A stretch of 64,000 nucleotides of DNA from an uncultured Lachnospiraceae bacterium (GTDB lineage Bacteria > Bacillota > Clostridia > Lachnospirales > Lachnospiraceae). The DNA lies in NCBI GenBank assembly GCA_947625775.1, contig CANQPM010000002.1:62001-126000 (forward strand). Reading direction: 5' to 3'. Shown one piece after another: positions 1 to 64,000 of this stretch (position 1 is its first letter; every line of letters begins with the position of its first letter). Made by a program: the position numbers and the translations under genes. Under the pieces are notes generated by a model, which had not been told where the DNA came from, did not search any database, and worked only from the letters and a program-made list of their open reading frames with translations.

Positions 1-1
1 T

Positions 2-1273
2 ACCTCGTCTCAGAAAAATTCAAGTAAGAATAAGTCGGGCAAAAAAGGCTCATCAAGGAAAAACAGGGAGTACGAATATTTAGAGCCAGACGAATATCCG
101 CAGGAGACGATTAACCGCCAAAATATGGGCAGGCTTGATTATGAAAGCGGGCGTTCATATTCGTCACGCAATGAATATGACTACAATCCAAAGGTGGAGC
201 GCGTGACTACTGTGCTCACAGTCATTGCGGCGGTTGTTATCGGCTGTATTCTGCTTTATTTTGTCGGACAGGCGACGGGATTTTTCTCACAGATTGATTC
301 AGTGGCGGAAAATAAGGCAGACAGCGGCGATAATGCGGCGCGCGCCGTTATGCCTGAGTTTTTGGATAAAGATGTTAGCGAAGTAAAGCAGGCGCTCAAT
401 GACAATGGTTTAGGATACCTTACAAGATATATTGAGTCCACGGATTATGAAAAGGAGCATGTTATTTCCGCATCGCTGGAGGACGGCACAGAGGTGCTTG
501 CAAATGATAAAATCCTTATGAACACCACGATTGTGCTTACTGTAAGCGCGGGCGCTGACGGCGTGAATGTGCCCTCGGTGGTAGGATATACCGAGGCGGA
601 GGCAACGGCAAGCCTTACAAACAACGGATTTAAAGTGGCAAAAAGCGACGAGTATTCAACAGAATATGAAAAGGGAATAGTAATATCGCAGTCCCCTGAC
701 GGGAACACAATCGCTGCATTGGAGTCAGAGGTTAATATTGTGATAAGCAAGGGGAGCGAGAGCGTAGAAGTGCGTATGCCTGGAGTGACAGGATATACAC
801 GGGAGGCTGCAGAAAGCGTGCTGGAGGCTGCGGGGCTTGTTGTAGGCAATGTAGAGGAGACATACAGCGAATATCCCGAGGGGCAGATATGCTATCAGAG
901 CTATGAGGAGGGCACGGACGTAAGCGAGGGTACGACGGTTGACTTAAAGGTGAGCATTGGCAGGGAGGTATCGACCTACAGCTGCAATCTTACAATTCAG
1001 GCGCCGGAGGATTACATCGGCGGAGACGCACAGGTGCTGCTTTTTACGGGAGACCGCGTACAGCAGCTTTGGGCGGCAAACAATGTGACATCTTTTCCTG
1101 TGTCGATTAATCTCAGCGGATTTGAAAGCCCGTCAGCATACGGGGTTGTAACGATAGTATATCTGAAAAGCGTGGAGGAGCCCGTAGTTGACGCGGACGG
1201 CAGACAGACGACGCAGATAAACCAAGTGCCTACACGCGTTGACCAGAACGTAGAGTTTATAAAGGACGAGTAA
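2..1273 (+). CDS. prkC: PASTA-domain Ser/Thr protein kinase (Stk1/PrkC type), C-terminal part
   Basis: The reading frame is open back to the window edge, so the N-terminal kinase domain lies upstream and is not visible. What remains is a basic, Ser/Lys-rich juxtamembrane linker, one membrane helix (about bases 203-270), three PASTA repeats (starting near bases 348, 564 and 769) and a C-terminal beta-rich extension of about 90 residues. PASTA domains sit outside the cell and sense peptidoglycan or lipid II in this kinase family (established). The order kinase-rsgA-rpe is the usual Firmicute arrangement and supports the call. rsgA begins 5 bases after the stop, so the genes are probably co-transcribed. 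The final beta domain after the PASTA repeats is unassigned. Confidence 0.9.
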   Translation, partial: TSSQKNSSKNKSGKKGSSRKNREYEYLEPDEYPQETINRQNMGRLDYESGRSYSSRNEYDYNPKVERVTTVLTVIAAVVIGCILLYFVGQATGFFSQIDSVAENKADSGDNAARAVMPEFLDKDVSEVKQALNDNGLGYLTRYIESTDYEKEHVISASLEDGTEVLANDKILMNTTIVLTVSAGADGVNVPSVVGYTEAEATASLTNNGFKVAKSDEYSTEYEKGIVISQSPDGNTIAALESEVNIVISKGSESVEVRMPGVTGYTREAAESVLEAAGLVVGNVEETYSEYPEGQICYQSYEEGTDVSEGTTVDLKVSIGREVSTYSCNLTIQAPEDYIGGDAQVLLFTGDRVQQLWAANNVTSFPVSINLSGFESPSAYGVVTIVYLKSVEEPVVDADGRQTTQINQVPTRVDQNVEFIKDE

Positions 1274-1278
1274 GCTTA

Positions 1279-2163
1279 ATGCAGGGGAAAATCATAAAAG
1301 GCATAGCGGGCTTTTACTATGTTCATACGATAGACGGCGAATTGTACCAGTGCAAAGCAAAGGGAATATTCCGCAGGGAAAAAATTAAGCCGCTTGTGGG
1401 CGACAGCGTGGAAATTGAAGTCACGGACACAAAGGATATGGAGGGAAATATAATTGACATATTTCCGCGTAAAAGTACACTGATACGCCCCGCCGTAGCC
1501 AATATAGACCAGGCGCTGCTGATATTTGCTATGGCAAAGCCTGAGCCGAATTTTAATCTGCTTGACCGCTTTCTGATAATGATGCGCCAGCAGGGGCTTG
1601 ACTGTATCATATGCTTTAACAAGAGCGATATGTCAAATGCTGATGAGCGCAGACGCGTAGCCGCTATCTATGAAAACAGCGGCTGCAGGGTAATGTTTGC
1701 GAGCGCATTAAAAAAAGAAGGCATAAGGGAGCTGCAGGAGGCGCTCAGCAAAAAAACTACAGCGCTGGCGGGACCAAGCGGCGTAGGCAAATCATCAATA
1801 GTAAACTGTATTCAAAACAATAAAATAATGGAGACAGGAGCCATAAGCGCGAAAATAGAGCGTGGAAAACATACTACAAGACATTCAGAGCTGATTTCGA
1901 TAGCTGAAAATACTTACATTATGGATACCCCCGGGTTTAGCTCATTGTCATTGTTTGATGTGGAAAAGGGAGAATTAAAGGACTTTTACCCTGAATTTGC
2001 CCCATATAAGGATAAGTGCAAATTTTTGACTTGCGCTCATATTAATGAGCCGCATTGCGGGGTAAAGGAAGCGGTTGCCAGCGGATATATAAGTCATGTG
2101 AGATACGGCAATTATGCAATGCTTTACGAGGAGCTTAAGGGGAATGAAAGGAGAAAATACTAA
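1279..2163 (+). CDS. rsgA: Ribosome small subunit-dependent GTPase A
   Basis: RsgA is a circularly permuted GTPase that acts late in 30S subunit maturation in the cytoplasm. The 294-residue product has the expected order: an N-terminal OB-fold, then the G4 motif NKSD, the P-loop GPSGVGKSS at about residue 165, and the G3 motif DTPGF. A C-terminal zinc knuckle follows, with Cys-Cys-His-Cys visible in CKFLTCAHINEPHC. Length is normal for the family. It follows the PASTA kinase by 5 bases and is followed by rpe one base after its stop. Confidence 0.97.
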   Translation: MQGKIIKGIAGFYYVHTIDGELYQCKAKGIFRREKIKPLVGDSVEIEVTDTKDMEGNIIDIFPRKSTLIRPAVANIDQALLIFAMAKPEPNFNLLDRFLIMMRQQGLDCIICFNKSDMSNADERRRVAAIYENSGCRVMFASALKKEGIRELQEALSKKTTALAGPSGVGKSSIVNCIQNNKIMETGAISAKIERGKHTTRHSELISIAENTYIMDTPGFSSLSLFDVEKGELKDFYPEFAPYKDKCKFLTCAHINEPHCGVKEAVASGYISHVRYGNYAMLYEELKGNERRKY

Positions 2164-2164
2164 A

Positions 2165-2815
2165 ATGAATTACTTGGCGCCGTCAATTTTAGCGGCAGAC
2201 TTCTGCAGGCTTGGAGAGCAGCTTGACGTGGTAAACAGTTCGGGCGCTCAATATGTCCATATAGATGTGATGGACGGAATGTTTGTGCCGTCTATCTCTT
2301 TTGGCATGCCTGTTTTGGCGAGCGTGAGGAAGCGTACAGATCTTTTCCTTGACGTACATATGATGGTGGAAAGACCGGAAAGATATATCGAGGAGTTTAT
2401 CAGGCTTGGCGCTGACGGCGTGACTATCCATGTGGAGGCATGTGACTGTATTGAGCAGACTCTGCAAAAAATCAGGCAGCTCGGCGCGAAAACCGGGCTT
2501 GCCGTCAATCCTGATACGCCCATAGACGCTGTCCTGCCGTATATTTATCTGGTTGATATGGTGCTTATAATGACTGTGCAGCCTGGCTTTGGGGGGCAGA
2601 AGTACATGACAAAATGCTTGGACAAAATCAGGGCGCTGCGTGAAATCGTGGACAGTAAATATCCCGATGTAAAAATAGAGATAGACGGCGGCGTGCGCCT
2701 TGAAAATCTGAAACAAAACCTTGACGCAGGCGCCAATGTGATAGTCACGGGTTCGGCTGTTTTTAAGGGAAATATAAGTGAGAATATAAGAGATTTTTTA
2801 GAGATAATGAGCTAA
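2165..2815 (+). CDS. rpe: Ribulose-phosphate 3-epimerase
   Basis: This enzyme interconverts ribulose 5-phosphate and xylulose 5-phosphate in the pentose phosphate pathway. The 216-residue TIM barrel shows the N-terminal LAPSILAADF, metal/active-site signatures VHIDVMDG and VHMMVERP, the MTVQPGFGGQ phosphate-binding loop and the IDGGV strand. I start it at 2165 because AAAGGAG lies just upstream at about 2149-2155. A longer frame from 2114 would overlap rsgA and adds residues foreign to the family. The base after the rsgA stop begins the spacer, so translation is probably coupled. Confidence 0.97.
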   Translation: MNYLAPSILAADFCRLGEQLDVVNSSGAQYVHIDVMDGMFVPSISFGMPVLASVRKRTDLFLDVHMMVERPERYIEEFIRLGADGVTIHVEACDCIEQTLQKIRQLGAKTGLAVNPDTPIDAVLPYIYLVDMVLIMTVQPGFGGQKYMTKCLDKIRALREIVDSKYPDVKIEIDGGVRLENLKQNLDAGANVIVTGSAVFKGNISENIRDFLEIMS

Positions 2816-2848
2816 GCCTTTAGCAAAATTCTTTCTATACTTTTTTTG

Positions 2849-2877
2849 TTGTCTTACGCCCAAAAATTTGATATACT
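2849..2877 (+). promoter_or_regulatory. Sigma-A-like promoter for the DUF5717/Hsp70-like unit
   Basis: TTGTCT at 2849-2854 and TATACT at 2872-2877 are separated by 17 bp, about 33 bp ahead of the start at 2910. It marks the four genes that follow as a transcription unit separate from prkC-rsgA-rpe. Confidence 0.6.
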
Positions 2878-2909
2878 AAAATATAATGATGTTTTTTAGG
2901 AGCAAAGCA

Positions 2910-5900
2910 ATGGGCTATCTGGAATTTTCCCACGAGAAAATTGAAGTCAAGGCAAAACCGAATGAGCTGATAGAAGGCAGCTTTATTATCCATGCCACGG
3001 ACAGATATGCGGAAGGGGAAATATACTCGTCTGATACCAGAATGCGTCTTGCCGCCAGTCAGTTCAGGGGGCAGGAGGCTGAAATCGGGTATTTTTTCGA
3101 CATCTCAAACGTCGCGGCAGGCAACACGGTAAAAGGCGAGCTTGTCATCATCAGCAATTACGGCGAATACACAATACCGTACAATATCATTGTCCAAAAA
3201 TCACTACTCCAATGCTCTCTGGGTGAAGTAAGAAACCTGTTTCATTTTACAAACCTTGCCAAAGCAGACTGGGCGGAAGCCGTAGAGCTCTTTTATATGC
3301 CTGAATTTGCCACAGTTTTGAATAAGCACGACAAAAATATGCGCTTATCATATGCAGGCTTGTCACGCAATGCAGGCAATTCCCAAAATGTCGAGGAGTT
3401 TCTGATAGAGGCAAATAAAAAAACACCAGTTATATACAGCTTCAGCATAGAAAGCCTTGCGCTTGAGGACATACAGCTGAACACATGGCGCAGCATAAAA
3501 ATAACGCGTGAAGGCTGGGGCTATACATATCTGCGTGTACGCGCGGAGGGGGAATTCATAAAACTTCCGTATGAGATAATTGACAATGGCAGCTTTAATG
3601 AAAACATATGTGATTTTAAAATCGAGATAGATGCTACGCGGCTGCATAAGGGATTAAATAACGGCAGTGTTGTTTTTGCGGACGCAAGCAGGGACTATGT
3701 CATTCCGATTGATATAATGATGGAGCGCGTAAGCGAGCGCCATGACAGGGAAAAACAAAAAGAACAGCTGCTATTAAAACTTACCCGATACTACATAGAT
3801 ATGCGCTACAATAAATATCCGCGCGAGCAGCTCATTGATAAAATAACATGCGAAATGGAAATCCTGAAGGAGCTTGACGAGGACAATCCGCTCACAGGGC
3901 TTTTGCAGGTGCAGCTGTTAATTGACAAGGAGCGGTTCAACGAGGCAAAATGGCTGCTTGACAATGTGCGCCAGCAGGCATATTCCGCAGGCGCGGAGTC
4001 GGTGGAATACTGTTATTACCTCTACCTTACCACACTGTACAACAGAGATGATGACTATATACAGGAGGTGCTTGGCGTTATCGAAAACGCCTACGCGAAC
4101 AATCCGACGCAGTGGAAGCTTGCATGGTTTATGATTGATTTGGACGAGAGCTTTTCGCGGCGCGGCGATTACAAGTGGCAGTTTATAGAGGAGCTTTTCA
4201 AGGCAGGCTGTTCAAGCCCCGTGATAATGTGCGAGGCGGTGCTCTTGCTGCACGAAAATCCCACATTTTTGCTTAAGCTTGACGCTTTTGAGGAGAATGT
4301 GCTCTGGCATGCCGCAAAGTACGGCGTTTTGACCTCAAATCTCATAGAACAGCTTCAATATCTTGCAGCGCGCAAAAAAGAATATTCGCCCCTCTTGTAC
4401 CGCATTTTGTGCGAGGCGTATGATGTGGGGCAATCGCCCCAGACAGTTGCCGAGATATGCCGCCAGCTCATACTGGGCGATAAGAAGGGCGCGGAATTTT
4501 TCGGCTGGTATGCGCTTGGGGTGGAGTATTCCGTGAGAGTGACGAAGCTTTATGAATACTATATGATGTCGATTGAATTTGACAAATACGGCGGGATAAT
4601 GGATAAAAACATAGAGATACCGCGCATGGTGCTGATGTATTTTGCGTACCAGAGCACGCTGGACTATGGGCTGAATGCTTTTTTGTACGCATATGTCGTA
4701 AAAAATGCCGACAAATATCCTGATTTGGAGCAGAGCTACCACATAGCGATTGAGCGGTTTGTGCTTGATTCCATAAAGTCGGGGCGCATAAATGAAAACA
4801 TAGCGTATCTTTACCAGAATGTGATTACTCCGCGCATGGTATCTGACGATACAGCGTATGCGCTGACGCCGCTTTTATTTATGCACAGAATATATGTGGA
4901 CAGTCCGCGTGTGAAAAATGTGGTGATAATCCACGAGAAGCTGAGCGGGGAGAGCGCATACCCGATAACCGATAATGTCTGCATGCTCCCGATTTACGGA
5001 AATGAGTACAAGCTTTTTCTGCAGGACGACGAGGGAAACCGCTTTACAAAAAGCATAGCGTATGAAAACGAGCAGCTTATGCAGCCTGACAGATTTGTAT
5101 CAAACGTGAGCGGATATATGAAAGGGCGGCTAAGCTTTGACATATATCTGTGCGAGCTTGAAAAAAATTATATCACTATTACAGAGGATAATTTCAGGCG
5201 TTTTAAGAGTCTTGCGGAGTCTGAGCAGGTCGTGGAGGACTTCAAAAAGGAAATACGCACAAAGCTGATGCGGTTTTACTATGATAATGACAGGATAGGC
5301 GAGCTTGACGCGTTTCTCGAGGACATTGAGGCGGGCGGAATGGAGGCGCAGGAGAGGGCGGAGGTCATACGCTATCTTGTGTCGCGCGGCATGTTTGACA
5401 AGGCATATGCGTGGTTAAGGCTTTATGGCGTTTCAGGCGTAAATATCAAGGTGCTTGCGAGGCTCATAAGCAAGCGCATAGTCATGAAACCTGATGAATA
5501 TGACGAATTTCTTGTAGCGGTATCTTACCATGTATATAAAAACATGCGTTATGATGAAAATATCCTGTGTTATTTAATGCGGCATTATGAGGGAAGGGTA
5601 TCGGAGTTAAAGGATTTATGGCGCGTGGCGCTTGAGCTTGAGCTTGACACAAGGGATATAATGCACCGCATTTTAAAGCAAATCAGGTACACGGGCGCAA
5701 ACCTGCAGGAAAAAGATGAAATTCTGCTTGCGTATGCCGAATGTGACGGCTGTGACACAGAGCTTGTGAATGACCTGCTAAAGAGCGCGGCATATGACTA
5801 TTTTGTGTATGACGCGATTGTTGACGCGGGGATTTTTGACAGGCTTTATGAGGCGTATATGTCGGGGGCGGCTGATGAGGCGTACAAGCTTGCGATACTG

Positions 5901-6494
5901 AAATACGCCGCAGAAAACGAGCAGTATTTAAAAAGACTTGAGCCGCAGGCATTGAAGGCGATAGTCAGAGAGTTTCTGCGCGCGGACAGATTTTTCCCGT
6001 TTTATGCAAGGCTTGCAGATACAGTGCCGTCGCTGCATTATTTCAAAAGCTGCTTTTTTGTAGAGTACAAGGGCGCGCCAAAAGGCAAAGTGCATATACA
6101 CTACGCATATGACGATTTTTATGATGAAAATTCTGGTCAGCGCAGCGGCGAAAAAAAGGAGCAGGGCGCGGAAAGCTACGAAATTCAGGAGATGCGCGAG
6201 ATGTACGACGGCATCTATGTGAGCATATTCAGGCTTTTCAGCGGCGAGGCGCTGCAGTATTACATCACGGAAAGCTATTCGGAGAACGGGGAGCCGCCGA
6301 GCGAGCATATCACACAGAGCGACACGCTTTTCGGAGACGCGCAGAGTGGCGGGGCGTCATACAGCAGATTTAATGTTTTAAACGATATAATGGTAAGCAT
6401 AAGCCTGCAGGACAGCGTTACGGCTGAAAAGCTTACGGAGGAATATCTTTATCAGGATTTTTGCGCGCGCGAGCTGTTTAAGGTGCTTAGCTAG
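2910..6494 (+). CDS. DUF5717 family giant scaffold-like protein
   Basis: A 1,194-residue protein of the uncharacterised DUF5717 type. The first 300 or so residues look like two or three beta-sandwich (Ig-like) domains, with segments such as EIGYFFDISNVAAGN and the later YVIPIDI. From about residue 280 to 1,050 the protein is almost entirely helical with repeated aromatic/Leu-Tyr pairs, resembling TPR/HEAT-type solenoid repeats. The last 130 residues return to beta structure, with an acidic, Gly/Ser-rich insert. There is no signal peptide or membrane helix, so it is probably cytoplasmic. The start at 2910 has AGGAG at 2898-2902 with 7-base spacing; an ATG at 2886 lies ahead of that site. It heads a unit with an Hsp70-like gene, suggesting a scaffold or client-handling role (inference). 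Function unknown. Confidence 0.8.
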   Translation: MGYLEFSHEKIEVKAKPNELIEGSFIIHATDRYAEGEIYSSDTRMRLAASQFRGQEAEIGYFFDISNVAAGNTVKGELVIISNYGEYTIPYNIIVQKSLLQCSLGEVRNLFHFTNLAKADWAEAVELFYMPEFATVLNKHDKNMRLSYAGLSRNAGNSQNVEEFLIEANKKTPVIYSFSIESLALEDIQLNTWRSIKITREGWGYTYLRVRAEGEFIKLPYEIIDNGSFNENICDFKIEIDATRLHKGLNNGSVVFADASRDYVIPIDIMMERVSERHDREKQKEQLLLKLTRYYIDMRYNKYPREQLIDKITCEMEILKELDEDNPLTGLLQVQLLIDKERFNEAKWLLDNVRQQAYSAGAESVEYCYYLYLTTLYNRDDDYIQEVLGVIENAYANNPTQWKLAWFMIDLDESFSRRGDYKWQFIEELFKAGCSSPVIMCEAVLLLHENPTFLLKLDAFEENVLWHAAKYGVLTSNLIEQLQYLAARKKEYSPLLYRILCEAYDVGQSPQTVAEICRQLILGDKKGAEFFGWYALGVEYSVRVTKLYEYYMMSIEFDKYGGIMDKNIEIPRMVLMYFAYQSTLDYGLNAFLYAYVVKNADKYPDLEQSYHIAIERFVLDSIKSGRINENIAYLYQNVITPRMVSDDTAYALTPLLFMHRIYVDSPRVKNVVIIHEKLSGESAYPITDNVCMLPIYGNEYKLFLQDDEGNRFTKSIAYENEQLMQPDRFVSNVSGYMKGRLSFDIYLCELEKNYITITEDNFRRFKSLAESEQVVEDFKKEIRTKLMRFYYDNDRIGELDAFLEDIEAGGMEAQERAEVIRYLVSRGMFDKAYAWLRLYGVSGVNIKVLARLISKRIVMKPDEYDEFLVAVSYHVYKNMRYDENILCYLMRHYEGRVSELKDLWRVALELELDTRDIMHRILKQIRYTGANLQEKDEILLAYAECDGCDTELVNDLLKSAAYDYFVYDAIVDAGIFDRLYEAYMSGAADEAYKLAILKYAAENEQYLKRLEPQALKAIVREFLRADRFFPFYARLADTVPSLHYFKSCFFVEYKGAPKGKVHIHYAYDDFYDENSGQRSGEKKEQGAESYEIQEMREMYDGIYVSIFRLFSGEALQYYITESYSENGEPPSEHITQSDTLFGDAQSGGASYSRFNVLNDIMVSISLQDSVTAEKLTEEYLYQDFCARELFKVLS

Positions 6495-6591
6495 TGCTGG
6501 CGCTGGGCATCGTGAGCAGCGCGGACATGTCAAAAAGAGGGAGTGGCGGCTGTTTTAGCCGATTCAGCATCATGGGGGATTGTTATAGACA

Positions 6592-7926
6592 ATGTTTATT
6601 GATAAGGCGATAGACGAGTTTTCAAAGCGCAATAAGGTGGTAATCGGCTTTGAGCTGGGGCATGAATATTCGCAGATAAGTTATTGCAGGGCGGATCAGA
6701 GTATGCCCGACACTTTGAGCATGGTCATGGGCGAGGAGCAGTACAATATACCCATGCTTTTGTGCGGAAAGCCTGAGGGCGACGGGCATGTAAGCTGGAC
6801 TATAGGCAGCGATGCCGTAAAAAATGCCAGTGAAGGCAATGGCGTACTGGCGGACAGGCTCGTCGAGCTTGCGGAAAATCAGGGCAGCGTGAGCATAGGC
6901 GGGGAGGAGTATGACGCTAAGGCTCTGCTTGAAATTTACATCAGAAAATCGCTCTCCCTTTTGTCGGCGCACATACGTCAGGAGGATATAGGCGCGGTTG
7001 CCTTCACAATGGACGAAATGCAGCCAGGGCTTATGCAGACAATCAGGGAAGCAATGGAAAATATACCGCCCAAAAAGGCGGAGCTGTATTTTTTGAACCA
7101 CGAGGACTGTTTTTTCCAGTATATAATACACCAGCCGCAGGAGATGTGGATACATGACGTGCTTTTGTATGACTATACGAAAACAGGCATAAAAAGCCAT
7201 ATTTTACAGATGAACCGCAACACGAACCCAGTGGCATGCTTTATAGAGACGGACAATTTCCCGCAGATGAGCCAGCCTGATATTAAGAGCATGGGAAATG
7301 ACAAAAGGGCGGAGCTCTACAGGCAGCTGGATTCTCGGCTTCTTGAAATATCGCGTGGGCATTGTGAGGAGCGTGTCGTAACCTCGGTATTTCTGCTTGG
7401 AGATTATTTTTCAAAGGACTGGTGCAGGGAGTCTTTGAGGTATCTTTGCCGCGGCAGGCGGGTGTTTCAGGGCAACAACCTTTTCAGCAAGGGCGCATGC
7501 TACGGGGCGAGGGAGAGAATGTTGCCGTCTACGCTTTCGGGCGAATATATCTACCTTTCTGATGACAAGCTCCGCGCCAATATAGGCATGAAGTGCGACA
7601 GAGGGCAGGAGGAGATTTATTTTCCTATTTTGAATGCGGGCACGAGCTGGTATGATGTCGCAAAGGAATTTGACGTCATGCTGGTAAAAAATAACACCCT
7701 CTCTCTTACGATAACGCCGATTGACGGGAGCAGGACAAGGATAGCCAATATTTCGCTTGAAGGGCTCAGCGTGAGGGGTAACAAGACGAACCGCATAGGG
7801 CTGAAATTTTACATGAATGATCCGCAGGCGGTGTGGATAGAGATAAAGGATAAGGGCTTTGGCGAGATATTTCCGTCTACAGGAAAGCTTTGGCGGGAAT
7901 GTCTGCCGATTGAGGTTATATCATAA
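6592..7926 (+). CDS. DUF5716 family protein, divergent Hsp70-like
   Basis: The 444-residue product follows the Hsp70 plan when aligned by eye. Residues 17-27 (VIGFELGHEYS) match the phosphate-1 loop IGIDLGTTxS. Residues near 120-170 match the region leading to the NEP.AA segment. Residues about 190-200 (LLYDYTKTGI) sit where DnaK has VYDLGGGTFD. Residues 266-308 (VFLLGDYF through FSKGACYGA) match the adenosine motif VGGSSR...AVAYGA. The last 100 residues (ISLEGLSV, then WIEIKDKGFGEI) match the beta substrate-binding domain, where DnaK has VSAKDKGTGKE. No helical lid follows. The key Asp of phosphate-1 is Glu and the GGGT loop is lost, so ATP hydrolysis may be weak or absent (inference). NCBI-style family name DUF5716 is from memory; function is unknown. 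Confidence 0.75.
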   Translation: MFIDKAIDEFSKRNKVVIGFELGHEYSQISYCRADQSMPDTLSMVMGEEQYNIPMLLCGKPEGDGHVSWTIGSDAVKNASEGNGVLADRLVELAENQGSVSIGGEEYDAKALLEIYIRKSLSLLSAHIRQEDIGAVAFTMDEMQPGLMQTIREAMENIPPKKAELYFLNHEDCFFQYIIHQPQEMWIHDVLLYDYTKTGIKSHILQMNRNTNPVACFIETDNFPQMSQPDIKSMGNDKRAELYRQLDSRLLEISRGHCEERVVTSVFLLGDYFSKDWCRESLRYLCRGRRVFQGNNLFSKGACYGARERMLPSTLSGEYIYLSDDKLRANIGMKCDRGQEEIYFPILNAGTSWYDVAKEFDVMLVKNNTLSLTITPIDGSRTRIANISLEGLSVRGNKTNRIGLKFYMNDPQAVWIEIKDKGFGEIFPSTGKLWRECLPIEVIS

Positions 7927-7952
7927 CAAATGTTATTTACAGGAGCAAGGTA

Positions 7953-8786
7953 ATGAACAATGTCTGCTTGTGCGTAGGAAATTATGCAAAAACACCATTT
8001 TATGTGAAGCTTTCAGATGTCAATCTGTATTCCATCGAAGAACTGTGCTATTATTTTATGGACAAGGTGCGCCTAATCGACGATTCCATAGTCACGGCGG
8101 AGCTTGTCGAGTGGATAAGGACGGAGTGCGGTCTTGCGGAGCTTGCCGACGAGCTGGAGGTCTATGTGAGAAAGCGCGTGTCAGCCGCGGCGTTTGTGAC
8201 TACGATACTTGAAAAAACGGGAATGTATGATGACAAAACAATAAGGCAGATAGAGGTGGTATTGAAGGAGCAGTCAAGCCTTACCATGCTTGAGCGCTAC
8301 AAAAAGCAGGCGGAGTATTTTTACCGTCAGGGGCGTTTCAGGCAGGCGCTTGTGATATATGCGGAGCTTGCGGATTACATACCGATGCGCGATACGGCAA
8401 ACAGGGCGCTGATGTATTACAATGTCGCCTCTCTTTACGCGCTGGACTTTGCGTATGACATTGCGGCGGACTACTATTATGAGGCGTATCTGCTGAATCC
8501 AGACAGGCAGATAAGGCTTGCTTACATCATTGCCTGCAGAAAGTCGATGACTGACTATGCTTATGGCGGCTTTAAACGTGAAAATCCCGAGTGGGCGGAG
8601 GATTTTGCGCGCGCGGAGGAGCTGTGCGCCGATGCCGAGCAAAAATGGCAGTCTTCAAAGGAAAAAGAAACGCTTGCGCAGCTTGCGGAGTATAAAGCCT
8701 GCGGCGATATGGAAAATTATTATTGTCAGGCAGACAGCCTTATCACGCAGCTAAAATACGATTATAAGCGGCAGACGCAGCTTTAG
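7953..8786 (+). CDS. TPR-like helical protein of the Hsp70-like unit
   Basis: A 277-residue soluble protein, starting 26 bases after the DUF5716 gene with AGGAG 7 bases ahead of the ATG. The first 100 residues form an unassigned mixed domain. Residues about 105-215 carry helical hairpins with TPR character (AEYFYRQGRFRQALVIYAEL, then YYNVASLYALDF and AADYYYEAYLLNP). The C-terminal 50 residues are a charged helix. TPR proteins commonly serve as co-chaperones or adaptors for Hsp70 in other systems (established), so this is a plausible partner of the Hsp70-like product (inference from position). No catalytic motif seen. Confidence 0.7.
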   Translation: MNNVCLCVGNYAKTPFYVKLSDVNLYSIEELCYYFMDKVRLIDDSIVTAELVEWIRTECGLAELADELEVYVRKRVSAAAFVTTILEKTGMYDDKTIRQIEVVLKEQSSLTMLERYKKQAEYFYRQGRFRQALVIYAELADYIPMRDTANRALMYYNVASLYALDFAYDIAADYYYEAYLLNPDRQIRLAYIIACRKSMTDYAYGGFKRENPEWAEDFARAEELCADAEQKWQSSKEKETLAQLAEYKACGDMENYYCQADSLITQLKYDYKRQTQL

Positions 8787-8883
8787 CTGGATTTAGGCGG
8801 CTGTTAAGACAGGCTGCAAAAATGTCTGCGTGATTTTATATTTTATAATCTTACAATCTTACAAGAAGGAGGCGGATACATCA

Positions 8884-10071
8884 ATGGGACTATTGGGGCG
8901 GCTAAAGGGACTGTTTAGGAAAAAAAAAGAATTTAGCGAAGACGAATACAATCCCGAGTGGGAAAATGCCAGTTTAAGGCGTGAAGACGTAGATTTCCAT
9001 GACCAGACGCAGCGCGAAAATTATATAACCGCCTGCCTTGAACAGATATCGGAGGCGTCAAACGAGCTTGACACGCTTGGCGGCGAGTATGAGCTTGTCA
9101 CTTCATATTTAAAGGATATGGAGGAGATAGAGGCATTTCCAGAGGAAACAATGGAAAAGGTGAAAAAGTACGCCAAGGCTATAGTGGAGATAGAGGGCAG
9201 CAGGGAAAGGCTCAGGAAAAAGCGCATGATTATGAGCGAGGAGGAATACACTCATATGGAGCGTATAGAGCAGTACATGCCCGAGGGCTACGACAGGCTA
9301 AAGGAGGCGGAGGAGTACCAGGTGCTTGTAAAGAAGGATCTCGGCAGGCTTGACGGTGAGCGCCACGCCTACAATTTCCGCAGGAATGAGCTTATCAACT
9401 CACAGCAGAATATGAAGGGCATAACGGCGATATGCGTGGCGTCAATGGTTTTCCTTGCGATGCTGCTCGCCGTTCTGGGCGCTGCGCTTAAGCTTGACGT
9501 GGAGCTTGGCTATGTGATAGCGATACTGATTTCGGCGTTTGCCATCACGCTTATGTATGTCAAGTACCACGATTCGCAGAGGGAGCTTATAAGGGTGGAA
9601 AAGACCATCAACAAGCTTGTGCTTTTGCAGAACACGGTCAAGATACGCTACGTGAACAATACAAACCTGCTTGAATACCTCTATGTGAAATATGACGTAA
9701 ATAGCTCCGCGGAGCTCAACAAGCTCTGGGACAAATATCTTCAGGAGAACAAGGCGCGCGAGCAGGAGCAGCAGATGGAGCAGGATATGGAGATTAATCA
9801 AAGCTCGCTGATAAAGCTGCTCAGACGTCACGAGATACATGATCCCGCGATATGGATTCATCAGGCGCAGGCGCTTATAGACAGCAAGGAAATGGTTGAG
9901 ATACGCCACAACCTTATACTTAGGCGGCAGAAGCTCAGAAAGCAGATGGAATACAACGCGCAGGCAGCGCAGGAGGCGCAGGACGAGGTGAAGGATATAG
10001 TGGCGCAGTATCCTGAGTATGCAAAGAGTATAGTGAATATTGTGTCGGAGTATGAGAAGGCGCTGGCGTAA
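8884..10071 (+). CDS. Coiled-coil membrane protein of the Hsp70-like unit
   Basis: A 395-residue protein beginning with an amphipathic basic stretch (MGLLGRLKGLFRKKK). Residues about 40-175 are highly charged heptad-rich helix. Two membrane helices follow (about residues 179-200 and 206-227) with only a short turn between them. The rest (230-395) is coiled coil rich in Glu and Gln. Both long arms are therefore predicted on the same, cytoplasmic, side of the membrane. The start at 8884 is chosen because AAGGAGG lies at 8866-8872; an upstream ATG at 8830 precedes this site. It closes the four-gene unit and could anchor the complex to the membrane (inference). I do not recognise a named family. 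Confidence 0.7.
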   Translation: MGLLGRLKGLFRKKKEFSEDEYNPEWENASLRREDVDFHDQTQRENYITACLEQISEASNELDTLGGEYELVTSYLKDMEEIEAFPEETMEKVKKYAKAIVEIEGSRERLRKKRMIMSEEEYTHMERIEQYMPEGYDRLKEAEEYQVLVKKDLGRLDGERHAYNFRRNELINSQQNMKGITAICVASMVFLAMLLAVLGAALKLDVELGYVIAILISAFAITLMYVKYHDSQRELIRVEKTINKLVLLQNTVKIRYVNNTNLLEYLYVKYDVNSSAELNKLWDKYLQENKAREQEQQMEQDMEINQSSLIKLLRRHEIHDPAIWIHQAQALIDSKEMVEIRHNLILRRQKLRKQMEYNAQAAQEAQDEVKDIVAQYPEYAKSIVNIVSEYEKALA

Positions 10072-10078
10072 AGGGTGA

Positions 10079-10159
10079 AGAAAGTTTATTTTAAATATAA
10101 AAAGGAGGAAAATTCCTCCATGCCAACAGAAAGTTTATTTTAAATATATAAAGGAGGAA
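10079..10159 (+). repeat. Duplicated ribosome-binding leader ahead of purC
   Basis: A 32-bp segment at 10079-10110 ending in AAAGGAGGAA is repeated at 10128-10159 with one mismatch, period 49 bp. The second copy supplies the purC ribosome-binding site. The first copy is followed by TTCCTCC, so GGAGGAA can pair with it across a 2-base loop. Confidence 0.85.
10120..10143 (+). CDS. Possible 7-codon leader peptide ahead of purC
   Basis: ATG at 10120 reads MPTESLF then TAA, and is preceded by GGAGG at 10104-10108, 11 bases away. It exists only because the leader is duplicated, and may be an accident of that duplication. The adjacent hairpin could mask its ribosome-binding site. Confidence 0.2.
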   Translation: MPTESLF

Positions 10160-10164
10160 TTAAA

Positions 10165-11043
10165 ATGCAGCAGTTTACACCGATTAAAGAGGGAAAGGTA
10201 CGCGAGGTTTATGATATAGGGGATAACCTTATCATAGCGGCGACAGACAGGATATCGGCGTTTGACGTTATTCTTAAAAACAAAATTACGGGCAAGGGCG
10301 CTGTGCTTACGCAGATGTCCAAATTTTGGTTTGATTTCACAAAGGACATTATACCGAACCATATGATTTCAACCGATACAAAGGATATGCCTGAATTTTT
10401 CCAGAATGAGCGGTTTGAGGGCAGCAGCATGATGTGCCGCAAGCTTGAAATGCTCCCTATTGAGTGCATTGTGCGCGGCTACATAACGGGCAGCGGTTGG
10501 GCAAGCTACCAGAAAGACGGTACGGTATGCGGCATAAAGCTTCCAGAGGGTCTTCAGGAGTCGCAGAAGCTCCCTGAGCCGATTTACACGCCGAGCACAA
10601 AGGCGGAGCTGGGGCTGCATGACGAAAATATCTCATTTGAGCAGAGTGTAGAAGTGCTTGAAAAGATTTATCCCGAAAAGGGACGCGAGTATGCGCAGAA
10701 GATAAAGGACGCTACAATAGCGCTTTATAAGAAATGTGCGGAGTATGCTTTGAGCAAGGGAATAATAATCGCTGATACCAAATTTGAGTTCGGACTTGAT
10801 GAAAACGGGAATGTAGTTCTCGGCGACGAGATGCTCACGCCTGACAGCTCGCGTTTCTGGCCGCTTGAAGGCTATGAGGCGGGCAAGGGGCAGCCGTCGT
10901 TTGATAAGCAGTTTGTAAGGGACTGGCTAAAGGCAAATCCCGACAGCGGCTATCTGCTCCCTGATGATGTAGTTGCAAAGACTATTGATAAGTATAAGGA
11001 AGCGTATTCACTTCTTACAGGAAAAAACATTAAGGAACTCTAA
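10165..11043 (+). CDS. purC: Phosphoribosylaminoimidazole-succinocarboxamide synthase
   Basis: SAICAR synthase ligates aspartate to CAIR in de novo purine synthesis, using ATP. The 292-residue product shows the N-terminal KEGKVREVYD loop, DRISAFDV, the VRGYITGSGW segment and EFGLDENG near the C-terminus, all family hallmarks; length fits the longer SAICAR synthase subgroup. AAAGGAGG precedes the ATG with suitable spacing. It stands apart from a full pur operon: purF, purB and purA follow as separate genes, each with intergenic DNA. Its last 20 bases form part of a duplicated palindrome (11024-11171). Confidence 0.96.
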   Translation: MQQFTPIKEGKVREVYDIGDNLIIAATDRISAFDVILKNKITGKGAVLTQMSKFWFDFTKDIIPNHMISTDTKDMPEFFQNERFEGSSMMCRKLEMLPIECIVRGYITGSGWASYQKDGTVCGIKLPEGLQESQKLPEPIYTPSTKAELGLHDENISFEQSVEVLEKIYPEKGREYAQKIKDATIALYKKCAEYALSKGIIIADTKFEFGLDENGNVVLGDEMLTPDSSRFWPLEGYEAGKGQPSFDKQFVRDWLKANPDSGYLLPDDVVAKTIDKYKEAYSLLTGKNIKEL

Positions 11044-11171
11044 GGCGATAAAGTACATCGCCTAAGATTTCCTAAATGTTTAGAAAAACGCAAAGGCAAA
11101 ACATTAAGGAACTCTAAGGCGATAAAAGGCATCGCCTAAGACTTCCTAAATGTTTAAAAAAACGCAAGGGC
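11024..11171 (+). repeat. Tandem 74-bp palindromic repeat at the purC 3' end
   Basis: Two copies (11024-11097 and 11098-11171) differ at about five positions. The first copy includes the last codons and stop of purC; the second repeats them outside the gene. Each copy folds into a near-perfect 25-bp stem: AAACATT...AGGCGAT pairs with ATCGCCT...AATGTTT around a 7-base loop. The core TCTAAGGCG...CGCCTAAGA recurs in the element at 40798-40857. Confidence 0.85.
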
Positions 11172-11181
11172 AGCGTTTTTT
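11157..11181 (+). terminator. Rho-independent terminator after purC
   Basis: AAAAAACGC at 11157-11165 pairs with GCGTTTTTT at 11173-11181 around a 7-base loop and ends in a T run. It overlaps the end of the second palindrome copy. Confidence 0.75.
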
Positions 11182-11236
11182 ATTAGGATTTGAGTGAGGG
11201 TTAAGGCTTTACAGGGCAAAAATAGGGGAGAAAGTT

Positions 11237-12685
11237 ATGTATGACGAAAAAATTTATGACTGTCTTGCGGAAACAGGGCTGAGGGAGGAGTGCGGAGTTT
11301 TCGGCATTTACGATTTTGACGGAAACGACGTGGCATCAACTATTTATTACGGGCTTTTTGCGCTGCAGCACAGAGGACAGGAAAGCTGCGGCATTGCGGT
11401 GAGCGACACAAACGGTCCCGTGCGCAAGGTGCTGTCGCATAAAGGCATGGGGCTTGTTAACGAAGTTTTTACGCAGGACGGACTTGAAAGCATGGAGGGT
11501 GACATTGGCGTAGGTCATGTGCGCTATTCCACGGCAGGAGCGTCTACGCGTGAAAATGCGCAGCCGCTGGTTTTAAATTATGTAAAGGGCACGCTTGCGC
11601 TTGCGCACAACGGAAACCTTATAAACGCAGCTGAGCTTCGCCACGACTTGGAGTACACGGGCGCGATTTTTCAGACGACTATAGATTCGGAGGTAATCGC
11701 GTACCACATCGCGCGCGAACGCCTCAATTCAAAGACGGTTGAGGAAGCGGTAAACAGGGCGTGCAATAAGATAAAAGGCGCGTACTCGCTTGTGGTTATG
11801 AGCCCGCGAAAGCTTATCGGCGCGCGAGATCCATATGGCTTTAAGCCGCTCTGCATTGGAAAGCGCGAGAACAGCTATATTCTTGCCTCTGAGTCATGCG
11901 CGCTTGACACTATAGGCGCGGAATTTGTAAGGGACGTGCTGCCAGGTGAGACTGTGACGATCACGCCCGAGAGTGGAATTATTTCAGATATGACAAGAGC
12001 CCTGCCTAAAAATGAGCAGGCAAGATGCGTATTTGAGTATATTTATTTCGCAAGACCAGACAGCAGGATTGACGGCGTGAACGTGTATTCCTCGCGCATA
12101 CAGGCAGGGCGTTTCCTTGCGATTGATTCCCCTGTGGAGGCTGATTTGGTTGTTGGCGTGCCTGAATCGGGAAATGCCGCCGCGCTTGGGTATTCGCTGC
12201 AGTCGGGCATACCATACGGCACGGCTTTTGTAAAAAACAGCTATGTTGGCAGGACATTTATAAAGCCAAAGCAGAGCAGCAGGGAGTCGAGCGTCAAGGT
12301 AAAGCTCAATGTCTTAAAAGAAGCGGTCGATAACAAGCGCGTTATTATGATAGACGACTCAATCGTGCGCGGCACGACATCAGACAGGATAGTGAGAATG
12401 CTCCGCGAAGCGGGTGCGCGTGAGGTTCATGTGCGGATAAGCTCGCCGCCGTTTTTGTGGCCGTGCTATTTCGGCACGGATGTACCCGCAAGGGAGCAGC
12501 TTATCGCTTACAACAGGACTGTCGAGGACATAAGGAAAATTATCGGGGCGGACACGCTTGCCTATCTGGACATATCACGCCTTGAAGATATGGTGGGCGG
12601 ACTGAATATCTGCAAGGGGTGTTTCAACGGCAAGTACCCGATAGAGCCGCCCAAGGAGGATATACGCGGCGAGTATGATGCGTAA
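11237..12685 (+). CDS. purF: Amidophosphoribosyltransferase
   Basis: PurF makes phosphoribosylamine from PRPP and glutamine, the first committed purine step. The 482-residue product has an 18-residue propeptide before the catalytic Cys19 (EECGVFGI), as in the B. subtilis-type enzyme that is processed at this Cys. Glutaminase residues follow (GHVRYSTAG, LAHNGNL). The C-terminal half has the PRPP motif VIMIDDSIVRGTTS and Cys residues near the end (NICKGCFNGKYP), consistent with the iron-sulphur cluster form. GGGGAG precedes the ATG. It sits between purC and purB with a terminator upstream, so it probably has its own promoter, which I could not place confidently. Confidence 0.96.
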   Translation: MYDEKIYDCLAETGLREECGVFGIYDFDGNDVASTIYYGLFALQHRGQESCGIAVSDTNGPVRKVLSHKGMGLVNEVFTQDGLESMEGDIGVGHVRYSTAGASTRENAQPLVLNYVKGTLALAHNGNLINAAELRHDLEYTGAIFQTTIDSEVIAYHIARERLNSKTVEEAVNRACNKIKGAYSLVVMSPRKLIGARDPYGFKPLCIGKRENSYILASESCALDTIGAEFVRDVLPGETVTITPESGIISDMTRALPKNEQARCVFEYIYFARPDSRIDGVNVYSSRIQAGRFLAIDSPVEADLVVGVPESGNAAALGYSLQSGIPYGTAFVKNSYVGRTFIKPKQSSRESSVKVKLNVLKEAVDNKRVIMIDDSIVRGTTSDRIVRMLREAGAREVHVRISSPPFLWPCYFGTDVPAREQLIAYNRTVEDIRKIIGADTLAYLDISRLEDMVGGLNICKGCFNGKYPIEPPKEDIRGEYDA

Positions 12686-12813
12686 AAAGCATCTGTTAAA
12701 ATTTCTCAAGGGATTAAGCAGCATTAGGCGCTGCTAAGGCTTACAGTCATAAGATTCAGATAGTTTGGAATACATTTCACAATATTTAAAATGGATATGG
12801 AGAGAGGTAAAAT

Positions 12814-14265
12814 ATGAGCACAGACAGGTACACAAGCCCGCTTTCGGAGCGGTACGCGAGCAAGGAAATGCAGTACATATTTTCACAGGACATGAAATTC
12901 AGAACTTGGAGGCGGCTTTGGATCGCGCTTGCCGAGACGGAGATGGAGCTGGGACTCAGCGAAAACGGAAAGCCTGTAATTACGCAGGAGCAGATTGACG
13001 AGCTGAAAGCGCACGCGGAGGACATAAATTATGATGTGGCGCGGGAGCGCGAAAAGCTTGTGCGCCATGATGTAATGAGCCATGTTTACGCATACGGGCA
13101 GCAGTGTCCGAAGGCGGCGGGCATTATACATCTGGGGGCTACCTCATGCTATGTCGGCGACAACACGGATATTATCGTGATGCGCGAGGCGCTGAAGCTT
13201 GTGCATAAAAAGCTTGTGAGCGTTATTGATGAGCTTGCGCGTTTTGCGGACAAATACAAGGATCTGCCTACGCTTGCGTTTACGCATTTCCAGCCCGCGC
13301 AGCCTACGACAGTCGGGAAGCGCGCTACGCTTTGGCTGCAGGAGTTTCTCATGGATTTGGAGGATTTGGAGTATGTGACAGGCAGCCTGAAGCTCTTAGG
13401 CTCAAAAGGTACGACAGGCACACAGGCAAGCTTTCTCGAGCTTTTCAATGGCGATAATGAGACGATAGACAAAATAGATCCCATGATTGCCGAAAAAATG
13501 GGCTTTGAGAAGTGCTATGCCGTATCGGGACAGACATATTCGCGCAAGGTGGACACGAGAGTGGCAAATGTGCTTGCGGGAATTGCGGCGAGCGCGCATA
13601 AAATGTCAAACGACATAAGACTTTTGCAACACTTAAAAGAAGTGGAAGAACCGTTTGAGAAGAACCAAATAGGCTCGTCAGCAATGGCATACAAACGAAA
13701 TCCTATGCGCTCTGAGCGTATCGCGTCGCTTTCGCGCTATGTGATGATAGACGCGCTCAATCCCGCGATAACCTCAGCGACACAGTGGTTTGAGAGAACG
13801 CTTGACGATTCGGCAAATAAGCGCCTTTCTATCCCTGAGGGCTTTCTTGCCGTGGACGGTATTCTTGACCTCTGTTTAAATGTTGTGGACGGACTTGTGG
13901 TATATGATAAGGTTATCAGAAAGCATATGCTTGCGGAGCTTCCGTTTATGGCGACAGAGAATATCATGATGGATGCTGTAAAGAACGGCGGCAACCGTCA
14001 GGAGCTGCATGAGAAGATTAGAAAGCTTTCAATGGAAGCGGGGAGAAATGTTAAGGTTGAGGGCAAGGATAACAACCTGCTTGAGCTTATCGCTGCGGAC
14101 AGCGAATTTAATTTGACACTCGAGGAGCTTCAGGCGGCAATGGAGCCCTCAAAATATGTCGGACGCGCGCCGCTGCAAGTGGAGAACTTTTTAAACAAAG
14201 TCGTCAAACCCGTATTGGAGGCAAACAAGGCGGAGCTTGGCGTTAAAGCCGATATTTCTGTCTGA
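12814..14265 (+). CDS. purB: Adenylosuccinate lyase
   Basis: PurB removes fumarate from SAICAR and from adenylosuccinate, serving both the common pathway and the AMP branch. The 483-residue product carries the fumarase/aspartase superfamily signature [12 protein letters not shown], the conserved [10 protein letters not shown] segment and [16 protein letters not shown] lies about 6 bases before the ATG. It is followed at 14511 by purA, the preceding enzyme of the AMP branch, but a promoter lies between them. Confidence 0.97.
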
Positions 14266-14402
14266 TTTTTATTTACGACAATGGAAAATTGTAATAGTTC
14301 AGTGTCCAAATGCGGCTTTGGGGCATTTTGTGTGTATCAAGCGTGGGAGTGAAATCGAAGGCTGAACCGTTACAGAAAATTTGTAAAGTGTGTTTTCTAT
14401 TG

Positions 14403-14431
14403 TTTACATATCGGGAAAAAAGATGTATTAT
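14403..14431 (+). promoter_or_regulatory. Sigma-A-like promoter for purA
   Basis: TTTACA at 14403-14408 and TATTAT at 14426-14431 with a 17-bp spacer, 80 bp ahead of the purA start. Confidence 0.65.
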
Positions 14432-14510
14432 AAAAAACGGTGTGGATAATTTATACCGAAACGAAGTGAAGGTAGCTGCATCAAATATATAAAGACGCGG
14501 AGGTATGACA

Positions 14511-15803
14511 ATGGTTAAGGCGGTAGTAGGAGCTAATTGGGGCGACGAGGGAAAAGGCAAAATCACGGATATGCTTGCACAGAAGGCGGATATCATCATA
14601 CGCTTTCAGGGCGGGGCGAACGCGGGGCATACGATAGTAAACAATTACGGCAAATTTGCGCTGCACACGCTTCCGTCAGGCGTATTTTACAGCCATACGA
14701 CAAACATTATCGGCAATGGCGTGGCGCTTAACATTCCTGTGCTTATGAAGGAAATCAAGTCAATCACGGACAGGAATGTCCCAATGCCCAAAATCCTTGT
14801 GTCGGACAGGGCGCAGATAGTGATGCCTTATCATGTGCTGTTTGACCAGTACGAGGAGGAAAGGCTTGGCGGCAAGTCGTTCGGCTCTACGAAATCAGGC
14901 ATAGCGCCGTTTTATTCTGATAAATACGCAAAGATTGGTTTTCAGGTCAGCGAGCTTTTTGACGAGGAGATTTTACAGGAAAAGGTTAAGCGCGTTGCGG
15001 AGCAGAAGAATGTTATTCTGGAGCATTTATACCACAAGCCGCTCATTGACACGGATGAGCTTTTGTCCACTCTGCATGAATATAGAGACATGATTGAGCC
15101 GTATGTATGCGATGTCGCTACATATCTGTATGACGCCATAAACGCGGGCAAGGAAATTCTGCTCGAAGGACAGCTTGGCACGCTAAAAGATCCCGACCAC
15201 GGCATTTATCCCATGGTTACATCATCATCTACGCTGGCGGCATACGGCGCTATCGGCGCGGGACTTCCGCCTTATGAGATAAAGGAGATTTATACGGTGT
15301 GCAAGGCATATTCGTCCGCAGTCGGCGCAGGCGCGTTTGTGTCTGAAATTTTCGGCGACGAGGCGGAGGAGCTCAGGCGCAGAGGTGGCGACGGGGGCGA
15401 GTACGGTGCGACTACGGGACGCCCTAGGAGAATGGGCTGGTTTGACTGTGTGGCATCAAAGTACGGCTGCCGTATGCAGGGCACTACCGATGTATGTTTT
15501 ACAGTGCTTGACGTGCTGGGCTATCTTGATGAAATCCCCGTATGTACGGGCTACGAGATTGACGGAGAAGTCACGACACAGTTTCCTGTCACGTCAAAGC
15601 TCGAAAAGGCTAAGCCTGTATTTGAAAAGCTCCCTGGCTGGAAATGCGAGATACGCGGCATAAAGAAGTACGAGGAGTTGCCTGAGAATTGCCGCAGGTA
15701 TGTGGAGTTTATCGAGGAGCATATAGGCTATCCGATAACACACATCAGCAACGGACCGTCTAGGGAGGATATTATTTATCGGGAGAGTCCATTGAAGAAG
15801 TAG
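14511..15803 (+). CDS. purA: Adenylosuccinate synthetase
   Basis: PurA joins IMP and aspartate with GTP to give adenylosuccinate, the first AMP-branch step. The 430-residue product has the P-loop NWGDEGKGK at its N-terminus, the NAGHTIV segment, and YGATTGRPRRMGWFD near the end, all diagnostic. I use the ATG at 14511 because GGAGG at 14499-14503 is 7 bases away; the ATG at 14505 would leave a single base. A clear terminator follows at 15868. Confidence 0.96.
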   Translation: MVKAVVGANWGDEGKGKITDMLAQKADIIIRFQGGANAGHTIVNNYGKFALHTLPSGVFYSHTTNIIGNGVALNIPVLMKEIKSITDRNVPMPKILVSDRAQIVMPYHVLFDQYEEERLGGKSFGSTKSGIAPFYSDKYAKIGFQVSELFDEEILQEKVKRVAEQKNVILEHLYHKPLIDTDELLSTLHEYRDMIEPYVCDVATYLYDAINAGKEILLEGQLGTLKDPDHGIYPMVTSSSTLAAYGAIGAGLPPYEIKEIYTVCKAYSSAVGAGAFVSEIFGDEAEELRRRGGDGGEYGATTGRPRRMGWFDCVASKYGCRMQGTTDVCFTVLDVLGYLDEIPVCTGYEIDGEVTTQFPVTSKLEKAKPVFEKLPGWKCEIRGIKKYEELPENCRRYVEFIEEHIGYPITHISNGPSREDIIYRESPLKK

Positions 15804-15867
15804 TGGAAAAATATAATCGAAATTTTAGATTTGTTTGATGAATATGAAAAACTAAATGAAACGTGAA

Positions 15868-15901
15868 AAAAAGACTATACAAAAAACGTATAGTCTTTTT
15901 T
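15868..15901 (+). terminator. Rho-independent terminator after purA
   Basis: AAAAAGACTATAC pairs with GTATAGTCTTTTT around a short A-rich loop, followed by T residues. It closes the purA transcript. Confidence 0.9.
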
Positions 15902-15989
15902 ATATTTCCATTATCCGCTCTAATTTCGTACATTTTCTTGCACAATCTCCCAAATTTTCAAACAAAAGTAAATATTTTAACATTCTTAA

Positions 15990-16018
15990 TTGATATTTTC
16001 GTGCAAATGTGCTAGTAT
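15990..16018 (+). promoter_or_regulatory. Sigma-A-like promoter for the BMP nucleoside transporter
   Basis: TTGATA at 15990-15995 and TAGTAT at 16013-16018, spacer 17 bp. The leader that follows contains AAAGCG (near 16027) and CGCTTT (near 16062), able to close a stem upstream of the AAGGAGGAG ribosome-binding site. Confidence 0.65.
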
Positions 16019-16102
16019 GTAGTGGTAAAGCGTGAGCAATCGCGCAAAGAGGCGTCGGACGGCGCTTTAGGTTGTTGTTTTTCTTTATAAGGAGGAGAAT
16101 TT

Positions 16103-17296
16103 ATGAAAAAGAAAACATTATCACTTATGCTGGCATCTGCCATGGCAGTGTCACTGACAGCATGCGGCGGCTCAAATGCTACGCCTGCTACTGATACGCC
16201 AGCCAACACAGAAACTACACCCACTACAGAAGCATCGGCAGACACTCAGACACAGGAAGCTTCCACAGAGGCGGCAGCAGAGTCTGAAGTTACAGTCGAG
16301 GGCAAGATTGCTCTTGTCACGGATGTAGGCACTATTGATGACGAGTCCTTCAACCAGGCTACATGGGAAGGCGTACAGCAGTACGGTGACGCTCATGGCA
16401 TTGAGTACACATACTATCAGCCTACAGAGGACAGCACAGAGGAGAGAATCAATCAGATAGACCTTGCCGTAAGCGAGGGCGCTACTGTAGTAGTGCTTCC
16501 AGGCTACTTATTCGGCGAGACGCTTTCAGAGGTTCAGACGACATATCCCGATGTGAACTTTATCGCGGTTGACGTTTCTGAGGGCGACATGACAGCGCCT
16601 ATCGAGCCTAACGCTTATGCCTGCACGTTCAGCGAGGAGCAGGCAGGCTACCTTGCAGGATATGCCGCAGTTAAGGACGGCTACACAAAGCTTGGCTTCC
16701 TCGGCGGTATGGCGGTGCCCGCGGTTATCAGGTACGGCTACGGTTATGTACAGGGCATTAATGACGCGGCTCAGGAGCTTGGCGCAGAGGTAGAGGTTAA
16801 GTACACATACGGCGGACAGTTCTACGGCGACGCTAACATCACGGCTAAGATGGAGAGCTGGTATGCAGATGGCACAGAGATTGTATTTGCATGCGGCGGC
16901 GGTATCTATACATCAGCTATGGAAGCAGCGCTCAACTACGACGGCATGATTATTGGTGTAGACGTTGACCAGCATTCAGTAGGCGAGGGCAATGCTTACA
17001 ACCCCGTGCTTACATCAGCTATGAAGGGACTTACTTCTACTGTAGTGGACAAGCTTGACGCTTGCTTTACAGGCAACTGGTCATCTATCGGCGGACAGAT
17101 TCAGAATCTTGGTCTTGCGGACGGCGATTATATCGGACTTCCTACAGACGGCGATTCATGGGCATTCAAGACATTTACAAAGGACGAGTACAATACGCTT
17201 CTTGACGGCATCAAGGACGGCAGCATCGCGATTTCAAACGATACTGAGAACCAGCCCGAGGTCGGCGAAGGCGTGACGGTAAGCTACATTGACTAA
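16103..17296 (+). CDS. BMP family nucleoside-binding lipoprotein
   Basis: The substrate-binding component of an ABC nucleoside importer, anchored to the outer face of the membrane by lipid. A lipoprotein signal with lipobox LTAC puts the modified residue at Cys21. A Thr/Ala/Glu-rich linker of about 40 residues follows, then the BMP/PnrA fold (ALVTDVGTIDDESFNQ, GFLGGMAVPAV, ACGGGIYTSAMEAA). 397 residues is slightly longer than the family norm because of the linker. AAGGAGGAG precedes the ATG. It resembles NupN of B. subtilis and heads a four-gene unit; a weak terminator after it would favour a surplus of binding protein over the membrane parts. Confidence 0.93.
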   Translation: MKKKTLSLMLASAMAVSLTACGGSNATPATDTPANTETTPTTEASADTQTQEASTEAAAESEVTVEGKIALVTDVGTIDDESFNQATWEGVQQYGDAHGIEYTYYQPTEDSTEERINQIDLAVSEGATVVVLPGYLFGETLSEVQTTYPDVNFIAVDVSEGDMTAPIEPNAYACTFSEEQAGYLAGYAAVKDGYTKLGFLGGMAVPAVIRYGYGYVQGINDAAQELGAEVEVKYTYGGQFYGDANITAKMESWYADGTEIVFACGGGIYTSAMEAALNYDGMIIGVDVDQHSVGEGNAYNPVLTSAMKGLTSTVVDKLDACFTGNWSSIGGQIQNLGLADGDYIGLPTDGDSWAFKTFTKDEYNTLLDGIKDGSIAISNDTENQPEVGEGVTVSYID

Positions 17297-17343
17297 TCAA
17301 ATCCAAAACATAAGGGAATCATAGAAGTTATGATGAAATGGAT

Positions 17344-17377
17344 AAGGGGAAGGGTTCTGAATGCCTTTCCCCTTTTT
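17344..17377 (+). terminator. Intercistronic attenuating terminator
   Basis: AAGGGGAAGG at 17344-17353 pairs with CCTTTCCCCTT at 17364-17374 (one bulge) and is followed by T residues. Its position between the binding protein and its ATPase suggests partial read-through. Confidence 0.65.
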
Positions 17378-17415
17378 CTAAACATGCGCATAGTCAGCGC
17401 GGAAAAGAGGCAGGG

Positions 17416-18948
17416 ATGGGAAATAGCGAGTACATTATTGAGATGTTGAACATCACAAAGGAATTTCCAGGAATCAAGGCTAATGATAATGTTACCTTAC
17501 AACTGAAAAAAGGGGAGATTCACGCCTTGCTCGGCGAAAACGGGGCGGGCAAATCTACGCTTATGAGTATTCTTTTCGGACTTTATCAGCCGACGAGCGG
17601 CATGATAAAAAAGAACGGAAAGGAAGTAAAAATTAACAATCCAAACGATGCGAACGCATTGAATATCGGCATGGTGCACCAGCATTTCAAGCTGGTGGAA
17701 TGTTTTTCCGTGTTAGATAACATTATCCTTGGCATTGAACCTACCAAGGGGCTGTTTTTGAGCAAAAAGGGCGCGCGCGAAAAGGTGACGGCGCTCAGCG
17801 ATAAATACGGCTTAAAGGTCAATCCCGACGCTCTGGTTTCGGATATCACGGTAGGCATGCAGCAGCGCACGGAGATTTTGAAGATGCTTTACCGTGACAA
17901 CGAAATCCTTATTTTCGACGAGCCTACGGCGGTGCTTACGCCGCAGGAGATTGACGAGCTTATGAAGATAATGAAGAACCTTGCAAACGAGGGAAAATCA
18001 ATTCTTTTCATCACGCACAAGCTCAATGAGATTATGGCAATTTCCGACCGCTGCACTATACTCAGAAAGGGAAAGTGCATAGGCACGGTAAACATAAAGG
18101 ACACTACCAAGGAGGAGCTTTCCCGAATGATGGTAGGGCGCAATGTAAGCTTCAAGGTTGACAAAAAGCCCGCCAATGTAAAGGAAACGGTCTTAAAGGT
18201 AGAGAATATGACAGTGCCGAGCAAGGTACATAAAAATAACGCTGTGAAAAACGTGTCGTTTGAGGTGCATAGGGGCGAGATTGTATGTATCGCGGGCATT
18301 GACGGCAACGGTCAGACAGAGCTTGTCCACGCGCTCACGGGGCTTGAAAAAATCAGCTCAGGGACAGTCTGGTTTGACGGCGCGGATATCTCCAAGGCAA
18401 GCATCAGGGAGCGTTCAAAGAGCGGCATGAGCCATATCCCCGAGGACAGGCATAAGCATGGGCTGGTGCTTGACTATACGCTTGAACAGAATATGGTGCT
18501 GCAGCGCTACTGGGAGAGCGATTTCCAGAAAGCGGGCTTTATAAAGCAGGGCGCGGTAAGGGAGTATGCGGAAAGGCTTATCGAGCAGTACGACGTGAGG
18601 AGCGGTCAGGGACCTGTGACTATAGCGCGCAGTATGTCGGGCGGCAACCAGCAGAAGGCGATAATTGCGCGTGAGATAGACAAAAACCCAGATTTGCTTG
18701 TGGCAGTGCAGCCGACAAGAGGGCTTGATGTCGGCGCAATTGAATATATCCATAAACAGCTTGTAGCGCAGCGCGACAAGGGAAAGGCAGTGCTGCTTGT
18801 GTCGCTGGAGCTTGACGAGGTAATGGATGTATCGGACAGAATACTGGTAATGTACGAGGGTGAGCTTGTAGGCGAGCTTGATCCTGAAAAGACGACAGTT
18901 GAGGAACTTGGTCTTTATATGGCAGGCGCTAAGAGAACTACAGCGTAA
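17416..18948 (+). CDS. ABC transporter ATP-binding protein, nucleoside type (NupO-like)
   Basis: A double-ATPase subunit energising nucleoside uptake. The 510-residue product has two nucleotide-binding halves. The first has a full Walker A (GENGAGKST) and Walker B/H-region (DEPTAVLTPQE). The second has a degenerate Walker A (GIDGNGQTE) with an intact signature (MSGGNQQK) and PTRGLDVGA, as is typical for the RbsA/NupO class. The start at 17416 follows AGAGG by 5 bases; a longer in-frame ATG at 17338 would place the upstream terminator inside the coding region. The two permeases follow directly. Confidence 0.94.
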   Translation: MGNSEYIIEMLNITKEFPGIKANDNVTLQLKKGEIHALLGENGAGKSTLMSILFGLYQPTSGMIKKNGKEVKINNPNDANALNIGMVHQHFKLVECFSVLDNIILGIEPTKGLFLSKKGAREKVTALSDKYGLKVNPDALVSDITVGMQQRTEILKMLYRDNEILIFDEPTAVLTPQEIDELMKIMKNLANEGKSILFITHKLNEIMAISDRCTILRKGKCIGTVNIKDTTKEELSRMMVGRNVSFKVDKKPANVKETVLKVENMTVPSKVHKNNAVKNVSFEVHRGEIVCIAGIDGNGQTELVHALTGLEKISSGTVWFDGADISKASIRERSKSGMSHIPEDRHKHGLVLDYTLEQNMVLQRYWESDFQKAGFIKQGAVREYAERLIEQYDVRSGQGPVTIARSMSGGNQQKAIIAREIDKNPDLLVAVQPTRGLDVGAIEYIHKQLVAQRDKGKAVLLVSLELDEVMDVSDRILVMYEGELVGELDPEKTTVEELGLYMAGAKRTTA

Positions 18949-18964
18949 AAACAGGGGGTAAGGT

Positions 18965-20116
18965 ATGAAAAATAAAAAGAGCAGATTAAATTTTTCGTCG
19001 GGCGTTACGTCTGTGGCGGCATCGCTTATCTGTATAATAATCGGGCTTTTGGTGGGGCTTGTGATTTTGTACGGGATAAACAGCGAAAATGCGCTTGACG
19101 GTTTCAGCCGTATCATAAAGGGCGGCTTTTACCTTATGCCAAAGGGAATAGGCACTGTGCTTTCGCAGACGGCTCCGCTTATTATGACGGGGCTTTCCGT
19201 GGCGTTTGCGTTTAAGACGGGTTTGTTTAATATCGGCGCGGCGGGGCAATATACGCTTGGCGCGCTTGGAGCCCTGTATTTTGCGCTTGTTCTCCATATG
19301 CCCTGGTATGTGTGCCTTCTGGCGGCTATGCTGTTTGGCGCGGTCTGGGGAGCGATTCCAGGCATTTTCAAGGCGTATTTCAATGTAAATGAGGTTATCA
19401 CGGCTATTATGTTCAACTGGATTGGGCTGTACGCCGTGAACGAGATAATTTACAGGGGCGCGCTGGGCAATATGTACGATTTAAAGACGACAAAGACTTA
19501 CAGTCTGAGAAATGTGTCGCCGCAGTCAGTTATTCCCGACCTTGGCATGAACCAGCTTTTTAAGACGAAATCGACTACGATTGCGATATTCATAGCGATA
19601 GCGGCGGCGATAATCATTTACATTATCATAAATAAAACGACATTCGGATATGAGCTCAAAGCGTGCGGGCACAACAAAGAGGCGGCGAGGTACGCGGGCA
19701 TAAATGAAAAGCGAAATATCGTGCTTTCGATGACTATTGCGGGCGCGCTTTCGGGGATAGGCGCGGGGCTTTATTATCTGTCAGGCGTGGCGGAGTGGAA
19801 TCCGCAGGTAAGCACGGCGCTGCCTGCGATGGGCTTTAATGGCATACCTGTCGCGCTGCTTGCGCTCAGCAATCCGATTGGCGTTATATTTGCGGCGCTT
19901 TTTGTATCGCACATAACTGTGGGGGGCGGGTATCTGCCGACGAAATATTTCCAGCCTGAGATTGCAGATGTGATTATAGCCGTAATCATTTATCTGTGCG
20001 CGTTTGTAATGCTCTTTAAGGGCGTGGTGATTAATGCGGTATCGGGCAGGAAAAAGAAAAAGGCTGAAAATGACCCGACGGACAATGGCGCGGACGGAAA
20101 GGAGGCTGATGCATAA
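18965..20116 (+). CDS. ABC transporter permease, nucleoside type (NupP-like)
   Basis: A 383-residue polytopic membrane protein of the BPD_transp_2 family with about 8-9 membrane helices. The conserved loop GYELKACGHNKEAARYAGI and the following GALSGIGAGLYYLSG are typical of this permease class. The C-terminus is a hydrophilic Lys/Asp-rich tail. Its stop overlaps the ATG of the partner permease by one base (TAATG), indicating translational coupling. Confidence 0.93.
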   Translation: MKNKKSRLNFSSGVTSVAASLICIIIGLLVGLVILYGINSENALDGFSRIIKGGFYLMPKGIGTVLSQTAPLIMTGLSVAFAFKTGLFNIGAAGQYTLGALGALYFALVLHMPWYVCLLAAMLFGAVWGAIPGIFKAYFNVNEVITAIMFNWIGLYAVNEIIYRGALGNMYDLKTTKTYSLRNVSPQSVIPDLGMNQLFKTKSTTIAIFIAIAAAIIIYIIINKTTFGYELKACGHNKEAARYAGINEKRNIVLSMTIAGALSGIGAGLYYLSGVAEWNPQVSTALPAMGFNGIPVALLALSNPIGVIFAALFVSHITVGGGYLPTKYFQPEIADVIIAVIIYLCAFVMLFKGVVINAVSGRKKKKAENDPTDNGADGKEADA

Positions 20117-21054
20117 TGTTTTTGCTTCTTAAATATACATTGCTTTATGCTGTGGTTTTGATGCTTGTAGCGCTTGGCGGAATGTTTTCGGAGCGTAGCG
20201 GTGTTATCAACATTGCGCTTGAAGGTATTATGGCGATAGGCGGGCTTGCGGGAATTATCGTGCTGGTGCTGTTTGGCGGGAAAATGCCTGCGGCGGCGCT
20301 TGTGCTAGTGTCGATACTTGCAAGCGCGATAGCGGGAGTGCTTTATTCGCTGCTGCTTGGCTTTTCGGCGATAACATTAAAGGCGGACCAGACAATCGGC
20401 GGTACAGCGCTTAATATGCTTGCCACGGCGGCGGCAGTGGTTATCGTCAAGGCGTACAACAACGCGGCGGCAGGAGGCAACGGCTCGGCGTCGTCAAAGC
20501 TTTCGTATTCCAATACGGAGTTTATCTTCAATGCGGGACCACTGACTTATAATATTTTCCTGATTATCGGCGTTATATTGCTGATTGTTGCGTATGTGTT
20601 TTTGTACAAGACTAAGTACGGGTTGCGCCTGCGCTCGTGCGGCGAGCATCCGCAGGCGGCGGACTCTGTGGGCATAAATGTTTACAAATGGCGCTATGCG
20701 GGCGTGATGATTTCGGGGTTTTTGGGAGGACTTGGCGGGTTTGCCTATATAGTGCCGTCGGTGTCTACTTGGAATTTCGAGGTGGGCGTTACTGGATTTG
20801 GCTTTCTTGCGCTTGCCGTTATGATTTTCGGTCAGTGGAAGCCCTTTAGAATCGCGGGGGCGGCGGTGTTCTTTGCTATTTTCAAGTCGCTTGCAAATAT
20901 TGCCGACGCGACGTTTTTGTCAAACCTGCATTTGTCGAAAAATATTTATGATATGATGCCGTTTATTGCTTCGATGATAATTTTGGCGTTTACGTCTAAG
21001 AACTCTCAGGCGCCAAAAGCGGAAGGGATTCCGTATGATAAAGGGGCGAGGTAG
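20116..21054 (+). CDS. ABC transporter permease, nucleoside type (NupQ-like)
   Basis: Second permease of the heterodimer, 312 residues, also BPD_transp_2. MFSERSGVINIALEGIM near the N-terminus and YGLRLRSCGEHPQAADSVGI in the cytoplasmic loop are hallmarks. With the preceding three genes it completes a BMP-type nucleoside importer, sensibly placed after purine synthesis genes. No terminator is evident after it. Confidence 0.93.
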   Translation: MFLLLKYTLLYAVVLMLVALGGMFSERSGVINIALEGIMAIGGLAGIIVLVLFGGKMPAAALVLVSILASAIAGVLYSLLLGFSAITLKADQTIGGTALNMLATAAAVVIVKAYNNAAAGGNGSASSKLSYSNTEFIFNAGPLTYNIFLIIGVILLIVAYVFLYKTKYGLRLRSCGEHPQAADSVGINVYKWRYAGVMISGFLGGLGGFAYIVPSVSTWNFEVGVTGFGFLALAVMIFGQWKPFRIAGAAVFFAIFKSLANIADATFLSNLHLSKNIYDMMPFIASMIILAFTSKNSQAPKAEGIPYDKGAR

Positions 21055-21167
21055 AGCCTGCTGGAGATATTATTTATTTTACTGTATGAAGGAAAACGCT
21101 TTACAGCGCCACATATAGGTAATATAATAACTTTAGCAAAACAGGGTATGATAAAAGGGAGTATTAA

Positions 21168-22034
21168 ATGACGAAAGAAATAAAAGTAAAACGTACCGCA
21201 AAGAACAGCGTGTTTTTAGACCTTTTTCAAGACAAGAAAAACCTGTTAAAGTTGTATAAAACTCTGCATCCGGAAGATACAGATATTACGGAGGATGAAT
21301 TGGATATTGTGACAATAGACAATGTCCTGACAGACAATTTATATAATGATTTGGGCTTAGCCGTAAGTGGTAGCAAGCTATTGATATTGGTAGAGGCACA
21401 GGCTTCATGGACAGTAAATGTTTTAGTCAGAATGCTTTTGTATTTAGCCCAGAGCTACCGCGAGTATTTTGAGCGAACAGAGCAAAGCTTGTACAAAAGT
21501 AAGGCAGTCAGAATGCCTAAACCTGAACTGTATATCATTTATATAGGTGATAGAGGAGATAAGCCTGATATGGTTTCGCTGTCAAAAGAATTTTTTGGCG
21601 GAATGGATATTGATATCGAAATAAAGGCAAGAGTTATATATGAAAAAGATACAAATGATATAATCAGTCAATACATAAGCTTTTGCAAGGTATTCAATGA
21701 ACAAAGAAAGCTGTATGGTCTTACGGAATTTATGATAAAAGAAACAATCAGGATATGCAAGGACAGGAATGTTTTGCGCGAATATCTTTCCAGTAAGGAA
21801 AAGGAGGTTGTGACGATTATGATGAGCCTATTTGATGATGAGCAGATAATGAGGACATATGCTGAGGATATGGCGAATGAGCGGGCAAATGAGGTCGCCA
21901 AGGAGGTCGCAAAAGAAAAAATAAAAATAGCAGTCAATATGCTGCGCAATATGAATATAAATGATTCTGAAATCAAAGAGGCATTGCAAAAGAATTATGG
22001 ATTATCGGAGCGGGAAGCACTTTTGTATATGTAG
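21168..22034 (+). CDS. Rpn family recombination-promoting nuclease / PD-(D/E)XK protein
   Basis: A 288-residue protein of the Rpn/transposase_31-like PD-(D/E)XK group, DNA endonucleases that stimulate RecA-independent recombination in E. coli (established for RpnA). The core reads YNDLGLAVSG then LLILVEAQASW, matching the D-x(n)-E-x-Q variant of the catalytic motif. The C-terminal third has the usual helical tail with repeated Asn/Ala/Lys-Glu-Val segments (NERANEVAKEVAKE). GGGAG precedes the ATG. A good terminator follows. These genes are often present in many copies and spread between strains; here it stands alone between the nucleoside transporter and the Lan-type cluster, with no inverted repeats found around it. 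Confidence 0.85.
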   Translation: MTKEIKVKRTAKNSVFLDLFQDKKNLLKLYKTLHPEDTDITEDELDIVTIDNVLTDNLYNDLGLAVSGSKLLILVEAQASWTVNVLVRMLLYLAQSYREYFERTEQSLYKSKAVRMPKPELYIIYIGDRGDKPDMVSLSKEFFGGMDIDIEIKARVIYEKDTNDIISQYISFCKVFNEQRKLYGLTEFMIKETIRICKDRNVLREYLSSKEKEVVTIMMSLFDDEQIMRTYAEDMANERANEVAKEVAKEKIKIAVNMLRNMNINDSEIKEALQKNYGLSEREALLYM

Positions 22035-22093
22035 CATATCTTAAATGTATATTGCTGCCGATACATATAGTGACAGAAAAAACAAAAATATTT

Positions 22094-22129
22094 AAAAGAA
22101 GTTAGTAAATTGGGTGACTAACTTCTTTT
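22094..22129 (+). terminator. Rho-independent terminator after the Rpn-type gene
   Basis: GAAGTTAGT pairs with ACTAACTTC around a 10-base loop and is followed by a T run. Confidence 0.9.
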
Positions 22130-22233
22130 TATTTTATACGTTCATTCTTTATCAAATCTTCATTTTTCCATGCTATTCTTTCCCTTGTAAGTCAGTTTAT
22201 AAAAGCGCTTGCAGCGCGGAAATGAGGGAAAAT

Positions 22234-22947
22234 ATGGAAATGTTGCTACAAACCAATGGACTTTGCAAGGCTTTCGGTAAACAAAGGGCAGTTGACAATG
22301 TTTCATTGAATGTACCAAAGGGAAAAATCTACGGGCTTCTTGGTCCGAACGGAGCGGGGAAATCCACAATATTGAAAATGATTACGGGAATTTTAAAACC
22401 GACATCAGGAGAAATCTACTTCGACAAACGACCATGGGACAGGGCGGCATTGTCTGAAATCGGGGCATTGATTGAAAGCCCGCCAATTTATGAAAATTTG
22501 TCCGCGAGGGAAAATCTGAAAGTTCGGTCATTGCTGATTGGCGCGGATAAAAAAAGAATTGATGGGGTATTGCATACTGTAGCTTTGGAAAATACAGAAA
22601 AGAAGAAGGCTGGGAGGTTTTCATTGGGAATGAAGCAGCGGCTTGGCATTGCAATGGCGCTGTTGGGCGAGCCAAGGCTCTTGATACTGGATGAGCCTAT
22701 GAATGGGCTGGATCCGATAGGAATAGATGAGCTTCGCAGGCTGATACGCTCATTTTCGGCTCAAGGGATTACGGTCATACTTTCAAGCCATATTCTTTCG
22801 GAGGTTCAACTGCTTGCGGATTATGCAGGAATTATTTCGGGCGGTGTCCTTGGGTATGAGGGGGCGCTGGAGCATGGGGAAAATCTGGAGGAGCTGTTTA
22901 TGAAAGTCGTCAAAAAAAGCGAGGGGGGCGGTAAGAACTATGTTTAA
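22234..22947 (+). CDS. Lantibiotic-protection ABC transporter ATP-binding protein (LanF/BcrA type)
   Basis: ATPase of a peptide-antibiotic self-protection or resistance exporter. The 237-residue product shows Walker A GPNGAGKST, signature FSLGMKQRLGIAMAL, and Walker B LLILDEPMNGLDP. The close of the family (bacitracin/lantibiotic type) is indicated by MNGLDP and by the two partner permeases that follow. I start at 22234, with GAGGG 5 bases upstream; the longer in-frame start at 22114 would translate a terminator. It overlaps the next gene by 8 bases. Confidence 0.9.
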   Translation: MEMLLQTNGLCKAFGKQRAVDNVSLNVPKGKIYGLLGPNGAGKSTILKMITGILKPTSGEIYFDKRPWDRAALSEIGALIESPPIYENLSARENLKVRSLLIGADKKRIDGVLHTVALENTEKKKAGRFSLGMKQRLGIAMALLGEPRLLILDEPMNGLDPIGIDELRRLIRSFSAQGITVILSSHILSEVQLLADYAGIISGGVLGYEGALEHGENLEELFMKVVKKSEGGGKNYV

Positions 22948-23671
22948 TATTGTAAAAGCAGAATATATGAAAACAGGGAGGTCGATGGGGCGCGCGTTTG
23001 TATTGGCGTTTCCGTTAATTACATTTGTATTGGCATTTGTACTGACTATGGGAATGGCAAACGCATATGCAGAAAGCGTGTGGAACTGGTGGTATACGTT
23101 GCTGCTGCCTGTAATGCTGGCGGTTGTCTGCTATATTTCCATAGCGGGAGAGAGGAAAACAGGGTATTATAATCTGGTGACGCTTCCGATTGGAAAAAGG
23201 AAACTGATGATGGGCAAAATCATTTATATGGGATGTACGGTTTTGGTGTCAAATGCTGTTATATTTGCAGGCGCCGCGTTGGGCGGAGTTTTATTGACTA
23301 CAAGCGTTCCGCAGGGCGGAGCGGCGGCTGCGGTATTGGCACTTACGGCTGTGCAGCTGTGGGAGATACCGTTGTTTTTGTTTTTGAGCATACGCTTTGG
23401 AATGGCTGCAGAATTACTGGTATGTCTGTTTCTGACGGTTGGCGGTACGATTGCCGTTCAGACGGGGAAATGGTATTTTTTTGCTTCGGCGGTTCCTATG
23501 CGGATTTTGTGTCCGCTGCTTCATATACTGCCAAACGGTATCAGAGCGGAGGCAGGAAGTCCGCTTTTGAATATGGGAGTAGTCCCTGTAGGCATATGCC
23601 TGTCTGCCGTATGGTTTATCCTTGCGACGCTTTTGTTTTTAAATTGGTTCGATAACAGAGAGGGAAAATAG
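22940..23671 (+). CDS. Lantibiotic-protection ABC permease, LanE/MutE type
   Basis: A 243-residue membrane protein with six predicted helices, matching the MutE/EpiE permease layout: a short N-terminal cytoplasmic segment (IVKAEYMKTGRS), then helices, with the cytoplasmic loop AGERKTGYYNLVTLPIGKRK. It overlaps the ATPase gene by 8 bases and is followed by the second permease 2 bases later. This family pumps lantibiotics away from the membrane (established for NisFEG and SpaFEG). Confidence 0.85.
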   Translation: MFNIVKAEYMKTGRSMGRAFVLAFPLITFVLAFVLTMGMANAYAESVWNWWYTLLLPVMLAVVCYISIAGERKTGYYNLVTLPIGKRKLMMGKIIYMGCTVLVSNAVIFAGAALGGVLLTTSVPQGGAAAAVLALTAVQLWEIPLFLFLSIRFGMAAELLVCLFLTVGGTIAVQTGKWYFFASAVPMRILCPLLHILPNGIRAEAGSPLLNMGVVPVGICLSAVWFILATLLFLNWFDNREGK

Positions 23672-23673
23672 AA

Positions 23674-24417
23674 ATGTTTATAAGAAATCTTTATGCGGAT
23701 TTGCTTAAACTTGAAGGACTTCCTATAGTATATGCGCACATTATAATTCCGCTTGTAACGAGCGGGTGTTTTTTGGCATACTATGCCTTTTCGGGCTGGA
23801 GCGTGAATGAAAAGCTAATTGGCTTTTTCCAGACAGTCGGAGCGGGCTTTCCCGCCTTGATTGGGATATTTACGGCAAGCGTAACGGAACAGGAGCAGAA
23901 TGCGGGCGCGTGTCAAAATATGCTCGCTCTCCCACGGAAAATGTCGGCTTTTTTGTCTAAGCTGGTGCTTTTGCTTATATTAAGCCTGCTTTCAGTCGCA
24001 TTGACAACAGCGGTATTTTGGTTTGGTTTTTGCAAAATACAAGGCGGCAGCCCGATTAGCTCGGCAGCATACATAAATACGGCGTTTATAATGTGGTGCA
24101 GCAGTATTCCGCTTTATATATGGCAGATGCTTCTGGCTTTTCGATTTGGGAAAGGGGTGTCGGTTGGAGCGGGAATTATTTTTGGGCTTGTAAGTGCGCT
24201 GATGCTTACAAATTTGGGAAAGCTTGTCTGGAAATACTTGCCTGCTTCGTGGACAGGCAGAATACCGTACACTTATTTGCGTATTTTGATGGGAGAATAT
24301 AAAGCGGCAGATGAAATGAGTGCTGTAATGCCGATAGCTGTTGCGTTTACAGCGCTTAGTATGGTATATTATTTATTTCGGACGGCGTATTGGGAAGAAA
24401 GCAAAGCCTTGGAATAA
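23674..24417 (+). CDS. Lantibiotic-protection ABC permease, LanG/MutG type
   Basis: A 247-residue membrane protein, six helices, starting with the MutG-like sequence NLYADLLKLEGLP and carrying the loop TASVTEQEQNAGACQNMLAL, where LanG permeases place E-rich residues after the second helix. It forms the heterodimer partner of the preceding permease. The response regulator gene follows within 20 bases, so transporter and regulators are one operon. Confidence 0.85.
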   Translation: MFIRNLYADLLKLEGLPIVYAHIIIPLVTSGCFLAYYAFSGWSVNEKLIGFFQTVGAGFPALIGIFTASVTEQEQNAGACQNMLALPRKMSAFLSKLVLLLILSLLSVALTTAVFWFGFCKIQGGSPISSAAYINTAFIMWCSSIPLYIWQMLLAFRFGKGVSVGAGIIFGLVSALMLTNLGKLVWKYLPASWTGRIPYTYLRILMGEYKAADEMSAVMPIAVAFTALSMVYYLFRTAYWEESKALE

Positions 24418-24435
24418 GGAGAAATGAGAGGAAAT

Positions 24436-25098
24436 ATGGCAAGGATTTTGGCAGTTGATGATGATATGGCGATTCTTGAGATGGTAGAGGTAATTTTGGG
24501 CAAGGATGGTCACTTTGTTACAAAAGCATGCGGCATGCATGAAATAGATATGGGGAAGCTTAATGCTTATGATTTGATTTTGCTGGATATCATGATGCCT
24601 GAAACAGACGGATTTGCATTATGTTCAAAAATCAGGAGGCTTGTTGACTGTCCTGTTTTGTTTCTCACTGCAAAAACGGAAGAAAGCAGTCTGGTAAAGG
24701 GCTTGGCATTGGGGGCTGATGATTATATCTGCAAGCCGTTTGGCGTTATGGAGCTGCGGGCGAGAATATCCGCTCACCTTAGGCGCGAGCGTCGGGAACA
24801 TTCCGTTAAAATGGCTGTCGGGGGCGTCTGTTTCCATTTATCATCAAAACAGGCTGTGATAGATGATAAGGAAATACCGCTTACAAGGGCTGAATATGAA
24901 ATCTGCGAGTTTCTTGCAAGAAATCGCGGGCAGGTATTTTCAAAGGAGCAGATTTTGGAGAAGGTATTTGGATTTGACAGCGAGAGCAACGACAGCACAA
25001 TCACAACCCACATAAAAAATATAAGGATGAAGTTTTCAGGCTTTAACTGTATGCCGATAAAAACAGTCTGGGGGATTGGGTACAAATGGGAAGAATAA
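24436..25098 (+). CDS. OmpR-family response regulator of the LanFEG cluster
   Basis: A 220-residue regulator with an N-terminal receiver domain (acidic pocket VDDD, phospho-acceptor Asp51 in LILLDIMMP, conserved Lys in DDYICKPFG) and a C-terminal winged-helix DNA-binding domain (LTRAEYEICEFLARN, TTHIKNIRMKF). It belongs to the LanR/SpaR-like branch that controls lantibiotic immunity genes. I favour the ATG at 24436, which gives the canonical MARILAVDD start; an ATG at 24424 is a close alternative. Its end overlaps the kinase gene by 13 bases. Confidence 0.9.
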   Translation: MARILAVDDDMAILEMVEVILGKDGHFVTKACGMHEIDMGKLNAYDLILLDIMMPETDGFALCSKIRRLVDCPVLFLTAKTEESSLVKGLALGADDYICKPFGVMELRARISAHLRRERREHSVKMAVGGVCFHLSSKQAVIDDKEIPLTRAEYEICEFLARNRGQVFSKEQILEKVFGFDSESNDSTITTHIKNIRMKFSGFNCMPIKTVWGIGYKWEE

Positions 25099-26468
25099 AA
25101 AAGAAGGGTAACACTTCGCTGGGCGGGATTTTTTTTAGATATGTTATGGGTATGCTTTGCGCGCTGGCAGCCTTGGGAGCGGGCACGATTATTTTATTTA
25201 ATATCCTTGTGAATACAGGCAGTATATATCCTGCCAATTACGCGGAAAAAAAGATTAATGAATCCTATGATACACTTCAAAGCGCGGTTGAAGTGACACA
25301 GGACATTATACCGCCGCTTTGTTATTATGCTGTGTTTTCTGAGGACGGGGCTGTGCTTAGCGGAAATATGCCAACGGATTCTATCGAAGCCGCAAGGAAT
25401 GCCGCTAATCATAAGGCTGTGTCAGGCGTTGGATTTTATAAGGTGGTTCCGCGTTCGGACGGATGCATTGTGCTGCGATACGGTCTGACGCCGCAGTATC
25501 AGTCCGCGTTTTTAAGGGAGCATTTCATAGAGCCGCAGAATTTGATGACATTTGCAGTAGTGTTGGGCGGGATAGCGATTATTTTGCTCTCATCGGTGTA
25601 TTTTGGCAAAAAAATAAAGCGGAAAATCAAGCCGATAATGATTGCGGCGGGGGAAATTAAAAAACAAAATCTTGAGTATGAGGTATCATATTGCGGCGTG
25701 AAGGAGATTGACGACTGTTTGAAATCAATAGATGAGATGAGAAATGCCCTAAAGCTTTCACTTGAATGTCAATGGAAGACTGAGCAGGAAAAAAGCAGGC
25801 AGATGTCCGCATTGGCGCATGACATAAAGACGCCGTTGAGCGTCGTGAGGGGAAATGCAGAGCTCCTTTATGAGACAGAGCTGACCAAGGAGCAGAAAAA
25901 ATATGCCGATTATATATCAGGCAGCGCATATCAGATATTAAGCTATTTACAGACCTTGATAGAAATGACAAGGTCGTCATTTGGATATCAATACAATTTT
26001 GAGAAAATAAGGACAAGTGTTCTACTTGGCGACATAAAAAATCAGGCTTTGGGATTGGCGGAGGTTTGCCATATCAGGATTAACTGGAAAGAGCAGTATG
26101 TCAGCGAAACGATAAGCGTGGCTTATGAACAGGTGGTGAGGGCTGTTATGAATGTTGTAAAAAATGCGGCGGAGAATACGGCGCAAGGAGGAGCGGTGGG
26201 CATTTATATTGTGGAGCAAGGGCAGGAGATGGTGTTTACGGTGGAAGATGCGGGCAGCGGATTCACAAAGGAAGCGCTGCTGCATGGAACGGAACAGTTT
26301 TTTATGGATGATGAAAGCAGAGGCGGCGGTCATTACGGTATCGGTCTGTTTTTTGCCAAGACGACAGCGAAAAGGCATGGAGGCTGGATACGGCTTTCAA
26401 ATTCAAAGAAAACAAATGGGGCAAAGGTGGAGATTTGCTTTCGGATTGACGGGGAGTGTGCTATTTAG
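25086..26468 (+). CDS. Sensor histidine kinase of the LanFEG cluster
   Basis: A 460-residue membrane sensor, LanK/SpaK-like. It has an N-terminal helix (about residues 15-38), an extracytoplasmic domain of about 110 residues, and a second helix near 155-175. A HAMP-like linker leads to the H-box with His245 (ALAHDIKTPLSVV), the N-box (MNVVKNAAENT), and the G-box DAGSGF. The extracellular domain is larger than in intramembrane-sensing kinases, so direct ligand sensing is possible (inference). Its last 23 bases are the first bases of a 195-bp repeat whose second copy lies at 27925. Confidence 0.9.
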   Translation: MGRIKKKGNTSLGGIFFRYVMGMLCALAALGAGTIILFNILVNTGSIYPANYAEKKINESYDTLQSAVEVTQDIIPPLCYYAVFSEDGAVLSGNMPTDSIEAARNAANHKAVSGVGFYKVVPRSDGCIVLRYGLTPQYQSAFLREHFIEPQNLMTFAVVLGGIAIILLSSVYFGKKIKRKIKPIMIAAGEIKKQNLEYEVSYCGVKEIDDCLKSIDEMRNALKLSLECQWKTEQEKSRQMSALAHDIKTPLSVVRGNAELLYETELTKEQKKYADYISGSAYQILSYLQTLIEMTRSSFGYQYNFEKIRTSVLLGDIKNQALGLAEVCHIRINWKEQYVSETISVAYEQVVRAVMNVVKNAAENTAQGGAVGIYIVEQGQEMVFTVEDAGSGFTKEALLHGTEQFFMDDESRGGGHYGIGLFFAKTTAKRHGGWIRLSNSKKTNGAKVEICFRIDGECAI

Positions 26469-26640
26469 ATTCGTCACTATTATCATGTTTTTTCCTGTCA
26501 GGCAATTTCTCAATGCAGAACATCAAAAGCCAAGCCAGTATCGAAATGGCAATAATCCCGAAAAACAGCCCGAAAAATCTGTTTCCTGCCTCGCCGCTGT
26601 CAGCCAGAAACGAGGAAACGACATATGCGATAATCAAAGC
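26446..26640 (+). repeat. 195-bp direct repeat, left copy
   Basis: Matches 27925-28119 without gaps and with about 14 mismatches by eye. It begins in the last codons of the histidine kinase and covers the 3' part of a small minus-strand gene. The region between the copies (26641-27924) holds the immunity-like genes. Confidence 0.95.
26461..26640 (-). pseudogene. Truncated copy of the 77-residue two-helix membrane protein
   Basis: Reading the minus strand from 26640 to the TAG at 26461-26463 gives about 59 residues that match the C-terminal part of the intact protein at 27940-28173 (ALIIAYVVS, FLADSGEAGN, ending HDNSDESK). The start codon and first membrane helix are missing because the sequence switches at 26640 to a piece of the SEC-C gene. 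Confidence 0.85.
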
Positions 26641-26763
26641 AAAAGTATGTCAGAGAAAAATACATTATTAAACCAGTGGAGAGCAATGGCGTATAACGGT
26701 CAAGCTGACAAAATAAGCTCCAGAAGCTTTGGATTGACTATTTTCAGAAGGAAAATGGCTTAA
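26641..26763 (+). pseudogene. Truncated copy of the SEC-C protein gene
   Basis: From ATG 26647 the translation begins [17 protein letters not shown], matching the intact gene at 28448. A one-base loss in the run after TGAC shifts the frame, and homology stops near 26757, with a stop at 26761-26763. Relative to the right-hand locus, about 324 bp between the two gene pieces is deleted. Confidence 0.85.
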
Positions 26764-26768
26764 AACTA

Positions 26769-26797
26769 AAGACATCAAGCTTTTTTTGGTGTATAAT
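26769..26797 (+). promoter_or_regulatory. Possible promoter of the immunity-like gene pair
   Basis: AAGACA at 26769-26774 and TATAAT at 26792-26797, spacer 17 bp. A 9-bp inverted repeat (TGTTATATA at 26880, TATATAACA at 26900) lies in the long leader that would follow. The -35 match is weak. Confidence 0.35.
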
Positions 26798-26953
26798 GTT
26801 TTTGCCCAGAAAATAACAATAATCTGCAAACGATGATGTCTTGAGGCATAGTATATTTAAAATAATGGCATTGTACAAATGTTATATACGGAAAGTCTAT
26901 ATATAACATAGAATCTGTAAATTAGTGAATGCCATAATGGAGGGATATAATAA

Positions 26954-27463
26954 ATGATAAAAGATATATATGAAAATGAAGTTGGATATATGGTAGGTAC
27001 ATTTTATGCGGATATTTTTGGCTATGAAATTGAAGCATGGTTTAAAAAAGATATTTCACTTGACTATGTTGAAAAAAATATTGAGTATTTGAATAATCTT
27101 GACAGGGAATTTTTAGTAAAGATATGTGAGGCATTAAGAAGATATTATGAGGATTATACCAGAATTGTACCAGACTTATGCGAAGATATCCCTCAGGACA
27201 TCATAAAAGATTTTGAAAAAGATCCAATATCTATTTTGAAATATATAAATTTGGGAACGTATGAATTTGATAATTATAGCACAACTGATGAAAACATTCC
27301 TGTTATAAATTTGAGCGGTGACTGCGCATGGTCAGGAGATGAGGGGGTAACAATTGCAGCCAAGAATAATTGCCTGCTGTATGTGGGACCATGGACGGAA
27401 TTTAATGTTTGGACAAGCGCATCTAACGAGATGTTTAATTATGCAATGCCAAAAGAAATATAA
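26954..27463 (+). CDS. DUF6985-like immunity-type protein
   Basis: A 169-residue acidic soluble protein. The N-terminal half reads EIEAWFKKDISLDYVEKNIEYL and is helical. The C-terminal half has LSGDCAWSGDEGVTIAAKNN followed by LYVGPWTEFNVW, the pattern I associate with DUF6985 domains, which occur near contact-dependent toxins as presumed immunity proteins (from memory, not checked). GGAGGG lies just ahead of the ATG. Base composition is clearly more AT-rich than the flanking host genes, consistent with acquisition. It is followed in the same frame by the CdiI-like frame. Confidence 0.55.
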   Translation: MIKDIYENEVGYMVGTFYADIFGYEIEAWFKKDISLDYVEKNIEYLNNLDREFLVKICEALRRYYEDYTRIVPDLCEDIPQDIIKDFEKDPISILKYINLGTYEFDNYSTTDENIPVINLSGDCAWSGDEGVTIAAKNNCLLYVGPWTEFNVWTSASNEMFNYAMPKEI

Positions 27464-27475
27464 TTTTTTGAGTTC

Positions 27476-27928
27476 TTGGCAAGTGTAAGCTTTACCTTAT
27501 CAGCTCCAAAAACAATTTACGATCCAGCTATTATTTCTAATAGACAAATGTTAGATTGGGGATTGGAAACCATGCAAATGCAAGTATCAAATGATGTAGA
27601 CAAGTATTTAAACTACTACATAGAAAATATTTGGTTTTTAGATAAGCTACAAATAAGCGCTATTAAAAGAATGGCAGAATATAAGGGGCAGGGAAACGAG
27701 TATATTTCATGTTCATTTGATCCTAATGATGAAGATTATAGGGAAGGATATGTAACGTTATATTTTTGGAAACCTGCGGTAGAACAAGATACTATTATAT
27801 TTGTTGATAACAGAAAATTTTATGATTGCTTGATGAGAACTAGTAACGAGTTTATCAAAAAAGAGCCACAGACAAAGGATGAATTAGAAGGATATTTGCA
27901 TCAGATAAAAAAGGAGCTTAATATTTGA
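27476..27928 (+). CDS. CdiI-type ribonuclease-toxin immunity protein, start uncertain
   Basis: The C-terminal 70 residues (SCSFDPND, VTLYFWKPAVEQDTIIFVD, then KFYDCLM and LEGYLHQIKKELNI) match the pattern of CdiI-type immunity proteins, where a PAVEEDT segment precedes an FYxxL helix. The first in-frame start is TTG at 27476, with no convincing ribosome-binding site. The first 40 residues (PKTIYDPAIISNRQMLDWG) look unlike an immunity protein and more like the C-terminal tail of a polymorphic toxin (weak inference). It lies in the same frame as the gene before it, just past its stop. The stop codon TGA is supplied by the right-hand 195-bp repeat. Possibly a fusion remnant rather than an intact gene. 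Confidence 0.5.
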   Translation: MASVSFTLSAPKTIYDPAIISNRQMLDWGLETMQMQVSNDVDKYLNYYIENIWFLDKLQISAIKRMAEYKGQGNEYISCSFDPNDEDYREGYVTLYFWKPAVEQDTIIFVDNRKFYDCLMRTSNEFIKKEPQTKDELEGYLHQIKKELNI

Positions 27929-28119
27929 CGGGGAGTGCGCTATTTAGATTCGTCACTGTTATCATGGTTTTTCCTGTCAGGCAGCCTCTCAATGCAGAAC
28001 ATCAAAAGCCAAGCCAGTATCGGGATGGCGATAATCCCGAAAAACAGCCCGAAAAATCTGTTTCCAGCTTCGCCGCTGTCAGCCAGAAACGCGGAAACAA
28101 CATATGCGATAATCAAAGC
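27925..28119 (+). repeat. 195-bp direct repeat, right copy
   Basis: Second copy of 26446-26640. It carries only the last 23 bases of the histidine kinase frame, followed by the 3' part of the intact minus-strand gene. Since the small gene and the SEC-C gene beyond it are intact here, this side looks like the complete version. Confidence 0.95.
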
Positions 28120-28173
28120 GGCAATAGCCGCAAGCGCAATTATAGCCACAATCCTTTTTAAAGCTGCTTTCAT
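27940..28173 (-). CDS. Small two-helix membrane protein
   Basis: The only intact minus-strand gene in the window. The 77-residue product has two hydrophobic helices (about residues 8-32 and 44-62) and a short hydrophilic tail (LPDRKNHDNSDESK). On the minus strand GGAGG lies 5 bases before the ATG, which supports real translation. A decayed copy at 26461-26640 shows it was duplicated along with its neighbour. No known family recognised. It is convergent with the kinase operon and divergent from the SEC-C gene. Confidence 0.6.
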   Translation of the reverse strand: MKAALKRIVAIIALAAIAALIIAYVVSAFLADSGEAGNRFFGLFFGIIAIPILAWLLMFCIERLPDRKNHDNSDESK

Positions 28174-28353
28174 AAAAACCTCCGTTGCATTAAAAAACCA
28201 AAAACCTCAATAGGCGTCTGAAAAATCCTATTCGCATTGTTTAAATAGCATTTTTGCAATTCAATTATTCGTTTAAAACTAAAATAAAACAAAATAATAT
28301 TCCAAATTAAATAAAATTATAATAATAATTTGCAATAAATGCAAGCGTTCCCT

Positions 28354-28382
28354 TTGACTTTCTGCAAACTTTGTAATATACT
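28354..28382 (+). promoter_or_regulatory. Sigma-A-like promoter for the SEC-C gene
   Basis: TTGACT at 28354-28359 and TATACT at 28377-28382 with a 17-bp spacer. The AT-rich stretch 28174-28353 upstream holds no gene that I can support. Confidence 0.75.
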
Positions 28383-28447
28383 ATTTACAGTCCGCTGTAT
28401 CAGTGCCTGCTGGTGCGGTGATTGATAAAACGAAAGGATGTAAAGGT

Positions 28448-28966
28448 ATGTCAGAGAAAAATACATTATTAGACCAGTGGAGAGCGATGGCGTATAACGA
28501 CCAGGCTGACAAAAATAAGCTCCAGAAGCTTTGGATTGACTATTTTCAGAAGGAAAAGGAAATCTATCAGCAGCTTTTGACAAACCCTGATGAGGAAGTA
28601 AAGGGCACTGTAAAGGAGCTTGCTGAAAAATATAATATTGACATTATGACAATGACGGGCTTTCTCGACGGCATAAACGAGAGCTTGAAGACGCCAAACC
28701 CTATCGAGGAGATGGACGAGAACACGCAGGTAAGCCTTGCGTTTGACAAGGAGCTGCTTTACAAAAATATGGTTGCGGCAGAGGCGGACTGGCTTTATAA
28801 TCTTGAGGAGTGGCATCCGATTTTTGACGAGGCAAAGCGCAAGGAGCTATACAAGGAGCAGAAGTCGTCTACGACTATAGTAAAGGAAGCTAAAATTTAT
28901 CCAAACGATCCGTGTCCGTGTGGTAGCGGCAAGAAATACAAAAAATGCTGCGGGAAAAATAAGTGA
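28448..28966 (+). CDS. SEC-C metal-binding domain protein
   Basis: A 172-residue cytoplasmic protein. Residues 1-145 are helical and unassigned. The C-terminal 22 residues are a SEC-C zinc-binding motif ([16 protein letters not shown]), as at the end of SecA, used there to bind SecB or ribosomes (established). Here the role is unknown. The start at 28448 has AAAGGA at 28433-28438; the longer frame to 28403 has no site. A truncated, frameshifted copy lies at 26641-26763. Confidence 0.85.
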
Positions 28967-29002
28967 AAATTTATATAAATAAAAATTTACAGAAAAAACC
29001 TC

Positions 29003-29031
29003 TTTACAATATGATTTTTTAGGGATAAAAT
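29003..29031 (+). promoter_or_regulatory. Sigma-A-like promoter for the thrS T-box transcript
   Basis: TTTACA at 29003-29008 and TAAAAT at 29026-29031 with a 17-bp spacer, just ahead of the leader RNA. Confidence 0.6.
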
Positions 29032-29050
29032 AGCCCTATAAATCAAAAAA

Positions 29051-29320
29051 TAAAGACAACACAGTGACGAGACGAGTAAAATATTGCAGCGTACCAGAGA
29101 GGGATGCATGGCGTGTCTGTGCGATATGGCATAAGGCGTGCCGCGGCTGAAAGCGTCCTTGCGCAAGATATTTGAAAACCACCTCTGAGCGGCTTTAATC
29201 AAGCCCGTTGATTACGTTACAATCATGAGTGGTCTGCGCATTAGTTTCAGCGCAGGCAAGCAGGGTGGAACCGCGGTAATTCGTCCCATGCATTACGAAA
29301 AGTAGTGTATGGGATTTTTT
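29051..29320 (+). ncRNA. T-box riboswitch, threonine type
   Basis: The T-box sequence AGGGTGGAACCGCGG at 29262-29276 is unmistakable. Stem I begins with AGTGACGAGACGAGTA, and the specifier region TTTGAAAACCACCTCTGAGC contains ACC at 29178-29180 (or 29181-29183), a threonine codon. It ends in a terminator stem (CCCATGCATTAC at 29285 with GTAGTGTATGGG, then a T run to 29320) that would be replaced by the antiterminator when uncharged tRNA-Thr binds. The gene it controls is thrS, which agrees with the specifier. Confidence 0.96.
29285..29320 (+). terminator. T-box-controlled terminator ahead of thrS
   Basis: CCCATGCATTAC pairs with GTAGTGTATGGG, with G-U pairs, followed by a T run; its 5' arm borders the TTCGTCCC segment that can pair with the T-box bulge. 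Confidence 0.9.
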
Positions 29321-29342
29321 ATGTTTGAAAGGAGAAAAGGGA

Positions 29343-29390
29343 ATGGAAGAATTAGCAAGGAAATTAAATGAAATGGAGGAGAGAAAATGA
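29343..29390 (+). CDS. 15-codon upstream frame coupled to thrS
   Basis: ATG at 29343 reads MEELARKLNEMEERK and stops with TGA at 29388-29390, overlapping the thrS ATG (ATGA). AAAGGAG lies about 10 bases upstream. Its last codons contain the GGAGGAG that is also the thrS ribosome-binding site. It could be a coupling leader or a thrS 5' artefact; the peptide has no recognised family. Confidence 0.35.
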   Translation: MEELARKLNEMEERK

Positions 29391-31345
29391 AGATTACATT
29401 AAAAGACGGTTCGGTAAAAGAATACGGCGAGGCTAAATCAATAATAGACATAGCCTCTGACATAAGCGAGGGGCTTGCGCGCGTGGCATGCGCGGGCGAG
29501 GTTGACGGAGAGCTTATGGATTTGAGGACAGTGCTTGACAAGGACTGCGAGCTAAACATTATCACGGCGACAGACGCAAAAGCATTAAAAGTGATACGCC
29601 ACACGGCGTCACACATACTCGCAGAGGCGGTAAAACGCCTTTTCCCCAATGCGAAGGTTACGATAGGACCTGCAATCGAGGACGGCTTTTATTATGATTT
29701 CGACTCAGAGCCGTTTTCAAGGGAGGACTTGGACAGGATTGAAGCTGAGATGAAAAAAATCATCAAGGAAGGGCATGAAATTACGCGCTTTACTCTGCCA
29801 AGACAGGAGGCAGTCAAATTTATGGAGGAAAAGAGCGAGCCTTATAAGGTAGAGCTTATCCAAGATTTGCCAGAGGACGCCGAGATAAGCTTTTACGATC
29901 AAGGTGGTTTTGTAGACCTGTGCGCGGGACCTCATCTGATGAGCACGAAGGGAGTAAAAGCGTTTAAGCTTACTTCGTCTTCAATGGCATACTGGAGGGG
30001 CGATTCAAACAAGGCGCGTCTGCAGCGTATTTACGGCACGGCTTTCAACAAAAAGGAGGAGCTTGCCGAGCATCTTGAAAAGCTGGAGGACGCAAAACGC
30101 CGCGACCACAATAAGCTTGGGCGCGAGATGGAGCTTTTCACGACTGTGGACGTTATCGGTCAGGGGCTTCCGCTTCTGATGCCAAAGGGCGCTAAAATCA
30201 TACAGAAAATGCAGCGCTGGATAGAGGACTTGGAGGACAACGAGTGGGGCTACATCAGGACAAAGACGCCGCTTATGGCAAAGAGTGATTTGTACAAGAT
30301 TTCTGGGCATTGGGATCATTACAAGGAAGGAATGTTTGTGATGGGCGATGAGGAGACAGACAAGGAGGTCTTCGCGCTGCGTCCTATGACATGTCCTTTC
30401 CAATACTATGTATATAAGGCGACGCAACATTCCTACAGGGATTTGCCGCTGCGCTACGGCGAGACGTCTACGCTTTTCAGAAATGAGGATTCGGGCGAGA
30501 TGCACGGGCTTACGAGAGTGCGCCAGTTTACTATTTCCGAGGGACACTTGATCGTGCGCCCCGACCAGATGGTGGAGGAGTTTAAGGGCTGCCTTGCGCT
30601 TGCAAAGTATTGTCTGACGACGCTTGGCGTGGAGGAGGATGTGACATATCATCTTTCAAAATGGGATCCGAATAACCGCGGGAAATACATCGGCGAGCCA
30701 GAGGTCTGGGAACAGACGGAGCAGCACATCAGGGATATTCTGACGGAGCTTGAAATCCCGTTTGTTGAGGACGTGGGCGAGGCTGCGTTTTACGGACCGA
30801 AGGTTGACATAAACGCGAAGAACGTGTACGGCAAAGAGGACACTATGATTACGATACAGTGGGATGCCCTGCTTGCCGAGCAGTTTGATATGTATTTTAT
30901 CGACCAGAACGGCGACAAAGTGCGCCCGTACATTATCCACAGGACATCAATGGGGTGCTATGAGAGGACGCTTGCATGGCTTGTCGAGAAATACGCGGGC
31001 AAGTTCCCGACATGGCTGTGTCCTGAACAGGTGAGAGTGCTTCCTATTTCGGACAAGTATGAGGCGTATGCCGAGGAGGTAAGGAAGGAGCTTGTAAAGG
31101 CGGGAATAAGCGCGACATGCGACAACCGTTCTGAAAAGATAGGCTTCAAGATACGCGAGGCAAGGCTTGACAAGCTGCCGTATATGCTTGTTGTAGGGCA
31201 GCAGGAGGAGGAAAACCACACTGTATCAGTCCGTAGCCGTTTTGAGGGCGACGAGGGCGCAAAGAGCCTTGACAGCTTTATCGCGGCGGTGTGCGAGGAG
31301 ATACGGAATAAGACTATCAGGAAAGAGAACGTGCAGGGCGAATAA
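29387..31345 (+). CDS. thrS: Threonine--tRNA ligase
   Basis: Class II aminoacyl-tRNA synthetase charging tRNA-Thr. The 652-residue product has an N-terminal TGS domain (residues 1-60), an editing domain with HTASHILA, the catalytic core with motif 2 (RYGETSTLFRNEDSGEMHGL) and the zinc-site region (MTCPFQY), motif 3 (HRTSMGCYERTLAWLVE) and a C-terminal anticodon-binding domain (DNRSEKIGFKIREA). Length is normal. GGAGGAG is 5 bases from the ATG. Expression is under the T-box directly upstream. Confidence 0.98.
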   Translation: MKITLKDGSVKEYGEAKSIIDIASDISEGLARVACAGEVDGELMDLRTVLDKDCELNIITATDAKALKVIRHTASHILAEAVKRLFPNAKVTIGPAIEDGFYYDFDSEPFSREDLDRIEAEMKKIIKEGHEITRFTLPRQEAVKFMEEKSEPYKVELIQDLPEDAEISFYDQGGFVDLCAGPHLMSTKGVKAFKLTSSSMAYWRGDSNKARLQRIYGTAFNKKEELAEHLEKLEDAKRRDHNKLGREMELFTTVDVIGQGLPLLMPKGAKIIQKMQRWIEDLEDNEWGYIRTKTPLMAKSDLYKISGHWDHYKEGMFVMGDEETDKEVFALRPMTCPFQYYVYKATQHSYRDLPLRYGETSTLFRNEDSGEMHGLTRVRQFTISEGHLIVRPDQMVEEFKGCLALAKYCLTTLGVEEDVTYHLSKWDPNNRGKYIGEPEVWEQTEQHIRDILTELEIPFVEDVGEAAFYGPKVDINAKNVYGKEDTMITIQWDALLAEQFDMYFIDQNGDKVRPYIIHRTSMGCYERTLAWLVEKYAGKFPTWLCPEQVRVLPISDKYEAYAEEVRKELVKAGISATCDNRSEKIGFKIREARLDKLPYMLVVGQQEEENHTVSVRSRFEGDEGAKSLDSFIAAVCEEIRNKTIRKENVQGE

Positions 31346-31522
31346 GGCATTTATAAATCAAATCGCATTGTGATGTCTGCAGGGTTTGATGCATACGGCA
31401 ATAAAAATGCTGAGTGGTTGTAAATTTTTTAAATCAAAATAAAAAAGACGCATACTCAGGCTTGCCATGGCGCATACTACGTATAAGTTCATGTTTTGGA
31501 CTTAAACATAGGAGCTGTGGCA

Positions 31523-31559
31523 GCGCGGCGCTCACTGCTCTTATATAAAAACGCCGCGC
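31523..31559 (+). other. GC-rich hairpin ahead of the DUF1540 gene
   Basis: GCGCGGCG at 31523-31530 pairs perfectly with CGCCGCGC at 31552-31559 around a 21-base loop. It ends 6 bases before the GAGG ribosome-binding site, with no T run, so it is more likely a leader or stability element than a terminator. The rest of 31346-31575 holds no gene that I can support. Confidence 0.5.
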
Positions 31560-31575
31560 AGAAATGAGGTATGCC

Positions 31576-31893
31576 ATGACAAATTTAAACTGTGGAGCTG
31601 TAAGCTGTTCTTATAATAAGGACAAATGCTGCTGCAAGGGAGATATTCAGGTAGGCGGCAAGCATGCCTGCGACTGTGAGAATACGTGCTGCGAGAGCTT
31701 TCACAAGCGAAGCGGCGACGTGTACACGAGCGCGATTTCCCACCCAAGCCCTACGATAAGCATTGACTGTGAGGTAGTGAAGTGCATATACAATGCGGAC
31801 TACCGCTGCAGCGCAGAGCATGTGGACATCAAGGGCAGCAACGCCGATACAAGCCGTGACACTATATGCGCTACTTTCCGTGAGAAAATATAA
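31576..31893 (+). CDS. Protein with two DUF1540 cysteine-rich domains
   Basis: A 105-residue protein with two Cys-rich modules. The first (LNCGAVSCSYNKDKCCCKGD, then CENTCCESF) and the second (IDCEVVKCIYNADYRCSAEH, then DTICATF) share the DUF1540 spacing, likely metal-binding. The family is common in spore-forming Firmicutes; function is not established. The start at 31576 has GAGG 6 bases upstream. A terminator follows at 31994. Confidence 0.88.
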   Translation: MTNLNCGAVSCSYNKDKCCCKGDIQVGGKHACDCENTCCESFHKRSGDVYTSAISHPSPTISIDCEVVKCIYNADYRCSAEHVDIKGSNADTSRDTICATFREKI

Positions 31894-31993
31894 ACGGTGG
31901 GAAGATATCGGGCAGCAATGCTATGTTGTATGTCGGATGCATTTGCAGATTTAATTAATGAGGAAATAAAATTTGCAGAATGATATATGAAAG

Positions 31994-32024
31994 GAAGTCA
32001 GTGATGTGCAGCTGGCTTCTTTTT
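31994..32024 (+). terminator. Rho-independent terminator after the DUF1540 gene
   Basis: GAAGTCAG at 31994-32001 pairs with CTGGCTTC at 32012-32019 (one G-U pair), followed by a T run. It lies within the 352-bp gap 31894-32245, which otherwise holds the ychF promoter. Confidence 0.75.
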
Positions 32025-32103
32025 ATTATGTGGCAATAATTGGAGATAAAGCAAATGTGAAACGTAAATATAAGACGAATATAAGACGTATAGAAAATAA
32101 TAG

Positions 32104-32132
32104 TTCCCATATTATGTCAATTGTGGTATAAT
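32104..32132 (+). promoter_or_regulatory. Extended -10 promoter for ychF
   Basis: TATAAT at 32127-32132 is preceded by TGG (extended -10) and, 17 bp upstream, by TTCCCA. It gives a leader of about 105 bases. Confidence 0.65.
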
Positions 32133-32245
32133 ACAAATATTCAGTTTAATTATTTGTTTGAAAAAGATACAAAATTCATGCAGTAAAAATATAGAAAGGC
32201 AGAATCCTTTGTAAATAAAGGCTTTCTGGATAGGTATATGTAGAT

Positions 32246-33343
32246 ATGAAATTGGGCATAGTTGGGCTCCCCAACGTAGGCAAGAGTACTCTTTTTAATT
32301 CACTGACAAAGGCGGGCGCGGAGTCGGCAAATTACCCGTTCTGCACAATCGATCCGAACATAGGCGTAGTGGCTGTTCCTGACGAGCGTATTAAGCTGCT
32401 CGGCGACCTGTACAATACAAAAAAGGTAACTCCTGCGGTAATTGAGTTTGTGGACATTGCAGGGCTTGTAAAGGGAGCGTCAAAGGGCGAGGGGCTTGGC
32501 AACCAGTTCCTTGCAAACATCAGGGAGGTTGACGCTATAGTACATGTGGTAAGGTGCTTTGAGGATTCAAACATAGTACACGTTGACGGCAACATTGATC
32601 CGCTAAGGGACATTGAGACAATCAATCTGGAGCTTATTTTTTCGGATATTGAGATACTTGAACGACGTATAGCAAAGGTATCGCGTGGGGCAAAGAACGA
32701 CAAGGCACAGGCGAAGGAGCTTGCGCTTGCGGAAAGGATTAAGGCGCATCTTGAGGAAGGAAAGCTTGCCAAGAGCTTTGTCACGGACGATGAGGAAGAG
32801 ACAGCATGGCGGAACGGATACAACCTGCTTACTGACAAGCCTGTCATTTTTGCGGCAAATGTTGCCGAGGATGATCTTGCTGATGACGGCGCAGGCAACG
32901 ATGGAGTGAAGGCGGTACGCGAGTATGCGGCAAAGGAAGGGTTTGAGGTATTCGTAATCTGCGCTCAGATAGAGCAGGAGATAGCGGAGCTTGACGATGA
33001 TGAAAAGCAGATGTTTCTTGAAGATTTGGGATTAAAGGAGTCAGGCTTGGACAAGCTTATAGCGGCAAGCTACCGTCTGCTGGGGCTGATAAGCTTTCTC
33101 ACGGCGGGCGAGGATGAGTGCCGCGCATGGACAATCAAGCTTGGCACGAAGGCACCGCAGGCTGCAGGCAAAATACATACCGATTTTGAACGTGGCTTTA
33201 TCCGCGCCGAGGTTGTGAATTATAAGGATCTGCTCGAAAACGGTTCGCTTGCCGCGGCGAGGGACAAAGGGCTTGTAGGCTTGGAGGGCAAGGACTATGT
33301 TGTCAAAGACGGAGATGTGATATTATTTAGGTTTAATGTATAG
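32246..33343 (+). CDS. ychF: Redox-regulated ATPase YchF (Obg family)
   Basis: A universally conserved Obg-like P-loop ATPase that binds ribosomes. The 365-residue product has G1 GLPNVGKSTLFN at the N-terminus, FVDIAGLVKGASKGEGLGNQ for the switch II region, the coiled-coil insert, and a C-terminal TGS domain (RAWTIKLGTKAPQAAGKIH, then DVILFRFNV). Length is exact for the family. Confidence 0.97.
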   Translation: MKLGIVGLPNVGKSTLFNSLTKAGAESANYPFCTIDPNIGVVAVPDERIKLLGDLYNTKKVTPAVIEFVDIAGLVKGASKGEGLGNQFLANIREVDAIVHVVRCFEDSNIVHVDGNIDPLRDIETINLELIFSDIEILERRIAKVSRGAKNDKAQAKELALAERIKAHLEEGKLAKSFVTDDEEETAWRNGYNLLTDKPVIFAANVAEDDLADDGAGNDGVKAVREYAAKEGFEVFVICAQIEQEIAELDDDEKQMFLEDLGLKESGLDKLIAASYRLLGLISFLTAGEDECRAWTIKLGTKAPQAAGKIHTDFERGFIRAEVVNYKDLLENGSLAAARDKGLVGLEGKDYVVKDGDVILFRFNV

Positions 33344-33510
33344 GACTGCTGCCAGCATGCAATAACTTAAACATCATGCCCGCACGGGCATATGGCGGAT
33401 GCTGCGGGTAATTTAATCAGCTCAGTGGACGGGTGTTTGTAAAAATCCTGTTTTAACGGCTTGAAAAATATCGCATTGTTCATAATCGGTAAGAAAAAAA
33501 GAGGTAGAAA

Positions 33511-34389
33511 ATGAACTCAACAGACATTGCATTTCCACACTTGGGGATTTATCTTGAAAATGTGCCAAAGAGCTTTTATATATTCGGCTTTCGGATTGCG
33601 CTTTATGGACTGATTATAGGAATCGGCGTGGGGCTTGGCATTCTGCTTGCTGCGCGGATTGCTAAATGGGAAGGGCTTGATCCTGATATAATATGGGACT
33701 TTGCGATATATGCCGTGATTTTTTCGATAATAGGCGCGCGAATATACTATGTCGTTTTCTCATGGGATTTATATAAGGACGATTTGCTCAGCATTTTCAA
33801 CACGCGTCAGGGCGGCATGGCAATTTATGGGGCTGTGATAGGCGCGTTTGCGACGCTTTTCGTTTATTCAAAGGTAAAAAAGATATCACCGTATCAGATT
33901 GGCGACTGCGGCGTATATGGTCTGGTGCTGGGGCAGATTATCGGCAGATGGGGCAATTTTTTCAACCGTGAGGCGTTTGGCGGCTACACTGACAATCTTT
34001 TCGCTATGAGGCTGCCTGTGGAGGCTGTGAGGTCATGGGATATAGCCCAGTCGCACCTTGAAGGCATGGCGGCTATGGGCGACGTGAATTTTATTCAGGT
34101 TCATCCTACCTTTCTGTATGAAGGCATGTGGAATCTGTGTCTGCTGGCGTTTATGTTTTTTTATCATAAATACAAGAAATATAACGGTCAGATGTGCCTG
34201 ATATATCTTGGGGGATATGGAATCGGCAGATTTTTCATAGAGGGGCTTCGCACGGATCAGTTGCTGATACCGCATACAGGCATTGCCGTATCTCAGGTGC
34301 TTGGCATTGTCATGTTTGTTGCGGCTGTGGCGGTTAATTTTGCGGTACGTTTTCGCATGGCAAAGAAATCAAGTCCTGATAAGCAATAG
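33511..34389 (+). CDS. lgt: Prolipoprotein diacylglyceryl transferase
   Basis: Integral membrane enzyme that adds diacylglycerol to the lipobox cysteine of lipoproteins, several of which are encoded in this window. The 292-residue product has about seven membrane helices and the signature GRWGNFFNREAFGG; an HPTFLYE segment follows and GYGIGRFFIEGLRTD near the end, all family hallmarks. AGAGG lies ahead of the ATG. Confidence 0.97.
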   Translation: MNSTDIAFPHLGIYLENVPKSFYIFGFRIALYGLIIGIGVGLGILLAARIAKWEGLDPDIIWDFAIYAVIFSIIGARIYYVVFSWDLYKDDLLSIFNTRQGGMAIYGAVIGAFATLFVYSKVKKISPYQIGDCGVYGLVLGQIIGRWGNFFNREAFGGYTDNLFAMRLPVEAVRSWDIAQSHLEGMAAMGDVNFIQVHPTFLYEGMWNLCLLAFMFFYHKYKKYNGQMCLIYLGGYGIGRFFIEGLRTDQLLIPHTGIAVSQVLGIVMFVAAVAVNFAVRFRMAKKSSPDKQ

Positions 34390-34457
34390 GGCGCCGTGAT
34401 TTGCGAGCTGTAAAGTCAGGCAGACAAAAATAGATAATATAGAGAAGGAGAGCATAT

Positions 34458-36635
34458 ATGACAAGTGAAAGGATTGAGGAACTAATCAGTCAGCTTACTT
34501 TGCAGGAAAAGGCGGATATGGTTCATGGAAACGGGCTTTTTTCCACGAAGGGGGTAGAGCGGCTTGGCATACCGCCGTTTATAACATCAGACGGTCCTAT
34601 GGGGGTGCGAAAGGACTTTAAGAAAAATATATGGAGGGAAATAGGGCTTTCATATGACAGCGTCTCGTATCTGCCGAGCAATACTGCGCTTGCGGCGACA
34701 TGGAATAGGGAGCTTGCCTACAAGACAGGGCAGATTCTAGGCAAGGAGGCAAGAGGTCGCGGCAAGGATATGATACTCGCGCCAGGAATAAATATAATGC
34801 GCGATCCCAGATGCGGGCGCAGCTTTGAGTATATGGGCGAAGATCCGTATCTGACATCGGAGTTTGTAGTCCCGCTTGTAAAGGGCATTGAGGAAAATGA
34901 CGTTTCGGCGTGCGTGAAGCATTTTGCACTGAACAATCAGGAAACAAAGCGTTTGGAGGTAGATGTCGAAGTAAGCGAGAGGGCGCTCAGGGAGATTTAT
35001 TTGCCCGCGTTTGAGGCGGCTGTAAAGAAGGGCAAGGCAAAAGGGATAATGGGCGCATACAATAAGCTCAGAGGATCGTACTGCTGTCACAATGACTATC
35101 TTCTAAACAAGATTTTGCGCGATGAGTGGGGCTTTGAGGGCATTGCCGTTTCCGACTGGGGCGGGGTGCATGACACAAAAGAGGCGCTTATAAACGGGCT
35201 TGACATGGAAATGTCAGTCACAGACAATTTTGATGAATATTATCTTGCAAATCCGTTGCTCAAAATGATAGAGAGCGGCGAAATTGACAGGGAGCTTGCC
35301 GTGGAAAAGCTTGACGAAAAGGTAAGACACATTCTCCATGTGATGAATGAGCTCCATATGCTTGACGGCGAGCGAAAGAGCGGCGCATACAACGATTACC
35401 ACGACAAGGAGGCGCTGCGCCAGACCGCGAGGGAATCGGTAGTCCTGCTTAAAAATGATGAAAATATACTGCCGCTTGATAAAAAGAAGATAAAAAAGCT
35501 TCTGGTAATAGGCGAGAATGCCAACAGATGCCATGCGCCTGGCGGCGGCAGCGCGGAGATAAAGGCGCTTTATGAGATAACGCCGCTTATGGGCATAAAT
35601 ATGTTGCTTGGCGGCAATACGCAGATTGTTTATAAGCCTGGGTACTACAATGAAGACGTAGGAAATATCTGGGCAAATGTGGGCAATGATGAGAATGGGC
35701 AGGCGGACAGCTTAAACGCAAGTCCCGAGCCTGAAAGAAAGCTTGCAGATGATGAAAAGATTAAGCGCCAGAAGGAAAAGAATGACGAATATGCGGCAGA
35801 GGCGCTTGAAGCGGCAAAGGATGCGGATGCCGTGATTTTTGTCGGAGGGCTTACGCATGATTATGATACTGAGGGGCAGGACCGCGAAAGCCTGAAACTC
35901 CCGTATGGACAGGATGAGCTTATATCGAAGCTTTTGGACATAAGACCTGACACGGTTGTCATAATGCAGACGGGCTCGCCAGTGGATATGAGCGCATGGG
36001 TGGACAAGGCAAAGGCTCTTGTATGCAGCTGGTATGCGGGCATGGAAGGCGGAGCGGCGCTTGCGGAGGTTATTTTCGGCGAGGTCAATCCTTCGGGAAG
36101 GCTTCCTGAGACATTCCCTGTAAGCGATAAGGACTGTCCTGCTGTGGCGCTTGGAGAGTTTCCTGGGGGCGACAGCGTAAATTATGGAGAAGGTATTTTT
36201 GTAGGCTACAGGTATTATGACACGTATGATGTCAAGACGGCGTTTCCGTTTGGCTATGGGCTTTCATATACTGAGTTTGTAATGACAGGGCTGTCGGCAA
36301 GGGTGGCTGAGTGTACTCGTGAGAATAAGCTTGTCGAGGTGACGTTCAATATTTCAAATATTGGCGGCAGAGCGGGCGCGCAGGTGGCGCAGATATACGT
36401 GGCTGATAAGCTTCCGAAGGTAAAGAAGGCTGCAAAGGAGCTTAAGGCATTTGAGAAGGTCTGGCTTGAGGCAGGAGAAACTAAGCAGGTTAAAGTCGAG
36501 CTAAGGGAAGATGCCTTTGCATACTATGACGAGGAGAGCGGCGGTTTTAAGGTCGATGCGGGTAATTATATGATACTTCTTGCCAATTCGGCTGAGGAAG
36601 TTGTCGATGTGGCTGATGTGGCATTGAACGTATAA
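34458..36635 (+). CDS. Glycoside hydrolase family 3 beta-glucosidase
   Basis: A 725-residue GH3 enzyme removing terminal beta-linked glucose (or related sugars) from oligosaccharides. The N-terminal barrel (to about residue 300) contains KHFALNNQE and the nucleophile Asp233 in GIAVSDWGG. The middle domain contains ESVVLLKNDENILPL and the PGGGSAEIK loop. The last 120 residues form the FnIII-like domain (FPFGYGLSYTEF onward). There is no signal peptide, so it is cytoplasmic and acts on imported sugars. The exact sugar cannot be read from sequence. GAAGGAGAG lies ahead of the ATG; a possible terminator follows. Confidence 0.93.
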   Translation: MTSERIEELISQLTLQEKADMVHGNGLFSTKGVERLGIPPFITSDGPMGVRKDFKKNIWREIGLSYDSVSYLPSNTALAATWNRELAYKTGQILGKEARGRGKDMILAPGINIMRDPRCGRSFEYMGEDPYLTSEFVVPLVKGIEENDVSACVKHFALNNQETKRLEVDVEVSERALREIYLPAFEAAVKKGKAKGIMGAYNKLRGSYCCHNDYLLNKILRDEWGFEGIAVSDWGGVHDTKEALINGLDMEMSVTDNFDEYYLANPLLKMIESGEIDRELAVEKLDEKVRHILHVMNELHMLDGERKSGAYNDYHDKEALRQTARESVVLLKNDENILPLDKKKIKKLLVIGENANRCHAPGGGSAEIKALYEITPLMGINMLLGGNTQIVYKPGYYNEDVGNIWANVGNDENGQADSLNASPEPERKLADDEKIKRQKEKNDEYAAEALEAAKDADAVIFVGGLTHDYDTEGQDRESLKLPYGQDELISKLLDIRPDTVVIMQTGSPVDMSAWVDKAKALVCSWYAGMEGGAALAEVIFGEVNPSGRLPETFPVSDKDCPAVALGEFPGGDSVNYGEGIFVGYRYYDTYDVKTAFPFGYGLSYTEFVMTGLSARVAECTRENKLVEVTFNISNIGGRAGAQVAQIYVADKLPKVKKAAKELKAFEKVWLEAGETKQVKVELREDAFAYYDEESGGFKVDAGNYMILLANSAEEVVDVADVALNV

Positions 36636-36644
36636 TGATGATAT

Positions 36645-36691
36645 AAGGATTTTCAGATTTGCTGTGTGGGCAGATTTGGGAATCCTTTTTT
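36645..36691 (+). terminator. Possible terminator after the GH3 gene
   Basis: AAGGATT at 36645-36651 pairs with AATCCTT at 36681-36687 around a long, partly paired loop, then T residues. Confidence 0.45.
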
Positions 36692-36776
36692 ATTGTATAA
36701 TTTCTGACGGTGCTGTCGCATATCTGGGAGCTGTCGCATATGATATAAAAGCGATTGCTTTTAAGGGGGCGTTAGA

Positions 36777-37004
36777 TTGCTGTATAGTGAATTGAAAAAG
36801 AAAGAGGTTATAAGCATAAAGGACTGCAAGAGATTAGGCCATATCTGCAATCTGGAAATCGACGAGTGCGGCGGTTGCATATGCAAGATTATGGTGCCAG
36901 GCTGCAAGGGCTTTTGGAGTATGTTTACAGACGATTCAGTGATTGTCATTCCGTATAAGTGCATTAAGCAGATTGGACCTGATATTATATTGGTGGATAT
37001 ATGA
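36777..37004 (+). CDS. YlmC/YmxH family PRC-barrel protein
   Basis: A 75-residue PRC-barrel protein like YlmC/YmxH of sporulating Firmicutes. LYSELKKKEVISIKDCKRLG at the N-terminus and VIPYKCIKQIGPDIILVDI at the end are typical. It starts with TTG at 36777, supported by AAGGGGG 7 bases upstream and by the absence of any later ATG that keeps the domain whole. Role unknown; annotated in relatives as a sporulation protein. It precedes nrdR, which has its own promoter. Confidence 0.88.
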   Translation: MLYSELKKKEVISIKDCKRLGHICNLEIDECGGCICKIMVPGCKGFWSMFTDDSVIVIPYKCIKQIGPDIILVDI

Positions 37005-37079
37005 TGCTTTGCCACGTAATATCATGGGTACAGCTTTTGATTTTACAGAGATATGAGTTTGCAAATAAGCGTATTGTAG

Positions 37080-37108
37080 TTGACATTGCCCCAATCTTCA
37101 CGTATACT
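37080..37108 (+). promoter_or_regulatory. Strong sigma-A-like promoter for nrdR
   Basis: Consensus TTGACA at 37080-37085 and TATACT at 37103-37108 with a 17-bp spacer. Confidence 0.85.
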
Positions 37109-37201
37109 GAATTGTAAGAAAATTCATTAAATTTACATACAAATCATTATCATATATGTGCGGAAATTTTGCATGAGTACGCGTAAGGAGGCATACAGAT
37201 T

Positions 37202-37654
37202 ATGAAGTGTCCATTTTGCAACTGTGAAAATACGAGAGTTATAGATTCAAGACCAGCTGAGGACGGCAGCTCAATCCGCAGGCGGCGTGTCTGCGACGAG
37301 TGTGACAAGCGTTTCACTACATATGAAAAAGTGGAAACCATTCCCCTTATTGTCATTAAGAAGGACAACAACAGAGAGGCATATGACAGGACTAAAATCG
37401 AGGGCGGAATTTTGCGTGCCTGCCACAAAAGACCCGTGAGCATAGACAAAATAAATAAGCTTGTCGACGAGGTGGAAACTGAGGTCTTTGGCAGGGAGGA
37501 AAAGGAAGTGCCAAGCCAGGTGATTGGCGAGCTTGTTATGAATAAGCTGAAGGACTTGGACGCGGTAGCATATGTGCGCTTCGCCTCTGTGTACCGTGAA
37601 TTTAAGGACATCAATACATTTATGGACGAGCTCAAAAAAGTATTGGACAAATAA
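37202..37654 (+). CDS. nrdR: Transcriptional repressor NrdR
   Basis: Repressor of ribonucleotide reductase genes. The 150-residue product has the N-terminal zinc ribbon (CPFC and CDEC pairs around [17 protein letters not shown]) and an ATP-cone domain that senses ATP/dATP. AAGGAGG lies ahead of the ATG. No ribonucleotide reductase gene is in the window, so its targets lie elsewhere. Confidence 0.97.
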
Positions 37655-37681
37655 AAGTACAATAATATTTTGAAATACATA

Positions 37682-37710
37682 TTGCTTTTTTGATAGATAT
37701 TATATACAAT
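37682..37710 (+). promoter_or_regulatory. Sigma-A-like promoter for the peptide-type ABC importer
   Basis: TTGCTT at 37682-37687 and TACAAT at 37705-37710 with a 17-bp spacer; leader of about 90 bases. Confidence 0.6.
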
Positions 37711-37807
37711 TATCAAAGCTGAGGGATAGTACTGCATTAAAAAGCGGCAGACTATACCCGACGCATCGACAACTGAATATAGAAAGAATAAGAAAAGGAG
37801 TAAAGAC

Positions 37808-39436
37808 ATGACTAAGAGAGAACACACAAAACCAAAGGTTCTTTTCGTAAGTATGTTGCTTACACTGACTATTGCACTGGGCGGATGCGCAGGTGATAAG
37901 GCTGATGGAGACTCTACACAAAATGCGACTGTTTCGACGGATGAAAGCTCTGAGAGCTCGCAGACACAAGCTCAGACAGAGGCGCAGCCGACGACAGATG
38001 ATGCCGATTCGCAGATTACTATAGGCATTCCGCAGGATTTGAACAGCCTTGATCCTAACCTTGCAAACGGTTCAGGCACACAGGAGATACTGTTCAATAT
38101 CTACGAGGGCTTATACAAGCCTGACAGCGACGGCAATCTCAATCCTGCTGTGGCAAGCGGCTATACAATGTCGGAAGACGGTTTGGTTTATACCTTCACA
38201 TTGAGAGACGGCATCAAGTTCCACAACGGAAATCCCGTAACGGTTGCAGACGTGAAATATTCGATTGAAAAATGCGCCGGTTTGAACGGGGGAGAGCCTG
38301 TTATATCGGCGTTTTCTAATATTGCAAGCGTCGAGACGCCTGATGACAAGACTGTTGTTGTCACATTAAAGGAAGCAAGCAGCGTGTTTATCGCAATATG
38401 CGCCACTATTGAGGCGGCTATCGTTCCCGCTGATGTGGCTGACCTTGAGACAAATCCTGTAGGTACTGGTCCATATAAGTTTGTGTCGCGTTCGCTGCAG
38501 GAAAATGTAGTATTGGAGCGCTTTGACGATTACTGGGGAGAGCCCGCGCATATAAAGACCGTTAATTTAAAGGTGCTTGCCGATGCTGACGCTATCGTGA
38601 TGAACCTTGAAGGCGGCGCGGTGGATATGGTTGCCAGAGTGACTACGGCGCAGGCGGCAGAGCTTGGCGATAATTTCAACATACTTGAAGGCACTATGAA
38701 TCTTGTACAGGGCATGTACTTAAACAATGACGTAGAGCCGTTTGACAACGAGCTTGTGCGTCAGGCTTTGAGCTATGCGGTAAACAAGCAGGAGATTTTG
38801 GACTTTGTTTCCGACGGCAAGGGTACGCCTGTAGGCAGCAGTATGTTCCCGACATTTGGGAAATACTATATGGATGAGTTAAACGACGTATATGCGACTG
38901 ACGTAGAGAAAGCAAAGGAGCTGCTTGCGGAGGCTGGCTATGCTGACGGCTTTGAGTTTACGGCAAAGGTGCCGTCAAACTATCAGCAGCATATTGATAC
39001 GGCGCAGGTTCTGGCGGAGCAGTACAAGGCTATTGGCGTGACTATGAATATTGAGCTTATCGAGTGGGAGACTTGGCTGAGCGACGTGTACGGTGCGCGT
39101 GACTTTGAGGCTACAGTAGTCGGTGTTGACGCGTCTACGCTTACGGCGGGCGCTATGCTGAGCCGTTTCCAGTCAACAGCAAGCAACAATTTTACAAACT
39201 ACAATAACCCTGATTACGACGCGGCTTATAAAAATGCGCTGTCAGCGGAGGCAGTCCTTGACGACGATTTGGCAACGGAGTATTACAAGGAGTGCGAGAA
39301 AATACTTACAGACACGGCGGCAAATGTGTACATTCAGGATTTGTGCGAGCTTGTCGCGATAAGTAAAAAATATGCCGGTTATGAATTTTATCCTTTATAC
39401 ATTCAGGATTTTTCAAAGCTTTATGCAGTAGAATAA
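37808..39436 (+). CDS. ABC importer substrate-binding lipoprotein, family 5 (peptide/nickel type)
   Basis: Solute-binding component of an Opp/Dpp/Nik-type importer. The 542-residue product has a lipoprotein signal with lipobox LGGC (Cys27), a Ser/Thr/Gln-rich linker, then the SBP_bac_5 fold (YEGLYKPDSDGNLNPAVASG, FTLRDGIKFHNGNPV, ALSYAVNKQEIL). Its substrate could be a peptide, a metal chelate or an oligosaccharide; sequence alone does not decide. AAAAGGAG lies ahead of the ATG. The permease and ATPase genes follow in order. Confidence 0.93.
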   Translation: MTKREHTKPKVLFVSMLLTLTIALGGCAGDKADGDSTQNATVSTDESSESSQTQAQTEAQPTTDDADSQITIGIPQDLNSLDPNLANGSGTQEILFNIYEGLYKPDSDGNLNPAVASGYTMSEDGLVYTFTLRDGIKFHNGNPVTVADVKYSIEKCAGLNGGEPVISAFSNIASVETPDDKTVVVTLKEASSVFIAICATIEAAIVPADVADLETNPVGTGPYKFVSRSLQENVVLERFDDYWGEPAHIKTVNLKVLADADAIVMNLEGGAVDMVARVTTAQAAELGDNFNILEGTMNLVQGMYLNNDVEPFDNELVRQALSYAVNKQEILDFVSDGKGTPVGSSMFPTFGKYYMDELNDVYATDVEKAKELLAEAGYADGFEFTAKVPSNYQQHIDTAQVLAEQYKAIGVTMNIELIEWETWLSDVYGARDFEATVVGVDASTLTAGAMLSRFQSTASNNFTNYNNPDYDAAYKNALSAEAVLDDDLATEYYKECEKILTDTAANVYIQDLCELVAISKKYAGYEFYPLYIQDFSKLYAVE

Positions 39437-39500
39437 ATGTATTGTAAAAAGCAGAGGATAGTTTTTTATAATTAGATTTGCGGTGCATAGGGCGCGCCTT

Positions 39501-39530
39501 TTATCGGAAGTAAAGGATAGCTTCCGATAA
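39501..39530 (+). other. Perfect 10-bp stem-loop between binding protein and permease
   Basis: TTATCGGAAG pairs with CTTCCGATAA around a 10-base loop, without a T run. Such hairpins after binding-protein genes often stabilise the upstream message (established in mal-type operons); that role is inferred here. Confidence 0.6.
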
Positions 39531-39649
39531 GCTATATAATTAGGAAACTGTTAGACTTTTCAAAAATTTTTAGTATGCTGTTCCGTTTATTTTTAAGTAA
39601 AATTGCTATTGTAGGCGGGCGCATATTAGTGAAAAGAGGTAGACGAGGT

Positions 39650-40609
39650 ATGAGATATGTTTTAAAAAAGCTTGCGACGACGCTGATAACGCTTTTATGC
39701 ATTTCATTCCTCGTCTATCTTGCATTTGACATAATACCGGGGGACGCTGCGCTTGCGTCGCTTGGAACAGATGCCACTCCTGAACGCATCGAGGCTGTGC
39801 GCGAGGAGCTTGGGCTCAACAGACCTTTTATGGAAAGATACGCGGACTGGCTTACCGGCTTTGTCAGGGGCGATTTTGGCATTTCTTATAAATACAATGT
39901 GCCAGTGTCGGAGATGATTTTGTCAAAGCTGCCTATCAATGTAGTGATGGCAGTGACGGCATTTATTATAATGGCGGGAGTGTCCGTGCCTGTCGGCATA
40001 TATTCAGCCAAGCATAAAGGTAAGGGCGTGGACAGGCTTATAATAGTGGTAAATCAGGTAATGATGTCTGTGCCGCATTTCTTTATGGGGATTTTGATTA
40101 CCTATATATTTGGACTAATTTTTAAGATATTTACGCCGGGCGGATTTGTTTCGTATGAAACGGATTTGGGAGGCTTTATATTATATATGATATTTCCCTG
40201 CATAGCGATTGCGTTGCCCAAAATTGCAATGTCGGTCAAGCTTTTGCGCGGCTCGTGCATTGAGGAGGCGGGCAAGGATTATGTGAGGACAGCCTACAGC
40301 AAGGGAAATAACACAAGCAAGGTGCTTTACCGCCATGTGCTCAGAAACGCTATGCTCCCTGTGATAACATTGTGGGGAATGACGCTTGCGGATATGATTG
40401 TGGGGAGCATTGTAATAGAGCAGGTGTTTAATATTCCGGGCATAGGGCGCATACTTTTGACTTCCATATCATACAGGGATTATCCTGTGGTGGAGGCTAT
40501 AATCGTGCTTATAGCGTTGGTGGTGATTGTTACGAATTTTTGTGTGGATATCATTTATCAGATAGTAGACCCGCGGATATCGGCGCAGAAGAATAGTCTA
40601 AGCAAGTAA
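39650..40609 (+). CDS. ABC transporter permease, DppB/OppB type
   Basis: A 319-residue polytopic membrane protein with the N-terminal MRYVLKKLATTLITLL helix, the IPGDAA and LGLNRPFMERY segments and the EAA loop region DYVRTAYSKG then VLRNAMLPVITLWG, all hallmarks of OppB/DppB permeases. I start at 39650; the in-frame ATG at 39575 lacks a site and adds residues foreign to the family. The mobile-looking element at 40664 separates it from its partner permease. Confidence 0.93.
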   Translation: MRYVLKKLATTLITLLCISFLVYLAFDIIPGDAALASLGTDATPERIEAVREELGLNRPFMERYADWLTGFVRGDFGISYKYNVPVSEMILSKLPINVVMAVTAFIIMAGVSVPVGIYSAKHKGKGVDRLIIVVNQVMMSVPHFFMGILITYIFGLIFKIFTPGGFVSYETDLGGFILYMIFPCIAIALPKIAMSVKLLRGSCIEEAGKDYVRTAYSKGNNTSKVLYRHVLRNAMLPVITLWGMTLADMIVGSIVIEQVFNIPGIGRILLTSISYRDYPVVEAIIVLIALVVIVTNFCVDIIYQIVDPRISAQKNSLSK

Positions 40610-40663
40610 TAAAAACAATAAAATTTTTAAACGCCCCAAAAACAGATGAGTGCCAATACACTA

Positions 40664-40887
40664 GCTCGAAGATGTTCATATACCCATGAAGACCCTTGGG
40701 GAGCGTCGGCACTTAACGAAACAAGCTGTAAAAGCGTAGCTCCTTTTACAGCGCAGTTGAGTTTAGTGTCCGCTACGCTTACCACGGAGTGCAAGCAAAA
40801 CGAAAAGAGTTTCTAAGGCGTTAAAAGACAACGCCTAAGAAATTCTAAGTTTCGTTTATCTTCATGTGTATATGAACATCTTCGAGC
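40664..40887 (+). mobile_element. MITE-like element, 224 bp, 29-bp terminal inverted repeats
   Basis: The ends (40664-40692 and 40859-40887) are inverted copies matching at 28 of 29 positions: GCTCGAAGATGTTCATATAC... at the left. There is no reading frame. Inside are a perfect 10-bp hairpin (GCTGTAAAAG at 40725, CTTTTACAGC at 40743), an inverted pair GCGTAGC/GCTACGC, and a long palindrome at 40798-40857 (AAACGAAA...AAGGCGTT / AACGCC...TTTCGTTT). No clear target duplication. It fills most of the 317-bp gap 40610-40926 within the importer operon, between the two permease genes. Confidence 0.8.
40798..40857 (+). repeat. Palindrome inside the MITE-like element, related to the purC repeat
   Basis: Stem AAACGAAA...TTTCTAAGGCGTT with AACGCCTAAGAAA...TTTCGTTT around AAAAGAC. 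Its core (TCTAAGGCG, 7-base loop region, CGCCTAAGA) equals the core of the tandem palindromes at 11024-11171. Confidence 0.75.
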
Positions 40888-40926
40888 GACCTGCTTAACA
40901 CAATTATAAAAGAGGAATTAAATCAT

Positions 40927-41739
40927 ATGCAAATTGGGAAAAAGTATTCCAAGAAAAAATATTCTGCAAACTTAATAATCGGTCTTGTGATTACTTCCAT
41001 TATGCTGTTTTTGATAATACTAGGATTTTTTTATACTCCGTATGATCCGACAAAAATGGACAGCAGCGCCAAGTTGGCGGCACCGAGTCTGTCGCATCTT
41101 ATGGGCTGTGATAACTTTGGAAGGGATATTTTTTCGCGTGTGCTTAAGGGAATGGGCAATACTTTCATTATAGCGTTTGCGACTGTGGTTATCGGAGTGG
41201 TAAGCGGCGTGGTTATTGGGGCTGTCACAGGGTATTTCGGCGGCTGGCTTGATGAGGTTGTCATGCGCATAAATGATGTGGTGTTTGCATTTCCGAGCAT
41301 ACTCCTTGCGCTTGTGTTTATCAGTCTTTTCGGTACGGGGAAATACAACGTCGTGCTTGCGCTTGGCATAGCGTTTGTGCCGAGCTTTGCGCGTATAGTG
41401 CGCGGCGAGTTCATCAAGTACCGCGAGATGGACTATGTGAAAAGCGCGCGGCTTGCGGGAGTGCCGCACATGCGGATAATCTTTGTGCATATCCTTCCTA
41501 ATACAATGACAGTGCTGCTTTCATCAATAATGATAGGCTTTAATAACGCCGTGCTTGCGGAGGCGGGAATGAGCTATCTTGGCATTGGTGTGCAGCCGCC
41601 TGATGCAAGTTTGGGTAGTATGCTTTCAGAAGCGCAGGGATATCTGTTTTCAGCGCCAAATTATGCTGTGTTTACGGGGCTTATGATAATTTTGCTCGTG
41701 CTTGGTTTTTCACTTTTGGCGGACGGGCTGAAAAATTAA
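40927..41739 (+). CDS. ABC transporter permease, DppC/OppC type
   Basis: A 270-residue membrane protein with the OppC-type N-terminal helix, periplasm-facing segment APSLSHLMGCDNFGRDIFSRV (typical GTDxxGRDxxSR), and EAA loop DYVKSARLAGVPHMRIIF then HILPNTMTVLLSS. AGAGG lies ahead of the ATG, downstream of the MITE-like element. Partner of the DppB-type permease. Confidence 0.93.
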   Translation: MQIGKKYSKKKYSANLIIGLVITSIMLFLIILGFFYTPYDPTKMDSSAKLAAPSLSHLMGCDNFGRDIFSRVLKGMGNTFIIAFATVVIGVVSGVVIGAVTGYFGGWLDEVVMRINDVVFAFPSILLALVFISLFGTGKYNVVLALGIAFVPSFARIVRGEFIKYREMDYVKSARLAGVPHMRIIFVHILPNTMTVLLSSIMIGFNNAVLAEAGMSYLGIGVQPPDASLGSMLSEAQGYLFSAPNYAVFTGLMIILLVLGFSLLADGLKN

Positions 41740-41908
41740 CTGTAATGATGAAGATGCCTGTTCACTTGTGGGCAGCCTGATGTCTGCCTATTCGGATAAA
41801 TGCTGATTGATATAAGCGGAGAAGTCTGTCATTATTTCAATAAAACAGTGAATAAACATAGGAAAATAGAAACTTCCAAATTTTAAATTCAGAAAACAGT
41901 GGTAAAAT

Positions 41909-42715
<807 letters not shown>

Positions 42716-42812
42716 TTGTGAAAAACTAATTGTACAAGACTATAGCTGGTTTTAAATTCAAAGCCTTTATTTTATGATTTAAAGTTTAAAGGCTCTGTAT
42801 GGGGATATTGTC

Positions 42813-43544
42813 ATGGACACAGAAAACATACTGGAAATAAACAGTTTAAATGTATATTATAATAAAAAGCAGCATGTGCTGAAGGACATTTCTTTTAGCA
42901 TGAAAAAGGGCGAGATTTTAGGACTCGTAGGCGAAAGCGGCTGCGGAAAGACGACGCTTGCAAAAGCGGTACTTGGAATGCAGCGACACTATGACGGCAG
43001 CATAAGCCTTGACTGTCCCAATCCCCAGATGGTATTCCAGGATCCGTACAGCTCGCTCAATCCGTCAAAAAAAATCGGCTGGATATTGGAGGAGCCTATG
43101 CGCATGAAAAAAGGCAAGGGCAGGCTAAACCATACGCAAAGGCAGGAGAAGGTCGAGGAAATGCTTGAAAAAGTCGGTCTTGACGCAAGAATCAAGGAGC
43201 ATTATCCGTCGGAGCTTTCAGGAGGTCAGAGACAGCGCATAGCGATAGCTGCAGCGCTTTTGTGCGGCACGGATTTTCTGATTGCGGACGAGCCTGTTTC
43301 GGCGCTTGACGTGACAATCCAGTCGCAGATTATAAGGCTGCTCTTGAAACTCCACAAGGAAATGGGACTTTCAATACTTTTTATATCACATGACCTGCGA
43401 GTGGTTTATCAGATGTGCGACAGGGTGATGATTATGCGCGGCGGGGTAATCCTTGAACAGGGATATGTTGACGATATATACAAAAGCCCCCAAAGCAGCT
43501 ACACTAAGCTTTTGCTTGAGGCGGCAAATATAATTGATTTTTAG
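42813..43544 (+). CDS. ABC transporter ATP-binding protein, DppF/OppF type
   Basis: A 243-residue ATPase with Walker A GESGCGKTTLAKA, Q-loop FQDPYSSLNPSKK, signature ELSGGQRQRIAIAAAL and Walker B FLIADEPVSALDVT. It completes the five-gene importer. The next gene starts 10 bases on, using the AGGAG at the stop codon (TAGGAG), so it may be co-transcribed. Confidence 0.93.
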   Translation: MDTENILEINSLNVYYNKKQHVLKDISFSMKKGEILGLVGESGCGKTTLAKAVLGMQRHYDGSISLDCPNPQMVFQDPYSSLNPSKKIGWILEEPMRMKKGKGRLNHTQRQEKVEEMLEKVGLDARIKEHYPSELSGGQRQRIAIAAALLCGTDFLIADEPVSALDVTIQSQIIRLLLKLHKEMGLSILFISHDLRVVYQMCDRVMIMRGGVILEQGYVDDIYKSPQSSYTKLLLEAANIIDF

Positions 43545-43554
43545 GAGAAATTTT

Positions 43555-44073
43555 ATGCTTGAGGCTTTTTATCCAAAACAATATATGGCGTCTGCTTACG
43601 ATATTGATTTTAAGGGATTTTATGAAAACGGCAGCAGAGGAATTATTTTTGACATAGACAATACGCTTGTGCCGCATGGCGCGCCCGCCGACGACAGGGC
43701 AATAAAGCTTTTTGACGAGCTTAGGTCAATCGGCTATGAGGTAATTATAATTTCAAACAATAAAGAGCCGAGGGTTAAAATGTTTTGTGATGCCGTCGGC
43801 GCGCCTTATATTTTCAAGGCAGGAAAGCCCAATCCCAGAAATTACAGGGCGGCAATGCAAAGAATGAGGACAGACGCCCACAGCACGCTTTTTGTAGGCG
43901 ACCAGATTTTTACCGACGTGTGGGGGGCAAATAGGGCGGGCATATATTCAATACTTGTGAAGCCAATTCACCCCAAGGAAGAAATTCAGATTGTTTTGAA
44001 ACGGTATCTTGAGAAAATTGTGCTGTTCTTTTATAATAGAAGATGCAGGAAGCAAATCGGCGGCAGAGACTAG
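43555..44073 (+). CDS. YqeG family HAD IIIA-type phosphatase
   Basis: A 172-residue HAD-superfamily phosphatase. Motif I is FDIDNTLVPHG, motif II IIISNNKEPRV, motif III KPNPRNYRAAM and motif IV FVGDQIFTDVWGANRAGI. YqeG proteins are near-universal in Firmicutes, often beside aroE and other shikimate or ribosome genes, as here. The start at 43555 follows AGGAG at the dppF-type stop codon. Confidence 0.92.
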   Translation: MLEAFYPKQYMASAYDIDFKGFYENGSRGIIFDIDNTLVPHGAPADDRAIKLFDELRSIGYEVIIISNNKEPRVKMFCDAVGAPYIFKAGKPNPRNYRAAMQRMRTDAHSTLFVGDQIFTDVWGANRAGIYSILVKPIHPKEEIQIVLKRYLEKIVLFFYNRRCRKQIGGRD

Positions 44074-44118
44074 CTGCGCTGCTGTTTTTGCAGCATTTAA
44101 AAATGATATTATAAATGA

Positions 44119-44147
44119 TTGGATAATTGCGAAATGCACTCTAAATT
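44119..44147 (+). promoter_or_regulatory. Possible promoter for the aro genes
   Basis: TTGGAT at 44119-44124 and TAAATT at 44142-44147, spacer 17 bp. Moderate match only. Confidence 0.4.
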
Positions 44148-44211
44148 CTACGCTTCTGTGTAAAATTCTGTAATTATCTAAATGCAGCATAAATGAAAGG
44201 AAAATTTGAAG

Positions 44212-45090
44212 ATGACAATAAATGGAAAGACACGCACATGCGGGCTTATCGGCAATCCTGTAGAGCACACGATGTCGCCCCAGATACATAATTTTATTGC
44301 GGAAAGCCTTGGCATTGATATGGTGTATGTGCCGTTTTTTGTGGACAGCGGGGAGCTTGGCGCGGCTGTAAAGGGCGCGTATGGATTAAACATACTCGGA
44401 ATGAATGTCACAGTGCCGTATAAAAATGACGTGATAAATTATCTTGCAGATATAGATGCGCGCGCAAAAAATATCGGCGCGGTCAATACGCTTGTACGCG
44501 TTGACGGCGGCTACAAAGGCTATAATACCGACATTTCAGGGCTGGAGCGCGCTATGAGGAGCGACGGCGTTTTCATTGACGGCGAGGAGGTCATAATACT
44601 TGGTGCAGGCGGGGTAGGGCGCGCAGTGGCTTTTATGTGCGCTTCATACAATGTGAAAAAGGCGTACCTTTTAAACAGGAGCGTGGAAAAGGCTGTAGCG
44701 ATAGCAGATGAGGTGAATAAAGCGCTCAATACCGACTGCATAGCGCCGATGCCGCTTGGCGAATATGGCAGCCTTTCCCAAAACGGCGAAAAAAAATATA
44801 TTGTAATACAATGCACCAGCGTAGGGCTTTTCCCAAATGTTGACGCGGCTGTCATTGAGGATATGTCCTTTTATGGCTGCGTTAAGGTAGGGTATGACCT
44901 TATTTATACGCCGTGGGAGACAAAGTTTATGAAGCTTGTACGCCAGAGCGGCGCGCCAGCGCATAACGGCTTGAAAATGCTTTTATATCAGGCGGTTGAT
45001 GCCTTTGAGCTGTGGAACGGCTGCAAGGTGCCGAATGAAATCGCGGATAAGGCATATGAGCTATTGAAAAACAGACAAAACGTTAAATAG
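44212..45090 (+). CDS. aroE: Shikimate dehydrogenase
   Basis: NADPH-dependent reduction of 3-dehydroshikimate to shikimate in aromatic amino acid synthesis. The 292-residue product has LIGNPVEHTMSPQIHN at the substrate site, GMNVTVPYK with the catalytic Lys, and ILGAGGVGRAVAFMC for the dinucleotide-binding loop. ATG 44212 lies 10 bases after AAAGGA; a TTG at 44206 in the same frame is possible. aroK and aroQ follow. Confidence 0.96.
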   Translation: MTINGKTRTCGLIGNPVEHTMSPQIHNFIAESLGIDMVYVPFFVDSGELGAAVKGAYGLNILGMNVTVPYKNDVINYLADIDARAKNIGAVNTLVRVDGGYKGYNTDISGLERAMRSDGVFIDGEEVIILGAGGVGRAVAFMCASYNVKKAYLLNRSVEKAVAIADEVNKALNTDCIAPMPLGEYGSLSQNGEKKYIVIQCTSVGLFPNVDAAVIEDMSFYGCVKVGYDLIYTPWETKFMKLVRQSGAPAHNGLKMLLYQAVDAFELWNGCKVPNEIADKAYELLKNRQNVK

Positions 45091-45179
45091 CTTTAAGACG
45101 GCAGAAGATGTTGTTTAAGGCTTTTTAAATGTTTGGAAAAATTTCGGAAATAGTAATTTTTCTGAATAAGGGAGAAAAC

Positions 45180-45701
45180 ATGAAACGCGATAATATAATT
45201 TTAATCGGATATATGGGCTGCGGCAAGACTACAATAGGTAAATGCCTTGCAAAGCTTTTGGGCTATACATTTACCGACACAGATGAGCTCATAGAGCAGC
45301 AGCAAAACCGTACCATAAGCGAGATATTTGCCACAGACGGCGAGCAGGGCTTTAGGGACATGGAGACAGCGCTCTTGAAACAGCTTCTTGACAAAAAAAG
45401 TGACAGGCTTGTCATTTCTACAGGCGGCGGCATGCCCGTGCGCGAGGAAAACAGGGCGCTTTTGCAAAAGCTTGGAATGGTAGTTTATCTAAAGGCTGCT
45501 CCTGAGACAATTTATGAAAGGGTAAAATATGACACTTCAAGACCGCTCTTGCAATGCGAAAATCCGCTTGAACGCATAAAGGAAATGCTAGCACAGAGAG
45601 CAGACACGTATGAGGCGGCAGCGGAGCTTAGCTTTGATACAGATGAGATGAGCCAGACGGAGCTTGCGGAAGCTATAGCGGACAGTATAAAAAAATCATA
45701 A
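45180..45701 (+). CDS. aroK: Shikimate kinase
   Basis: Phosphorylates shikimate with ATP. The 173-residue product has Walker A GYMGCGKTTIGK, the DTDELIE metal site, STGGGMPVREEN for the second substrate loop and the RPLLQCENPLERIKEMLAQR lid region. GGGAG precedes ATG 45180; the longer frame from 45129 has no site. Confidence 0.95.
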   Translation: MKRDNIILIGYMGCGKTTIGKCLAKLLGYTFTDTDELIEQQQNRTISEIFATDGEQGFRDMETALLKQLLDKKSDRLVISTGGGMPVREENRALLQKLGMVVYLKAAPETIYERVKYDTSRPLLQCENPLERIKEMLAQRADTYEAAAELSFDTDEMSQTELAEAIADSIKKS

Positions 45702-45862
45702 TTTGGATATGAAATTTTTTGGCAAATTTAAACGCATTAGAGCATATTTGCCAATCACGAGCAATAATAAAATAGGCATTTACAGAATTAAATTCAGACG
45801 GTTTAAAACATGTTTCCCAATTACCTAAGTAATAATAAAAACCAGAAAGGATTATTAACAAT

Positions 45863-46291
45863 ATGAAACTTTTAGTTATAAACGGACCAAACCTTAATTT
45901 TCTCGGCATAAGGGAAAAAGGCATATACGGCACACAGGATTATAATTACCTTGTAAATATGATACAGGAGAAGGCAAAGGCTGAGAATTGCGAGATAGAG
46001 TGCTTCCAGTCAAACCACGAGGGAGCGATAATCGACAGAATACAGGCGGCATATTTTGACGGCACGCAGGGCATAGTCATAAATCCAGGAGCGTACACGC
46101 ACTATTCATATGCGATACGCGACGCGCTTGCAAGCATTGAAGTGCCGAAGGTTGAGATACATATTTCGGATATTACAAAAAGGGAAGAATTTAGAAAAAA
46201 CTCCGTGACAAAAGCGGCGTGCGACCATCAGATTTACGGCAAAGGGCTTGACGGATATATTATGGCAATAGACTTTATTTTAGGGAAATAA
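45863..46291 (+). CDS. aroQ: 3-dehydroquinate dehydratase, type II
   Basis: Makes 3-dehydroshikimate from 3-dehydroquinate. The 142-residue product has NGPNLNFLGIREKGIYG with the catalytic Tyr, QSNHEGAIIDRI, NPGAYTHYSYAIRDAL with the catalytic His region and VEIHISDITKREEFR. A dodecameric type II enzyme. It ends the aroE-K-Q set. Confidence 0.96.
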   Translation: MKLLVINGPNLNFLGIREKGIYGTQDYNYLVNMIQEKAKAENCEIECFQSNHEGAIIDRIQAAYFDGTQGIVINPGAYTHYSYAIRDALASIEVPKVEIHISDITKREEFRKNSVTKAACDHQIYGKGLDGYIMAIDFILGK

Positions 46292-46340
46292 GTGATATTT
46301 TGCAATTACCTGAATGTAACGAACAGGGAGGAGGAAATTT

Positions 46341-47504
46341 ATGAAAAGACGCATGGCAATAATGATAGCGACAATAATATTGCCAGTATCTTTAATGGCA
46401 GGATGCGGGGCAAGTTCAGATTCATATACGAGCGCGGACACTAATTCATCGGGGGCAGCGATGGAAGATGCTGCCGTCACACAGGGCATAGGCTCATCAT
46501 ATTCATATGATTACGATGGCTATGAGAGCGAAAATGAAGCGCCAGCAGCAGGGGAAGATGCCAGCCTGTCTGAAAACGCGCAGCCAGACATAAGCCAAAA
46601 GCTGGTTTACACAGGCAGTCTTTCCATAGAAACGCTTGACTACGCGGCGACAATATCGAATCTGCGCAGCCGCATCAAGGAGTGCGGGGGCTTTGTAGAG
46701 AGCGAGTATGAATGGGATTCCAACACTAGCTGGTACATGAACGATACGGAATCGGCAGGCACAATGCATATGGATATGACAGTGCGCGTGCCGTCACAAA
46801 AATATGAGGAATTTATAAATGCGATAGAGGGCGAGGAAAAGATAACATCAAAAAATTCGCAGGTGGAGAACATAACAAAGTCCTACTATGAAACCGCTGC
46901 ATTGCTCGAGTCAAGCAGAATACAGGAGGAGCGCCTGCTTGACATGATGGAAAATGCATACAGCATTGAGGACATGATAGCCATAGAGACAAGGCTTACC
47001 GAAGTGCAGAAAGAGATAAATGTCTACAAAAGCCAGCTCGCCGTAATGGACACCAACGTATCGTATTCTACAGTGACATTGAGCGTGGAGGAGGTGCGCA
47101 GATATACGGAGGTAAAGAACACCTTTAAATTCACGGACAGGCTTTCAAACACTGTCAAAGAAAGCTGGGAATCATTCTGGAACATACTGGAGTGGTTGCT
47201 GTTTTTTGTCATAAGGCTGATACCGATTATATTGATATTTACGCCGATTGTTCTTTTGATAATATTTATAATAAGAAGGACACAGCCGCCTGAAATAAGG
47301 CAGATGAAAAAGCAGGCAAAGCAGGAACGGAAAAGAAGGCAGCGCATGGGCATGCCACCCCAGATGCCAATGCCCCCTGCGCCTCAAATGCCGCCGATGC
47401 ATCAGCCGATAAACGGTGCCGTGCAGGAAACGCCTGCCGTAAAGACACAGGACAGCGCGGATAAGGCGGGCAGTGCGGATAGTGAAATGGAAGATAAGAA
47501 GTAA
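46341..47504 (+). CDS. DUF4349 domain lipoprotein
   Basis: A 387-residue envelope protein. A lipoprotein signal with lipobox LMAGC gives Cys22 as the lipid site. After an acidic linker, residues about 90-255 form the DUF4349 domain (KLVYTGSLSIETLDY, VRVPSQKYEEF, then a coiled-coil run ending SYSTVTLSVEEV). A membrane helix follows near residue 290-312, then a basic stretch and a Pro/Met-rich tail. The protein is thus tethered at both ends. Function unknown. GGGAGGAGG precedes the ATG. Confidence 0.88.
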   Translation: MKRRMAIMIATIILPVSLMAGCGASSDSYTSADTNSSGAAMEDAAVTQGIGSSYSYDYDGYESENEAPAAGEDASLSENAQPDISQKLVYTGSLSIETLDYAATISNLRSRIKECGGFVESEYEWDSNTSWYMNDTESAGTMHMDMTVRVPSQKYEEFINAIEGEEKITSKNSQVENITKSYYETAALLESSRIQEERLLDMMENAYSIEDMIAIETRLTEVQKEINVYKSQLAVMDTNVSYSTVTLSVEEVRRYTEVKNTFKFTDRLSNTVKESWESFWNILEWLLFFVIRLIPIILIFTPIVLLIIFIIRRTQPPEIRQMKKQAKQERKRRQRMGMPPQMPMPPAPQMPPMHQPINGAVQETPAVKTQDSADKAGSADSEMEDKK

Positions 47505-47562
47505 ATTTTGAAGTAAAAATAAGATAAAATTAATAAAATTTTCGAGATGTAAAAAATAATAG

Positions 47563-47589
47563 TTGAAATGTGTTCCAATTTGTTATAAA
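47563..47589 (+). promoter_or_regulatory. Extended -10 promoter for efp
   Basis: TATAAA at 47584-47589 preceded by TGT, with TTGAAA 15 bp upstream. The short spacer is offset by the extended -10. Confidence 0.5.
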
Positions 47590-47638
47590 ATGGACAAAGG
47601 ATTGCAAATGTGAAAAGAGAATATTAGGAGGATTATCT

Positions 47639-48196
47639 ATGATATCAGCAGGAGATTTCAGAAACGGCATCACGATAGAGTTTGAAGGAAACATCTATCA
47701 GATTATTGAGTTCCAGCATGTTAAGCCTGGAAAGGGCGCAGCGTTCGTAAGGACAAAGCTCAAAAACATAATCAATGGCGGAGTAGTTGAGAAGACTTTC
47801 AGACCTACGGAGAAATGCCCGCAGGCGCGTATCGACAGGAAGGATATGCAGTATCTCTATCAGGATGGGGATTTGTATTATTTTATGGATACGGAAAATT
47901 ACGAGCAGATTGGACTTAATGCTGACAGCGTGGGCGATGCGCTTAAGTTTGTCAAGGAAAATGAGATGGTTAAGGTCTGCTCGCACAATGGAAATGTATT
48001 TGCTATCGAGCCACCCTTGTTTGTGGAGTTAAAGATTACCGATACAGAGCCTGGTTTTAAGGGCGATACGGCTACAGGCGCTACAAAGCCCGCGACGGTT
48101 GAGACGGGCGCGGTTGTGGCGGTGCCTTTGTTCGTGAATACTGACGACGTAATCAAGATTGACACAAGAACAGGCGAGTACCTTTCAAGGGTATAA
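47639..48196 (+). CDS. efp: Elongation factor P
   Basis: Binds the ribosome and relieves stalling at polyproline. The 185-residue product has the three-domain EF-P form: [14 protein letters not shown], the loop [15 protein letters not shown] with the tip Lys, and the C-terminal [19 protein letters not shown] then [11 protein letters not shown]. The start at 47639 has AGGAGG 7 bases upstream. A strong terminator follows. Confidence 0.98.
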
Positions 48197-48231
48197 GGGC
48201 ATAATTCTGAAATATAAGCTATAAACATAAT

Positions 48232-48276
48232 AAGACAACGGGAAAAAATAACAGCTTTTTTCGCGTTGTCTTTTTT
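48232..48276 (+). terminator. Rho-independent terminator after efp
   Basis: AAGACAACG with GGAAAAAA pairs with TTTTTTCG and CGTTGTCTT in a long stem, followed by a T run. Confidence 0.9.
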
Positions 48277-48345
48277 ATTGCATAAAATAGGACATTTTCG
48301 CGAGGGGAGCGTAAGAGTATGAATAATTAACAGAAAGGGATGTCT

Positions 48346-49230
48346 ATGGAATTTACAAGTTTTAAGGCGATAGTGAGAGATGAAGTGGAAAGAAGGACAG
48401 GCAATGAATGTTTTGTCCGTTTAAATGACATAATAAAGAATAACGGGGTAAAACTCTGCGGACTTACAGTGACGCAGGGAGAAGGCAATATTTCCCCTAC
48501 GATTTATTTGGACGCATACTATGAGGCGTATGAAAACGGCAGGGCGGATTTGGAGGAGATCGTAAGTGAAATAATTTCAGTTTACAAAAGCAATAAGCCA
48601 GCCTGCAATATAGACATGGAATATTTCCTGAATTATAAGGCTGTAAGGAAAAGGATAGTGTATAAGCTCATCAATACTGAAAAAAACAGGGAGCTTTTAA
48701 GTGACATACCTCATATTGAATTTCATGATTTGTCAATAGTTTTTCAGTTCCTTTTGGAAAGTGACTGTTTTGGCAGCGCGACAATCCTCATTCATAATGC
48801 CCACATGAAAATATGGGGCATAACGCTGAATGAGATTTATAATGACGCGAAGCGCAATACGCCGATTTTAAACAGGTATGAGATAAAGAGCATGGGCGAT
48901 GTAATATCTGAGATTATGCCAGCGCAGGACAGCGCTCATAATGACGTGCCTTTATATGTGCTCAGTAATAAGAGTAGGCTGCAGGGGGCGGCATGCATGC
49001 TTTATCCTGATTTGCTCAAAAATTTTTCCGCGGCTGTAGACAGTAGCTTATATATAATTCCCTCGTCAATTCATGAGGTGCTGCTTCTTCCAACAGATGA
49101 AAATGATGACGCGGAGAACATAAAGCAGATGATAAAAGAGGTAAATGACACTCAGGTTGAGGAGGAGGAAGTGCTTTCATATTCCGTTTATTTCTATGAT
49201 AATGCTAATGATAGGATATATAAATGCTGA
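48346..49230 (+). CDS. DUF5688 family protein
   Basis: A 294-residue soluble protein of the DUF5688 type, a family found mainly in Lachnospiraceae and often present in several copies. Visible features are the N-terminal FKAIVRDEVERRTG, the YLDAYYEAYENGR segment with its acidic follow-on, and LYVLSNKSRLQGAACMLYPD near residue 205, typical of the family. No catalytic motif is evident. The ATG at 48346 is 6 bases from AAAGGG; the ATG at 48340 abuts it. It stands alone between the efp terminator and the ppdK promoter. Confidence 0.8.
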   Translation: MEFTSFKAIVRDEVERRTGNECFVRLNDIIKNNGVKLCGLTVTQGEGNISPTIYLDAYYEAYENGRADLEEIVSEIISVYKSNKPACNIDMEYFLNYKAVRKRIVYKLINTEKNRELLSDIPHIEFHDLSIVFQFLLESDCFGSATILIHNAHMKIWGITLNEIYNDAKRNTPILNRYEIKSMGDVISEIMPAQDSAHNDVPLYVLSNKSRLQGAACMLYPDLLKNFSAAVDSSLYIIPSSIHEVLLLPTDENDDAENIKQMIKEVNDTQVEEEEVLSYSVYFYDNANDRIYKC

Positions 49231-49276
49231 ATGTTAAATTTTTGGCAATTTTTTGAAATTTTTCTTTGATAAATTC

Positions 49277-49305
49277 TTGACAATTGAATATATTATGTTT
49301 ATCAT
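49277..49305 (+). promoter_or_regulatory. Sigma-A-like promoter for ppdK
   Basis: Consensus TTGACA at 49277-49282 and TATCAT at 49300-49305 with a 17-bp spacer. Confidence 0.75.
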
Positions 49306-49374
49306 TGTTACAGCGGCTGACAAAAAGAGTGTTTGGAAGCCGATTCAACTAATAGAAAAGGAGAGTTCAGGTAG

Positions 49375-51999
49375 ATGAAAAAATGGGTGTATCTATTTAC
49401 AGAAGGCAATGCAAACATGCGTGAGCTTCTCGGCGGCAAGGGCGCAAACCTCGCTGAGATGACAAATTTGGGACTGCCCGTACCCCAAGGCTTCACTATC
49501 ACTACGGAAGCCTGCACACAGTATTACGAGGACGGCAGACAGATTAACGATGAAATTCAGTCACAGATCAATGAGTATATTGTAAAGATGGAGGAGATTA
49601 CAGGCAAGAAGTTCGGCGATTTGGAAAATCCTCTGCTTGTGTCGGTTCGTTCAGGCGCGAGAGCGTCAATGCCTGGTATGATGGATACAATCCTTAACCT
49701 GGGCCTCAATGAGCAGGTTGTAGAGGTAGTTGCCAGAAAGACGGGCAATGAGAGATGGGCGCGTGACTGCTACAGAAGATTTATTCAGATGTATTCAGAT
49801 GTAGTTATGGAAGTGGGCAAGAAATATTTTGAGGAGCTCATTGATAAAATGAAGGCTGATAGAGGCGTTACACAGGACGTTGATCTTACGGCTGACGATT
49901 TAAAGGAGCTTGCAAACCAGTTTAAGGCTGAGTACAAGTCAAAAATTGGGCAGGATTTCCCTGATGATCCCAAGGAACAGCTTATGGGCGCTGTCAAGGC
50001 GGTATTCCGTTCATGGGATAATCCCCGCGCAAATGTTTACCGCCGCGACAATGATATCCCTTATTCATGGGGTACGGCTGTAAATGTTCAGGAGATGGCA
50101 TTCGGCAACTGGTCTGATGAGTCAGGCACAGGCGTTGCGTTTACAAGAGATCCGGCTACAGGCGAGAAGAAGCTTATGGGTGAGTTCCTTATGAACGCCC
50201 AGGGCGAGGACGTAGTGGCAGGTGTCCGCACTCCTATGCCTATCGCTAAGATGGCGGAGGTTATGCCCGAGGTATTTGAGCAGTTTAAGAATGTATGCGC
50301 TACGCTTGAAAGCCATTACAGGGATATGCAGGATATGGAGTTCACCATTCAGGACAGAAAGCTCTTTATGCTCCAGACAAGAAACGGCAAGAGGACAGCT
50401 CAGGCAGCGTTAAAGATTGCCTGCGATTTGGTTGACGAGGGAATGAGGACAGAGGAGGAAGCTGTCGCTATGATTGATCCTCGTAATCTTGACACATTGC
50501 TTCACCCTCAGTTTGACGCTGCCGCTTTAAAGAAGGCAACGCCTGTAGGAAAGGGGCTTGGCGCGTCTCCGGGCGCCGCATGCGGCAAGATTGTATTTTC
50601 GGCGGAGGACGCTGAAAGCTGGCATGCAAGAGGCGAAAAGGTAGTGCTTGTCCGCCTTGAGACATCTCCGGAGGATATTACGGGAATGAAAGCCGCACAG
50701 GGTATTCTTACGGTGCGCGGCGGTATGACTTCCCATGCTGCTGTAGTTGCGCGCGGTATGGGCGCATGCTGCGTATCTGGCTGCGGTGATATTGCTATGG
50801 ACGAGGAAAACAAGAAGTTTACTTTGGCAGGCAAGGAATATCATGAGGGCGATTACATTTCGCTTGACGGCTCTACGGGTAATATATATGATGGCGAGAT
50901 ACCTACGGTTGACGCTACGATTGCGGGTGAGTTTGGCAGGATCATGGACTGGGCTGACAAGTACAGGACATTAAAGGTAAGGACAAACGCTGATACTCCC
51001 GCGGACGCTAAGAAAGCGCGTGAGCTTGGCGCGGAGGGCATCGGTCTTTGCCGTACAGAGCATATGTTCTTTGATGAAAACAGGATTGCGGCGTTCAGAG
51101 AGATGATCTGCTCTGACACTGTAGAGGAGAGGGAAGCGGCTCTTGAGAAGATTCTTCCTTATCAGCAGGGCGATTTTGAAGCGCTCTATGAAGCTCTTGA
51201 GGGCAACCCTGTTACAATACGTTTCCTTGATCCGCCCCTTCATGAGTTTGTACCTACAGAGGAGGAGGACATCAAGAAGCTTGCTGACGCCCAGGGAAAA
51301 TCTGTTGAGGAAATAAAGAATATTATTTCTTCGCTTCATGAATTTAATCCTATGATGGGACACAGGGGCTGCCGTCTGGCTGTAACTTATCCTGAGATTG
51401 CCAAAATGCAGACAAAGGCTGTTATCCGTGCGGCTATCAATGTTCAGAAGGCTCATTCCGACTGGAAGGTTAAGCCAGAGATTATGATTCCGCTTGTATG
51501 TGAGGTTAAGGAGCTTAAATATGTAAAGAAGATTGTTGTTGAGACGGCAGACGCAGAAATTGCGGCGGCAGGCGTTAAGCTTGATTACGAGGTAGGCACA
51601 ATGATAGAGATACCAAGGGCTGCGCTTACGGCTGACGAGATAGCGACAGAGGCTGATTTCTTCTGCTTTGGCACAAATGACCTTACACAGATGACATTCG
51701 GCTTCTCGCGTGATGATGCGGGCAAGTTCTTAAATGCTTACTACGACAGGAAGATTTTCGAGAACGATCCGTTTGCTAAGCTTGACCAGACAGGCGTAGG
51801 CAAGCTTATGGAGCTTTCAATCAAACTCGGCAAGCCTGTAAATCCTAAGCTTCATGTCGGCATCTGCGGAGAGCATGGCGGAGATCCTTCGTCAGTAGAG
51901 TTCTGCCATAAGATTGGGCTTGACTATGTATCCTGCTCACCGTTCCGCGTGCCTATTGCGAGACTGGCTGCGGCGCAGGCGGCGATTGCTAACAAGTAA
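49375..51999 (+). CDS. ppdK: Pyruvate, phosphate dikinase
   Basis: Interconverts pyruvate, ATP and phosphate with PEP, AMP and pyrophosphate, a central glycolytic/gluconeogenic step in many anaerobic Clostridia. The 874-residue product has the N-terminal nucleotide-binding domain (GGKGANLAEMTNLGLPVPQG, DNPRANVYRRDNDIPYSWGT), the phospho-His domain with GGMTSHAAVVARGMG, and a C-terminal PEP/pyruvate barrel (GICGEHGGDPSSVEF, GLDYVSCSPFRVPIARLAAA). Length is normal. Its strong promoter and terminator make it a single-gene unit. Confidence 0.98.
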   Translation: MKKWVYLFTEGNANMRELLGGKGANLAEMTNLGLPVPQGFTITTEACTQYYEDGRQINDEIQSQINEYIVKMEEITGKKFGDLENPLLVSVRSGARASMPGMMDTILNLGLNEQVVEVVARKTGNERWARDCYRRFIQMYSDVVMEVGKKYFEELIDKMKADRGVTQDVDLTADDLKELANQFKAEYKSKIGQDFPDDPKEQLMGAVKAVFRSWDNPRANVYRRDNDIPYSWGTAVNVQEMAFGNWSDESGTGVAFTRDPATGEKKLMGEFLMNAQGEDVVAGVRTPMPIAKMAEVMPEVFEQFKNVCATLESHYRDMQDMEFTIQDRKLFMLQTRNGKRTAQAALKIACDLVDEGMRTEEEAVAMIDPRNLDTLLHPQFDAAALKKATPVGKGLGASPGAACGKIVFSAEDAESWHARGEKVVLVRLETSPEDITGMKAAQGILTVRGGMTSHAAVVARGMGACCVSGCGDIAMDEENKKFTLAGKEYHEGDYISLDGSTGNIYDGEIPTVDATIAGEFGRIMDWADKYRTLKVRTNADTPADAKKARELGAEGIGLCRTEHMFFDENRIAAFREMICSDTVEEREAALEKILPYQQGDFEALYEALEGNPVTIRFLDPPLHEFVPTEEEDIKKLADAQGKSVEEIKNIISSLHEFNPMMGHRGCRLAVTYPEIAKMQTKAVIRAAINVQKAHSDWKVKPEIMIPLVCEVKELKYVKKIVVETADAEIAAAGVKLDYEVGTMIEIPRAALTADEIATEADFFCFGTNDLTQMTFGFSRDDAGKFLNAYYDRKIFENDPFAKLDQTGVGKLMELSIKLGKPVNPKLHVGICGEHGGDPSSVEFCHKIGLDYVSCSPFRVPIARLAAAQAAIANK

Positions 52000-52021
52000 A
52001 AAGAGTATTGGATAATGCGAG

Positions 52022-52060
52022 AAGGGGATTGAATGATATGCGGATTCAATCCCCTTTTTT
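52022..52060 (+). terminator. Rho-independent terminator after ppdK
   Basis: A perfect 13-bp stem, AAGGGGATTGAAT with ATTCAATCCCCTT, followed by a T run. Confidence 0.95.
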
Positions 52061-52204
52061 GATAAAACGCGAAAAACGTGCAAAACCAGCTGGCAAAACA
52101 AATAGAGCAGATATGATAAAATGGCAAAGCAGCGCCAGGCAAACGATGCATTAAGAAAGCCTCTATGGAGAGAATTACACTGAAAGATAAAAAAAATCAA
52201 CGAA

Positions 52205-52224
52205 AATGATTAATTTTAATCATT
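52205..52224 (+). promoter_or_regulatory. Operator-like palindrome at the leuA-araC promoter
   Basis: AATGATTAA and TTAATCATT, a perfect 9-bp inverted repeat with a 2-base centre, lie immediately at the -35 element of the next gene. The position suits a transcription-factor site, possibly for the AraC domain of the gene product itself (inference). Confidence 0.5.
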
Positions 52225-52251
52225 GCTTTGCGGCGCAATATATGTTAAATT
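52223..52251 (+). promoter_or_regulatory. Possible promoter for the leuA-araC fusion gene
   Basis: TTGCTT at 52223-52228 and TAAATT at 52246-52251, spacer 17 bp, with TG one base before the -10. Moderate match. Confidence 0.45.
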
Positions 52252-52295
52252 AACTACTAAACTACCAAGGCATAATGAAAGGGGAAAATAAAAAT

Positions 52296-54284
52296 ATGAA
52301 GAACGCAGATAAATATCAGAAGGCATATTTTATGCCGCCTGAGATGACATATGACTGGGTGAAAAAGGACGCCATAGACGCGCCGCCCATATGGTGCTCA
52401 GTCGATTTAAGAGACGGCAATCAGGCGCTTATTGAGCCTATGAGCCTTGATGAAAAGCTGGAATTTTTCCAGATGCTTATAGACATAGGCTTTAAGGAGA
52501 TTGAGGTCGGCTTTCCTGCCGCGTCAGACACGGAATATGAATTTATGCGCGCGCTTATAGAGCGCAATATGATACCAGATGATGTCACGGTACAGGTGCT
52601 TACGCAGGCAAGGGAGCACATCATCAGAAAGACCTTTGAGGCGATAAAGGGAGCGCCCAAGGCGGTTATACATCTCTATAATTCAACCTCAGTGGCGCAG
52701 CGCGAGCAGGTATTCAAAAAAGACAAGGAAGCAATCAAAAAGCTTGCGGTGGACGGGGCGGAGCTTTTAAAGACGCTTGCGGACGAGACAGACGGGAATT
52801 TTTCATTTGAGTACAGCCCTGAAAGCTTTCACGGCACTGAGGTAGAGTATGCGCTTGAGGTGTGCAACGCCGTGCTGGACGTATGGCAGCCGAGCGCAGA
52901 TAGAAAGGCTATCATAAACATTCCCGCTACGGTTGAGACGGCTATGCCCCATGTTTTCGCGTCGCAGATAGAGTATCTTAGCAAAAACCTCAAATACAGG
53001 GAAAATGTAGTGCTGAGCATACACCCGCACAACGACAGGGGCTGCGGCGTAAGCGATACGGAGCTTGGCGTGCTTGCGGGCGCGGACCGTGTGGAGGGTA
53101 CTTTGTTTGGCAACGGCGAGCGCACGGGAAATGTTGACATCATCACGGTGGCAATGAATATGTTTTCATACGGTGTTGATCCGAAGCTTGATTTTTCAAA
53201 TATGCCCGAAATCCGCAGAAAATATGAAAAGCTTACAAGAATGACAGTCCATGACAGGCAGCCGTATGCGGGCGACCTTGTTTTTACGGCGTTTTCAGGC
53301 TCTCACCAGGACGCTATTGCAAAGGGTATGCAGTGGCGAGAGGACCGCAAGAGCAATAAATGGACAGTACCGTATCTTCCTATAGATCCGAAGGATGTCG
53401 GTAGAAATTATGACGCCGATGTCATACGCATAAACAGCCAGTCTGGCAAGGGTGGCGTGAACTACATATTAAAGCAGAATTTTGGCATATCGCTTCCCGA
53501 TGCTATGCGAGAGGAGGTGGGCTATCTTGTAAAGAGTGTGTCAGATCAGGAGCACAAGGAGCTTTCGCCTAAGTGGGTTTATGATATTTTCTGTGAGAAT
53601 TACGTGGACATTATGCCGCATTTCCAGATAAATGAGTGCCACTTTAAGCAGGTGGACGGCATAATGGCGGAGGCGACCATAACCTGCGGCGACAAAAGGA
53701 CAGTGGTTGACGCAAACGGCAACGGGCGCCTTGACGCGGTGAGCAACACGATAAAGCAGTATTTTGGCATAAGCTACCAGCTTTCGGATTATGAAGAACA
53801 CGCGCTTACAAAGGGCTCGTCATCAAAGGCAATCGCATATGTGAGTGTGACATGCAATGGCAGGAAATACTGGGGCGTGGGCTTTGACGATGATATAATC
53901 AAGGCATCGATACATGCGCTGTGCGTCAGCGTCAACAAGCTTCCCGAGCTGCAGAGCAGCGAGGCGTGCAATGATGAGCGCCTGATGGACATTATGAATT
54001 ACATGCAGTCGCGCTACCGTGAGGTTACGCTCAGTGAGCTTGCGGAGCATTTTCACCTGTCAGAGCCTTACGTGAGCAAGTATATACACGAAAAGTCTGG
54101 AAAAACCTTCAACGACATTCTGACTAATATCAGATTGAAAAAGGCTAAGACGCTTCTCAGGAACGGTAGTATGACTGTTGAAAATATAGCCGATGCGGTC
54201 GGCTACCCAAATGTCGAGCATTTCAACCGTACATTCAAAAAAAAGCTCGGAATGACGCCTGTCCAGTACCGCAATGAAGGCTGA
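52296..54284 (+). CDS. leuA: 2-isopropylmalate synthase fused to an AraC-type DNA-binding domain
   Basis: First committed enzyme of leucine synthesis, condensing 2-oxoisovalerate with acetyl-CoA, here with an extra C-terminal regulator domain. Residues about 1-420 are the HMGL-like barrel: [12 protein letters not shown] at the active site and [11 protein letters not shown] for the metal ligands. Residues about 430-555 are the LeuA dimer/leucine-binding domain ([24 protein letters not shown]). Residues 560-662 read as two helix-turn-helix units of the AraC type: [20 protein letters not shown] then [20 protein letters not shown], and end [12 protein letters not shown] as AraC domains do. The frame is unbroken across the junction. 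The start at 52296 follows AAAGGGGA by about 10 bases. Leucine-responsive DNA binding is inferred from the architecture. Confidence 0.93.
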
Positions 54285-54456
54285 ATCCCCGCTGATGGCA
54301 AGGTAAAGAGGCATATTGGCAATATAGAAAATAAAGGCATTTATAAAATTTATTAATCTATAGACAAATCTGAATAAATGTGGTAATATTACAAACGTGA
54401 TGTAACAATTTTGTAATATATCACGCCAGAAATACGCCGTCATTTGCGTTTTTCTA

Positions 54457-54584
54457 TGTGAGATTTAGAAATTCTTCGCGAAACGCCCATTGGCGTGAGT
54501 GATTAGAATTTCTTCTCATATGTGAGACTTAGAAATTCTTCGCGAAACGCCCATTGGCGTGAGTGATTAGAATTTCTTCTCACA
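54457..54584 (+). repeat. Tandem 64-bp palindromic repeats ahead of tRNA-Arg
   Basis: Two copies (from 54457 and 54521) that are nearly identical. Each runs TGTGAGA(T/C)TTAGAAATTC ... GAATTTCTTCTCA and can fold into a long stem closed by TGTGAGA/TCTCACA and AGAAATTC/GAATTTCT, with an inner hairpin ACGCC-CATT-GGCGT. They end 4-5 bases before the tRNA. Upstream 54285-54456 shows no gene. Confidence 0.85.
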
Positions 54585-54588
54585 TTTT

Positions 54589-54660
54589 GCACCCGTAGTC
54601 TAATGGATAGAACGAAGGCCTCCGACGCCTTTAATGCAGGTTCGATTCCTGTCGGGTGCA
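54589..54660 (+). tRNA. tRNA-Arg, anticodon CCG
   Basis: Acceptor arms GCACCCG and CGGGTGC pair fully. The anticodon stem AAGGC/GCCTT holds the loop CTCCGAC, giving anticodon CCG (reads CGG, Arg). The T-arm GCAGG-TTCGATT-CCTGT is standard. The 3' CCA is not encoded. Confidence 0.95.
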
Positions 54661-54749
54661 TTCCTTATTTTATATGTATGATTTTTATTCATGACAATAG
54701 AAAGCCCGCAAAGCGTGTTTTTTATTGTTTGCAAAGAACGGAGCAGAAA

Positions 54750-56108
54750 ATGAGCAATAAAAAAAATAACAAGTCTAAAAACAGGACAGGCGGTAAAAAG
54801 AACCAAAGCAGCAATAAAGGAGCAGATGTTGTCAAGTCTGTCAGCGGTAAGCTTGATGACGTTAAGAAGACAGGGAAGTCTGCCTTAAAAAAGCTTGAAG
54901 CGAAGGATTTTAAGATTTTAGGCTTTTCTGCGCTCAAGGTGGTGCTTCCAGCGGCAGCCTGCGTTATCGTTTTGGCTGTGGTTATTTCATTAATTGCAAC
55001 AAGGAAAAACTCTGATGCTGAGGAGGCGTCGGTAAACGCTGAGGAAGGGTCTGATGAGCAGGAAACGGTGGCGCTTCCTGATGAGCCGCTTGAGACAAAT
55101 GCATATCCTGAAATAAACGAACTGATGAACAGGTATTATCGGGCGCTTGCCGACGGCGAAATGAATACCGTATCTGAGCTGTGCGATGAGATTAACGATA
55201 CCCAGCGCATTATATTTGAAAAGAGAAGCGAGTTTATTGAATCGTATGACGATTTGACCTGTTACACAAAAAAGAGCATGGATGAAAACAGTTATTTTGT
55301 GTATGTGACATTTTTTGTCAAATTTAACGGAGTGGATAACAAAGCCCCAGGGCTTAACGCTTTTTATGTGTACGCAAAGGACGACGGAAGCTTAGTTATT
55401 GACGGGGATATGGAGGAGAGCGTCAAGGCGGTGTTTGACCTCGTGACCTGCCAGAAGGACGTTGTAGACCTTTATAAAAGGGTAGATGTCAATTATGCGG
55501 AAGTGATTGCATCTGATGACGGGCTGAAGACATTTATGGACGAGCTTCCCGCACAGGTAAAAAGCTCTGTCGGCGTAGCGCTTGCACAGCTTGAAATGCA
55601 GGATTCGGAGGAACAAGGTGCGGAGACTCAGTCAGAGGAAGGCACAGAAAAAACTACAGAGCAGGAAACGCAGTCAGGAGAGCCGCAGTCGGAGGAAATA
55701 TTAGAGAACAAGACAGTAAATGAGCTTGTAAAGACTACAGATACCGTTAATGTGCGTTCATCGGACAGCGAGGAGGCGGACAAAATAGGGCGCGCAACGG
55801 CAGGCACGGAGCTTACGCGCGTTGAGCAGAGGGTAAACGGCTGGAGCAAGGTTATCTTTGAGGGAAAAGAGGCGTATATAAAGAGCGATTACCTTGAGGT
55901 GGTTTCTTCGGAGGCTGCGGGCGCAGTAGTCAAACAGGTAAAGGCTACGACAAACGTAAATGTCAGGAACGCCGCAAGCCAGACAGCGGACAAGATTGGG
56001 CTGGTTGAGGCGGGCAATACATACAACCTCCTTGAAGATTTAGGAGAGTGGTACAGAATTGATTACAAAGGACAAAACGGCTATGTGAAGTCTGAATATT
56101 TTGAATAA
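54750..56108 (+). CDS. Membrane protein with two bacterial SH3 domains
   Basis: A 452-residue single-pass protein. The N-terminus (1-65) is strongly basic and Asn/Ser-rich. One membrane helix at about 70-92 (VVLPAAACVIVLAVVISLIA) exports the rest. An extracellular alpha/beta region (about 120-285) of NTF2-like look (EINELMNRYYRALADGEM) is followed by a Glu/Gln/Thr-rich linker, and two SH3b domains end the protein (TVNVRSSDSEEADKIGRA, VNVRNAASQTADKIGLVEAG). SH3b domains often bind cell wall peptides. The start at 54750 has CGGAG 6 bases upstream; an earlier ATG would lie inside the tRNA. Confidence 0.85.
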   Translation: MSNKKNNKSKNRTGGKKNQSSNKGADVVKSVSGKLDDVKKTGKSALKKLEAKDFKILGFSALKVVLPAAACVIVLAVVISLIATRKNSDAEEASVNAEEGSDEQETVALPDEPLETNAYPEINELMNRYYRALADGEMNTVSELCDEINDTQRIIFEKRSEFIESYDDLTCYTKKSMDENSYFVYVTFFVKFNGVDNKAPGLNAFYVYAKDDGSLVIDGDMEESVKAVFDLVTCQKDVVDLYKRVDVNYAEVIASDDGLKTFMDELPAQVKSSVGVALAQLEMQDSEEQGAETQSEEGTEKTTEQETQSGEPQSEEILENKTVNELVKTTDTVNVRSSDSEEADKIGRATAGTELTRVEQRVNGWSKVIFEGKEAYIKSDYLEVVSSEAAGAVVKQVKATTNVNVRNAASQTADKIGLVEAGNTYNLLEDLGEWYRIDYKGQNGYVKSEYFE

Positions 56109-56118
56109 TTGAATTGCT

Positions 56119-56153
56119 AAACCCATGTGGACATTGTGTATGCATGGGTTTTT
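56119..56153 (+). terminator. Rho-independent terminator after the SH3 protein gene
   Basis: AAACCCATG at 56119-56127 pairs with CATGGGTTT at 56143-56151 around a 15-base loop, with a short T run. Confidence 0.75.
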
Positions 56154-56295
56154 AGTATAAATGCCGTTAATGCGGTATTTTCAGATATTGGCGGGAATAA
56201 TAAACGAGGAATAGGGGAAAACTATAGCTATTGCAGATTTGCGCGGCGCGTGTAAGCGTATATGCTGTTACGGGCGGCGTGGAAAAGAGGTAGCT

Positions 56296-56727
56296 ATGAA
56301 AAAGGACGATTTGGAAATTTTAAGGGAAGTTCAGAAGGACACGGGAATTGCCATAAAAGCGATTGACACTATGTTCGGCAAGGTGCGCAATGATGAGCTT
56401 TCCAAGGAGCTTTCAAGAGAGCGGCTGGCTTATTCCGTGATACAAAACAAGGCGACGGACAGGCTTCAAAACAGCAATGCCGACAGCTACAGCAAGAGCG
56501 CAGTGGAGGATATGATGCTTTCAGGGAGCATTCACCTCAATACGCTTGCCAATTGCAGCAGCGGCAAAATTGCGGAGCTTATGATTGACGGAAGCAACAG
56601 AAATATTACGCGCATGTGGAAGGCAGTCAACCGCCACGGCAATTCAGGAGAGACATCTATGGAGATTGCGCGCGAGCTTATGGATTTTGAGGAAAAGAGC
56701 ATAGGCTGCCTGAAAAAATTTTTATAG
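56296..56727 (+). CDS. Small all-helical protein of unknown function
   Basis: A 143-residue soluble protein predicted as four helices (segments starting LEILREVQKDTGIAIKAID, ELSKELSRERLAYSVIQN, SAVEDMMLSGSIHLNTL, and MEIARELMDFEEKSIGCLKK). The size and helix pattern resemble ferritin-like four-helix bundles such as DUF2383, but the metal-ligand E..H pairs are not evident, so I do not assign it. ATG 56296 has AGAGG 5 bases upstream. rluF-like follows 61 bases after the stop. Confidence 0.65.
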   Translation: MKKDDLEILREVQKDTGIAIKAIDTMFGKVRNDELSKELSRERLAYSVIQNKATDRLQNSNADSYSKSAVEDMMLSGSIHLNTLANCSSGKIAELMIDGSNRNITRMWKAVNRHGNSGETSMEIARELMDFEEKSIGCLKKFL

Positions 56728-56788
56728 ACATAGGGCAAATGCAGCGTTTTTGATATGCTTTGAGCCGCTAAAGCAGTTGGGGATTGGT

Positions 56789-57514
56789 ATGATAAGATTA
56801 AACAAATATATAGCTGAGTGTGGCGTATGCTCGCGCAGGGAAGCGGACAGGCTTATTGAGGCGGGGGAGGTCACGGTAAACGGCAAAATTGCCGAGAGCG
56901 GAATGAAGGTCAGTGAAAATGATACTGTCAAGGTAAATGATAAACATATCCGCCCGAAAGCTGCTACAGTCGTGCTTGCCTATAATAAGCCGAGGGGAGT
57001 TACCTGCACGGAGAGGGACAAATATGCCGAAAAGACGATTGCTGACGCAATAAATTATCCAATCCGCCTTACTTACGCGGGGCGTCTTGACAAGGATTCA
57101 GAGGGGCTTATTATAATGACAAACGACGGCGGGCTTATCCAGCAGATGATGAAAGGTGCAAACCGCCACGAAAAAGAATACATTGTAAAGACTGACAAAG
57201 CGCTGACAGACGATTTTATAAAAAAAATGGGAAACGGCGTATATTTGAAGGAACTGGAATGCACGACGCGCAAATGCACAGTGGAGCGGCTTGGCAAATG
57301 CACATTCCGCATAGTGCTGACGCAGGGGCTAAACAGGCAGATAAGGCGAATGTGCCAATGTTTTGGCTATGACATTAAATCGCTTGTCAGAGTGCGTGTG
57401 ATGAACATAAAGCTTGGAGACTTAAAGAGCGGGGAATATAGGGAGATAACGGGCGATGAGCTTGCAGCTCTTTACAGGCAGTGCGGCATGAGCGGCAATA
57501 ATGACGCTGGTTAA
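56789..57514 (+). CDS. rluF: 23S rRNA pseudouridine synthase, RsuA/RluF family
   Basis: Converts a uridine of ribosomal RNA to pseudouridine. The 241-residue product has an N-terminal S4 RNA-binding domain (RLNKYIAECGVCSRREADRL), the catalytic AGRLDKDSEGL with its Asp, and LTQGLNRQIRRMCQCFGY near the end. The RluF branch is favoured by GRLDKDSEGL; the exact target base is inferred. Start at 56789 follows GGGGA by 6 bases. Confidence 0.88.
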   Translation: MIRLNKYIAECGVCSRREADRLIEAGEVTVNGKIAESGMKVSENDTVKVNDKHIRPKAATVVLAYNKPRGVTCTERDKYAEKTIADAINYPIRLTYAGRLDKDSEGLIIMTNDGGLIQQMMKGANRHEKEYIVKTDKALTDDFIKKMGNGVYLKELECTTRKCTVERLGKCTFRIVLTQGLNRQIRRMCQCFGYDIKSLVRVRVMNIKLGDLKSGEYREITGDELAALYRQCGMSGNNDAG

Positions 57515-57538
57515 AAATAACGGGGGGAAGTTAATTTT

Positions 57539-59515
57539 ATGGAAACGGATTTACATAGAATGAAAGAGCTTGTCGAAAAGCTTAGGGCGGCATCAAAGGC
57601 ATACTATTCAGAGGACACGGAGATTATGAGCAATCTTGAATATGATGCGCTTTACGACGAGCTTGCCGCGCTTGAAAAGAAAATGGGAATGGTGCTCACG
57701 GGCAGCCCGACTGTCAGCGTGGGCTATGAGGCAGTTGACGATTTGCCCAAAGAGGCGCACGAAGCTCCGATGCTGTCGCTTGACAAGACAAAGGATAGGG
57801 AGGCGCTTGCGGAGTGGCTGAACGGCAGGGAGGGGCTCCTTAGCTGGAAGCTTGACGGGCTGACTATAGTGCTTACCTATCAGAATGGTGAGCTGCAAAA
57901 GGCGGTCACGCGTGGAAACGGCGAGGTAGGCGAGGTTATCACAAACAATGCAAAGGTATTTAAGAATATTCCGCTGCGCATCAGGCATCAGGGTGAGCTT
58001 ATTCTGCGCGGGGAGGCTGTTATCACTTACAGGGATTTTGAGGAAATAAACAGCCGTATTGAGGATATCGAGGCAAAATACAAAAATCCGCGCAACCTCT
58101 GTTCAGGCTCAGTGCGACAGCTTAACAACCAGATAACGGCAGAGAGAAACGTACAGTTTTACGCCTTTTCGCTTGTGCGCGCCGAGGGCGTGGATTTTCA
58201 AAATTCAAGGGAAAAGCAGTTTGAATTTTTAAAACAGCAGGGCTTTGACGTGGTAGAATATGTAAGGGTTAATCCTGAAAATATTGTTGACGCCGTGGCG
58301 CAGTATGAGGAAAAAATCAAGACCTATGACGTGCCCTCTGACGGTTTGGTGCTTATTTATGATGACATAGAATATGGGCGTTCATTGGGGCGCACGGCAA
58401 AATTCCCGCGGGATTCGATTGCGTTTAAATGGGCTGATGAGATACAGGAAACGACGCTTCGCGAGATAGAGTGGAGCCCAAGCCGCACGGGACTTATCAA
58501 TCCAGTCGCGATATTTGAACCCGTTGAGCTTGAAGGCACTACGGTAAGCCGCGCGTCTGTCCACAACATCAGCATTCTGCGCGGGCTAAAGCTTGGAATT
58601 GGCGACAGGATTACGGTATATAAGGCGAATATGATAATTCCGCAGATTGCGGAGAACCTGACAAAAAGCGATAATGTAGAAATACCAAAAATCTGTCCCG
58701 TATGCGGCGGCGAAACGCAGGTAAAGGCAGTAAATGACGTGCAGTCCTTATATTGCGTAAATCCGAATTGCGAGGCAAAAAAAATAAAGTCGTTTACTCT
58801 TTTTGTAAGCCGCGATGCGCTCAATATAGACGGCTTATCCGAGGCGACGCTTGAAAAATTTATAGCAAAGGGCTTTATTCACGAATACAGTGATATTTTT
58901 CATCTTGATAAGCACTATGATGAAATTGTGGCAATGGAGGGCTTTGGCGAAAAATCGTACCAGCGCCTTATGGAGAGCATAAACGCGGCAAAAGACGTGA
59001 CGCTGCCCAAGCTTATCTATAGCCTTGGGATAGCCAACATTGGACTTGCAAACGCAAAGGTTATATGCAGGCATTACGACTATGAGCTTGATAATATGAG
59101 GCACGCTGATGTCGAGGAGCTTAGCGAGATAGACGGCATCGGGGAAGTGATAGGCAAGGCGTTTGTCGATTATTTTGCCGTGCCGCAGAACAACGAGCGG
59201 CTTGACAGGCTTTTGAAGGAGGTAAACATTGTCAAGGAGGAAAGCAGCGGTGAGCAGACGCTTGAAGGCAAGGCGTTTGTAGTCACTGGGAGCCTTGTGC
59301 ACTTTGGCAGCAGAAATGAGCTGAAGGATTTAATCGAAAGCAAGGGAGGCAAGGTCACAGGCAGCGTTACCTCCAAGACAGTCTGCCTGATTAACAATGA
59401 TATAGCGTCAAATTCCTCAAAGAACAAAAAGGCGAAGGAGCTTGGCATTCCGATTGTCACGGAGGAGAGCTTTATGAGGGAATATTTGGAAATAGATGTA
59501 AAGGAGAACAGTTGA
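57539..59515 (+). CDS. ligA: NAD-dependent DNA ligase
   Basis: Seals DNA nicks with NAD. The 658-residue product has the adenylation domain with [12 protein letters not shown] carrying the catalytic Lys of KxDG, an OB-fold, the four-cysteine zinc finger (CPVCGG ... [11 protein letters not shown]), helix-hairpin-helix repeats ([29 protein letters not shown]) and a C-terminal BRCT domain ([17 protein letters not shown]). Length is normal. metA starts 2 bases after the stop. Confidence 0.97.
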
Positions 59516-59516
59516 T

Positions 59517-60422
59517 ATGCCTATAAAAGTACAAAATGCGCTGCCTGCAAAGGAAATTCTTGAAAATGAAAATATATTCGTGATGGACGAAAACAGGGCG
59601 ATACATCAGGATATCCGCCCGCTGCAGGTGTGCATACTAAATCTTATGCCCGTAAAGCAGGACACGGAGCTGCAGCTTTTGCGCGCGCTTTCAAATACAC
59701 CGCTGCAGGTTGACGTGACATTTTTAATGGTTAAAAGCCATGTGTCGCTCAATACTTCCGCCAACCATTTGAACCGATTTTACACGACATTTGATGACAT
59801 AAAATATAAGCGTTTCGACGGCATGATTATCACGGGCGCGCCAGTTGAGGATATTGCCTTTGAGGAGGTCGATTACTGGGACGAGCTTTGCGCGATTATG
59901 GACTGGGCTGACGAGAAGGTTACTTCCACGCTCCATATCTGCTGGGGGGCGCAGGCGGGGTTTTACCATTATTACGGTATTCAGAAACGTCTGCTACCAG
60001 AGAAGCTTTTCGGCTTGTACAATCATAAGGTGCAGAACAGGAAAGTGCCCCTTGTGCGTGGCTTTGACGATTACTTCTTAGCGCCGCACAGCCGCCACAC
60101 GGAAACGCCTGCCGCGGATATACATAATTGTCCAGAGATTACCGTGCTTGCCGAGTCCGAGGAAGCGGGTGTATTTTTGGCATACGCTGAAAACGGAAAG
60201 AAGATTTTTGTAAACGGGCATCCCGAATATGACAGATACACGCTTGACGCGGAGTATAAGCGCGATTTGGCAAAGGGGCTTCCGATACATATGCCGAGAA
60301 ACTATTATCCAAACGACGACGCGACGCAGAAGCCGCATCTGCAGTGGAGGTCGCATAGCAATAATCTTTATACCAATTGGATTGATTACTACGTGTACCA
60401 AAATACGCCGTATGAGTGGTAG
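59517..60422 (+). CDS. metA: Homoserine O-acyltransferase, acetyl type
   Basis: Acylates homoserine at the start of methionine synthesis. The 301-residue product has the MetA signatures [16 protein letters not shown] and [19 protein letters not shown] with the catalytic Cys, HSRHTE with the catalytic His and [11 protein letters not shown]. Residue 111 is Glu ([15 protein letters not shown]), where E. coli MetA has Gly; Glu111 is the published marker of acetyl-CoA use, so it is probably an O-acetyltransferase. AAGGAG is 10 bases from the ATG. A decayed copy of the gene's 3' end lies at 62223-62261. Confidence 0.95.
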
Positions 60423-60695
60423 GGAATTGTTGAAAAGTCAAGGTTTTATGTGATATTGAAGGGAATTTGGTTTTACGTAAAACTTCATAAATTTACATCA
60501 TTTTACGGTGAATTGGTGTTGTAATGGTTTAGTAAAAATTAAAAAATGGTGTAGTAAAATTAGTGAGAAAAGAGCCTTATACGGTTGATATCTAGCCCTA
60601 ACTTTGGGTTTTAATATTTGTTTTTAGAAGTATTAAAATTTAATTTTGCGGTACAATCATTCTTGGAAATGTATTTATATGAGAGAACAAATAAA

Positions 60696-61136
60696 ATGAA
60701 AAGATTAAAAAAAATAATACCGATTGTTGTTGTGGCAGTAATATTCGGTTTCATTTATTCTTTTTTCCATATTAGTGGCAGAGAAATCAGAAATGTAAAC
60801 AGACTTTCTGATGAATGTTCCGTTACGGTCACGGTTAACGATAATGGCGGTCGTGGCGAGATTCAGGAATACAATTTAGAAGCCAGTCAGATAGAGCTTC
60901 TCAAGAATCTGCTGAAAGAAAATTCATATACACGGCGGCTTTCTTCCACCATTACTGGCGTACTGCCAGATAAAGCCTATACGATATTAGCAGATTGGCA
61001 CGATAACGGAAAAACGTATTTGTATATACGAATATTGGGAAGTGAATATATCGAATTTGAACAATTTGGCGGACACTTTCAGAAAATCAAAAATCCGAAT
61101 TTTGAAACGGAGTTGATTTCTATTCTTGAAAACTAA
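60696..61136 (+). CDS. Single-helix membrane or exported protein, unknown
   Basis: A 146-residue protein with a basic N-terminus (MKRLKKIIPIVVVAVIFGF), one membrane helix acting as signal anchor, and an extracellular beta-rich domain of about 110 residues (DECSVTVTVNDNGG, YLYIRILGSEYIEFEQFGGH). I recognise no named family. It lies in the AT-rich accessory stretch after metA; the 60423-60695 leader contains a palindrome GTTTTACGTAAAAC and no gene. The ribosome-binding site is weak, so the start is uncertain. Confidence 0.55.
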   Translation: MKRLKKIIPIVVVAVIFGFIYSFFHISGREIRNVNRLSDECSVTVTVNDNGGRGEIQEYNLEASQIELLKNLLKENSYTRRLSSTITGVLPDKAYTILADWHDNGKTYLYIRILGSEYIEFEQFGGHFQKIKNPNFETELISILEN

Positions 61137-61162
61137 ATACCATAATCAAGAGCAATCGAAAA

Positions 61163-61345
61163 ATGGCTGTTATTACATATAAGGAACTGTAGATAGAGCT
61201 TGCGCCGAAGGTCTTTTAGAAGTAGAGGAATTCCGCCTGACACTGGGGCTGAACCAGCATGCCCGCCTTTCCATGAAGCTGCTTGTACAGGAAGAATATC
61301 CCAGTAATTATGCGAATTTAACGTCAGCCTTGCCCATAGCCGTCC
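61163..61345 (+). pseudogene. Fossil of a contractile-injection/phage late-control-type gene, 5' end only
   Basis: ATG at 61163 reads MAVITYKEL and meets a stop at 61190-61192. After another stop and a frame change near 61215 the sequence continues as LEVEEFRLTLGLNQHARLSM then KLLVQEEY, a pattern I associate with the N-terminus of VgrG/Pvc8-like or phage late-control D proteins. The rest of the gene is missing. Identification is from pattern memory only. Confidence 0.4.
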
Positions 61346-61370
61346 GTGAAATGGCAGCAACCCATGTTGA

Positions 61371-61402
61371 ACCGCCGTATGCCGAACGGCATGTACGGTG
61401 GT
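61371..61402 (+). other. Group II intron-like hairpin remnant
   Basis: ACCGCCGTATGCCG and CGGCATGTACGGTGGT form a bulged hairpin around AA, directly following the fossil gene. The sequence CCGTATG...CATGTACGGTGGTGTG resembles segments of bacterial group II introns. No reverse transcriptase gene or intron boundary is present. Confidence 0.35.
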
Positions 61403-61494
61403 GTGGCACAAACACAAAATCACCTATTAAAATAATATAGAAGGTATATAAGATTGATGTTTAATAAATATGGGCTATAATGGAGGAAGCAAAT

Positions 61495-61704
61495 ATGCCA
61501 AACTATTCAATGATTATTTCTTTTTCGGAAGAAGACAATGCCTATCTTGTTTCTGTACCAGATTTACCAGGCTGTATGGCAGATGGCAAGACGCCTGATG
61601 AAGCAGTTAAAAACGCGAAAGTTATCATTCAAGAATGGATTGAGACGGCAAATATGTTAGGGCGAGAAATTCCCGCGCCATCTTTTTCGGTTATGGCGAT
61701 TTAG
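61495..61704 (+). CDS. HicB family antitoxin-like protein
   Basis: A 69-residue HicB-type N-terminal domain: MIISFSEEDNAYLVSVPDLPGCMADGKTPDEAVKNA is split here by motifs ISFSEEDNAYLV, PDLPGC and TPDEAVKNA. It lacks a DNA-binding tail. Start at 61495 has GGAGGAA 8 bases upstream. HicB normally neutralises the HicA mRNA interferase; no HicA gene is visible on either side. Confidence 0.8.
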   Translation: MPNYSMIISFSEEDNAYLVSVPDLPGCMADGKTPDEAVKNAKVIIQEWIETANMLGREIPAPSFSVMAI

Positions 61705-61713
61705 AGGCAGTAT

Positions 61714-61767
61714 ATGGCTGTATTAGACCAGGTAATAGAGAAATTGCGAAAGGATGGTTTATTATGA
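61714..61767 (+). CDS. 17-codon frame between the two HicB-type genes
   Basis: ATG 61714 reads MAVLDQVIEKLRKDGLL and its TGA overlaps the next ATG (ATGA), as in coupled genes. It may be the remnant of a gene lost between the two antitoxins. No clear ribosome-binding site. Confidence 0.2.
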   Translation: MAVLDQVIEKLRKDGLL

Positions 61768-62117
61768 GTAATCTTTTATCATACCGGAATTATAATGGGA
61801 CAGTAGAATATTTCAAAGAAGACGGCTGCCTTTTTGGAAAAGTAATTGGAATAAAGTCTTTGCTGTCGTATGAAGGAAATTCGGTTAAGGAGCTTGAGCA
61901 GGATTTTAAAGAAGTAATAGATGCGTACCTGAATGATTGTAAGGAACGGAATATCGAGCCAGAACAACCATATAAAGGCACTTTTAATGTACGGATTAGT
62001 CCTGAACTTCATCGGAATATTGCTGTGTATGCGATGGAGCATGGAAAAACATTAAATGCGGCTGTTGAGGAAGCTATTGGAAATATGGTTGGAGCATCTA
62101 AAATTAAGTATTTATGA
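61764..62117 (+). CDS. HicB family antitoxin with ribbon-helix-helix tail
   Basis: A 117-residue protein. Residues 1-70 are a HicB-like domain (GTVEYFKEDGCLFGKVIGI, ELEQDFKEVIDAYLNDC). Residues 78-112 are a ribbon-helix-helix DNA-binding domain (GTFNVRISPELHRNIAVYA then LNAAVEEAIGNM). AAAGGAT lies ahead of the ATG. It is autonomous in form, but again no HicA partner is adjacent. Confidence 0.82.
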   Translation: MSNLLSYRNYNGTVEYFKEDGCLFGKVIGIKSLLSYEGNSVKELEQDFKEVIDAYLNDCKERNIEPEQPYKGTFNVRISPELHRNIAVYAMEHGKTLNAAVEEAIGNMVGASKIKYL

Positions 62118-62222
62118 ATTGATATGTGAATGTCGTGGAGTAGCATATGCAAATATAAAGTATAAGGCAATTAGGAATGTGTGAGCGTGTTTTTAGATAT
62201 GAGTTGTGCTCTGAAACAGGGG

Positions 62223-62261
62223 ATTAATAACGTGTACGAGAATACGCAGTATGAATGGTAG
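62223..62261 (+). pseudogene. Decayed second copy of the metA 3' end
   Basis: The stretch translates as INNVYENTQYEW and stops with TAG, against the intact metA ending [12 protein letters not shown]. At the base level about 30 of 36 positions match (ACGTGTAC, AATACGC, GTATGA, TGGTAGG). No other part of metA is present. The remaining gap 62118-62369 shows no gene. Confidence 0.7.
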
Positions 62262-62369
62262 GAAATATTTTATATAAACTGGAAAAGTATGAATATTTTT
62301 CCATTCTTGTCCATATAATATAGTACAAAACATTTACTCAACAAAAATATAATGGACAAGGAGGCAGAA

Positions 62370-62591
62370 ATGGCACGAGGAGTCAAAAAATCATTACAGG
62401 AAAAGATTGCGCAGAAGGAGGAGCTGATTGACGCGCTTTCGCTTAGAATGAAGAAGGAGCGTGATGAGCTGAACGAGCTTCTGGAAATGCAGAAGATGGA
62501 GGAGCTGAATGAGCTTCGCACGGCTGTAGAACAGTCTGGAATGGAAATATCCGAGCTTATACAGGTTGCCCAGATGCAGAACGCGCAGTAA
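62370..62591 (+). CDS. Small coiled-coil protein
   Basis: A 73-residue highly charged protein, almost wholly helical (KIAQKEELIDALSLRMKKE, then MEISELIQVAQ). It resembles in pattern the DUF4315-type small proteins of conjugative elements, though I cannot confirm that. AAGGAGG is 5 bases from ATG 62370, a strong site, so I consider it real. Confidence 0.6.
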   Translation: MARGVKKSLQEKIAQKEELIDALSLRMKKERDELNELLEMQKMEELNELRTAVEQSGMEISELIQVAQMQNAQ

Positions 62592-62653
62592 AAGGCATTT
62601 CAGAGAGACTGTAAAAATTTACAAAAATATTTTAAGAAAAAGTCCAAACACAA

Positions 62654-62683
62654 TTGCGTACATAGCCTTTAATAAGGTATAAT
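62654..62683 (+). promoter_or_regulatory. Sigma-A-like promoter for asnS
   Basis: TTGCGT at 62654-62659 and consensus TATAAT at 62678-62683, spacer 18 bp. Confidence 0.6.
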
Positions 62684-62739
62684 GGAAAGCAAGTGAGAGG
62701 ACTTTTTTATATTAAAATAATAAAAATATGGAGGAAAAA

Positions 62740-64000
62740 ATGATAAACATACGAGAGCTATACCACAATTACAAGGAATATGCGGACAAGGAGGTTACAA
62801 TCGGCGGCTGGCTTAGGAGCAAGAGGGACTCAAAGACTTTTGGCTTTCTGGTGGTGAACGACGGCACGTTTTTTGAGCCGCTGCAGGTGGTGTACAGCGA
62901 TAAGCTGGGCAATTTCGCCGATATTTCAAGGCTGAACGTAGGCGCGGCGATAATTGCGACTGGCATTGTGACGCTTACGCCTGAGGCGAAGCAGCCGTTT
63001 GAGCTGCAGGCAACGGGAGTGGAGATAGAGGGCGACTCCACGCCTGATTATCCTTTGCAGAAAAAGCGCCACAGCTTTGAGTATCTTAGGACCATATCTC
63101 ATTTAAGACCGCGTACAAACACGTTTCAGGCGGTTTTCAGGGTGCGCTCTTTGTGCGCGTATGCGATACACAAGTTTTTCCAGGAGAGGGATTTTGTGTA
63201 TGTCCATACGCCGCTGATAACGGGAAGCGACTGTGAGGGCGCGGGCGAGATGTTTCAGGTGACGACGCTTGACTTGGCAAACATTCCGACGACGGCTGAC
63301 GGCAAGGTTGACTATGCAAAGGACTTTTTCAACAAGCCGACTAATCTCACGGTAAGCGGGCAGCTCAACGGCGAGACATATGCCATGGCGTTTAAGAACA
63401 TATATACTTTCGGACCTACTTTCCGCGCGGAAAATTCCAATACTACGCGCCACGCGGCGGAGTTTTGGATGATAGAGCCTGAGATTGCGTTTGCTGATTT
63501 GAAGGATGATATGATGCTTGCGGAGAGCATGCTTAAATACATTATCAACTATGTGCTTGAAAATGCGCCTGAGGAGATGGCGTTCTTTAACCAGTTTGTG
63601 GACAAGGGGCTGATTGAGAGATTAAAGCATGTGGCGGGCTCGGAGTTTGGGCATATAACTTATACTGACGCAATAGAGGAACTTGCAAAGCATAATGATG
63701 AGTTTGAGTACAAGGTATCATGGGGATGCGATTTGCAGACGGAGCATGAGAGGTATCTTACTGAAAAGCTTTTTGGGCGTCCTGTGTTTGTGACGGATTA
63801 TCCTAAGGAGATTAAGGCGTTTTATATGAAGCTTAATGATGATGGTAAGACTGTGGCGGCTATGGATTGTCTTGTGCCTGGGATTGGAGAGATTATCGGG
63901 GGCAGCCAGAGAGAGGATAAGCTTGAGGTGCTTGAAAAGAGAATGGCAGAGTGCGGCTTGAAGGCGGAAGATTATGATTTTTATCTTGACCTTAGAAGGT
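62740..64000 (+). CDS. asnS: Asparagine--tRNA ligase, N-terminal part
   Basis: Class IIb synthetase charging tRNA-Asn, cut by the window end after 420 codons. Visible are the OB-fold anticodon domain ([21 protein letters not shown]), [22 protein letters not shown], the motif 2 loop [21 protein letters not shown] and the [11 protein letters not shown]-type segment ([16 protein letters not shown]). GGAGG is 5 bases from ATG 62740. No T-box precedes it. Confidence 0.96.

Follow-up and report, generated by a model that had tools for sequence, protein, structure and literature searches.

A 2-isopropylmalate synthase fused to an AraC-type DNA-binding domain in Lachnospiraceae, with a conserved candidate operator at its own promoter

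Results and Discussion

The leuA-araC fusion gene and its product

The window examined in this study (the whole 64,000-nucleotide stretch of DNA analysed, from an uncultured Lachnospiraceae bacterium) contains a leuA-araC fusion gene on the forward strand at positions 52296..54284, a single open frame of 662 codons plus stop with full-length homologues in other genomes. The frame is open from a first ATG at 52275 through to 54284; relatives share the start at 52296, ahead of which a ribosome-binding site, AAAGGGGA, was read from the sequence (52278..52285, +). All five Pfam domain matches of the product, LeuA-AraC, score above the curated cut-offs. These comprise an HMGL-like catalytic barrel with conserved catalytic residues (residues 32-307; 52389..53216, +; E 3.5e-71), the post-catalytic domain IPMS_D2 (residues 327-393; 53274..53474, +; E 1.1e-34), the allosteric, dimerising and leucine-binding LeuA_dimer domain, whose leucine-site residues are largely conserved (residues 424-549; 53565..53942, +; E 2.2e-23), and two matches within the AraC part, HTH_18 (residues 582-660; E 3.1e-21, 75.9 bits against a cut-off of 33.6) and HTH_AraC (residues 622-660; E 8.7e-15, 54.9 bits against 26.6). 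Beyond a variable linker (residues 550-560; 53943..53975, +), which shows the highest mean entropy among seven stretches compared, Pfam, conservation and a predicted structural model together place an AraC-type DNA-binding domain of seven helices and two helix-turn-helix (HTH) units at residues 561-661 (53976..54278, +). Two of its helices, at residues 590-601 (54063..54098, +) and 640-651 (54213..54248, +), with limits taken from the predicted model, are highly conserved among 58 fused proteins; following the AraC family, we take them to be the recognition helices of the first and second HTH, respectively. An earlier note on this DNA, made from the letters and open reading frames alone, had described a complete LeuA continuing in frame into about 100 residues with both HTH units of an AraC regulator, and both the reading frame and the domain matches bear this out.

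The LeuA part is identified as 2-isopropylmalate synthase (IPMS) by the NCBIfam model NF002991 (806.6 bits against a cut-off of 455); among the NCBIfam matches listed (25 of 49), each model covers either the enzyme or the AraC part and none covers both. The other three HMGL-like proteins of the genome, scanned over their HMGL regions, fall below the cut-off of every IPMS model, which leaves the fusion as the only IPMS found in this genome. One of these three is apparently related to homocitrate synthase and another to aldolases, and the third appears to be a carboxylase subunit.

The best match in the PDB is the LeuA of Mycobacterium tuberculosis (1sr9, 3fig; E 6.8e-157, over LeuA-AraC residues 26-519), a chain of 644 residues whose last, weak match lies at LeuA-AraC residue 548 and which has no counterpart of the AraC domain. 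Functional positions were transferred to LeuA-AraC through the alignment to this structure match, and the two proteins share the catalytic residues and, largely, those of the leucine site. Six of the seven positions that we take to be catalytic or metal-binding in M. tuberculosis (R80, D81, E218, H285, H287, H379 and Y410) are kept in 154 of 154 fused proteins, and E218, which is E176 here, is invariant in 31 of 31. Among the residues presumably responsible for leucine feedback in M. tuberculosis (G531, G533, L535, A536, Y554 and A558), the positions of G531, G533 and Y554 are kept in all 154 fused proteins and that of L535 in 149, while the position of A558 is alanine or serine in 152. The position of A536 is aspartate in 153 of the 154 fused proteins and likewise in 16 of 20 unfused ones.

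An AlphaFold2 model built from 31 fused sequences has a mean pLDDT of 75.8 and a pTM of 0.51. Its AraC part consists of seven helices (residues 561-572, 579-585, 590-601, 605-623, 628-635, 640-651 and 655-661) that form two HTH units with a long helix between them. Confidence is low at residues 556-560 (pLDDT below 50), 321-345, 352-386 and some short stretches, so that the model is silent on the arrangement of the domains.

Distribution and evolution of the fusion

The same fusion was sought in related genomes and proved to be widespread. In the genus, 31 of the 38 genomes, the source genome included, carry a full fusion (match to residue 660 or beyond; 72-100% identity), and full, stop-free fusions (to residue 659 or beyond) occur in at least 68 of 299 family genomes sampled at about one per genus, a hand count among the matches listed (at least 796 bits) in which a distant fusion could be missed. 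Within the genus, one further genome (G026) carries the protein split in two pieces on two contigs, three (G003, G008, G024) give no match to LeuA-AraC, and three (G012, G015, G023) encode just a LeuA of 51-52% identity that lacks the AraC part. All 11 full fusions listed in an order-level sample of 196 genomes belong to the same family, and one of the four listed in a phylum-level sample of 299 genomes (G797) comes from another family; at this locus (L309) the fusion is accompanied by the operator described below. Roseburia faecis M72, Petralouisia muris, Falcatimonas sp. MSJ-15 and Ruminobacter amylophilus DSM 1361 are among the named bacteria that carry the fusion in full.

Shortened forms were also observed in the family sample. 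In G200 the fusion frame ends at residue 584, and in G098 a frameshift in the linker breaks the fusion, so that LeuA ends at residue 555 and the AraC domain continues intact in another frame. The remaining matches listed end at about residues 547-565, apart from five (G095, G139, G177, G245 and G295) that reach residues 576-623 by reading through one to three stop codons; these were not counted as fusions and represent either decayed fusions or chance extensions. The operator of G098 (L161) has been kept despite the frameshift between its LeuA and AraC frames.

These data bear on the simplest objection to the fusion, namely that a sequencing or assembly error has joined two genes. The frameshift in G098, either a natural split or an assembly error, separates an intact AraC domain from LeuA in a relative; no sign of an error was found for the window itself, and dozens of genomes share the fusion, among them those of the isolates Roseburia faecis M72 and Ruminobacter amylophilus DSM 1361. 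A joining error is so improbable as to be negligible, and the artefact was ruled out by the occurrence of the fusion in the genus, the family and the named isolates. The earlier note had also allowed that homologues might all end near residue 555, which is not the case, since dozens of them match to residue 659 or beyond.

Strong purifying selection acts on both halves of the protein, to much the same degree on the AraC part as on LeuA. Across 13 pairs, many of them with dS near saturation, dN/dS of the AraC part ranges from 0.003 to 0.036 in the nine pairs with a finite value above zero (it is 0 in one pair and non-finite in three), and that of LeuA from 0.004 to 0.038 in eleven pairs. In one pair (L005-L008), in which dS is saturated and the AraC ratio non-finite, dN is 0.163 for the AraC part and 0.056 for LeuA. 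The mean share of the commonest residue among 58 fused proteins is 0.80 in HTH_18, 0.81 in the LeuA dimer domain and 0.55 in the linker (residues 550-560). The full-length relatives and the low dN/dS of the AraC part indicate that the fusion frame is real, old and selected, and with its catalytic residues intact, its leucine-site residues largely intact and its DNA-binding domain well conserved, LeuA-AraC stands as the genuine enzyme-regulator fusion that the earlier note had proposed.

On a quick LeuA tree from which identical rows had been left out, the presence of the fusion requires nine changes, five of them forced, a pattern that fits, but does not prove, a single gain followed by several losses. 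One locus labelled as Muribaculaceae (Bacteroidota; L219) carries a LeuA that groups with Agathobacter, so this label is probably wrong or the contig misplaced.

A conserved candidate operator upstream of the fusion gene

Phylogenetic footprinting revealed a putative operator upstream of the gene, TAAAAAAAATCAACGAAAATGATTAATTTTAATCATT (52188..52224, core 52196-52224, +); neither this element nor the idea that the gene is its own visible target formed part of the first reading of this DNA. The site reads ATCAAnnnnnnTGATTAAnnTTAATCA, with TTAAAA just before it, and from its positional profile it can be read as two direct half-sites, of the types TTAAAAnAnATCA and TTAAATTTAATCA, spaced 23 bp apart. 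Operator dyads were found with no prior model in approximately 26-32 of 56 fused upstream regions, compared to about one in shuffled sequences. With a position weight matrix (PWM), scores above 15 were obtained at 77 of 96 training fused loci and at 48 of the 49 fused loci held out, but at none of 20 unfused leuA loci, where the held-out loci are close relatives by AraC domain (the best 80 of 482 confirmed AraC-domain matches minus the training set) and the unfused loci are the 20 most similar among the matches listed in the family sample. Two loci with less than 300 nt of upstream sequence (L014, L061) were left out of the scoring. The best score among 348 shuffled sequences was 5.4; three of the 20 unfused loci scored weakly above the 99% shuffle level, with a best score of 9.5. 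Since both the PWM and the search patterns used below were built from fused loci, match rates among carriers are not independent evidence.

Nineteen of the 96 training loci have no site above 15 within 1000 nt; several of these look diverged and some show none. In two loci (L011, L016) the site is displaced to 1330-1336 nt upstream. In L011, an acetyltransferase-like gene separates the operator from the fused leuA, an arrangement recorded at L189 (2295-3601; G019).

Promoter geometry and the direction of control

The operator stands in a fixed relation to a candidate promoter. An extended -10 element, TGTTAAATT (52243..52251, hexamer 52246-52251, +), begins 18 nt after the operator, and a weak -35 hexamer, TTGCTT (52223..52228, +), placed by the 17-nt spacing and by consensus match alone, has as its first two bases the last two of the operator. 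Across 124 distinct promoters (site score above 15; reduced from 153 by removing duplicates), an extended -10 of the form TGnTAnnnT follows the site at an offset of exactly 18 nt in 107, and no other offset occurs more than eight times; the PWM itself excluded the -10 part. Compared with the consensus TTGACA, the -35 matches at three or fewer of six positions in 73 promoters, at four in 49, at five in two and at six in none. The -10 matches at least four of six consensus positions in 116 of the 124, where the TA...T part was already contained in the search pattern. A simple promoter scan of the window, with a rule of four matching -35 positions, did not list the proposed promoter, whose -35 matches at three.

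A fixed spacing, a weak -35 and an extended -10 are in keeping with an activator that makes contact with RNA polymerase in the manner of class II. Class II AraC-type activators bind a site that adjoins or overlaps the -35 and contact RNA polymerase. As far as the sequence can tell, a direct-repeat site at the -35 with fixed spacing is present here; the separate N-terminal, cupin-like ligand-binding domain of this class is absent, and the N-terminal part is LeuA instead.

It is also possible that the protein represses its own gene, with leucine acting as corepressor and leucine-bound LeuA-AraC lying over the -35, where it would keep RNA polymerase out. Amino acid pathways are commonly subject to end-product corepression, and the two-base overlap of operator and -35 is compatible with such a block. 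In addition, a second copy of the site was scored in 15 of the 124 promoters, in 11 of them 58-59 nt past the start of the first site and thus just downstream of the -10, and relatives within one genus (among L270-L276) have more copies. Copies in this position suggest that repression occurs as well, and they may repress or tune expression. However, 107 of the 124 promoters keep the same distance between site and -10, and the -35 is weak, features that an activator needs and a repressor does not, and a scored second copy is found in just 15; repression as the principal mode is, in our assessment, unlikely. Activation of its own promoter remains the reading that we carry forward.

Association of the operator with the fusion

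In the source genome, a search with up to three mismatches returned two matches, an exact one at the fusion gene and one with three mismatches, and the reversed-pattern control also returned two; the operator at the fusion gene is the sole clear copy. At up to two mismatches, four fusion-free genomes of the genus (G003, G015, G023, G024) show no operator match, and a fifth (G012) shows one weak match; a sixth (G008) has a site approximately 10 nt from a contig end. One genome (G036) has the fusion, yet no operator match at two mismatches, and a few two-mismatch matches in the genus lie on contigs other than that of leuA.

In the family sample, a shorter pattern with at most one mismatch was found in 17 of 70 carriers and in none of 229 other genomes; at two mismatches it also matched 22 of the 229 non-carriers, so weak matches to the pattern mean little. 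A longer pattern, TAAAANNNATCAANNNAANTGATTAA, with at most one mismatch, matched 43 of the 70 carriers but only two of the 229 others (Fisher p 7e-31), and in 41 of the 43 carriers it matched at leuA. Because the patterns were derived from carriers, the absence of matches elsewhere is the telling part of this comparison. One of the two non-carriers matched, G115, has an unfused leuA with the site 145 nt upstream; on the quick tree this leuA is the sister of a fused one (support 97), a position that makes loss of the AraC domain, with the site left as a relict, likely.

Taken at face value, these patterns are also open to the explanation that another regulator owns the operator and that the fused AraC domain has a different DNA target or none. 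Covariation between recognition-helix residues and operator letters gave no clear signal, as clade effects were dominant and the helix positions did not stand out, and the unfused leuA of G115 keeps its site. On the other hand, the sites track the fusion across the family (43/70 versus 2/229), the case of G115 fits a lost domain and a relict site, the site also stands beside the fusion in Ruminobacter (see below), and AraC-type sites usually take the form of a direct repeat close to the -35; foreign ownership of the operator is accordingly rated as distinctly improbable. The AraC domain of the fusion probably controls its own gene through an operator kept in many related genera.

A regulon beyond leuA was considered and rejected at this sensitivity: genome-wide, TAAAANNNATCAANNNAANTGATTAA matched away from leuA five times (twice in G243, once each in G208, G238 and G134) compared to four times for the reversed pattern, and no wider regulon is visible at a rate so close to that of the control. 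In G073, in which the fusion lies elsewhere, a near-perfect operator palindrome occurs upstream of ilvN-ilvC as read from the open reading frames (L182, approximately 3781-3817, on contig 75); it is a possible second target or may be due to chance.

The fusion in Ruminobacter

Outside the phylum, the fusion and its operator occur together in the gammaproteobacterium Ruminobacter, both in the type strain, R. amylophilus (L263, 1737-3869), and in a separate metagenome-assembled genome (L258, 1869-3869). The site scores 24.0, and the -10 is one base nearer than usual. As read from the open reading frames, both fusions are followed by similar transporter and NudC-like genes, and both genomes also encode a 28-29% identical LeuA-type protein. 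Together these observations point to horizontal transfer, and the fusion was apparently acquired together with its operator.

Proposed mode of action

We infer that the AraC-type domain binds this operator, that binding activates rather than represses, and that leucine is the signal. Under this proposal, a LeuA dimer would make 2-isopropylmalate and at the same time present two AraC-type domains, each tethered by a short and flexible linker. Under leucine scarcity, it would bind both direct half-sites of its one operator and, from a position just ahead of the weak -35 and the good extended -10, would activate its own promoter as class II AraC-type activators do. Leucine bound in the allosteric domain would change the shape of the dimer, lowering catalysis and ending the activation of the gene; a single leucine site would in this way set both the activity and the amount of the committed enzyme of the pathway. 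That LeuA-AraC is such a self-regulating "trigger enzyme", a class II-type activator of its own promoter silenced by leucine, appears reasonably likely to us. The case for leucine as the signal is that the leucine domain is also the dimerising domain and adjoins the DNA-binding domain, together with the logic of the pathway.

The same architecture could serve a different input. The AraC domain may bind the operator and respond to catalysis or substrates (ketoisovalerate, acetyl-CoA) rather than to leucine, or it may act constitutively. The active site and the leucine site are equally conserved, nothing computed here separates the two signals, and the position of M. tuberculosis A536 is aspartate in these proteins; against this, it is the dimerising, allosteric leucine domain that joins the DNA-binding domain directly. 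We regard substrate sensing or constitutive action as a serious possibility that is nevertheless on the unlikely side. Since the direction of control and the identity of the signal are separate questions, the probabilities assigned to the alternatives overlap and do not sum to one. With leucine retained as the preferred signal, LeuA-AraC would form a minimal metabolic control loop of one protein and one site at a fixed promoter geometry, and the gating of DNA binding by a metabolite-binding enzyme would become accessible in a system of a single protein, a DNA fragment and leucine.

Comparison with known regulators

LeuA-AraC has the defining parts of both an IPMS and an AraC-type DNA-binding domain and is probably of the trigger-enzyme kind, without the usual AraC sensor. 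The AraC/XylS-family activators include AraC, RhaS, XylS and MelR. Like these, LeuA-AraC has seven C-terminal helices with two HTH units and half-sites by the -35 in class II geometry; unlike them, its sensor and dimerisation domain is a whole enzyme rather than a cupin or similar domain. Its half-sites are 23 bp apart, compared to approximately 21 bp for araI1-araI2.

To our knowledge, few enzymes act as their own transcription factor, and the best known of these are repressors. NadR is a trigger enzyme with its own DNA-binding domain. PutA and BirA are described as enzymes with their own DNA-binding domains that repress genes of their own pathways (PMC6978683). LeuA-AraC would share with PutA, BirA and NadR the combination of an enzyme and a regulator of its own pathway genes in one polypeptide; it differs from the repressors PutA and BirA in that it is a biosynthetic enzyme of a feedback-inhibited family, its own gene is its sole visible target, and activation is the likelier mode. 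A further comparison is offered by Ada of Escherichia coli, which joins an AraC-type domain and an enzyme in one autoregulated chain. Ada acts in DNA repair and is switched by covalent self-methylation, whereas LeuA-AraC would be switched by an allosteric metabolite in biosynthesis. No description of a LeuA-AraC fusion was found in the literature searched, in which subscription papers were mostly beyond reach. The fusion occurs in gut and rumen bacteria, including Roseburia faecis and many Lachnospiraceae genomes.

T-box elements and other RNA neighbours

A second form of leucine control is found at the same gene in other lineages. T-boxes read uncharged tRNA at the RNA level, and a leucine T-box (Rfam RF00230), which likewise places leuA under the control of leucine status, is indicated by its signature upstream of 27 of the 96 loci with the fusion and 14 of the 20 without it; among these 41 loci the specifier is CTC in 27 and CTG in five. 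Covariance models score above the gathering score for the T-box in eight of ten loci examined, L005 and L025 being the two that do not. The source genome has eight T-box matches, four of them above the gathering score, and none is upstream of leuA, so in this lineage leuA may have no leucine-related control other than the operator. In lineages with both elements, the T-box and the operator stand in series. Control by protein-DNA contact would exist beside, and perhaps instead of, the RNA T-box at the same gene. We rate as about evenly balanced the broader proposal that one protein closes the whole leucine loop through one leucine domain and a sole target promoter, and that this arrangement arose in Lachnospiraceae, may replace the T-box and moved with its operator to Ruminobacter.

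Several other RNA elements were noted. One of the eight T-box matches of the source genome lies in the window at 29055-29291 (91055-91291 of the contig) and, at 69.2 bits, is below the gathering score. At an unfused leuA (L162), a Clostridiales-1 RNA (RF01699; 2458-2616, minus strand) adjoins the T-box (2663-2914). Finally, two tandem 64-nt copies that are 98% alike occupy positions 54455-54582 of the window, directly before a tRNA-Arg(ccg) gene at 54588-54661.
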